Origin: Sorangium cellulosum | GTDB lineage: Bacteria > Myxococcota_A > Polyangia > Polyangiales > Polyangiaceae | Assembly (NCBI GenBank): GCA_020720045.1 | Contig: DYPH01000026.1 | Location: 15,026-52,995, forward strand | DNA: 37,970 nucleotides | Direction of reading: 5' to 3' | In this document: piece by piece, positions 1 through 37,970 of the stretch | Layout: each line of letters starts with the position of its first letter | How positions within the stretch are numbered: the stretch's first letter is position 1 | Made by a program: the position numbers and the translations under genes | The notes under the pieces: model-generated | Told to the model about the DNA's origin: nothing | Database searches by the model: none | What the model saw: the letters and a program-made list of their open reading frames with translations, nothing else

Positions 1-130
1 CTCGCGACGCCTCTGCCAGGGAATTCGCTGGCGGTCGCGAACGGACGGGCCCGAGTGGAAGTGGGCCCGCCGTCTCTCGCGACGCCTCTGCCAGGGAATT
101 CGCTGGCGGTCGCGAACGGACGGGCCCGAG
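1..130. repeat. 75-bp-period tandem repeat, two copies
   Basis: Bases 1-55 and 76-130 are identical (55 bp), separated by a 20-bp spacer. The period is 75 bp, exactly 25 codons, so the TPR protein frame is preserved. The array touches the window edge and may contain more copies outside. Each copy holds the near-palindrome GCCAGGGAATTCGCTGGC. Copy two, including flank 68-75, also matches a sequence inside the gene at 27240-29426. Confidence 0.9.
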
Positions 131-2182
131 CGCTTCGACGGGCGGCTCTGCGAAAAAGTGTGTTTGTTCGCGCGTCGAAGCGGCAGCAACCGCTGCGCGC
201 AAATTCGGTAGCCGGACGGAGACCTCCGCCAGGAATTGAGCAATGTCTGTCGCTTCTGGCGTGAGCGCCTGCGCCTCTCGCGCGAGCCGCATCGCTGCCG
301 CTGCGTCGCCGCGAAGGGCCAACTCCATGCGTGCCCCCTGCATCAATCCCACCGCCGAGCCGACGTGGCGTCGCTCCCGCGCAACGTGGGCGAGGCGGGC
401 ATAAGCAAGCGATGCTCCTGCCAAATCTCCGCACGCCGCTCGGTACTTTGCTTCGAGGGACCGCGCCTCGGGGGCCGCGACCGCGTGCCGGGCGACGTAG
501 GCGACTTTGCTCACCGCCGCCGGCGCGTCTCCGAGCTTCTCGGCGAGTGCCTCGGCCCAGTGGACGCGACTGTGGGAGAGATCGAGACCTTCCTTCTCCC
601 CGAGCTCAATCGCCTTTTCAAACAGCGCAACGGCCCGCGCTACGCGGCCCGCTCGGAAAAGTGCGTAGCCAAGGCCGGCGAGCGCAAACGGCTCGTCGGG
701 GACCCACCGCAGGGCACGCTCATGGAGCTTGGCCGCCTCGGCGACGAATCCGTAATGATTCCAGCGATCTCCCGCATGCCGGGCGACGCGATATCGCTCG
801 CGATCGGTCGCCGCGGCGAGCTCCAAGAAATGGACGTCGGAGAGGGCATCTTCGACCTGTCCGGTGGCGAGGCGTGCGTCGATCCGCGCCCAGCGGGCAC
901 TCGTCGCTTGCGGCGCCCAGGCGAGCGCCTGATCGAGGAGCGGGAGGCGCCCCCACGGTTCGTCGGCGCAGTCGGCGGCCGCCTCAAACAGGGCGCCGGC
1001 GAGCGGTGCGAGCGGCTCTGTTTCCGCCGCATGGACGTAGGCCGCCTGCGCGCGCGTGCGGTGCCCCGCTTCGAGGGCGACGTCCCCCTCCAGCGCACCG
1101 AGGAGCCGGCCACGGAGGCCCGCCGCCCGCTCGTCGAGGAGTGCGAGCGCCACTTCGGCGCGCCCGCCTGCGGAGGCGTCGATGGCACAAAGCCTCGTAA
1201 TTACGCCGCCATGCCCGGGAGCGCCGGCGAGGAGGCGGAGCGCTTCCGTCCGTGCGCCTTCCCGATCGCCAGCGAGCAGTGCGTCGTCGACGCCGGCGAG
1301 ATAGGTGCATTCTTCAAAGATTGGGACGCAAACCAATTCGGCGGCCGGCGGCGTGCCGTGATCGGCGAGGCGGAGGGTCGCGACGCCCCCTTCCGTGGTG
1401 AATCGTGAAGGCGTCAGCGCGGCGACGTCCGGCGTGCGCGCGCCCCCCTTCGGGAAGAGATCGCGCGCGACCGTCTGGGCGACTGCCGAGAGCCGGTAGA
1501 GGCCGCCGCGACGGTCTGCGAGCGCTCCGAAGACCCCCGCAGCGACCCGCGCGGCGAGCACGGGGGCCGGCTCGGTGAGGCCGATCCCGCGAGCGTCGTG
1601 GATCGCGAAGGCGACCGTCGTCCCCCCCTCGGGGTCGGTCGTTGTCGTCGAAGCGACCGGTCCAAAAGCGATTGAAAATGCGAGAACTTTCGCGCGCTCG
1701 CCCTGGCCCCAAAGATCCGGGGTGTTGGCGATGGCGAGGTGGAAAAGTGGACCGTCGAATTGAACGACGACTTCCGGTGTCGTCGCCACCAGCAGGCCAC
1801 GGAGTTTCGGCGCGAGCCAGCGACTGAGGTCGTGGGCGGTCGCTTCGACGGTGAGCCGTACGAGTCGGCCGCGCTTATGGCGGAAGCGCGCGAGGCCTCC
1901 CGTGACGTCGACGGGGAATCTTACCTGGTCGAGGGCGGTCGTCGCCTCGGTCACCGTCACCGGGCCGACCTTCCACGGCGCCCCAAGCTCCAGTCCAAGG
2001 CCCGATTTCGCAATCGCCAAGCGGAGAAGCGGCGTGTCGGTCGCCGCCTCAACGGTCGTCGCGTCGGCCGACCGCGAACGCACCTTCGCCGCCGCGGACA
2101 AACCCGCTCGCCGATCCGGCGTCTCGCTGGGCGGGGACGTGTCGGCCGTCGGCGCGGTCGGGGGGAGTGGGCGATGAGTCAT
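1..2182 (-). CDS. TPR-type protein, C-terminus cut by window edge
   Basis: One minus-strand frame stays open from an ATG at 2182 to base 1, giving 727 residues without a stop, so the C-terminus lies outside the window. The N-terminus (about 1-40) is Pro/Ser/Thr-rich and shows no signal peptide. Residues 45-330 have a beta-rich character I do not recognise. Residues 340-660 are Ala/Leu-rich helical pairs with TPR spacing, for example AEAAKLHERALRWVPDEP and AVALFEKAIELGEKEG. The last visible stretch holds two copies of a 25-residue unit containing RSRPPANSLAEASR. A GGGGAAG purine run precedes the ATG. The gene is divergent from the helicase at 2290. Its role is probably protein-protein interaction, but no specific function can be assigned. 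Long plus-strand frames over this region read as antisense shadows. Confidence 0.75.
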   Translation of the reverse strand, partial: MTHRPLPPTAPTADTSPPSETPDRRAGLSAAAKVRSRSADATTVEAATDTPLLRLAIAKSGLGLELGAPWKVGPVTVTEATTALDQVRFPVDVTGGLARFRHKRGRLVRLTVEATAHDLSRWLAPKLRGLLVATTPEVVVQFDGPLFHLAIANTPDLWGQGERAKVLAFSIAFGPVASTTTTDPEGGTTVAFAIHDARGIGLTEPAPVLAARVAAGVFGALADRRGGLYRLSAVAQTVARDLFPKGGARTPDVAALTPSRFTTEGGVATLRLADHGTPPAAELVCVPIFEECTYLAGVDDALLAGDREGARTEALRLLAGAPGHGGVITRLCAIDASAGGRAEVALALLDERAAGLRGRLLGALEGDVALEAGHRTRAQAAYVHAAETEPLAPLAGALFEAAADCADEPWGRLPLLDQALAWAPQATSARWARIDARLATGQVEDALSDVHFLELAAATDRERYRVARHAGDRWNHYGFVAEAAKLHERALRWVPDEPFALAGLGYALFRAGRVARAVALFEKAIELGEKEGLDLSHSRVHWAEALAEKLGDAPAAVSKVAYVARHAVAAPEARSLEAKYRAACGDLAGASLAYARLAHVARERRHVGSAVGLMQGARMELALRGDAAAAMRLAREAQALTPEATDIAQFLAEVSVRLPNLRAAVAAASTREQTHFFAEPPVEALGPVRSRPPANSLAEASRETAGPLPLGPVRSRPPANSLAEASR

Positions 2183-2289
2183 TGGGGCTGCTTCCCCTTC
2201 GTCCGCGGAGCTTCTCGGCCGCGATCGCTGGGGCGCGCAGGCTAGCAAGCACCTCCGTCGCCGGGAAAAAAACCTGGGTGCGAGCGGAG

Positions 2290-4410
2290 ATGATTCGAGG
2301 TAACGACCGCCCCGTGCGCGCCGTCGACCTGCTTGCCACCGCCTTCCGAGACGCACTCTCGGGCTACGAGGAGCGCCCTGGCCAGCTCCGGATGGCGGAG
2401 GCGGTCACCAAAGCGCTTGAGAGCGAAAAGCACCTTTTCGTCGAAGCGGGGACCGGCACCGGGAAGACCCTCGCCTATTTGTTGCCGGCGATTCTATCCG
2501 GCAAGAAGGTCATTATTTCGACGGCAACAAAAGCGCTTCAAGAGCAAATTGTTCTGAAGGATCTTCCGTTGGTAGCCGATGTGCTCGCCGAGCACGGCGT
2601 CGTCGTTCAGGCGGCGATGATGAAAGGGCTCGGCAATTATCTCTGCCGCCGGCGCCTCGCCGAGCACGCAGCGAGCAGCAACGACCCGCTCGCCGCCCTC
2701 GTCGTCCAATGGGCGCGAGAGACGGAATCGGGCGATCTTGCAGAGCTTTCTCGGATTCCCGAAGGCTCGGAGACCTTCGCGGCCGTCCGCTCGGGCACCG
2801 ATACCCGCATCGGTGCAAACTGCAGCTACTACGACGAGTGCTTCGTCACCCGAATGCGAAAAGCGGCGGAAGACGCGCGTATCGTCGTCGTGAATCATCA
2901 TTTGTTTTTCGCCGATTTGGCATTGAAATCGGGGCCAAATGGCGACTACGCCTCGGCACTTCCCCCCTACGATGCCGTCATTTTTGACGAGGCTCACCAG
3001 ATGGAGAGCGTCGCGACCGAGTTCTTCGGAACGCGGGTTTCGTCGGCAAAGGCTTTTGATATTCTCCGCGACGCCCGGAAGGCCTTAATGGCGGCCGGCC
3101 TCCTGGACGCGCGCGGCGAGGGGGCGATCCGTCCCGCCCTCGACGGCGCCCATGAGGCGACCAATCGTTTCTTTGAGGCTTTCCGCGATGGCGCAACGAG
3201 CGGAGGTGAGCAGCGGAGGCCGCTCCTCAAAGAGGATTTCAACGAAGCAACGCTCACGCTTCGCGGAAAATTTGACGCGAGTCTCGACGCGGTCGGCGCC
3301 TACTGCGAAGCCCACGGATCCCACGAAGCGCTCGTCCTCGTTGCGCGCCGCACGAAGGAGTACCGTGCGGCCCTCGACGGAATCATCGCCCTCGTCCTCA
3401 AGGCAGGGTCGCTCCGACCAGCCCCGCCGAGCGAGGATGATGACGAACCGTCGAGCGCCGAAAAGAACCCTGAAACCAAGGGTTTCAAAGAGTGGGACCC
3501 CTTCGCCGGAACGAGCGCCTGGATCGAGTGGCGGGAGCGCAGCGTCGTGCTTGGTGCCAGCCCCGTCGAGCCGGCGCTCCTCCTTCGTCGCCACTTATGG
3601 TCGAAGATCCCCTCGGTGATCGCCACGAGCGCGACGCTCGCAACCGCAATTGGTGCGAACCGCGCGCCGACGTTCTCCTACGCAAAGGCGCGTCTCGGCG
3701 CCCGCCAAGACACCGATGAGCTTTTCGCCGCTTCGCCGTTCTCCTACGAGAAGGTTGCGGGATTGTTCGTACCGCTCACCGTGCCCGAGCCTTCCGATCC
3801 TGCCTTTGAAGGGGCTGCCTTCGAGGAGATGGTGCGATTGATTGAGCTGACCGGTGGGGGCGCCTTTGTGCTCTGCACCTCCAGTCGTGCGATGCGGCGC
3901 TACGCGGAGCTCCTGCGGACAAGAGTTGCAAACCCGGTCCTCTGCCAAGGGGAGGGGGCAAAGCACGCGATCCTCTCCCGCTTCCGGAGCCGCGAGGATT
4001 GCGTGCTCGTCGCCACGATGAGCTTCTGGGAAGGGGTCGACGTCCCCGGGCGCGCACTCCGTCTGGTCATTCTCGACAAGATCCCCTTCGCAGTCCCGAG
4101 CGATCCGGTGTTTAAGGCCCGCTGCGAGAAGATTGAGGAGCAGGGGGGGAATGCGTTCTCTCAGCTCTCGGTACCGATGGCAGCGATTACCCTTAAACAG
4201 GGGTTCGGTCGATTGATTCGCAGCGAGCGCGACACAGGAATCGTCGCGATCCTCGATCGGCGGCTCCGAGAAAAAGGCTACGGGAGGACGCTCCTCGCAA
4301 GCTTGCCGCCGGCTCGGCGAATCGCAACGTTTGAAGATCTTACAAGATTTTGGGCGGTTGTCGAAGGCCGCCGCGAAGCCCGCGAGAGCGATCAGAGGTC
4401 GGCTGTGTAA
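2290..4410 (+). CDS. DinG/YoaA-family ATP-dependent DNA helicase
   Basis: This is a superfamily 2 XPD/DinG-type 5'-3' helicase, a family that unwinds forks, R-loops and damaged DNA. Walker A is AGTGTGKT at residues 53-60 and the DEAH box is FDEAHQ near 232. The C-terminal helicase motifs include SFWEGVDVPG and QGFGRLIRS. The Fe-S region keeps NYLC (C119), C178 and C184 before VVVNHHLFFADL. The position where relatives usually have a Cys, just before the IGxxC segment, is Arg173, so only three of the four usual ligands are visible. Length is about 706 residues, normal for the family. I chose the ATG at 2290; an in-frame GTG at 2278 is an alternative, and frames opening from 2167 would overlap the divergent gene. 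The 3' end overlaps the potassium channel gene by 19 bp, tail to tail. Confidence 0.88.
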   Translation: MIRGNDRPVRAVDLLATAFRDALSGYEERPGQLRMAEAVTKALESEKHLFVEAGTGTGKTLAYLLPAILSGKKVIISTATKALQEQIVLKDLPLVADVLAEHGVVVQAAMMKGLGNYLCRRRLAEHAASSNDPLAALVVQWARETESGDLAELSRIPEGSETFAAVRSGTDTRIGANCSYYDECFVTRMRKAAEDARIVVVNHHLFFADLALKSGPNGDYASALPPYDAVIFDEAHQMESVATEFFGTRVSSAKAFDILRDARKALMAAGLLDARGEGAIRPALDGAHEATNRFFEAFRDGATSGGEQRRPLLKEDFNEATLTLRGKFDASLDAVGAYCEAHGSHEALVLVARRTKEYRAALDGIIALVLKAGSLRPAPPSEDDDEPSSAEKNPETKGFKEWDPFAGTSAWIEWRERSVVLGASPVEPALLLRRHLWSKIPSVIATSATLATAIGANRAPTFSYAKARLGARQDTDELFAASPFSYEKVAGLFVPLTVPEPSDPAFEGAAFEEMVRLIELTGGGAFVLCTSSRAMRRYAELLRTRVANPVLCQGEGAKHAILSRFRSREDCVLVATMSFWEGVDVPGRALRLVILDKIPFAVPSDPVFKARCEKIEEQGGNAFSQLSVPMAAITLKQGFGRLIRSERDTGIVAILDRRLREKGYGRTLLASLPPARRIATFEDLTRFWAVVEGRREARESDQRSAV

Positions 4411-5387
4411 GGAAAGACCTCGGTGGCAGGCGTCGCTTCAATTAGATTAAAATTGCCTGCGTTGAAGACGATATCGCCGCCATCGATCTCGGTCAGTACG
4501 TCCCGGAAGCGCGCACCATAGATGATCGCCGGGGCCTCAAACGAATGCTGGCCGTGAACCGTCTGTCCGGTGGTTTCGTCGGTCCCCATCACGCTGACGA
4601 GAATCTCTGCTTCGTCGGCGAGCAGGGAGTCGGGCGTCGCCCCAAAGAGCGGGCTGCTCGCATCGACGCGATGCAGGAGGTTCCACGACCGTGAGAGGGC
4701 GGCGATGCGATCACGTACCGGGACGAGCGGCGTCAATTCGTAGAAGGTGACCCCTTCGGCGGTCTTCCGGGTGCGCATCAAATCGAGGTGAACCCGTGCC
4801 TCTACAATCCGATTTCCGCGATCATTTCCGAGGCGCACCGAGAGCGTAGGCATGCCATCCCAGAGGGTGACGACCGCCTGCGGCGCGAAAATGAGGCGCC
4901 CCTTTACCTGGGAAAACTTGGCGAAAATCATTCCCGTGCAGAGTGCAACCAAAACGAGGCTGTAGACCGATTCGGCGACGACGACGAGATGGGCCGCCAG
5001 GGACGAGGGGACCATCGACCCGTAGCCGATCGTCCCCATCGTCTGGACGCTGAAGAAAAAAGCTTGTGAAAAAGAGTGGTTGGGTAGTCCTTGGACGCCG
5101 CCAACGAGTGCGTATAGGGCTGCAAAGAGGGCGTTCGACGCCAGGTAAACGGCGGCGATGACCCCGATGGCGGAGCCCCACGAGAGGCCTAGAAACCTGT
5201 GATAGCCGTCGCGAAAGGGGCGGAAGGGCGCGCCAACGACTCGAATTTCATAGGTTCCTGTCGGCACCCGGCCGCGTTCCTTCCGAGCGCGGAGGTAGCG
5301 GGAGAGGCGTTCGCGTCGAATTCCGCGCCGTCTCCCGCTTCGCGGACGGACGCGGTCGGTGGCTCGCGGTCGGCGGTGAGCATCCAT
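4392..5387 (-). CDS. inward-rectifier-type potassium channel (KirBac-like)
   Basis: This is an inner-membrane K+ channel of 331 residues, the usual KirBac size. The order is a basic cytoplasmic N-terminus with an amphipathic segment (FRPFRDGYHRFLGLSWG), TM1 at about 68-92, a pore helix and the selectivity filter TIGYG at about 119-123. TM2 follows at about 128-156. The rest is a beta-rich cytoplasmic C-terminal domain with the family-typical run AEILVSVMGTDETTGQTVH. I chose the ATG at 5387 because GGAG lies nine bases upstream; longer frames would run into enolase. The ligand and physiological trigger cannot be read from the sequence. Confidence 0.9.
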   Translation of the reverse strand: MDAHRRPRATDRVRPRSGRRRGIRRERLSRYLRARKERGRVPTGTYEIRVVGAPFRPFRDGYHRFLGLSWGSAIGVIAAVYLASNALFAALYALVGGVQGLPNHSFSQAFFFSVQTMGTIGYGSMVPSSLAAHLVVVAESVYSLVLVALCTGMIFAKFSQVKGRLIFAPQAVVTLWDGMPTLSVRLGNDRGNRIVEARVHLDLMRTRKTAEGVTFYELTPLVPVRDRIAALSRSWNLLHRVDASSPLFGATPDSLLADEAEILVSVMGTDETTGQTVHGQHSFEAPAIIYGARFRDVLTEIDGGDIVFNAGNFNLIEATPATEVFPYTADL

Positions 5388-5574
5388 CGGAGCGCGCTCC
5401 GTACCACCGGTTTGCGCGCCACGGCATCGCTGCGGCGCACGCGCAAAGCGGCAAATTGATCTATGGTGCGCCGCGTCGCCTCCCGAGACGGTCCCGCTCC
5501 CCGTTTGGAGCCGCGGGCGTCGCCGCCGCCAGCATCGTCGCGGGCGGACGGTCCGATGGGCCGAATTTACCTGA

Positions 5575-6861
<1,287 letters not shown>

Positions 6862-6891
6862 GCCCACCTGCGCGCTTTCTCGCGCACCGGA

Positions 6892-6936
6892 GCGACGCGA
6901 TTTGCCCGAATTGGCGAATCGCGTCGTTCCCTTTTT
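6892..6936 (+). terminator. intrinsic terminator after enolase
   Basis: A perfect 10-bp stem (CGACGCGATT at 6893-6902 with AATCGCGTCG at 6917-6926) encloses a further short GCC/GGC pairing and a CGAATT loop. It is followed by TTCCC and a run of five T (6932-6936). It lies about 30 bp after the enolase stop and 30 bp before the next start. Confidence 0.85.
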
Positions 6937-6966
6937 GTGCCGAATTGGGGATAGTTCCCGACGGCC

Positions 6967-8994
6967 ATGCCCCTCGACCGCACGCTTCTCTCCCACCTTC
7001 TTCGCGAAGGGGCGACCGATCTCGCCCTCGTCGGTGGACGTCTCCCAAGTGTACGTATTTCTGGGAAATTTGAAGCGATTGATTCCGTCGCACCGACCTC
7101 GGATGAGTTGCTGACCTTCCTCTTCGCCGTCGGCGGCAGTCGCTACCTCGAGGACCTTGGGCCTCGCCCGGTCAGTTGGCGAAATCGCTCGGAGGGGGTT
7201 GGCTCTTTGCTGTTTTCTGCGCTCTCCAACAACGATGTCGTTCAGGCAAAGGTGGTGTTGGAGCAACGGGATCCGAAGGGCGTGGCGCGGAGCGCGTTCA
7301 AGGCGGACCCGAGCGCGCGAGATGCGCCAAAGCCGGCCGCAAATCCCCAAGGCGTTGTGATTTCTGAGGGGCCAGGCATCCGCACGGAGATGCCGACGAC
7401 CCAGCTGAAGAAGGCGGCCCCGGTTGTCGCGGCGGGGAGGCCCTCGGCTCACGACCTCCCAAAGGTCGAGTTGCCGGCCGTCGACCTGCCGCCCCTGCAG
7501 CTCGCCGATGATCCGCGCAGGCAAGACCTAATTGCCACGCAACCATCGAGAAAAGTAGAGCATTTCCTTCCGCCGGAGGAGAACGCGCCCCCCTCGTCGG
7601 ACGGCGAGCCGCCGTCGGCGACCAACCCGTTTGGACACTCGATGGCGATGGCGCCCGTCCAGACGTTCGTCGCCCAATTCGCGGCGAACTTCGCGGCAGA
7701 GACGGCGGAAAAGGCGAAGTCGCTGCCCCCGCCGCCCCCTCCTGGGGCGAGTTCACGGTCGTTCCCGCCGCCCGGAAATTCGTTGGCGGGACGCGCCCCC
7801 GAGGCGGCAAAAGAGAACCCTGGCACGCGCCCTTCGGTGCGCGCGGTCCCGATCGCCGTGGTTGTAGCCGGCGTCGCGCCGCAGCCGGCCCCTGCGCCAT
7901 TTGTTCCGGCGCCGGCGCCACCGATGCCGGACGTCTTTGGAGCGATGCTCACCGGCCTCCGTCGACGTCGTGCGAGCGATCTCCACGTCGTCGCCGGCCG
8001 ACCGGCTCTTTTTCGCGTCGCCGGTCAATTGGTGCCCGAAGGGCCGGTCCTCGATCCAAAGCTCGTTTCGCAGATTGTTCAGGCGATCGTCCCGATGGCA
8101 CGAAAGCAGTCGCTCGAAGAGTTGGGGGCGACCGACTTTGCCTATGAGTCGCCTGCCCACGGGCGCTTCCGCGTGAACGCATCTCGGCAGCGCACGGGAT
8201 ATAAGCTGTGCATGCGTGCAATTCCAACGGAAGTTCCGACGCTTACGTCGCTCGGTTTGCCGCAGGGGCTCGCCGCCGCCATCGGTCACCACCAAGGGCT
8301 CGTGCTCGTTACCGGACCGTCCGGCCACGGGAAGACGACCACACTTGCTGCACTGCTCGACCTCGTCAATGCGCGGAGTCCCCAGCACGTCATTACCGTG
8401 GAAGACCCCGTTGAATTCGTTCATCCGCGCAAGCAGGCGGTGCTCTCCCAGCGGGAAGTTGGCAGCCACACCAAGACCTTTCAATCTGCCTTGAAGGGGT
8501 CGTTGCGCGAAGACCCCGACGTCATTGTCGTCGGCGAACTACGCGACGTCGAAACGGTGAAAATGGCGCTTTCAGCGTCGGAGACGGGGCACCTTGTCCT
8601 CGCCACCATGAACGCGCCGAGCGCCGCGAAGACCATCGATCGCTTGATCGACATGTTCCCCCCGGCCGACCAGGCCCAGGCCCGCGTGACGCTTGCCGCC
8701 GCGCTCCGGATGGTCGCCTGCCAGCGTCTGGTTCCGAGCGCCGATGGGCATGGGCTCCATGTCGCTTGCGAAATGCTTCCGGGGAGTATCGCGCTCTTCT
8801 CGCTCATTCGCGACGGCCGTACCTTCCAGATTCCCAGTTTGATGCAGCGAGGAAAAGCCCTCGGAATCGTTCGCCTCGACGAGTCTCTTGCGGAACTCGT
8901 GTTCCGGGGAAAGGTCTCGCTTGAGGAGGCAAAGGCCTTCGCCGAGAGCGCGACCGACCTCGAAAACTTCCTGAACGTTCTCCGGAAAGGCTGA
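6967..8994 (+). CDS. PilT-family ATPase with duplicated N-domain and long linker
   Basis: This is a 675-residue twitching/secretion ATPase; PilT itself is about 345. Residues 1-105 resemble a stray PilT N-terminal domain (LLREGATDLALVGGRLPSVRISG, compare the family's gASDlHl..G.pP..R). Residues 110-315 are a Pro/Ala-rich, presumably disordered linker. Residues 320-675 are a full PilT-like unit: ASDLHVVAGRPALFRVAG, Walker A GPSGHGKTTT (450-459), an ITVEDPVEFVH Asp box and Walker B VIVVGELRD (519-527). The His box reads TGHLVLATMNAPSA: H542 is kept, but the usual second His is Asn549. The retraction-type motif is degenerate (ALFSLIRDGRT). The gene lies 7 bp upstream of a second PilT-like gene. 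No pilin or platform genes are nearby, so involvement with type IV pili is inferred from family only. Confidence 0.85.
   Translation: MPLDRTLLSHLLREGATDLALVGGRLPSVRISGKFEAIDSVAPTSDELLTFLFAVGGSRYLEDLGPRPVSWRNRSEGVGSLLFSALSNNDVVQAKVVLEQRDPKGVARSAFKADPSARDAPKPAANPQGVVISEGPGIRTEMPTTQLKKAAPVVAAGRPSAHDLPKVELPAVDLPPLQLADDPRRQDLIATQPSRKVEHFLPPEENAPPSSDGEPPSATNPFGHSMAMAPVQTFVAQFAANFAAETAEKAKSLPPPPPPGASSRSFPPPGNSLAGRAPEAAKENPGTRPSVRAVPIAVVVAGVAPQPAPAPFVPAPAPPMPDVFGAMLTGLRRRRASDLHVVAGRPALFRVAGQLVPEGPVLDPKLVSQIVQAIVPMARKQSLEELGATDFAYESPAHGRFRVNASRQRTGYKLCMRAIPTEVPTLTSLGLPQGLAAAIGHHQGLVLVTGPSGHGKTTTLAALLDLVNARSPQHVITVEDPVEFVHPRKQAVLSQREVGSHTKTFQSALKGSLREDPDVIVVGELRDVETVKMALSASETGHLVLATMNAPSAAKTIDRLIDMFPPADQAQARVTLAAALRMVACQRLVPSADGHGLHVACEMLPGSIALFSLIRDGRTFQIPSLMQRGKALGIVRLDESLAELVFRGKVSLEEAKAFAESATDLENFLNVLRKG
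7771..7803. repeat. possible degenerate copy of the dispersed NSLA element
   Basis: Within the PilT-like linker, bases 7771-7803 encode PGNSLAGRAPE (269-279). The run GGAAATTCGTTGGCGG differs at two of 16 positions from the core at 1-130, and the downstream GGACG..GCCCC run is also shared. Relative to the other copies, three codons (x-A-N) between NSLA and GRA are absent. The flanking sequence does not match, so common origin is plausible but not proven. Confidence 0.4.
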
Positions 8995-9001
8995 TTGAGC
9001 C

Positions 9002-10096
9002 ATGCCGAAAATTGATGTCTGGTTCGACGCACTCCTTGCAAAGGGCGGCAGCGATCTCCACCTCTCCCCCGGCTATCCGCCGCTCCTGCGCGACAAGGGG
9101 GTCCTCGTCCCGCTCAACGACCGCAACGTCTCCGCCGACGAACTCCGCGGTATTCTCTACGAGTTGTTGACGCCCGAGCAGCGCCGGAAAATCGACGAAG
9201 ACTGGGATCTCGATTTCGCCTGGGAGCACGGCACGGTCGCTCGTTTTCGCGCGAATTACTTGCAGAAAACGACGGGGCTCGGCGCGGTTTTCCGCGTCAT
9301 TCCGAGCAAAATTAAGACGCTCGAAGACCTCGGGACGCCGAAGGTTCTCAAGACGCTCGCCGACAAGCGCGCCGGTCTTGTTCTTGTTACCGGCCCGACC
9401 GGCTCGGGAAAGAGCACGACGCTCGCCGCGATGATCGACCACATCAATCGCACGCGCAACGCACATATTCTTACCATCGAAGACCCGGTAGAATTCGTGC
9501 ATGAATCGCGGAAGTGCCAGGTGACCCATCGCGAGATCGGCGTCCATGCGGCGACCTTCCAAGACGCGATTCGGAGCGCTGGTCGCGAAGATCCGAACGT
9601 CGTCCTCGTCGGTGAGCTCCGAAACAACGAAACGATGAAGCTGGCGCTCCAGTTGGCGAGCTACGGCATTTTGGTCTTCGCGACGGTCCACACCAACAGC
9701 GCCCCGTCGACCATCGACCGCATCATCAATGCGTTCCCCGCGGAAGAGCAGGGGCAGGTCCGCGGGATGCTCGCCGAAGGGCTCTCGGGCATCGTTGCCC
9801 AGCAGCTTTTGCGCACGAAAGACGGGAAGGGGCGCGTCGCCTGCCACGAAGTTCTTGTGGGGACAGGCGGCGTTGCGGCACTGATTCGCGAGGGGAAGAC
9901 GATCCAGATCCTGAATCTCATGCAGGGTGGTGGGTCCCTCGGCATGCAGACCCTCGACTCGGCCCTCGAAAAGTTGGTCCTCGACGAAGTCGTGACCTTC
10001 GCGACCGCCTGGGAGCGCGCGAGCGACCGCGAGGGGCTCACGCGCGCCATCAAAATGCGGCGGCCCGAGCTCGTTCCGCAGAACCTTGAGCATTGA
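9002..10096 (+). CDS. PilT/PilU-family ATPase
   Basis: This is a 364-residue hexameric motor ATPase of the PilT/PilU type, normal length. The N-domain has KGGSDLHLSPGYPPLLRDKG. Walker A is GPTGSGKST (131-139), the Asp box is LTIEDPVEFVHES and Walker B is VVLVGELRN (around 203-208). The His box reads SYGILVFATVHTNSA: His230 is kept, but the TGH histidine found in PilT is Ile223. The C-terminal motif is VAALIREGKTIQILNLMQGG, close to the retraction ATPase AIRNLIREG motif. It follows the larger PilT-like gene by 7 bp and is probably cotranscribed. In PilT/PilU systems one paralogue supports the other, which fits this pairing; the function here is inferred. Confidence 0.9.
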   Translation: MPKIDVWFDALLAKGGSDLHLSPGYPPLLRDKGVLVPLNDRNVSADELRGILYELLTPEQRRKIDEDWDLDFAWEHGTVARFRANYLQKTTGLGAVFRVIPSKIKTLEDLGTPKVLKTLADKRAGLVLVTGPTGSGKSTTLAAMIDHINRTRNAHILTIEDPVEFVHESRKCQVTHREIGVHAATFQDAIRSAGREDPNVVLVGELRNNETMKLALQLASYGILVFATVHTNSAPSTIDRIINAFPAEEQGQVRGMLAEGLSGIVAQQLLRTKDGKGRVACHEVLVGTGGVAALIREGKTIQILNLMQGGGSLGMQTLDSALEKLVLDEVVTFATAWERASDREGLTRAIKMRRPELVPQNLEH

Positions 10097-10117
10097 GCCG
10101 CCGCCGCGCGGCAGCGA

Positions 10118-11800
10118 TCACGCAGCCCGGACGTCGATGATCTTGAAGAGATCGACGTCGACGAGGCCGTGATCGGTCAGCTTGAGGCTCGGAATGACTG
10201 GGAGGCTGAGGAAGGCAAGCTGCAGGAACGGTTCAGGAACTTCGCAGCCGATCGCCTTCGAGGCGGCGCGCAGGGCACGTAGCTTCGTTTCAACTTCCTT
10301 CGGATCGGCGAGCGACATCAATCCGCCGAGCGGCAGCGGGAGCATTTCGAGAACGGCGCCGTCTTTCACGACGACAAACCCCCCACCGACCTCGATCAAT
10401 GCCCGCATGGCGACGCGCATCTCTTCGACGTCGGTGCCGACGGCGACCAGGTTGTGGCAGTCGTGGCCGACGCTCGACGCGATCGCTCCGGTCAACGTCC
10501 CAAAGCCGGTGACATAGCCGTTGGCGGGGCGCCGTCCGTGGCCGTGGCGCTCGACGACGGTGAGCCGGGCGACGCCGGGCGCGTCGTGGGCCATCACGTG
10601 GCGGTCGGTAAGGATGCGCCCCGGGCGGACGCCGATGACGTGCACAGAGCCGCTCGGGCCGAGCAGGTCGGCCGCCTCCGGGACGCTCGCCTTCATCGAG
10701 TTGCCGTGGTCGAAAGCGATGGATTCATGGGCAATTTCGTTGGCGGGGATGCCTGCGCGATACACCTGTTCGATGGCGACCGTGTCGGCGTCGCCGAGGA
10801 GAACGAAGTCGGCGCGGAAGCCAGGGGCAATGGCGCCGATGCGCTCGCGGGTGCTGGGGCCGGCGAGGCCGTAGTGCAGGGCCGGCCCGTAGGAGGCGGC
10901 GCGGAAGGCGATTGGCGCCGGGATGCCGTGGGCGATCGCTTTCCGGACGAGGTGATCGAGGTGGCCTTCCTCGGCGATGTCGAGCGGGTTACGGTCGTCG
11001 GTGCAAAAGCCAACTTTCGTTACGTTTTCGGCGATCAAGAGCGGGTAGAGCGCGTCGAGATCTTTGGCGACGGACCCTTCGCGGATCCAGACCGCGATGC
11101 CGTTTTCGACCTTCTCGCGGGCTTCGTCGAGCTCACTGCTCTCGTGGCAGCTGGTAATCCCCGCGCACGCGTAGGCGGCGAGGTCGTGACCGCGAAGCAG
11201 CGGCGCGTGGCCGTCTTTGGGGCGGTCGGTGAACGCTTCGAGTTTCGCGAGCATCCCGGGGTCGCCGTGCAAAATCCCGGGAACGTTCATCAATTCGGCG
11301 AGCCCGAGCGCCTTTGGGTGGGTCGCGAGGCGGGCGAGGACGTCCGCTTCAATCGAACCTCCGCCGTTGGTCTCCATCGTCGTTGCGGGGACGCAGCTGC
11401 TCATCATGACGCGAAGATCAATCCCCGTTTTTTCTGCAGCGGCGAGGAAGAAGGCCAGCCCGCGCTCCCCCTGAACGTTCGCAAGTTCATGGGGATCGCA
11501 GATGGCGGTCGTCGTCCCGCACGCAAGTACCGTCTTTGAAAAAGACCAAGGCGAAAGGAGAGAACTCTCGACGTGAACGTGGGCGTCGATAAAGCCGGGT
11601 ACGAGGCATTTGCCGGTGCCGTCGACGGTGCGCAGCCCCTTGGGGCCCCCGGTGCGCGTGGAGACGATGGTACCGCCGCTTACGGCGACGTCGCCCAGCA
11701 GGAAGCGACCGGTAAATACGTCGAGAAATCGGACGTTTCGGACGACGAGATCGGCGACATCGAGACCACGGGCGACGCGAATTCGGGCGGCGAGCGACAT
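10118..11800 (-). CDS. ade: adenine deaminase
   Basis: This 560-residue amidohydrolase-superfamily enzyme matches the long bacterial adenine deaminases, which convert adenine to hypoxanthine in purine salvage. The metal-binding motif DAHVHVESSLLSP lies near residue 72, followed by CGTTTAICDPHELANV. Typical family segments are LRGHDLAAYACAGITSCHE, VGFCTDDRNPLDI and AIASSVGHDCHNLVAVG. It converges on the PilT-like pair with only 21 bp between stops. The lipid kinase gene lies upstream on the same strand, 38 bp away. Confidence 0.93.
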   Translation of the reverse strand: MSLAARIRVARGLDVADLVVRNVRFLDVFTGRFLLGDVAVSGGTIVSTRTGGPKGLRTVDGTGKCLVPGFIDAHVHVESSLLSPWSFSKTVLACGTTTAICDPHELANVQGERGLAFFLAAAEKTGIDLRVMMSSCVPATTMETNGGGSIEADVLARLATHPKALGLAELMNVPGILHGDPGMLAKLEAFTDRPKDGHAPLLRGHDLAAYACAGITSCHESSELDEAREKVENGIAVWIREGSVAKDLDALYPLLIAENVTKVGFCTDDRNPLDIAEEGHLDHLVRKAIAHGIPAPIAFRAASYGPALHYGLAGPSTRERIGAIAPGFRADFVLLGDADTVAIEQVYRAGIPANEIAHESIAFDHGNSMKASVPEAADLLGPSGSVHVIGVRPGRILTDRHVMAHDAPGVARLTVVERHGHGRRPANGYVTGFGTLTGAIASSVGHDCHNLVAVGTDVEEMRVAMRALIEVGGGFVVVKDGAVLEMLPLPLGGLMSLADPKEVETKLRALRAASKAIGCEVPEPFLQLAFLSLPVIPSLKLTDHGLVDVDLFKIIDVRAA

Positions 11801-11838
11801 GCGCGCAGCCTACGACGTTTGACGGGCCTTCGGCGCGT

Positions 11839-12960
11839 TCAGATTGCGAGCGGGACTTCGGGGCCGAGCATGACCGTCACCGGACCGTCGTGATCGAGGA
11901 GGTCGCCGTCGAGCATGAAGCCGGTTTCATGCGCATCCGAGCGAAAAATTGCTTCGCGGGTGTAGCCGTCGCAGGCGACCGTCGGCCCGAAGCGCAGGCC
12001 GAGGCGGATGCGCGGGAGGGCGCCGACGAGGGCGGCAGCGTCCCCATGAATGCCGATCACGTGGAAGCGATCCCGGCGGGCGAGGGCAAGCGGAAAAGGC
12101 CGGAATCCTAAGCCAATTTGGGGGACGGTCCCAACAAGCACCGAGAGCCAGCGCCGAGATTCCCAGAGCTCCCCCTCGCCAAATTCGACCGCCCCGTTCC
12201 AGCCGGCGGTCACTTCGTGGGTCGTCGCTGCGAAGCGCGGAAAGACCGTTCCGAGGGCGGAGCGCACGAGCACGTCGGCACCGGTGAGCGCCGTCGGATC
12301 TTCCGTGCGGTAGTAGGTGCGCAAGAAGTTGTAGACTGCACCGGTCCCCGCGAGGAAACCGAGGCGTCCGTTGCCGAGCGGCGAGCGCGGCCCCAGCGCG
12401 GCGGCGGCTGCTTTGGACCGATTCGGGAGCGATCCCGGGAAGATGCTCGGCTGGCCGCTCGGCTCATTTTCAGCGTCGAAGGCGGGCTTCACGGCGCGGA
12501 CGTCGAGGGTCCGCGCGACGGTGATCGGAACTTTTCCCGCGCTCTGGGCGGCAACAACGCGGCGAAGCAGCGCCTCGGGGCTCCGCCTTGCAACGCCGAT
12601 CCCGTTGGCGACGGTGTTCATCGTGCCACCGCGCAAAAAGGCGATCGTCGGCATGCTCGCGTCGCCGTAGGGGCCGCGGAGAGCGCCGATCACGCGCCCA
12701 TTTGTGCCGTCGCCGCCGGCAACGGCGACAAGATCGACCCCCGCTTCCTTGAACTCCTGGGCCGCCGCATCGAGCTCCTCCTGGGAGCCCACGAAGCGCG
12801 GAAGGGCGTTTGCCCCCGCAATAGTCGCAAGTCGCCGAAATAGCGAAGGATCTTTGCGATTCCCCCGGCTTAGGCGACTGGCAATGAGTCCGATGCGTCC
12901 AGGTTTTCCAGGGGTCCCCACAGGGGAGCGGTCGGTAACCTGGCACGCGGTCCCGGTCAA
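11839..12960 (-). CDS. diacylglycerol/lipid kinase family protein
   Basis: This is a DAGK-catalytic-domain protein of about 373 residues. The nucleotide-binding motif VAVAGGDGTNG lies near residue 95 and is followed by IAFLRGGTMNTVANGIG, the glycine-rich loop of the YegS/DgkB family. These enzymes phosphorylate diacylglycerol or a related lipid at the inner membrane; the substrate here is unknown. The C-terminus has the family's beta-sandwich character and ends near FMLDGDLLDHDGPVTV. No ATG exists before the conserved part. The TTG at 12960 follows GGTGG closely; a GTG at 12921 is the alternative start. The gene is divergent from ygfZ and may be cotranscribed with ade. Confidence 0.8.
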   Translation of the reverse strand: MTGTACQVTDRSPVGTPGKPGRIGLIASRLSRGNRKDPSLFRRLATIAGANALPRFVGSQEELDAAAQEFKEAGVDLVAVAGGDGTNGRVIGALRGPYGDASMPTIAFLRGGTMNTVANGIGVARRSPEALLRRVVAAQSAGKVPITVARTLDVRAVKPAFDAENEPSGQPSIFPGSLPNRSKAAAAALGPRSPLGNGRLGFLAGTGAVYNFLRTYYRTEDPTALTGADVLVRSALGTVFPRFAATTHEVTAGWNGAVEFGEGELWESRRWLSVLVGTVPQIGLGFRPFPLALARRDRFHVIGIHGDAAALVGALPRIRLGLRFGPTVACDGYTREAIFRSDAHETGFMLDGDLLDHDGPVTVMLGPEVPLAI

Positions 12961-13046
12961 TCACCACCGCCATTTCCACTGCATTGGCCGGTCGCGCCAC
13001 CGGCACGCTTGTCGCGGGAACTTCCTTGGGACTACGACCTCCCCCC

Positions 13047-13904
13047 ATGGGAATTGCCTTTCACCACGCCGATCGCCGGGTTCTTCGCGTCGAAGGGGGG
13101 GACCGCCTCCCCTGGTTGAACGGCCTCGTGACTTGCAACCTCACCCGCGCGCTGCCCGGAGGAAGTGCCGGATACGGCTTCATCGTCGAGAAGAAGGGGA
13201 AGATCGTGACCGATCTCTTCATTCTCGCGACCGATTCGGCCTTCTTTCTTGCCATGCCGCGGGAGCGCGCGGAAGAGACCTTCGCTATCCTCGACAAACA
13301 CCTCTTCTCCGAGGACGTCGAACTCACTTTCGATGACGATGCTCGCGTCGTCTCTTTCCATGGTGCCGAGGCATCTACTGTATTTCCAGATGCTTATGCG
13401 GGGGGCGCCTGGGATCCCTTCGGCGCCGGCGGCGTACTTTCCGTCGGTCTTGCGGAAGCATTTGCGGATGTCTCTCTCGCTCCGGAAGAGGCCTTTGCAC
13501 GTTTCCGCTTCGATACATTCCTGCCCAGAATCGGCATTGATTTTGACGGTGAACTTCTCCCCCACGAAGCCTCCCTCGACGCGGTCGGTGTCGCCTTTGA
13601 CAAGGGGTGTTACCTCGGTCAGGAAGTCCTCTACATGCTCGAACACCGCGGCAAAGCCCGCCGGCGTACCGTCGTCGTTGCGACGAGCGCCCGCGATGCG
13701 GTCACGCTGCCGCCCGGCACCGAGGTGCTCGCTGCCGGAGACGCCGTCGGTACGCTTCGGATGCCGTTCCTCGATGACGATGGCGTCCGCGCCTTCGCCC
13801 TCGTGAAGAGCGCGCAGGCGGTTGTCGGCAACACCTTCATCGCCAGCGGGCACACGTTCACCGTCGTTTCGACGGAGCCCCACTGGGCCCCGGCGGCAAC
13901 GTGA
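13047..13904 (+). CDS. ygfZ: YgfZ/GcvT-family folate-binding protein
   Basis: This is a 285-residue YgfZ-like protein. The family signature K-G-C-Y-x-G-Q-E is present as DKGCYLGQEVLYMLEHRGK. The N-terminus resembles GcvT (RVLRVEGGDRLPWLNGLVTCNL). YgfZ proteins bind tetrahydrofolate and support maintenance or repair of certain Fe-S enzymes and tRNA modification in the cytoplasm. I chose the ATG at 13047 because family similarity begins there; an in-frame TTG at 12984 would add 21 unsupported residues. The stop is 24 bp from the convergent neighbour. Confidence 0.88.
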   Translation: MGIAFHHADRRVLRVEGGDRLPWLNGLVTCNLTRALPGGSAGYGFIVEKKGKIVTDLFILATDSAFFLAMPRERAEETFAILDKHLFSEDVELTFDDDARVVSFHGAEASTVFPDAYAGGAWDPFGAGGVLSVGLAEAFADVSLAPEEAFARFRFDTFLPRIGIDFDGELLPHEASLDAVGVAFDKGCYLGQEVLYMLEHRGKARRRTVVVATSARDAVTLPPGTEVLAAGDAVGTLRMPFLDDDGVRAFALVKSAQAVVGNTFIASGHTFTVVSTEPHWAPAAT

Positions 13905-13928
13905 GTCGAAAATTGCGGCGAAAGCCCG

Positions 13929-14897
13929 TTAGATCTTGCGTTCGAGCTTGAAGCGTCGGCGCCCGGGAGTGGCGCTGTCGACCTCTTTCACGCGGAGCAT
14001 TTCGAGGGCAATTTCTTTAATTTTTCCATCGCGTTCGAGCTTGAGATGGATCCGTTCCCCTTCGGTTTTGATCACCTCGCAGCGACCGAAGGCGAAGTGT
14101 TCGGCGATGTCTCCGCGCGCGGGGATCAAACCGGGATCTGCCGCTGCTGCCATCATCGGGCGCGCCGGGCGAATGAGGTCGGCGCGTCGATCGGCGGCCG
14201 ATTTGGGGATCGCAGGCGGAGCGAAGGTCGAGTGGGACGGGTCCTGCTCGGCGCTCGCTTCGGCGACGGCGGTCCAATCGGCGGAGGCGAGGGTGGGGGG
14301 GGCCTTGCGTCGTTCGCCGCCCCCCTTTGCGGCCGGCTCCGTCGGGGGAGTGCTCCCGCGAGGTGCCTGTTTTCCTTGAGAATAATTTACCGCCGGCTCG
14401 CGCGCCGCGTCCGGCGACGGGATCGGCAGGGTCGCCTTGGCTGGACCGCCAAACCGCGACGGCCCGGTGAGCGCGGTGCCGAGGGGGGAGCCCTCCAGCA
14501 GCCAGATGCCGGCGACGTCGTCCCGCGATCGTACAACGACCGCCTCCGAGCCCCAGAGAACCCCTTCGAGGCCGAGCGACTGGGCGGTCACGATTTCGCC
14601 CGCCGCCATCTCCATCCCGCATTCCCCCTCGCGGGAGAGCACGGCGCGAAGGCCAAAGGAAACGTCCCCTTGGAAGGTGCCGATGGCCCCTTCGAGTGAC
14701 ACGAGCATCCACGTCCCCGGGAGCTTCCGGAGCGGGCCCGCGCCGCCTTCGCGGCCATCGTAGCTTCGGAGTTCGACGTCGCGGAGCACGCCGGTCGCGC
14801 GGAAGAAACCGGAACCGATGTGGCGCTCTTCAAAGACGCGCTGCAGCGCCTCTTCAAGGACGGTTCGCCCTTCCAGGCGCAAAAATTGTGGATTCAT
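13929..14897 (-). CDS. possible PCC/DUF296-domain protein
   Basis: The protein has 322 residues. Residues 1-135 look like the PCC (DUF296, PD1-like) fold: EEALQRVFEERHIGSGFFRATGVL, then LPGTWMLVSLEGAIGTF. Family members can bind DNA or act as small-molecule domains. A Pro/Ala/Ser-rich linker (about 150-250) follows. A compact basic C-terminal domain contains FAFGRCEVIKTEGERIHLKLE and ends in RRRFKLERKI, reminiscent of a small beta-barrel that might touch nucleic acid. Its ATG overlaps the stop of the upstream barrel gene as ATGA (14894-14897), implying translational coupling. The domain call rests on pattern recognition only. Confidence 0.55.
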   Translation of the reverse strand: MNPQFLRLEGRTVLEEALQRVFEERHIGSGFFRATGVLRDVELRSYDGREGGAGPLRKLPGTWMLVSLEGAIGTFQGDVSFGLRAVLSREGECGMEMAAGEIVTAQSLGLEGVLWGSEAVVVRSRDDVAGIWLLEGSPLGTALTGPSRFGGPAKATLPIPSPDAAREPAVNYSQGKQAPRGSTPPTEPAAKGGGERRKAPPTLASADWTAVAEASAEQDPSHSTFAPPAIPKSAADRRADLIRPARPMMAAAADPGLIPARGDIAEHFAFGRCEVIKTEGERIHLKLERDGKIKEIALEMLRVKEVDSATPGRRRFKLERKI

Positions 14898-16309
14898 TGT
14901 TGTTTTCCTGCATCGACCGCGACCGGGGGTGCCGGGTGAACCGTCGGCTGCACGGCAGGGTCGGCCGAAATCGGCGGCTTCGGCGCCGGGTGCGGATCGA
15001 CGGGGAGCAGCGGCTTTTTCCGCTCCGGCGCCGGCAGCAGGGGGAGCGTCGGCGCTTGGGGCGTTGCCGTCGGCGGTGGGGGCGTTGCCGTCGGCGGTGG
15101 GGGCGCAGTCGGGGAACCTTTACCAGAATCTGCGGTAAATTCAACCGTTTCGGGGTCGGGATCCGTGCAGCCGTCACGGACACCTCCCGGCTTCCGGACC
15201 TCCTTTTCGCGGGGGCAAAGATCGATCTTGTCGCTCACGCCATCGCCGTCGCTGTCGCGATCGAGAGGGGCATAGCGGAGCCCAACTAGGGCCCGCAACG
15301 TCGGCGTACCGAGCGCCGTTTGACCGAGGGAAACGCCGCTCCCGACCGCCACATCAAACGCAAAATCGCCGCCGAACCAGCCTCCGCTTCGAAGGCCGAG
15401 CGTCCCCTCCAAAGGCGTTCGTAGGACGATGCCGTCGTCGACAAGGACGTCATACCCGTCGCCATTTCTCCGCAAACGGCGCTGGGGGGCCAGCGTCGGA
15501 TACAAACGCCCTTCTGCGACGATACTCAATCGCTCATTGGCGAAGAAATCATAGCCAAGTCCGAGACCAAGGAGCCCCTGCGGGCCCGTGCCGGCGCCAG
15601 AAAATTCCTGGAAGCCGCGAATCCGCGCGCCCGCTTCCGCCGCAGAAAACCAGCGCTTTCGGCGGTAGTCGGCAGCAATCGTGGGCGAGAATACGACGGT
15701 CCGCCCGCCAAGGAATCGGTCCGCGTTGCCCCACGGTGCCGTCACGTCGAAGCGCCCAGTGAGGGCCCAAATCCCTTTTGGTTGCCCCTCTTTTCCGAGG
15801 ACATCGTCGGCCACGCGCGGGCGCGGAACGAAGGCGTAGGTGAATCCAAAGCGTGAATCACGAATGCCGGAGCCGCGAAGGGCGCTTCCGCCGGTGAGCG
15901 GCGCCGTCCCTTCGCCGGTCATCGCGACGGTTACCGGAAAGGCGGCGTCGATCTCGAAGCGGTCGGTTACGCCGTACGACCAAAGAATATTCGGTGTGTA
16001 CTGCTGCTCGACGGTGCGGATGCGCGTCCCTTCGCCGGCCGGGGTCGCGACGCGGAGGACGACGGGGCGGTAGACCCAGCTCGTCACGAAACCGACGCCG
16101 AACTGGCCGGGGGCGACCGTTTCCGTTCCGCCGATCGTCGGAAAACGGGAGTGGCCCGGGTGGGGCCAGGCCTGATCGGCATCAAAACAGCCGCTCGCAA
16201 TGGGATCCTTGCATTCTGCATGTACGACGGCGGCCGTCGTGAGGGGGGCGAGGAGGGCGAGGGCGGTGGCAACGAAGCGGAGGGGACCGCCAACAGGGGG
16301 GGCACGCAT
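14894..16309 (-). CDS. exported outer-membrane beta-barrel protein with Ca2+-type repeat
   Basis: The protein has 471 residues and begins with a signal peptide (LRFVATALALLAPLTTAAVVHA). Residues 50-340 alternate aromatic and Gly-rich strands of a transporter-like outer-membrane barrel, for example FEIDAAFPVTVAM and LLGLGLGYDFFANERLSIVAEG. At about 350 there is one thrombospondin type 3 repeat, DRDSDGDGVSDKIDLCP, a calcium-binding motif often placed between a barrel and a periplasmic domain. The tail from about 400 is Pro/Thr/Ala-rich and has no OmpA domain. The ATG is preceded by TAGGG. The stop is coupled to the downstream gene. It may act as a porin-like or structural envelope protein; the cargo is unknown. 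Confidence 0.75.
   Translation of the reverse strand: MRAPPVGGPLRFVATALALLAPLTTAAVVHAECKDPIASGCFDADQAWPHPGHSRFPTIGGTETVAPGQFGVGFVTSWVYRPVVLRVATPAGEGTRIRTVEQQYTPNILWSYGVTDRFEIDAAFPVTVAMTGEGTAPLTGGSALRGSGIRDSRFGFTYAFVPRPRVADDVLGKEGQPKGIWALTGRFDVTAPWGNADRFLGGRTVVFSPTIAADYRRKRWFSAAEAGARIRGFQEFSGAGTGPQGLLGLGLGYDFFANERLSIVAEGRLYPTLAPQRRLRRNGDGYDVLVDDGIVLRTPLEGTLGLRSGGWFGGDFAFDVAVGSGVSLGQTALGTPTLRALVGLRYAPLDRDSDGDGVSDKIDLCPREKEVRKPGGVRDGCTDPDPETVEFTADSGKGSPTAPPPPTATPPPPTATPQAPTLPLLPAPERKKPLLPVDPHPAPKPPISADPAVQPTVHPAPPVAVDAGKQQ
15061..15105. repeat. 21-bp tandem repeat in Pro/Thr linker
   Basis: Two full copies of a 21-bp unit (gcgttgccgtcggcggtgggg) plus a partial third lie at 15061-15105. They encode the minus-strand peptide PPPTATPPPPTATP in the tail of the barrel protein. 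The period is a multiple of three, so copy-number change would keep the frame. Confidence 0.85.
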
Positions 16310-16359
16310 GGCGGCGCGACCCTACATGACCGTTCGCCTCCGTGGTAGGGCGACGCGCC

Positions 16360-16977
16360 ATGGACGCCGCGACGGTAACCGCTTCAATCCCCCTCGTTCT
16401 TGGCAGCGGCTCGCCGCGACGGCGCGCGTTCGTCGAAGAGCTTGGGATCCGCCACGTCGTGCGCGTCGTCCCCGTCGACGAGGCGGTCCTCCCCGGCGAA
16501 GCGGCAAGCGTGTATCTTGCACGTGTCGTTGCCGACAAGCTCGCAGCGACCTGCGCCGCCTTGCGCGAAGGTTCCGAGATTTCGCAAGAAACACGAGTTC
16601 TTGTGGCCGATACGACCGTGATCATTTCCGGGGACCGTCTCCTCGGCAAGCCGGCTGATGCCGCCGAAAATGCAGCGATGATTCGTCAGATTGCCGGCTC
16701 CGCCCATACCGTCGCGACCCGGTTCGCCATCGCCGCCATGAGCGGAGCGGTCGACCACGTAGAAACCATTGAAACTCGGGTATTTGTGCGACCGATGACC
16801 GAGGCGCAGATCCTTGCCTACGCGGAGAGCGGCGAAGGCTTCGACAAGGCGGGCGGCTACGCGATCCAGGGGCGTTTTGCGCGCTATGTGCGAGCAATCG
16901 AAGGCAGCTACGCGACCGTCGTCGGCCTCCCGCTCGCAGAGGTCGCGGAAGCCTTCGAGCGTCTCGGCCTGTTGTGA
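16360..16977 (+). CDS. maf: Maf-like nucleoside-triphosphate pyrophosphatase
   Basis: The protein has 205 residues. Family markers are LVLGSGSPRRRAFVEELG near the N-terminus, the catalytic VLVADTTVIISGDRLLGKP, and GFDKAGGYAIQGRFARYV. Maf proteins hydrolyse non-canonical or canonical nucleoside triphosphates to monophosphates in the cytoplasm; which base is preferred (dTTP/UTP or m7GTP type) is not clear from sequence alone. I chose the ATG at 16360; an in-frame GTG at 16342 adds six residues without support. The stop overlaps the next start (GTGA), so the two genes are probably translated together. Confidence 0.92.
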   Translation: MDAATVTASIPLVLGSGSPRRRAFVEELGIRHVVRVVPVDEAVLPGEAASVYLARVVADKLAATCAALREGSEISQETRVLVADTTVIISGDRLLGKPADAAENAAMIRQIAGSAHTVATRFAIAAMSGAVDHVETIETRVFVRPMTEAQILAYAESGEGFDKAGGYAIQGRFARYVRAIEGSYATVVGLPLAEVAEAFERLGLL

Positions 16978-18452
16978 CCGACCCGTCTGTTCGCGACAGC
17001 CAGCAAATGCGCTCGCCGCGGCGTCACGACAGACGGCCGGTCGACACGGAAGGGGCGCGTTCGTCGCGCCTGCTTCGCGAGTCACTCGTCGTCGGAGTTG
17101 TCGCGGCAATCGCTCGATTTGTTATGATCTTTTGGGCGGCCCCCCGGTTTCCCGCCGCCGCCGACGGGACCTTCTACCACCGCCTCGCAAGTCGCCTTGC
17201 GATCGGTGCAGGATACACGTGGCTGTGGGACGACGGCGCCGTCACGCCGGCCGCCCACTATCCGGTCGGCTACCCGGCGCTTTTGGCTGGCCCCTACGCG
17301 CTGTTTGGCGCGTCGCCGACGGTCGCGATGGCGCTTGCCGGCCTCCTCGGGACGATCGCTGCAGTCTGCACCTACCGCGTCGCCGCCCGAGAAATGCGTG
17401 GTCGGGCGCCGTTGCTGGCTGGGCTGCTGGTCGCCCTTCATCCGGCGCTGCTTCCGTACACGGTGGCGCTGATGACCGAAGGGGTGACCGCCTCTCTACT
17501 CGCGATCGTCCTCGCCTGCCGGGAGCCGCGCGGCGGCGCGTCGCCGGTTCGGCGCCTTGGGCTCACCCTCGCTGCGAGCGCACTGGGCGGTCTTCTTGTG
17601 CTCGTTCGTCCACAAAATCTCCTGTTATTGCCGTTTCTTGCGCTCGCAACGAGCCCGCCGGGCTCCCTTTGGAAGCAGCGCCTCCTCCGCGCCGCGCTCG
17701 GGCCGCTTCTCGCCCTCGCGTTCGTGCTGCCGTGGACCGCTCGAAACTGCCGCGAGATGCATCGCTGTGCGCTGGTGAGCGTGAACGGCGGCTGGAACCT
17801 TCTCATCGGCGCCCACGCGACGTCCGGCGGCTGGAGCCCGGTTCCGGTCCCTTCTGCGTGCAAAGAGGTGTGGGACGAGGCTGGAAAAGACCTTTGTTTT
17901 GAGCGCGCCGCGAAGAAAGATATCGCGGAGCACCCCGTTTCGTTTCTCGCACTCGTGCCACGAAAGCTAGCAAATACCTTCGAATATGTGGGGGCGGGTG
18001 GCTGGTACCTTCATACTTCAAATCCAGTAGCCTTCCCAGAACATGCGAAGAACGTTCTCGGGACAATCGAGACCATTTTCCTTCGATGTGTCCTCGCGAT
18101 GGCGCTCTTCGCGCAGGCGTCGCGTTGGGGAACGGGGGGGCGTCCCGCCCGCTGGAAGTGGGCCGCTGCCGTTGCCGGGGTCGCGCTGGTTTCGGCGACG
18201 TTCGGCTACCTGGCGTTGGCGGCGCTCGCCGTCCGGAAGCGCGCGACCCCCCTCGAAATGACGACCGCGGCCGCGGTTTTGTCCACGGCCGCGGTGCATG
18301 CGGTCTTCTTCGGCGCCGGCCGCTACGCGCTCGTCGTGCTGCCGTTCGTTGCGGTGCTCGCCGCCCGGGCCTTCAGTAGCCGGTTGCCGGGCTTGTTCTC
18401 CCCTTCGGCGGCGTTAACGGCTTCGTCGGAGCGGGCAAAACCGGTTTCTTGA
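16974..18452 (+). CDS. GT-C-type membrane glycosyltransferase
   Basis: This 492-residue polytopic membrane protein has a basic N-terminus and roughly nine to ten hydrophobic segments. The first periplasmic loop contains an acidic site, AAADGTFYHRLASRL, then HYPVGYPALLAGPYALFG, the pattern of ArnT/PMT-like GT-C (family 39-type) transferases using lipid-linked sugars. A larger soluble loop (about 260-350) holds several Cys. The start is a GTG overlapping the Maf stop. The substrate is unknown; a cell-envelope or glycolipid role is likely. The last 80 bp overlap the end of the convergent gene, which is unusually long for a tail-to-tail overlap. Confidence 0.8.
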   Translation: MTDPSVRDSQQMRSPRRHDRRPVDTEGARSSRLLRESLVVGVVAAIARFVMIFWAAPRFPAAADGTFYHRLASRLAIGAGYTWLWDDGAVTPAAHYPVGYPALLAGPYALFGASPTVAMALAGLLGTIAAVCTYRVAAREMRGRAPLLAGLLVALHPALLPYTVALMTEGVTASLLAIVLACREPRGGASPVRRLGLTLAASALGGLLVLVRPQNLLLLPFLALATSPPGSLWKQRLLRAALGPLLALAFVLPWTARNCREMHRCALVSVNGGWNLLIGAHATSGGWSPVPVPSACKEVWDEAGKDLCFERAAKKDIAEHPVSFLALVPRKLANTFEYVGAGGWYLHTSNPVAFPEHAKNVLGTIETIFLRCVLAMALFAQASRWGTGGRPARWKWAAAVAGVALVSATFGYLALAALAVRKRATPLEMTTAAAVLSTAAVHAVFFGAGRYALVVLPFVAVLAARAFSSRLPGLFSPSAALTASSERAKPVS

Positions 18453-20628
18453 GCGGAGCCGGGGTCGCCGTCGCTGCAGGAGCGGGCGCGTCGCCTTCCT
18501 CTTCGTCATCGTCGTCGTTGTCGGTCGTCCCGCCCGTCGCTGCTGCATCGGCTTTCGCCTTCGCGCGGAGGTCGGCTTCGGTGGCGAAGAAGGCGTCGTG
18601 GAGCTTCGTCGAGAGCTGCTCGTAGGCCTGCGCAGCCATGACTTCATAAACAAGGGAATCTGACGGGTTACCGCTCCCGATCAGGTTGTTGTCCATGAAC
18701 TTGCTGTACTTTACCTCGAAGGAGGCCGGCGGCCGCACTTCGAGCTTGAACGCGATCGGGCAGAACGACCCGCTGGCGAGCGGTGCGGCCTTCGTCGGCG
18801 GGCAGACGGCCGCATGCTTGCTGGCGGCGCTGTCGACGTCCATAGCGACGTCGAAGTTGATGATAATCCCCACGAATCGGCGGCCGGAGGTGCTGTCCTT
18901 GTAGGTCGTCCCGCTCCAGTCGACAGTGTATTTTACATGCATCGTCGGCGACGCGCTTGTGATCGTCGTCGTGTCGACTTTGGCGGGGGTCGTCTTCGTT
19001 CCGTAAGTGCTCGGGTAGGTGGAAGTTCCCGAACCGAAGTGGCGAGAATCGAAATATTTTGAGCTGTTGCGGGACTTTAGTTCGTCCTCCAGCTCCACCG
19101 CGCTCATCTCGAGGACCGAACGTCGCGCCTTCGCCTTCTTGCCGTCGTCCTTCGCAAACCGGAGCATGTCTTCGGGGAAGACCCCGGTGAACGCCTTCTG
19201 CAGCTGGGTAACGAGCGTGTCTTCGCGGTGCTTGGCGTGGGTCGCGTCGAAGAAGGTCGAAGCCTTTGCGAAGCCGCCGTAGCCGAGTCCACCGAGGCCG
19301 CTGATGCCACCCGTTCCTGCATCGGAAGCGAGCAAACGGTCGGCAACGTCGAGGGACTTCGTCGGCACGCGCTCAAATGAGACTGCGACCGGCGGAGAAT
19401 CGTTCTTTTCGAGCTGATCGACGAGCTCGGCCATAAACGGAATGATCGACGTATCGCTCGTATTCGTCTTCTTCCCGTAGTTCGTTAACGCCCGCTGGTA
19501 GGCTGCATGAATCGCCTTTTTTGCGTCCGGCGCCTGGCGTGCGTCGGGGGCATCATGGAGGAACTTCCGATAGGCATCGACGGTGTTCTTGGTCTTGGCG
19601 AGTGCGAATTCGTTCGCGAGCGCCTTCTGGAAGCCCTGCTCCAGTTCACCCTGCAACGCCGGCGCCGGAAACTTCTTCTTGAGCGCCCGGTAGCCGAGGG
19701 AAGCGCTGTCCAGGCTCTGGATTTCTCGCATCGAGGCTCGCGCGAGGCAGAACGTATTTGCCTCTTCGAGGTGGCGCCCCTCTTCGCGAATGTAGTCGTC
19801 GCACCCGTAGAAGGTCGGGTAGGCCATGACCGCTTTGTAGGCCTTCTCATCCGAGGCGTAGTTGCGGATGCCCCAGCTCGGAATGGCGAGCAAAATCGCG
19901 GGTACCACCGCGAGGAGCGCCGGATACCCGAGGAGCATCGGCACTGCTTTCCCCTGCGGACCGTCGGCGGGATTCGCCGCTTGCCATTGGTTCGTCATGC
20001 GCTCTTCGATGAAGAGATCGAGCGCTCCAATCGCGTCCATGTCGCGCCGCTCCAGCGCGTCACGCACCTGGGCGCGCGCATACTGGAATTGATTCAGGAG
20101 CTGCTCCGAGTACTGGATCGAAGGCGCCGTGAACGTGTAGGTCTTTCCGGGGAAGGAAAAATGAATCTTCGTCCACTGATAGAACCCATTTCGGTAGTGG
20201 TGAACGGGGCGAATGCCCAGCAGATCACCCATCGAAAATAGCTCGATTCGCGTACCATCGATCTCGATGACCTCGAGCGGGAATACGTAGACTCCGCCGG
20301 GCGCTACCGAAGCTTTCTTCCGAAATACGTTGCGAACGATGAAGGCGATGCCCGCAAAGATACAAAAGAATGCGGTAATGTAGCCGGCGATGAATCCGGC
20401 CTTCTGGTGGAAGTTGTAGGTGCTTCCGAAGCGATTGAACCAGCAGAACGCTAGGATGATGAGCCCGAGCGCGCTCAGCGAACCCCAGCCGAAGACCGAC
20501 ATCCCGAACGAATGGGGGTCTTGGAAGAGCGGCGTCGGGCTCGTCTGTCGGGCGAGCGCCGCGATCAGCCGCTGTCGGGTCCGCCCCGACAATTTGTTGA
20601 AGTCGAGAACCTGCATGCGCGCGAGCAT
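18373..20628 (-). CDS. three-TM protein of unknown function
   Basis: The protein has about 751 residues and I do not recognise its family. After a basic N-terminus there are two hydrophobic segments (SLSALGLIILAFCWF and AGFIAGYITAFFCIFAGIAFIV, about 45-100). A soluble stretch of about 120 residues follows, then a third segment (YPALLAVVPAILLAIPSWG, about 225-243). The remaining 500 residues appear to lie across the membrane: a helical Cys-containing part, a Gly-rich run (GGISGLGGLGYGGF), a beta-rich part, an acidic run DNDDDDEEEGD and a Pro-rich tail. The start is uncertain: ATG at 20628 or 20616, neither with a good ribosome site. The frame opens further upstream, but that would run through RNase P RNA and is rejected. 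Confidence 0.7.
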   Translation of the reverse strand: MLARMQVLDFNKLSGRTRQRLIAALARQTSPTPLFQDPHSFGMSVFGWGSLSALGLIILAFCWFNRFGSTYNFHQKAGFIAGYITAFFCIFAGIAFIVRNVFRKKASVAPGGVYVFPLEVIEIDGTRIELFSMGDLLGIRPVHHYRNGFYQWTKIHFSFPGKTYTFTAPSIQYSEQLLNQFQYARAQVRDALERRDMDAIGALDLFIEERMTNQWQAANPADGPQGKAVPMLLGYPALLAVVPAILLAIPSWGIRNYASDEKAYKAVMAYPTFYGCDDYIREEGRHLEEANTFCLARASMREIQSLDSASLGYRALKKKFPAPALQGELEQGFQKALANEFALAKTKNTVDAYRKFLHDAPDARQAPDAKKAIHAAYQRALTNYGKKTNTSDTSIIPFMAELVDQLEKNDSPPVAVSFERVPTKSLDVADRLLASDAGTGGISGLGGLGYGGFAKASTFFDATHAKHREDTLVTQLQKAFTGVFPEDMLRFAKDDGKKAKARRSVLEMSAVELEDELKSRNSSKYFDSRHFGSGTSTYPSTYGTKTTPAKVDTTTITSASPTMHVKYTVDWSGTTYKDSTSGRRFVGIIINFDVAMDVDSAASKHAAVCPPTKAAPLASGSFCPIAFKLEVRPPASFEVKYSKFMDNNLIGSGNPSDSLVYEVMAAQAYEQLSTKLHDAFFATEADLRAKAKADAAATGGTTDNDDDDEEEGDAPAPAATATPAPLKKPVLPAPTKPLTPPKGRTSPATGY

Positions 20629-20760
20629 ACGGGGACTTATCGGGGGGTAAAGCACGGAACGGCCTCCGATTCCCAATTTGAGGACCTTTGATCGGCGCGG
20701 AATGGTGGGATCGGCAGGAACGCGGTTCCTCTTGTCGCCGAGGTTGTGTAAGAGCCGCGG

Positions 20761-21177
20761 GGTCTTCGCCGACAAGACGATCGCCGGCCCCTCGATTTTC
20801 GCGGGGCGGGAGGAAAGTCCGAGCTCCATAGAGCGCGATGCCAGGTAACGCCTGGTGGAGGCAACTCCGAGGAAAGTGCCACAGAAAACAAACCTCCTTC
20901 CATGCGACCGGCTTGCCGGGCGCCAAGAAGGGAAGGGTGAAAAGGCGGGGTAAGAGCCCACCGCGCTTCCGGCAACGGAAGTGGCAGGGAAAACCCCATC
21001 GGGAGCAAGGCCGCATAGGCAGGCGAAGGGGGGAACCCCCCGCAAGGGCTGCTCGCCCGGTGCCTGTGGGTTGGCTGCTTGAGCGGTTCGGTGACGGACC
21101 GCCTAGAGGAATGATTGTCGCCGCAGTTGAAGCGATTTGCCTGCGGAACAGAACTCGGCTTATCGACGACGAAGACC
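20761..21177 (+). ncRNA. rnpB: RNase P RNA, bacterial type A
   Basis: All conserved blocks appear in order: GAGGAAAGTCCGAGCTCC (20810-20827), GCCAGGTAACGCCTGG, AAGGGTGAAAAGGCGGGG with TAAGAGCCCACCGCG (from 20934), GGCAGGGAAAACCCC, GGGAGCAAGG, and AGAGGAATGATTGTCG (21105-21120), then ACAGAACTCGGCTTAT. The ends are set by helix P1: GGTCTTCG (20761-20768) pairs with CGAAGACC (21170-21177). At about 417 nt it is somewhat longer than the E. coli RNA. It is the ribozyme that matures tRNA 5' ends. A terminator follows directly. A TGTAAG at 20747 could be the -10, but no convincing -35 is visible. Confidence 0.97.
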
Positions 21178-21179
21178 GG

Positions 21180-21213
21180 AATCTCGCCCCTCAAAAGGCG
21201 AGATTTTGCTTTT
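21180..21213 (+). terminator. intrinsic terminator of rnpB
   Basis: A perfect 9-bp stem (AATCTCGCC at 21180-21188 with GGCGAGATT at 21197-21205) has an eight-base A-rich loop and is followed by TTGCTTTT. It begins three bases after the P1 helix closes. Confidence 0.9.
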
Positions 21214-21214
21214 G

Positions 21215-21676
21215 TTATTTCAGAAGTGCCTCGCGAAGACTCGCGCGGCCCGTACACATGCAAGCGGCCCCTTCGAGCACCTCGTCGACGGCGGCACGGT
21301 CGCCCCGCTTTCCGAGCCGTACCAAGTGAACCGCGGCGAGACCCAAGGCCGGGACGCAGAGATGGCAGCGACTCGGGCGGGACCCTTCAAAGATGGCGAT
21401 GGCGTGTATCGCGTTGGGATCTTTTGCGATTTCCTCGTAAGCGGTCACTATTGCCCCCTCCGGCAAACTTTCGAGGCGCGTGCCGCAGGTGCGTGTGAGC
21501 GCCTCATCGACGAGCACGCGACAGGCGCCACATCGCCCGTTTTTGCAGCCGCGAAGCAGCGACTTCAATCCCGCTTTCTTTCGCAGCACCGCCAGAAGAT
21601 CTTCCTCGGCGGACGCGGAAAACGCCCGGGACTTGCCCGCAATCACAAGCGTTCGTCCCGACGTGGAGGTGGCCAT
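21215..21676 (-). CDS. orphan CoxS/XDH-type [2Fe-2S] protein
   Basis: The protein has 153 residues and the two-cluster layout of molybdenum hydroxylase small subunits. The plant-ferredoxin-type cluster uses C44, C49, C52 and C64 (GCKNGRCGACRVLVDEA...TRTC). The second, helical cluster uses C104, C107, C139 and C141 (SRCHLCVPALG...ACMCTGRASL). Normally such a subunit sits with CoxM/CoxL-like flavin and molybdopterin partners; none is present here. The gene is instead divergent from metH. It is probably a soluble electron carrier whose partner is unknown. The ATG is at 21676; the stop lies at the rnpB terminator. Confidence 0.83.
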   Translation of the reverse strand: MATSTSGRTLVIAGKSRAFSASAEEDLLAVLRKKAGLKSLLRGCKNGRCGACRVLVDEALTRTCGTRLESLPEGAIVTAYEEIAKDPNAIHAIAIFEGSRPSRCHLCVPALGLAAVHLVRLGKRGDRAAVDEVLEGAACMCTGRASLREALLK

Positions 21677-21679
21677 CGC

Positions 21680-21729
21680 CCCCTTCTGCCGAAGGGGCGC
21701 CCCAAATTCAAGGGGACGCCGACGTCCCC
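21680..21729 (+). promoter_or_regulatory. two short perfect hairpins in the metH leader region
   Basis: In the 89-bp gap between the 2Fe-2S gene and metH, CCCCTTC/GAAGGGG (21680-21686 and 21691-21697) and GGGGACG/CGTCCCC (21712-21718 and 21723-21729) form 7-bp stems with tetraloops. They could be operators or leader RNA structure. No cobalamin or SAM riboswitch core is visible. GC-rich hairpins occur by chance in this genome, so the role is uncertain. Confidence 0.35.
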
Positions 21730-21765
21730 GCCGCGGAAATTGCCGCAGCGTGCTAGGCAGGCCTC

Positions 21766-25431
<3,666 letters not shown>

Positions 25432-25492
25432 TTGACCATTGTGTCTGGGGCGTCGCCAGGGCGGCGATCTTTGACGCCAAACGTACAGTCTC

Positions 25493-25507
25493 CCCTTTAC
25501 GTAAGGG
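25493..25507. promoter_or_regulatory. imperfect palindrome upstream of iscA-like gene
   Basis: CCCTTTACGTAAGGG lies 27 bp before the iscA-like start and is palindromic apart from one extra T, centred on TACGTA. A TTGACG hexamer (25471-25476) stands upstream at a plausible -35 position. It may be an operator, but no known consensus is matched. Confidence 0.3.
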
Positions 25508-25533
25508 TATGCCTCCACTAGAAGCTGGTCGCT

Positions 25534-25863
25534 ATGATTGCCATCACCGAACGCGCAGCCACCGTGGTCCAGCAATACTACGCGGAAGACCCGACCCTCG
25601 CCGGTCAGGGGCTTCGCGTAAAGGTCGTCGGCGGCGGTTGCGCCGGCTTCACCCACGAAATCTATTTCGAAGATCAAACGACCGAACTGGACGAGACGTT
25701 CGAGTCGAATGGGGTCACCTTCTATGTCGACCCGTTGAGTCTCCAGTACCTGGAGAACACGGAAATCGACTACGTCGAAGAGAGCGAATTCGCCAAGGGT
25801 TTCAAGTTCTCGAACCCGAATGCGAAGGGGTCGTGCGGCTGCGGTTCTTCCGTCAGCTTCTGA
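25534..25863 (+). CDS. A-type Fe-S carrier (IscA/ErpA family)
   Basis: This 109-residue HesB/IscA-type protein has the three conserved cysteines: C36 in VVGGGCAGF, and C101 and C103 in KGSCGCGSS. A-type carriers accept Fe-S clusters or iron and deliver them to client proteins. The gene stands alone after metH (about 100-bp gap) rather than in an isc or suf operon, as is common for ErpA-like members. A terminator follows. Which subtype it is cannot be settled by eye. Confidence 0.93.
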   Translation: MIAITERAATVVQQYYAEDPTLAGQGLRVKVVGGGCAGFTHEIYFEDQTTELDETFESNGVTFYVDPLSLQYLENTEIDYVEESEFAKGFKFSNPNAKGSCGCGSSVSF

Positions 25864-25895
25864 GCCAGCTCCGCCCGCAACGAGGCACAAGAAAT

Positions 25896-25927
25896 CCCGC
25901 TTCGGTAGCAGCCGAAGCGGGTTTTTT
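25896..25927 (+). terminator. strong intrinsic terminator, probably bidirectional
   Basis: CCCGCTTCGG (25896-25905) pairs perfectly with CCGAAGCGGG (25912-25921) around a six-base loop and is followed by six T (25922-25927). On the other strand the stem is followed by ATTTCTT, so it may also end the convergent gene whose stop is at 25951. Confidence 0.93.
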
Positions 25928-25950
25928 CATGTTCGATACGCGAGGGAGTC

Positions 25951-27243
25951 TTAATTTCCTTCGGAAATTCGCTCGAGATCGCCATTTGAGCACGCGACAT
26001 AGAAGGAGCCCGGTGCACCCGAAATGAGGTGAATCGGCTTGCCAGACGGGCCGCAGGGCGGATCTGCAAGAGTCACAACTGTTCCGTCGGAAAGGGCAAC
26101 ACCGACGACGCCGGAGGGGGTTCCGAAGGCGAACGATCCGTCGTCTTCCACAAGCGGTCCCGCGTGCGCCACATTCCGCGGGATTGAGCCGCCATCGGCC
26201 CCCGCGTCGCCCTGTTGGGTATTGGAGAGCCCGAGAGGCCAGCGTCGAATTTCGACCCCTTTTTCGTCGAAGAAGAGCGCGTTTGTACGGTTCCCGAGTT
26301 CAAGCAGCACGACGACGCCGCCGGGCACGACCGCTGGAGCGCCCAAGAAGTAGCCGTTGGACGCCGTCACGAGGGGCGCCGAGGTGCCGCTTGCAAGGTC
26401 CATGGCGACGACGCTCGTCCCTCCAACGACGGCGTAGGCACGGTGACGCACGACGGTGACGCCCCCTTCGACGGGGCCGCCGAATCCGCCAACACGTCGA
26501 AGTTCCCCGGAAAAAGGCCAGGCGTAGGCGATGAGCTCGCCGTTCACGCCGCTCGAAAAGAGGTAGCCGTTCGCGCCATCTACGGCGACCGCGGCGGGGG
26601 TCCCTTCGGGGACGCTCGTCCGTGCGAGCACCGTTCCATCACCGGCCGTTACAAAGAGCGCGTCGCGATCGGCGAAGAGAGCACCGCCCCCCGTCGTCGG
26701 AGCTGGGGCGACGTTTCCCGGTCCACGGGTGGCCGGAACCTTCGCGCAAAACGCCGGCTTGGCGGACACGCTTGGGACAAGGCTGTTCGCGCCGGCATCT
26801 CCCGTCGGTCCGACGCCGATCCCGCAGACGTTTTGTGCGTTTGTTCGGTAGAGAATCGTGCCATCGGGCAACACCGTTGGCGGCGCCGCTGGGGAGCCGA
26901 CCGATGTGCCGCGAAGATCGACGCCGGAACCGTCGACGACCAGCAATTCGCCCGCTGTGGAGAGCGCGAATAGCCCACCTTCTGGCAGCGCAACGAGTCC
27001 GATTGCGGCCGTACTCAACCGCCCATTCCAGGTCGATCGGAGGGCCCGCCGCGGCAATTTCGTCCGCGCCGCGCTGCCACCGAAGGCGGAGTTGGGCACG
27101 GAACGACCGATGCTCGTCGCGACAGGGACCGCGACGACGGTGGCGTGGTCGCGCGTCGTCCGTTCCGCGTCGGCGACCGCCGCGTACGCGAGGGCCGCAG
27201 CGGCCACGAAGCCCCCTACGACAGCGAAGGCGCTTGATTTCAC
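25951..27243 (-). CDS. exported beta-propeller-like protein
   Basis: The protein has 430 residues and begins with a signal peptide (AFAVVGGFVAAAALAYAAVADA). The mature part contains repeated Gly/Asp-turn strands such as LVALPEGGLFALSTAGELLVVDG, TVLPDGTILYRTN, FVTAGDGTVLARTSVPEG and YAVVGGTSVVAMDLASG, typical of PQQ or outer-membrane-assembly type propellers. Three isolated Cys pairs may form disulfides in the periplasm. The start is GTG and overlaps the upstream stop as GTGA, so it is translated after the zinc-ribbon membrane protein. The function is unknown; a partner role for that protein is likely from the coupling. Confidence 0.75.
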   Translation of the reverse strand: MKSSAFAVVGGFVAAAALAYAAVADAERTTRDHATVVAVPVATSIGRSVPNSAFGGSAARTKLPRRALRSTWNGRLSTAAIGLVALPEGGLFALSTAGELLVVDGSGVDLRGTSVGSPAAPPTVLPDGTILYRTNAQNVCGIGVGPTGDAGANSLVPSVSAKPAFCAKVPATRGPGNVAPAPTTGGGALFADRDALFVTAGDGTVLARTSVPEGTPAAVAVDGANGYLFSSGVNGELIAYAWPFSGELRRVGGFGGPVEGGVTVVRHRAYAVVGGTSVVAMDLASGTSAPLVTASNGYFLGAPAVVPGGVVVLLELGNRTNALFFDEKGVEIRRWPLGLSNTQQGDAGADGGSIPRNVAHAGPLVEDDGSFAFGTPSGVVGVALSDGTVVTLADPPCGPSGKPIHLISGAPGSFYVACSNGDLERISEGN

Positions 27244-29426
27244 GGTTTCACCGGTCCCATCCAGGCGATGTGCACTTCCGGGACCGTCTTCCCGTCGGCG
27301 GTGACGGAGCGGACCACTGTTCCGTAACCCTTTGCTTTCGTTCCGATTCCAAAGCTAGCCCCTTCGGGAATCACGACGCGCACTAGGCACCCACCCTTCG
27401 CACACCCGCGTTTCGTATCGAAGAGGGCGAGGCGCTGGCGCCCGGAGACCTTCCCCTCAAGGAGTGTCCCTTCAAGGGCGACCCACTTTCCGCGGGCCGC
27501 ATCGCCGTCGACAAACCCGTCGTAGCCGAGAGGAGCTGCCGATTCCGCGGCGACGACGGCGCTCTTTGCGTCTTTGAAGTGTTTGATTTGCCCGTCGATT
27601 CGGCGGAGCGCACTGGCCGGCCGCGCCGCCGTCACGGAAAATGGACCGTCGGCTGCTTGCGGACCCGCGTCGATCTCAAACAGGCCTTTTTCGTCGGCCG
27701 TCGCGCTCTTTTTGCCGCCCGACGAGACGACTTCAAGCTTCGCGCCGGGCGTCGTCTGGCCGCCAACGATCAAGTGCTGGTCGCCAATCAAATACTGGAC
27801 GGGGGCCGGAGAATCGGCGCGAAGGGGGACGATCTGTGCACCGAGCTTGGTGGTTCCCCCTTCCTTGCTGCCGTCGGGGAACACGATCGCCCATTTTACC
27901 GCCTTTTCAAGCGTTTCTGCCTTCGCTGAACTGCCTTGTGCGAGGGGGCCGAAGGGGAGCTTGTAGAGGCCAATCCCCTTCGCATCGATGGGGACGGGGA
28001 CGCCATCGACGGTCACCACCGAATTCGGGAGGACTGCGAATTGAAGGTCGACGCTTGGGGTGGAGTCGCCCAGATTGCCGTCGTCGGCCTTCACGCGAAA
28101 ATTGAGCGGGACTCGCAAATGAATCTCTTCGTCGCGGCCGAATCCGGGGCGATCCACTTTGACGGTGAGTGGGTTCTCCCCGACGAAGAGCGGCTGCGGG
28201 ACCGCGAGCTGTGCTTTCCCGCTGGCGAGCGTTGCGGTCGCGGTTCCGAGAGCGAGCGTCGTCCCGTCGGCACACTTTTCACAGGTAACTTCGAGGACAT
28301 CGTGCCCCTTCGCGTCGACGGTCGCGCGGGCCGTAAGCGGTGAACCGCCGCGGAGGAGGAAAAAGCCGCCGACCCCACCAACCGCGAGCAAGAGCGCCGC
28401 AAGTCCGCCCACAACCGCGGCGACCGGCACGCCGCTTTTCTTCGGCTCTGCGAGCACCGCCGGCGGCGGTGGGAGCGACTCGGCGACAAACGGGGCCGGT
28501 GCCGGGGCGACCGGCGGAAGCGTCATCGGTCGCTCGCGCGCCGCTTGGCGGATCTCTGGCGTTGCCGTCACGCCGAGGAGGGTCTGCGCCTGGTTCGCAA
28601 CTTTCACCGGGATCGGCTTGGGGGCCCGTCCGTTTGCGATCGCCAGCGAATTTTCTGGAAGCTGCGTCGCGAGAGACGGCGCTTCTTGCGGTGGCGCCGG
28701 CGGTGGAATGGCGACCGGTGGACCGGCCGTCGGCGGCGGCGCGGCGGCCGGCGTAATTCTTTCGTAGGCGACGCCGACAAGTGTTTGTGCTTGAATTTTA
28801 CGTACTTGATCGACCGGGGCTGGCGCCGGTGCCGGTGCCGCCGTTACGGACGCAAGCGACTGTGCGACGCTTGCAGGCACGCCAACCATGGTCGCTGCGC
28901 CGATGCGAGGGCGTGCCTCCGGAGGCTTCGCTGTCTCGGCCGCTTCGGCGGAGAGAATCTCTTGGTAAGCCTGGATCGGGTTCGTCGCGACGGCGGTCGA
29001 CATGTTCTCGTAGTGGAGTCCGTCGAGGTCTCCTCCCGAGGCCGCTTTTGGAGCGCCGTCGACCGCTGCAAACTGCACCATTGTCGCGCTCCCGGGGCGC
29101 TTGAACGCAGCCGCCATCGCCGCTGCCCGAACCGCCTCCCCCACGTGAAGGTCGACCGCAGTAGCTGCAGAGTGCACAGACTGCCCGTCGGTCGTCACCG
29201 GATCTACCGGGACCAGGCGCGGCCCGTCGTCACCGCCTTGGGTGAACGCGTAACCAGCCATGGTTGCAGCATCTTTTACGGCGCGGGTCGCTTCGAGGAG
29301 GTCCTCTTCCGTCGCATCGTCCTTCGCGGGCGCCTTGGCGGGGACCGCAGGCGTGGTGGAGCCGCAACCGCCGCAGAATCGTGCCCCCTCACTCAGACCG
29401 TAACCGCAAACCGGGCAAATCCCCAT
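27240..29426 (-). CDS. zinc-ribbon single-TM protein with Pro-rich region
   Basis: The protein has 728 residues. An N-terminal double-CxxC zinc ribbon uses C4, C7, C18 and C21 (CPVCGYG...FCGGCG). Residues 25-330 are low-complexity Ala/Pro-rich with five short Thr motifs of the form T-[M/L]-x-[G/Q] at T55, T115, T179, T215 and T282. The NSLA element lies at about 249-268. A single TM segment (VAAVVGGLAALLLAVGGVGGFFLL) spans about 335-358. The C-terminal 370 residues are beta-rich, Ig-like, with CEKCADG and a closing domain containing RGCAKGGC. The topology would place the zinc ribbon in the cytoplasm and the beta domains outside. Such proteins are common in Myxococcota, but the role is unknown. 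Confidence 0.8.
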   Translation of the reverse strand: MGICPVCGYGLSEGARFCGGCGSTTPAVPAKAPAKDDATEEDLLEATRAVKDAATMAGYAFTQGGDDGPRLVPVDPVTTDGQSVHSAATAVDLHVGEAVRAAAMAAAFKRPGSATMVQFAAVDGAPKAASGGDLDGLHYENMSTAVATNPIQAYQEILSAEAAETAKPPEARPRIGAATMVGVPASVAQSLASVTAAPAPAPAPVDQVRKIQAQTLVGVAYERITPAAAPPPTAGPPVAIPPPAPPQEAPSLATQLPENSLAIANGRAPKPIPVKVANQAQTLLGVTATPEIRQAARERPMTLPPVAPAPAPFVAESLPPPPAVLAEPKKSGVPVAAVVGGLAALLLAVGGVGGFFLLRGGSPLTARATVDAKGHDVLEVTCEKCADGTTLALGTATATLASGKAQLAVPQPLFVGENPLTVKVDRPGFGRDEEIHLRVPLNFRVKADDGNLGDSTPSVDLQFAVLPNSVVTVDGVPVPIDAKGIGLYKLPFGPLAQGSSAKAETLEKAVKWAIVFPDGSKEGGTTKLGAQIVPLRADSPAPVQYLIGDQHLIVGGQTTPGAKLEVVSSGGKKSATADEKGLFEIDAGPQAADGPFSVTAARPASALRRIDGQIKHFKDAKSAVVAAESAAPLGYDGFVDGDAARGKWVALEGTLLEGKVSGRQRLALFDTKRGCAKGGCLVRVVIPEGASFGIGTKAKGYGTVVRSVTADGKTVPEVHIAWMGPVKP
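28621..28681. repeat. dispersed NSLA element inside the zinc-ribbon protein gene
   Basis: The reverse complement of 28621-28681 aligns without gaps to 68-128, with 53 of 61 bases identical by hand count, including an 18-base exact block (CGCCGTCTCTCGCGACGC). Here it is in sense orientation to the host gene and encodes SLATQLPENSLAIANGRAP. In the TPR gene the same sequence lies antisense and is read as RSRPPANSLAEASR. Confidence 0.75.
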
Positions 29427-29595
29427 AGGCGGCGGAACCTATCGTGCTCTCGGCCCCTTGGGAACCATCGCGTTCTCCGATCCGGCGTCTCGCCGGGCGG
29501 CGACAATTGAGAACGGCGGAGGTGTCGCTCGGAAATCCTCTCGGTCCTGGCAACCCAGTACCCAAATAGGGGGAGCTGTATTAGGCGAGCCCGCC

Positions 29596-29937
29596 ATGAC
29601 CGAACGCATCGTCCACTGCCGCAAGCTCAACGAAGATCTGCCGGGCCTCGAAAAAGCCCCTTACAAAAACGAACTTGGGCAGACGATTTACGAGACCGTC
29701 TCGAAGAAGGCCTGGGAAGCGTGGAAGACGGAGGCCGTCCGCCTCATGAACACCTATCGCGTCGACCCCGCGTCGCCGCAAGGGGTTAAATTCATGTTGA
29801 AACAGTGCGGAATCTACTTCGGCATCGAAGAGGGGGAGGCGGCGAAGGTGGCCTGGACGCCGCCGTCGGCGGGGGGCGATGCGAAGGCCGAGCACAGCCA
29901 TAGCCACCACGAACACGGTCCCGACTGCAAGCATTGA
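29596..29937 (+). CDS. yggX: YggX-family iron-associated protein with His-rich tail
   Basis: The first 87 residues match YggX, a small cytoplasmic protein linked to Fe(II) handling and protection of Fe-S enzymes from oxidation: MTERIVHCRKLNEDLPGLE, then ELGQTIYETVSKKAWEAW and the conserved Cys8. YggX is usually about 90 residues. Here 113 residues end in an added tail with SHSHHEHGPDCKH, a likely metal-binding extension. The ATG at 29596 is set by the family N-terminus. It stands alone, divergent from the zinc-ribbon gene, with a 169-bp upstream gap where I see no clear promoter. Confidence 0.92.
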   Translation: MTERIVHCRKLNEDLPGLEKAPYKNELGQTIYETVSKKAWEAWKTEAVRLMNTYRVDPASPQGVKFMLKQCGIYFGIEEGEAAKVAWTPPSAGGDAKAEHSHSHHEHGPDCKH

Positions 29938-29954
29938 TTCGTGGGAAGTGCGCG

Positions 29955-30143
29955 ATGAAAGCGCGTTTCAATACGCCCACCGCGCATGGTACTTTTCGAC
30001 TCCGCTTGCCGTGTGCGGCCTGCGGAGCACCTTCGATGACGCCCGGAGGACAGGGGCGTTCGTCGTTTGCAAAACCGCTGAGGCTCGCGCAACCGCCACG
30101 TTCTCCGATCCCGCCGACCGGAGACACGCGCCTCTACCTCTGA
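29955..30143 (+). CDS. possible small protein with one CxxC
   Basis: An ATG at 29955 with GGGAAG upstream opens a 62-codon frame ending 19 bp before the large flavoprotein gene. The peptide is basic and Pro-rich with a single CAAC motif (LRLPCAACGAPS), a half zinc-ribbon. The frame has no recognised homologue and could be chance in GC-rich DNA. Its position between yggX and the flavoprotein, with a usable ribosome site, is the only support. If not a gene, this stretch (29938-30162) is a plain leader. Confidence 0.3.
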   Translation: MKARFNTPTAHGTFRLRLPCAACGAPSMTPGGQGRSSFAKPLRLAQPPRSPIPPTGDTRLYL

Positions 30144-30162
30144 TTCTCTAAGAAGGACGTCC

Positions 30163-33100
30163 GTGCATCCTGCTTCCTACGCCGCTCCTCCGTCGAACTC
30201 CTTGCTCATCCTTGGTGTGGAAGGATTTACCTTTCACGACCTGTGGGACCCGACCGAGCTCGCACGCCTCCACGAAGCCTTCTTGCGATGGTTTTCCGTA
30301 GAAGCTCCTGAAGAAGCAGGAAAATTCGATAGCTACCGCGCCGGCAAGGTGACCGGTCCGGAGGCGACGAGCGACGCGCTTCTCGTCGCGGCGCCGTGGG
30401 TTTCTCGCTTTGTGGCGAAGCTTTTTCGCGTTGAGAAGGAACTCGGCACGCTCGCGCAACAAACGAAGGATCGCGAGCCGCTTTGGCGTTTCAAGCGAGA
30501 TTTCGCCAAGAAGCGAGTGCTGAAAAACAACGCAGGCCGTGCGTGGACGACGGGAATGGATGCCGCCCATGCCGTCGCGCGCGCAGTCGTCTTTGCGCTC
30601 GGCGGGGACGAGCTTCTACGGCAAGACGAAGAGCTCGCCGTCGCGCACGCGGTCAATCGTGTTTTTGCCGTCGACGATACCGCGCGGAAGGTGGCGAAAG
30701 GCGGCGGTGGCGCCTGGACCGACGAATTGCTCGCCGACGCCACGAAGATCCGTGAGGCGTTGAAGGCCGACGACGGGGCGGCGAAGGTCCTCCCGGCCGG
30801 GTTTGCCGACTGGAATGACGGCGCCGTAGCCACGATGGTCCTCGATGCCTTTGAACACTGGCTCGCGCGCCGCCGCGGGATCCATCACGACCCCGCAAAC
30901 CGCTGGGCGTCGCTGCGCGCCCCGAAGACGCTTGATTTCAGCAACTTGGTCCGCCTTCGCCGGCCCGACGGGTCGCTCCCGGAGCTCTTCGTCGGCCCGG
31001 AAGAGGAGCGCCGCGAGCGCGTCGGCTTTGCGCTCACCGACCTCCGCGCCGATGCTCGCGCCGTCGAAGAGGAGATCGACTACTGCCTCCTTTGCCACGA
31101 ACGCGACAAAGACAGTTGTTCGAAGGGGCTCAAAGACGCAAAGACCGGATCTTTGAAGAAGAATCCCCTTGGAGTCGACCTCGCCGGTTGCCCCCTTGAG
31201 GAGAAGATTTCTGAGGCGCATACCATGCGCCGCGATGGGGACGCCCTCGCGGCACTCGCCCTCATTGCCATTGACAATCCGATGTGTCCGGGGACCGGTC
31301 ATCGCATTTGCAACGACTGTATGAAGGGCTGTGTCTTCCAAAAGCAGGAACCGGTCAATATCCCTCAGATTGAGACGCGGGTTCTTTCCGAGATTCTTGC
31401 GCTGCCCTACGGCCTCGAGATCTACGGTTTGTTGACGCGCTGGAATCCGCTCAACATTGCCCGCCCCTATCCGCTTCCGTATACGGGAAAGAACGTCCTG
31501 GTTGTTGGGCTCGGGCCTGCCGGCTACACGCTCGCACACCATCTAGGACGTGAGGGATTTGCGGTCGTTGCCGTCGATGGCCTCAAGATCGAGCCGCTCC
31601 CCGCGAGCCTCTTTGACGCCTCCGGGCGGCCGGCACCGGTGAAGGACGTTCAAACGCTCTACGCCGCCCTCGATGAGCGGGTACTTCTTGGCTTTGGTGG
31701 CGTGAGTGAATACGGGATCACGGTCCGCTGGGACAAGAATTTCCTCGGCGTATTGTACGCGACGCTCGCGCGTCAAAAGAGCCTTCGGATCCACGGTGGC
31801 GTCCGTTTCGGAGGGACGCTGACCCTCGACGACGCCTGGGAGCTCGGGTTTCACCACGTGGCGCTCGCTGCCGGCGCCGGGCGACCGACGATCATCGACA
31901 TGAAGAACAACCTGGCGCGCGGCATCCGCAAAGCCTCGGATTTCCTCATGGGTTTGCAGCTTTCCGGGGCGTTCAAGAAGAACAGCCTTGCGAATCTGCA
32001 GGTGAGCTTGCCGGCGGTCGTCGTCGGCGGCGGCCTCACGGCGATCGACACCGCGACGGAACTGCTCGCCTACTACCCGATTCAGATCGAGAAGACGGCA
32101 GCCCGTTGGAAGGGGATCGTCGCCACGAAGGGGGAGGCGGCCGCACGCGCCCTCTTTGACGACGAAGAATGGGAGACGCTTTCGGTCCACCTGGCGCACG
32201 CGCGCGAGCTTGAAGACGAGCGCATCCGCGCCGCGGAAGAGCACCGCCCGGTCGGTCTCCAGAAGCTCCTCGATGGCTGGGGCGGCGTCACGCTCGTCTA
32301 TCGAAAAGGCCTCGGCGACTCGCCAGCCTACCGATTGAATCACGAGGAAGTCGAAAAGAGCCTCGAAGAAGGTGTGCGCTACGTGGAGCACGCTAGCCCC
32401 CTTGAAGCGACCCTCGACCGCTACGGTCACGTCAAAGGGGTCATCTTTCAGCGCAAAGACGGATCGACCATTGAGCTACCCGCGCGGACGGTGTGCGTAG
32501 CCGCCGGCACCAGCCCGAACGTGACCTACGAACGGGAGTATCCTGAGTCTTTCCTTATGGATGACCGGAATCAATACTTCCGCACTCACGAGGCGACGCT
32601 CGGTGAGAACGGCGAGATCCTGCTCACTCCGTCGAAGGGGAAAGGGGCATTTTTCACGAGCTACCGCCACGGTAACAAAGTGGTCTCCTTCTACGGCGAC
32701 AACAACCCCATCTACGCCGGTAGCGTCGTGAAGGCGATGGCGAGCGCCAAGGACGGTTACAAGTATGTCGCCGCGCTCTTTCCCGAAAATGCGACCCTCT
32801 CTCCGGCGGGGCAAACCATTCGCGACGCGGAACGTCATGCATTTTTCGTGAAGATGCAGGATCTCCTTCACGCTGAAATCGTTGAGGTCAATCGCCTCAC
32901 CAAGACGATTGTTGAAGTCGTGGTCCGCGCCCCGCTCGCAGCCCGAAAGTTCCTTCCGGGGCAGTTCTATCGTCTTCAAAATTTCGAAAGTCTCGCCCCC
33001 GAGGTGCCGGATTTGAACGGCGAGGGCAAAGTCCGACTGGCCATGGAAGGGCTCGCCCTTACCGGCGCGTGGACCGACCCCGAGCGTGGCCTTCTCGGTA

Positions 33101-33858
33101 CGATCGTCCTGGAAATGGGCGGAAGTTCAAACCTTTGTGCCGCCCTCGCCCCTGGCGAACGAGTCGTTCTCATGGGGCCGACGGGCGCACCTACGGAAAT
33201 TGAAAAAGAGACGGTACTTCTCTGCGGCGGTGGCCTCGGAAACGCGGTGCTCTTCAGTATCGCGCGCGCCTACAAGGCGCTCGGGTCGAAGGTCATCTAC
33301 TTTGCCGGTTACAAGCACGGCGAAGATCTCTTCAAGCAAGATGACATTGAGGCCCACACCGATCAGGTGATCTGGTGCACCGATGCTGGCTCCGAAATCA
33401 CCCCGCGCCGTCCGCAAGATGCCCACCTTCGCGGAAACATCGTGCAGGCGATGGTCCGTTACGCGCAAGGGGAGCTCGTCGCCGACTTCACAAAATTCAA
33501 GGAAATCCAGCGGATCATCGCCATCGGGTCCGACCGAATGATGGCGGCGGTCCGCGAAGCGCGGCATGGCATTCTTCAACCGCTTCTCTCGCCGAAGCAC
33601 CTCGCCATCGGCAGCATCAATTCACCGATGCAGTGCATGATGAAAGAGATCTGCGCCCAGTGCCTGCAGAAGCACGTCGACCCGGTGACCGGGAAAGAGT
33701 CGGTCGTTTTCACCTGTTACAACCAGGATCAGGAGCTCGATCGCGTCGATTTTGGCCACCTTCGGGAGCGCCTCCGGGCGAACTCGATGCAGGAAAAACT
33801 CGCGAGCGCCTACATGAAGGAGCTCCTCATCAAGAGCCCGAACGTCCTCCGCGTCTGA
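30163..33858 (+). CDS. NfnB-NfnA-like fused flavoprotein oxidoreductase
   Basis: This is a 1231-residue multidomain enzyme. Residues 1-300 are of unknown type. Residues 300-400 carry a GltD/NfnB-type Fe-S region: C308 and C311 (CLLCHERDKDSC), then C375, C383, C386 and C390 (MCPGTGHRICNDCMKGC). A first dinucleotide fold begins near 447 (VVGLGPAGYT) and a second near 617 (AVVVGGGLTAIDTA), with VAAGTSPNVTYE between flavin elements. From about 920 there is a ferredoxin-reductase/PyrK-like part (FLPGQFYRLQNF, LLCGGGLGNAVL). It ends with a [2Fe-2S] site at C1158, C1164, C1167 and C1185. This order matches NfnB fused to NfnA, enzymes passing electrons between NAD(P)H and ferredoxin-like partners. 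The start is GTG with AAGGA five bases upstream. Confidence 0.82.
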   Translation: MHPASYAAPPSNSLLILGVEGFTFHDLWDPTELARLHEAFLRWFSVEAPEEAGKFDSYRAGKVTGPEATSDALLVAAPWVSRFVAKLFRVEKELGTLAQQTKDREPLWRFKRDFAKKRVLKNNAGRAWTTGMDAAHAVARAVVFALGGDELLRQDEELAVAHAVNRVFAVDDTARKVAKGGGGAWTDELLADATKIREALKADDGAAKVLPAGFADWNDGAVATMVLDAFEHWLARRRGIHHDPANRWASLRAPKTLDFSNLVRLRRPDGSLPELFVGPEEERRERVGFALTDLRADARAVEEEIDYCLLCHERDKDSCSKGLKDAKTGSLKKNPLGVDLAGCPLEEKISEAHTMRRDGDALAALALIAIDNPMCPGTGHRICNDCMKGCVFQKQEPVNIPQIETRVLSEILALPYGLEIYGLLTRWNPLNIARPYPLPYTGKNVLVVGLGPAGYTLAHHLGREGFAVVAVDGLKIEPLPASLFDASGRPAPVKDVQTLYAALDERVLLGFGGVSEYGITVRWDKNFLGVLYATLARQKSLRIHGGVRFGGTLTLDDAWELGFHHVALAAGAGRPTIIDMKNNLARGIRKASDFLMGLQLSGAFKKNSLANLQVSLPAVVVGGGLTAIDTATELLAYYPIQIEKTAARWKGIVATKGEAAARALFDDEEWETLSVHLAHARELEDERIRAAEEHRPVGLQKLLDGWGGVTLVYRKGLGDSPAYRLNHEEVEKSLEEGVRYVEHASPLEATLDRYGHVKGVIFQRKDGSTIELPARTVCVAAGTSPNVTYEREYPESFLMDDRNQYFRTHEATLGENGEILLTPSKGKGAFFTSYRHGNKVVSFYGDNNPIYAGSVVKAMASAKDGYKYVAALFPENATLSPAGQTIRDAERHAFFVKMQDLLHAEIVEVNRLTKTIVEVVVRAPLAARKFLPGQFYRLQNFESLAPEVPDLNGEGKVRLAMEGLALTGAWTDPERGLLGTIVLEMGGSSNLCAALAPGERVVLMGPTGAPTEIEKETVLLCGGGLGNAVLFSIARAYKALGSKVIYFAGYKHGEDLFKQDDIEAHTDQVIWCTDAGSEITPRRPQDAHLRGNIVQAMVRYAQGELVADFTKFKEIQRIIAIGSDRMMAAVREARHGILQPLLSPKHLAIGSINSPMQCMMKEICAQCLQKHVDPVTGKESVVFTCYNQDQELDRVDFGHLRERLRANSMQEKLASAYMKELLIKSPNVLRV

Positions 33859-34103
33859 GCGACGCGTTTGTCTCCCGTCTCGGAGCGCGATCGAACGTTC
33901 TGACAGGAAAACGGCCCGTGAGGGCGACGCGCGCGATCCGGAGCGCGCATCGTTGTGGTAGCTCGCGCTCGCGGCGCTCGGAGCCTCACTATTTCTCGAA
34001 ATCGGCGTATTGCCGGTGGCGAAGCAGATGCGAGCGGCGTTTTTCGCTATGATTTCGGTGGCCTCGGCGGAATGTCTCCGCTTTCGGCTCACCCAGGAGC
34101 CCG

Positions 34104-34832
34104 ATGACTCGATACCACCTCGGCGGCAAGGACCTGCGTGGAGCCCTTACGGCCTACGCCAAGCGCTTCGACTTCCTGGAGATTCCGCTCGCTGGCCCCA
34201 ATCCGCCGAGCGCTGCGACCCTCCGCAAGTACCGCCGCTCGGTCCCGGCTTCGTTTGAGTTCGGCGTCATCGCGGCCGAAGCCCTCGCTACGCTGCGCCC
34301 CGGCGACGCCTTCGAGGCCGAGCTCGCGAAGTTTCTCGAGGCGATCACGATTCTTCAGGCGCGCGTCGCCTTGATTCGGACGCCCTCGGAGGTGACGCCC
34401 GCGCCCCTCTGGCGCACCCGTTTTGAGAAGCTTCTCGAGCGGTTGCCTCGCGACGTCACGCAGGTCGCCTGGGAGCCGCGTGGCCTCTGGGAAATCGACG
34501 ACGCGACCGTTCAGGCAAAGAAATGGGGCGTCGTCCTTGTGGTCGACCCCGCCCGCGAGGCGGTCCCGGCCGGTCCCGTCGTCTATGCGCGCCTCCGTGC
34601 GCTCGGCGAAACCCGCTCCTTCGGCGCCTCCGCGCTGACCCGCGTCGCTGACGCGATCGGCGAGCGCCGCGATGCCTACGTCGTCCTTGAAACGACGGGC
34701 GCGCTCAAGGAATCCAAGCTTTTCCGGCAGGTTGCGGGGGAAGTTGCCGCTGCCTCCGCCGGCACCGCCAGCCGCGTGATCCAGCCGCGCGCCCACGGGT
34801 CGCTCAAGATCCGCGACGACGAGCAAGAGTAA
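34104..34832 (+). CDS. DUF72-family protein
   Basis: The protein has 242 residues with the DUF72 barrel pattern: FDFLEIPLAGPNPPSAATL (compare the family's Y..vE.n.tFY..P), then SVPASFEFGVIA, VAWEPRGLW and VVYARLRALGE. The biochemical role of DUF72 is not established. The gene is separated from the flavoprotein by 245 bp that holds no gene I can support; a TATGAT at 34048-34053 is a possible -10, with no good -35. Its stop overlaps the next start as TAATG, so the two are probably coupled. Confidence 0.75.
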   Translation: MTRYHLGGKDLRGALTAYAKRFDFLEIPLAGPNPPSAATLRKYRRSVPASFEFGVIAAEALATLRPGDAFEAELAKFLEAITILQARVALIRTPSEVTPAPLWRTRFEKLLERLPRDVTQVAWEPRGLWEIDDATVQAKKWGVVLVVDPAREAVPAGPVVYARLRALGETRSFGASALTRVADAIGERRDAYVVLETTGALKESKLFRQVAGEVAAASAGTASRVIQPRAHGSLKIRDDEQE

Positions 34833-35875
34833 TGAAGAAGCAGAACGCCATCGCGTGCTCCCAGGAGCACGTCGCCGCGACCCTCGAGCCACATCTCCTC
34901 CGGATGAACGCGGTCGATGCCGTCGTGAATGGGATCCTCGTCGCCGCCGCCCTCGATCCGTCGGTCCTTCTTGGGCCGGTCCAGATCCTGGTGGGCGGTC
35001 CTGGGGTCGGGTTCCACGCCATCGACGGACGCCTTCGCCAACCGGGGGCCGACGTGCCGCGACCTCGCGGATTTGTGGACCGAAAAGACGTCCCTCGTGC
35101 GGCCCGCGTGGCGGTCCCCGTGCTTCCGGCGGCCGTCGTTGGCGCGCTCACCGCCTTCGGCACGCAGACGATCAACGCCGCTTGCCAGCTCGCCATCGGT
35201 GCCGCAAGCGGTACGCCCCGCGCGGAAGTGCTCCAAATCGTTGCTCGACGGGGCGCGACCGCCTTCGTCGACCCCACACTCCGCGAGGCGCTCCTGGACG
35301 CCGGCGGCCGCCTTGAAGGGGGGCTCCTCACGGCGACCGACCTTGACGGCATCCCGGCGACGGTCTCCCCGAGCGAGGCGACCACGCTTTCGGCCCCCGA
35401 CGGCGCGACGCGCCGCGTGTTCACGATGCCGAACGCCGACGTCACCCACGCGGATGGCGGCGTGCAGGTCGTCGCTGCGACCGATATCCGCGGAATCTTT
35501 GCGGTTGCCGCCTACGAAACACGCGCCGAAGGGGCGCTTGTTGAGGCGCTTGGCCTCCGCGCCCCTTACGCAGCCATTCCGGTCATGCGCGGCGAAACGC
35601 GGACTGCCCCCGGTACCGTCCTCGCAGCTGCGGCGCCGATCGCCATCGTCGCCGACGACGACTCCTGCCGACTCGCGCTGGGCGCCGCAGCACGCGCGGC
35701 AAGTGACGCGATGGGCCCCCGCGAAGGAATCCCCCTCGCGACGCTCCTCGCCGCCGCCGCCGGCTTTAACTTCGCACTCCCGCTTGAAAGCCTGTTCGCC
35801 AAGGTGCCGGGCCCCCGCTGGGTCGCCACGGCGGGCGGCCGCGAAGGGGCGCGCGGGACCGTGATCGGTTACTGA
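34832..35875 (+). CDS. truncated/degenerate gamma-glutamyltransferase-like protein
   Basis: The protein has 347 residues; classical gamma-glutamyltransferases are about 550-580. The N-terminus keeps the family character (CSQEHVAATLEPHLLRMNAVDAVV, then DPSVLLGPVQILVGGPGVGF). A later segment, PNADVTHADGGVQVVAA, corresponds in position and flavour to the Ntn nucleophile region (usually TTHxSVVD), but the nucleophile position reads Val rather than Thr. No signal peptide is visible, while most members are exported. It may be a non-catalytic or altered relative. It is coupled to the DUF72 gene upstream and followed by a terminator. Confidence 0.6.
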   Translation: MKKQNAIACSQEHVAATLEPHLLRMNAVDAVVNGILVAAALDPSVLLGPVQILVGGPGVGFHAIDGRLRQPGADVPRPRGFVDRKDVPRAARVAVPVLPAAVVGALTAFGTQTINAACQLAIGAASGTPRAEVLQIVARRGATAFVDPTLREALLDAGGRLEGGLLTATDLDGIPATVSPSEATTLSAPDGATRRVFTMPNADVTHADGGVQVVAATDIRGIFAVAAYETRAEGALVEALGLRAPYAAIPVMRGETRTAPGTVLAAAAPIAIVADDDSCRLALGAAARAASDAMGPREGIPLATLLAAAAGFNFALPLESLFAKVPGPRWVATAGGREGARGTVIGY

Positions 35876-35901
35876 CCGCTACTCAAGCCTAGGACGCAAA
35901 G

Positions 35902-35937
35902 GAAAAGGCGCGCACTCGGAGAGAGGGCGCGCTTTTT
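35902..35937. terminator. bidirectional intrinsic terminator
   Basis: GCGCGC (35908-35913) pairs with GCGCGC (35927-35932), flanked by AAAA on the left and TTTTT (35933-35937) on the right. It sits between convergent stops at 35875 and 35971. On the minus strand the stem is followed by CTTTTCCTTT, so it can serve both genes. Confidence 0.8.
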
Positions 35938-35970
35938 CTTTTGAAATTTCGAGCTATTGGGACGCTGAAG

Positions 35971-36585
35971 CTAGAGCCGCTGCGAGTAATACTCAACGAC
36001 CAACGACGTCTTCACCGCCAAGAGCACCGACCCCCGTTCGGGAAGTTCGGTGACCTGGGCCGTCCGGGAAGCCGCGTCGACCGCCATCCAGGGCGCGTTC
36101 TCAAGGCCTCGCGGTTGGTCGAGGGCGGCGACGACCGGCGGGAGATCGCGGCTCCGCGGGTGCAAGGCGAGCGTCTCCCCGAGGCGTACCCGGTACGAGG
36201 GAATGTCGACGGTAGCGCCGTCTACGAGAATGTGTCCGTGACGAACGAGCTGACGCGCTGCCGGAATGGTGCGGGCGAAACCAGCACGGAAAATGACGTT
36301 GTCGAGGCGCCGTTCGAGGAGCTCAAGGAGCTTTGAACCGGTGTCGCCGCCGCTCCGTTTCGCTTCTTGCACGAGACCCCGAAGCTGCTTTTCCGTGACC
36401 CCGTAGTTCAAGCGGAGCTTTTGCTTCTCCTGGAGCCGTAAGCCAAACTCACTGATTTTCTTTCGAGCCTGGCCGTGTTGGCCGGGCGGGTAGGGGCGCT
36501 TCTCTGGCGTTTTGGCGGAAAGTCCGGGGAGCTCAGTCCCCAGCGCGCGCATGCGCTTCACTCGTGGTCCTGTAAATCGACTCAT
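35971..36585 (-). CDS. rpsD: 30S ribosomal protein S4, cysteine-free form
   Basis: The protein has 204 residues. S4 nucleates 30S assembly. The N-terminus runs TGPRVKRMRALGTELPG and RPYPPGQHGQARKK, and the S4 RNA-binding domain has ERRLDNVIFRAGFARTIPAARQLVRHGHILVDG. The four zinc cysteines found near positions 9, 12, 26 and 31 in Zn-type S4 are absent, and that loop is shortened. It is not beside rpsK, rpsM, rpoA or rplQ, its usual neighbours, so it is probably a second paralogue. GAGAGGAG lies eight bases before the ATG. It follows an unknown gene by 29 bp, both downstream of a Fur-family box. Confidence 0.95.
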   Translation of the reverse strand: MSRFTGPRVKRMRALGTELPGLSAKTPEKRPYPPGQHGQARKKISEFGLRLQEKQKLRLNYGVTEKQLRGLVQEAKRSGGDTGSKLLELLERRLDNVIFRAGFARTIPAARQLVRHGHILVDGATVDIPSYRVRLGETLALHPRSRDLPPVVAALDQPRGLENAPWMAVDAASRTAQVTELPERGSVLLAVKTSLVVEYYSQRL

Positions 36586-36614
36586 TTGTTGGACTCCTCT
36601 CTTAGGATAATGAA

Positions 36615-37394
36615 TTAGGTAACTTCGAGCAAAAGTGCGGCATCCGCCTGCGCGGATGAACCGAAGAGCCTGCAGCGTGGGAGCGTGCGCCCAGCGACCT
36701 CTGCAATCACCTTCAATGTTGGAAAATGTGCATTTCCGAGCTGGAGCCGAGCGCCGGGCGAAGCGACCGCGTTGCGTCTTTCGGGGCGCACGCGCCCGTC
36801 GAGCAAGATTTCGGTTCCAGCCGGCGCGAACGTGGCAGCGGCGAGGAGCGCCGCGTCGAGGGCCGGCGGCGGGAGCGCTGCGGCGTCCAAGAGGACGAGG
36901 AGCGGCGCATCTATCGACGCTCCTTGAAGAATGTGACTCGCGGCACGGTAGAGTCTTGCGCCATCGTCCCCGGCCGCGACGACGCTCCGGAGCACCTTCG
37001 GCGCCGCTGGGAGGTCGGCGAAGAGCGTGTCGAGGGCGGCCGCGTCACCCGCGCCCATGGTCTGAATCCAGCGTGTTTCTGGAGGCAACGCGCTCGCGAG
37101 GCGATGTCCACGCGTACAAAGTGTCGAATTGATAGCGATAATCGCAGCGTAGCTGTCTTCGCCGCGCGCTTCGATGAGTGCCCGAACCGCCTCGTCGAGG
37201 GCGTGGGCCTGGCGGGCGGCACCGAGGAGTTCTCGCGGCGGCGGTGGCGCTTCGTCGGTGTCGAGTTCGTCGGCGAGGCGCTTCGCCCACCGGTCGACGA
37301 GCCGAAAGGCCGGCGGAGCGGCGAGGCGCGCGCAAAGGTCTACCCAGGAAAAATACGGAACGGCGAGCGCGCAGGCGCAGGGAGCGGATCGCAT
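36615..37394 (-). CDS. unknown protein, first gene after Fur-family box
   Basis: The protein has 259 residues and no recognised family. It is soluble, Ala/Leu-rich, alpha/beta in look, without signal peptide or TM. Cysteines lie near the N-terminus (APCACA, C6 and C8; C21), at about C93 (NSTLCTRGH) and near the C-terminus (LPRCRLFG). The start is firm: ATG at 37394 with GGAGG three bases upstream, the latter partly inside a perfect hairpin. A Fur-type operator lies about 45-65 bp upstream. It is followed by the cysteine-free S4 gene on the same strand. Operon context suggests a role in metal limitation, but no function is visible in the sequence. Confidence 0.7.
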   Translation of the reverse strand: MRSAPCACALAVPYFSWVDLCARLAAPPAFRLVDRWAKRLADELDTDEAPPPPRELLGAARQAHALDEAVRALIEARGEDSYAAIIAINSTLCTRGHRLASALPPETRWIQTMGAGDAAALDTLFADLPAAPKVLRSVVAAGDDGARLYRAASHILQGASIDAPLLVLLDAAALPPPALDAALLAAATFAPAGTEILLDGRVRPERRNAVASPGARLQLGNAHFPTLKVIAEVAGRTLPRCRLFGSSAQADAALLLEVT

Positions 37395-37412
37395 AGGCCT
37401 CCAAAGAGGCCT
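37395..37412 (-). promoter_or_regulatory. hairpin masking the Shine-Dalgarno site
   Basis: On the minus strand AGGCCTC-TTTG-GAGGCCT directly abuts the ATG at 37394: a perfect 7-bp stem with a four-base loop. The GGAGG ribosome site comprises the last loop base and the start of the 3' arm, so folding would block initiation. Confidence 0.7.
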
Positions 37413-37438
37413 CGACCCTTAGCGTGTCGTGATGAATA

Positions 37439-37459
37439 TGAAAATGATTTTCATTATCA
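37439..37459 (-). promoter_or_regulatory. Fur-family operator (Fur or Zur box)
   Basis: The minus strand of 37440-37458 reads GATAATGAAAATCATTTTC, matching the classical Fur box GATAATGATAATCATTATC at 17 of 19 positions. Bases 37439-37453 (TGAAAATGATTTTCA) form a perfect 7-1-7 inverted repeat. This AT-rich island stands out from GC-rich flanks. It lies 45-65 bp before the start of the unknown gene at 37394 and overlaps a weak CATATT -10 candidate. The gene to its right ends at 37510, so control is directed leftward. Fur versus Zur cannot be decided by sequence alone. Confidence 0.82.
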
Positions 37460-37509
37460 TTGAATCGCGCGTCACCAGCGGGCGGCGCTTGGACGCAGGC
37501 GCAACGAGC

Positions 37510-37908
37510 TCAGTCGTCGAGCAGGGCGAGCTCCTGGTCGAGACGATCGTCGGCGAGGGGCGTCGCTGGAAGCGGCTCCTTGCGCGCGTCGCCGACCGCG
37601 GTCCGGCCAAAAGACTTTCGCAAGCGCCACCCGGCGAAGGCCGTTGCCGCGAGGACAAAAAGGAGCGCGAAAGGGGCAATGAGAAGGCGGGTGTCGCTCC
37701 CTCGCGGCGCGGCGCGCATCTCGCTTCCGTAACGCTGAATCAGCGACGCTTCAATGCTCGTAGTGCTCTCCCCGGCAGCGATTCGTTGATGAATTTCATG
37801 ACGAAGCTCTGTCGCTAGCGGCGATGCATGCACATCGAGCGTTTGGAGGTTGCAGCACGGGGCAAGGAGACGCCCTTCCAGCACCGATTCTTCGCTCGCA
37901 GGATCCAT
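37510..37908 (-). CDS. ccmH: CcmH/NrfF-like cytochrome c biogenesis protein
   Basis: The protein has 132 residues. The CcmH pattern is clear: LLAPCCNLQTLDVHASPLAT, then ELRHEIHQRIAAGESTTSIE and LIQRYGSEMRAAP. CcmH/NrfF are periplasm-facing thiol proteins in haem attachment to apocytochrome c. The usual CxxC appears as adjacent Cys-Cys after Pro, a variant I believe occurs in delta-proteobacteria. One TM segment follows (LLIAPFALLFVLAATAFAGW, about 77-96), then a cytoplasmic-type tail. The ATG at 37908 has AAGGA four bases upstream. From this start no signal peptide is visible, so the catalytic part's export is unexplained. The frame stays open to the window edge, leaving a longer N-terminus possible. 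Confidence 0.8.
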   Translation of the reverse strand: MDPASEESVLEGRLLAPCCNLQTLDVHASPLATELRHEIHQRIAAGESTTSIEASLIQRYGSEMRAAPRGSDTRLLIAPFALLFVLAATAFAGWRLRKSFGRTAVGDARKEPLPATPLADDRLDQELALLDD

Positions 37909-37970
37909 GGATCCTTCTCTAGGTAGCTGCTCGGAATTGCAATTTACACGGGATGTGATCAAAGCAATGT

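Follow-up and report, generated by a model that had tools for sequence, protein, structure and literature searches.

A dispersed 75-bp hairpin element of one myxobacterial genus with in-frame copies in unrelated genes

The left end of the DNA analysed here carries a palindromic sequence inside a TPR gene, and the same sequence lies inverted in a zinc-ribbon gene further downstream. This raises the question of what kind of sequence can stay open in the frames of two unrelated genes and in both orientations. In-frame palindromic inserts are best known from Rickettsia, an obligate intracellular genus in which they could result from drift in small populations. The window, i.e. the whole stretch of 37,970 nt that was analysed (C294:15026-52995), belongs to genome G000, a GC-rich assembly of 6.34 Mb in 357 contigs. 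G001 is a sister genome of the same genus. Our analysis suggests, at a probability of roughly 0.8, that the sequence (element A) is a dispersed, non-autonomous hairpin element of one myxobacterial genus which is mostly read through in frame where it lies in genes. The first-pass annotation had likened it to a Rickettsia palindromic element (RPE) in frame in unrelated genes. This proposal is supported by copy number, by an empty site with a filled counterpart and by distant orthologues free of the element.

Copies in the window and anatomy of the unit

The features of the window are listed in Table 1. An assembly gap of 100 N ends directly before position 1 inside the left-end array and took the 5' part of the first copy, so that the copies counted there are a lower bound. 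The ~60-bp sequence described earlier for the left end and, inverted, near 28621-28681 was recovered as copies 75 bp apart (1-52 and 60-127) and an inverted copy at 28622-28681. Its identity, counted by hand as 53 of 61 bases, agrees with an inverted copy of 60 nt that is 88% complementary without gaps. The peptides quoted for the two hosts are likewise correct (SLATQLPENSLAIANGRA in the zinc-ribbon gene, RSRPPANSLAEASR in the TPR gene). The inventory of copies needed revision beyond the left-end and 28622 copies: the copy at 16981-17041, which is also present in G001, had been missed, and the weaker copy placed at 7771-7803 is doubtful and not established by its profile score.

Table 1. Repeat copies and host genes in the window.
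Feature	Position	Strand	Evidence
Element A copy, model positions 17-68	1..52	+	nhmmer 53.1 bits, E 1.6e-14
TPR gene, off left edge, array inside	2..2083	-	gene call
Spacer between both left-end copies, 10 bp	53..62	+	sequence; period 75
Element A, complete (model 1-68), antisense to TPR gene, frame -0 (GPVRSRPPANSLAEASRETAGPL)	60..127	+	75.1 bits, E 2.2e-21
Family B copy, 45-bp unit, arms GCCGTCTC...GACGGAC	5307..5351	+	49.1 bits, E 3.7e-13
Doubtful remnant of element A	7765..7789	+	9.7 bits, E 0.56
Element A, diverged, 4 bp 3' of gene ending 16977	16981..17041	-	39.3 bits, E 3.2e-10
Zinc-ribbon host gene, 728 aa	27240..29426	-	ribbon by eye; no Pfam match at 1e-5
Element A, frame +2 of zinc-ribbon gene (PSLATQLPENSLAIANGRA)	28622..28681	-	56.0 bits, E 2e-15; frame, flank scores

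The unit of element A measures 75 bp and consists of a 10-bp spacer followed by a palindrome of 65 bp with GGGCCC feet. Units are often arranged head-to-tail. The consensus derived from an alignment of 75 copies is GGGCCCGCCGTCTCTCGCGACGCCGCTGCCAGCAAATTCGCTGGCGGTCGCGAACGGACGGGCCC; the spacer ahead of the palindrome is close to CTGTNGAAGT and is preceded on its 5' side by a GGCCCC-like sequence. Among 88 arrays, 66 hold a single copy, 17 two, four three and one four copies, and half of the steps between neighbouring copies (14 of 28) are exactly 75 bp. Steps are multiples of three in all 10 cases within genes and in 16 of 20 outside, the four exceptions stemming from two arrays.

The DNA fold was evaluated against shuffled sequences. 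It is more stable on both strands (z -6.2 and -5.4), while one variant with a long core folds weakly (z -2.3). Changes on both sides of a pair were found in 26 cells versus 5.3 (SD 2.1) in shuffles (75 of 93 distinct 65-mers). In helix 2, four of six pairs are compensated by exchanges from T-A to C-G, C-G to G-C and A-T to T-A, mostly within one set of six related variants and therefore reflecting few independent events. Helix 3 is the variable core and is paired in just 81% of the cells. Taken together, the compensatory changes support the hairpin. A sub-family in which both inner arms are exchanged (CCGGCGTCG...CGACGCCG) with pairing kept was observed at L094, L138, L018, L024 and L164.

Two further dispersed repeats were seen. 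Family B is a second palindromic family with a tandem unit of 45 bp (15 codons), whose arms GCCGTCTC...GACGGAC are common with element A. Besides the window copy, which is itself among the 29 seeds of the family profile, it was seen at L126:3164-3298, L086:1719-1853, L220:4-273 and L230-L233. The G000 loci examined hold 29 clusters (not deduplicated, with the profile seeded from the same loci), and of the 19 clusters whose loci have gene calls, 7 are located within genes. The third, repeat C (TCCGATCCGGCGTCTCGCYGGGCGG), is located at window positions 2098-2139 and 29464-29505. It occurs in 12 distinct contexts in 98 G000 loci at up to three substitutions, with no occurrence in the reversed sequence, and also downstream of several RAYT-like genes (see below).

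Distribution, turnover and a candidate transposase

Copies in G000 were counted with patterns for either half of the element, allowing two mismatches. The left half gave 217 matches (117 forward, 100 reverse) against 9 (5 and 4) for the reversed control; for the right half the numbers are 188 (100 and 88) and 1 (1 and 0). By hand count among the matches listed these form ~115 clusters, a slight overcount, since the assembly contains certain contigs twice (L012/L014 and L101/L122 do not differ over thousands of bases). The genome thus carries element A at about a hundred places, far above the three copies initially noticed, and the sister genome carries the family as well, with at least 63 matches at E up to 10. 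Many contig ends of G000, like the scaffold gap before window position 1, fall within element A arrays. Since short-read assembly is interrupted at these arrays, copy numbers are lower bounds.

Beyond the genus, the matches listed for 37 other relatives include a single weak one, in G031 (79% over 66 bases, E 9.6e-5). It was rejected as a copy; the profile finds nothing in the respective locus (L032). An exact 24-mer was further searched in a collection of 84,980 species, a scan that is blind to diverged families and may omit the window's own genome. It returned 44 stretches, all from the MAG JAAFHJ01, which is labelled Myxococcales. Rfam reported only a tRNA on three loci, and the open-licence literature on myxobacterial REPs, MITEs, palindromic repeat families and RAYTs held nothing describing element A. 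Apparently, the family is restricted to one genus.

Comparison of the sister genomes reveals changes in array length. Whole 75-bp units differ at L003 (one copy versus three in G001), L008 (two versus one) and L076 (one versus up to three). Several sites are of equal length in both genomes; at others, partial loss has led to differences of 3 to 105 bp. Many of the length differences are not whole units. The clean orthologous case, which also answers the earlier call for orthologues with and without the insert, is a 72-bp in-frame difference inside a gene that is filled at L164 and empty at L023. Similarly, L180 is filled while its paralogue L101 (74-80% similar) is empty, a difference of 75 bp. 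At L088 the element is in frame in G000; the G001 copy carries an 18-bp gap and a single-base change and has a broken frame, owing either to a real mutation or to an assembly error. The site at L153 (2003-2069) is filled in G001 and shorter in G000 in an alignment that is not clean, and at L126 repeats swamp the comparison and no orthologue was recognised in G001. As the G001 loci were chosen for carrying the element, these cases do not translate into a rate of gain or loss.

Both genomes with element A also show an expansion of a RAYT-like Y1 transposase: G000 has 12 matches and G001 has 14 (64-100% identity, several being fragments at contig ends). Fourteen other members of the family have none or one each (two with one match), four members of the order have two to five, and identity outside the genus drops to 27-35%. 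Distant homologues without element A were found in 6 of 23 other relatives. Among curated families, the REP-associated tyrosine transposase matches best (E 1.8e-10 and 5.5e-9; 41 and 36 bits, below the cut-off of 80), and Pfam Y1_Tnp scores 20-23 bits, around its cut-off of 23. The transposase loci (L250-L269) form a mobile element of ~1.4 kb with palindromic ends of its own, CCTGGCCCGGGCCAGG upstream and an AAATCTAGCTGTCAGCTAGATTT-like sequence downstream. The likeness of element A to these ends scores within shuffles. At 4 of 20 loci, two of them orthologous, a copy of element A is found in the 2 kb upstream of the transposase. By its co-occurrence in this single genus, the transposase is a lead as candidate mover of element A. 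Accumulation could then proceed as follows: the element would spread into GGCC-rich sites in the form of a single-stranded hairpin, mobilised in trans by what is most likely an HUH (Y1, RAYT-like) transposase, and arrays would subsequently lengthen or shorten via slippage or unequal recombination.

Alternatively, element A could be a MITE of a DDE-type insertion sequence not yet seen, which would have inverted repeats ending in GGGCCC and would duplicate its target. Like MITEs it is short, non-coding alone and high in copy number, and its inverted feet fit such an origin. Moreover, GGCC directly adjoins the left side of the spacer in 42 of 75 arrays versus 8 of 75 in a control stretch, which could represent a duplicated GGGCCC-like target. 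However, the stretches examined contained no parent insertion sequence, i.e. no longer element sharing these ends, neither of the two empty sites shows a clean duplication, and the covariation of the inner arms is that of a hairpin, a feature not required of a plain MITE. Overall, we regard this origin as rather unlikely.

Reading frames and host proteins

Host frames were predicted from codon usage by a gene caller trained on this genome. After setting aside 15 edge arrays and 5 duplicates, 90 distinct arrays were classified. Flanks predicted to be coding in one frame surround 26 of them, 25 being open through the element and one containing a stop. In 8 arrays the flanks are coding on the same strand in different frames, which may represent neighbouring or broken genes. 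The remaining arrays have flanks on opposite strands (6), one coding side (37) or none (13). Under a looser test, G000 had 31 open arrays and one with a stop among 89, and G001 had 17 open ones and none with a stop among 50. Hence element A in a gene usually appears to add ~25 amino acids without breaking it. Genes are avoided rather than preferred: 46 of 90 arrays lie inside a called gene, whereas ~78 are expected with 86% coding DNA in the loci examined.

The frames used were counted from the spacer in 49 in-gene cases (both genomes together, looser test). Frame -2 was found 14 times, +1 13 times, +2 11 times, -0 nine times, +0 twice and -1 never. The under-used frames +0 and -1, with 2 of 49 cases, would encode the arginine- and tryptophan-rich peptides LWKWARRLSRRRCQQIRWRSRTDGP and GPSVRDRQRICWQRRRERRRAHFHR. 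Against equal use of all frames the bias is significant in G000 alone (P 3e-4) and in G001 alone (P 1e-3); a combined P was not used, since some G001 cases are orthologous to G000 cases. With palindromic GGGCCC-like targets, +1 and -1 share the target phase and differ by orientation only, as do +0 and -0. The first pair is split 13:0 (nominal P 2e-4), the second 2:9 (P 0.07), and both +0 cases (L025, L113) adjoin called genes and do not lie inside them. The unit with the common spacer is open in all six frames, which by itself is weak evidence given that the same holds for 1,202 of 20,000 shuffles. Survival in genes would rest on a length that is a multiple of three, on the spacer being open in six frames and on four frames giving tolerated small-residue peptides. 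Selection would remove copies in the two arginine- and tryptophan-rich frames and those that shift the frame.

Judged from their sequences, the hosts are mutually unrelated. Within the 25 open-frame arrays they reach 1,060 aa. A Pfam scan of 20 hosts matched 16 at 1e-5, all different: a FadJ-like multifunctional enzyme, a copper-type P-ATPase, an AAA helicase, a LuxE-like protein, two histidine kinases, PriA, TauE, an aldehyde dehydrogenase, a SNF2-type helicase, a GlcNAc transferase, HupE/UreJ, an MbnB-like protein, an FHA protein, a glyoxalase and an Mfd-like protein. The insert is located within one matched stretch in seven (L019, L077, L079, L083, L109, L111, L126), between two stretches of the same family or at their edge in two (L112, L114), and between or outside domains in the other seven. 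The first-pass annotation had placed the insertions in low-complexity or terminal regions; this does not hold, as in 9 of the 16 hosts the element falls within the matched domain. Nor are the copies in the TPR gene terminal, for in the sister genome (L159) its frame stays open through the array and beyond.

Homologues of known structure align on both sides of the insert and lack it in two hosts. For the aldehyde dehydrogenase the alignment with 5jry ends at residue 338 and restarts at 392 (362 and 385 in the chain), and for the FadJ-like enzyme it breaks between 492 and 535 in the host versus 487 and 491 in the chain. For the P-ATPase the structure alignment passes through the insert with small gaps. 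The zinc-ribbon gene has homologues in 13 other relatives (27-35% identity), 8 of whose alignments cover the insert position, and element A was found in none of these 13 loci. The G001 orthologue ends after 49 residues at a contig end, which cuts off the sister copy of the site. This gene is a weak example of a host, since its insert sits in a proline-rich linker.

Element A might instead be an ordinary intergenic REP or terminator-like repeat whose apparent in-gene copies reflect mis-called genes or sit at gene edges. The 44 of 90 arrays outside called genes, in DNA that is mostly coding, and a distance of less than 50 bp to the neighbouring stop codon in 23 of 37 listed cases are in line with this. 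It is at odds with the 25 arrays with one open coding frame, with Pfam domains on both sides of or around the insert, and with divergent gene pairs, which are not avoided (11 of 41 versus 50 of 268), unlike the REP pattern reported in PMC3733652. Overall, we consider this explanation improbable. Even less probable is a functional DNA site, such as an architectural or recombination signal, whose position is selected and whose gene insertions are by-products. The strongly conserved hairpin and sites kept between the sister genomes, e.g. 16981-17041, would suit such a role, but copy number and sites vary between genomes and no positional pattern was seen in the loci examined. A conserved protein motif of homologous proteins, suggested by a peptide open in each host, can be dismissed: the same DNA gives four different peptides, both orientations occur in genes, hosts are unrelated, many copies are intergenic and the zinc-ribbon orthologues of 13 relatives have no copy.

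Relation to known palindromic repeats

RPEs, according to PMC3733652, are palindromes dispersed in and between genes and in frame in unrelated functional proteins, and element A resembles them in each of these points. It differs by its occurrence in another phylum and in one genus, its GC-richness, the 65-bp palindrome with GGGCCC feet and the 75-bp head-to-tail arrays. Element A works like RPEs but appears to be a separate family.

The same paper reports hairpin REPs inside the ORFs of species such as Opitutus terrae, R. conorii and Thauera, and describes GTAG/CGTC REPs as 20-40 bp units that end on one side in an unpaired GTAG or CGTC tag and are mostly arranged as head-to-head dimers; it names neither Myxococcus nor Sorangium. 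Element A shares with those REPs the hairpin, the single, double and grouped copies, some intragenic positions and repair genes among the hosts (PMC3733652). In contrast, its hairpin measures 65 bp and its arrays run head-to-tail. A tag was not found: CGTC at positions 9-12 lies within the stem, mostly paired in the fold, and the consensus has no GTAG. With the RAYTs and TIRYTs and their REPtrons and TIRtrons, as outlined in PMC3733652, the system shares a RAYT-like Y1 family that is expanded in the same two genomes and has its own palindromic ends. It differs in that element A does not regularly flank the transposase genes and does not match their ends. The kind of element is thus already known from intragenic REPs and RPEs, and element A differs by the missing unpaired tag, its greater length and its head-to-tail arrays of triplet length.

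Most likely, element A is a tolerated parasite and not a part that its hosts need. A bolder reading, possible but doubtful, would be a genus-specific peptide-inserting system in which RAYT-like transposases copy a triplet-length hairpin into genes, modules of 25 residues expand in tandem, four of the six readings have been shaped to be harmless and hundreds of protein-length changes are ongoing. Either way, RPE-like behaviour is met here in a GC-rich genome of 6.3 Mb and on a scale that allows statistics on frame bias, orientation pairs and copy-number change. On this scale one can test whether hosts simply tolerate such inserts or whether the inserts contribute to new protein length, and a candidate enzyme is available.
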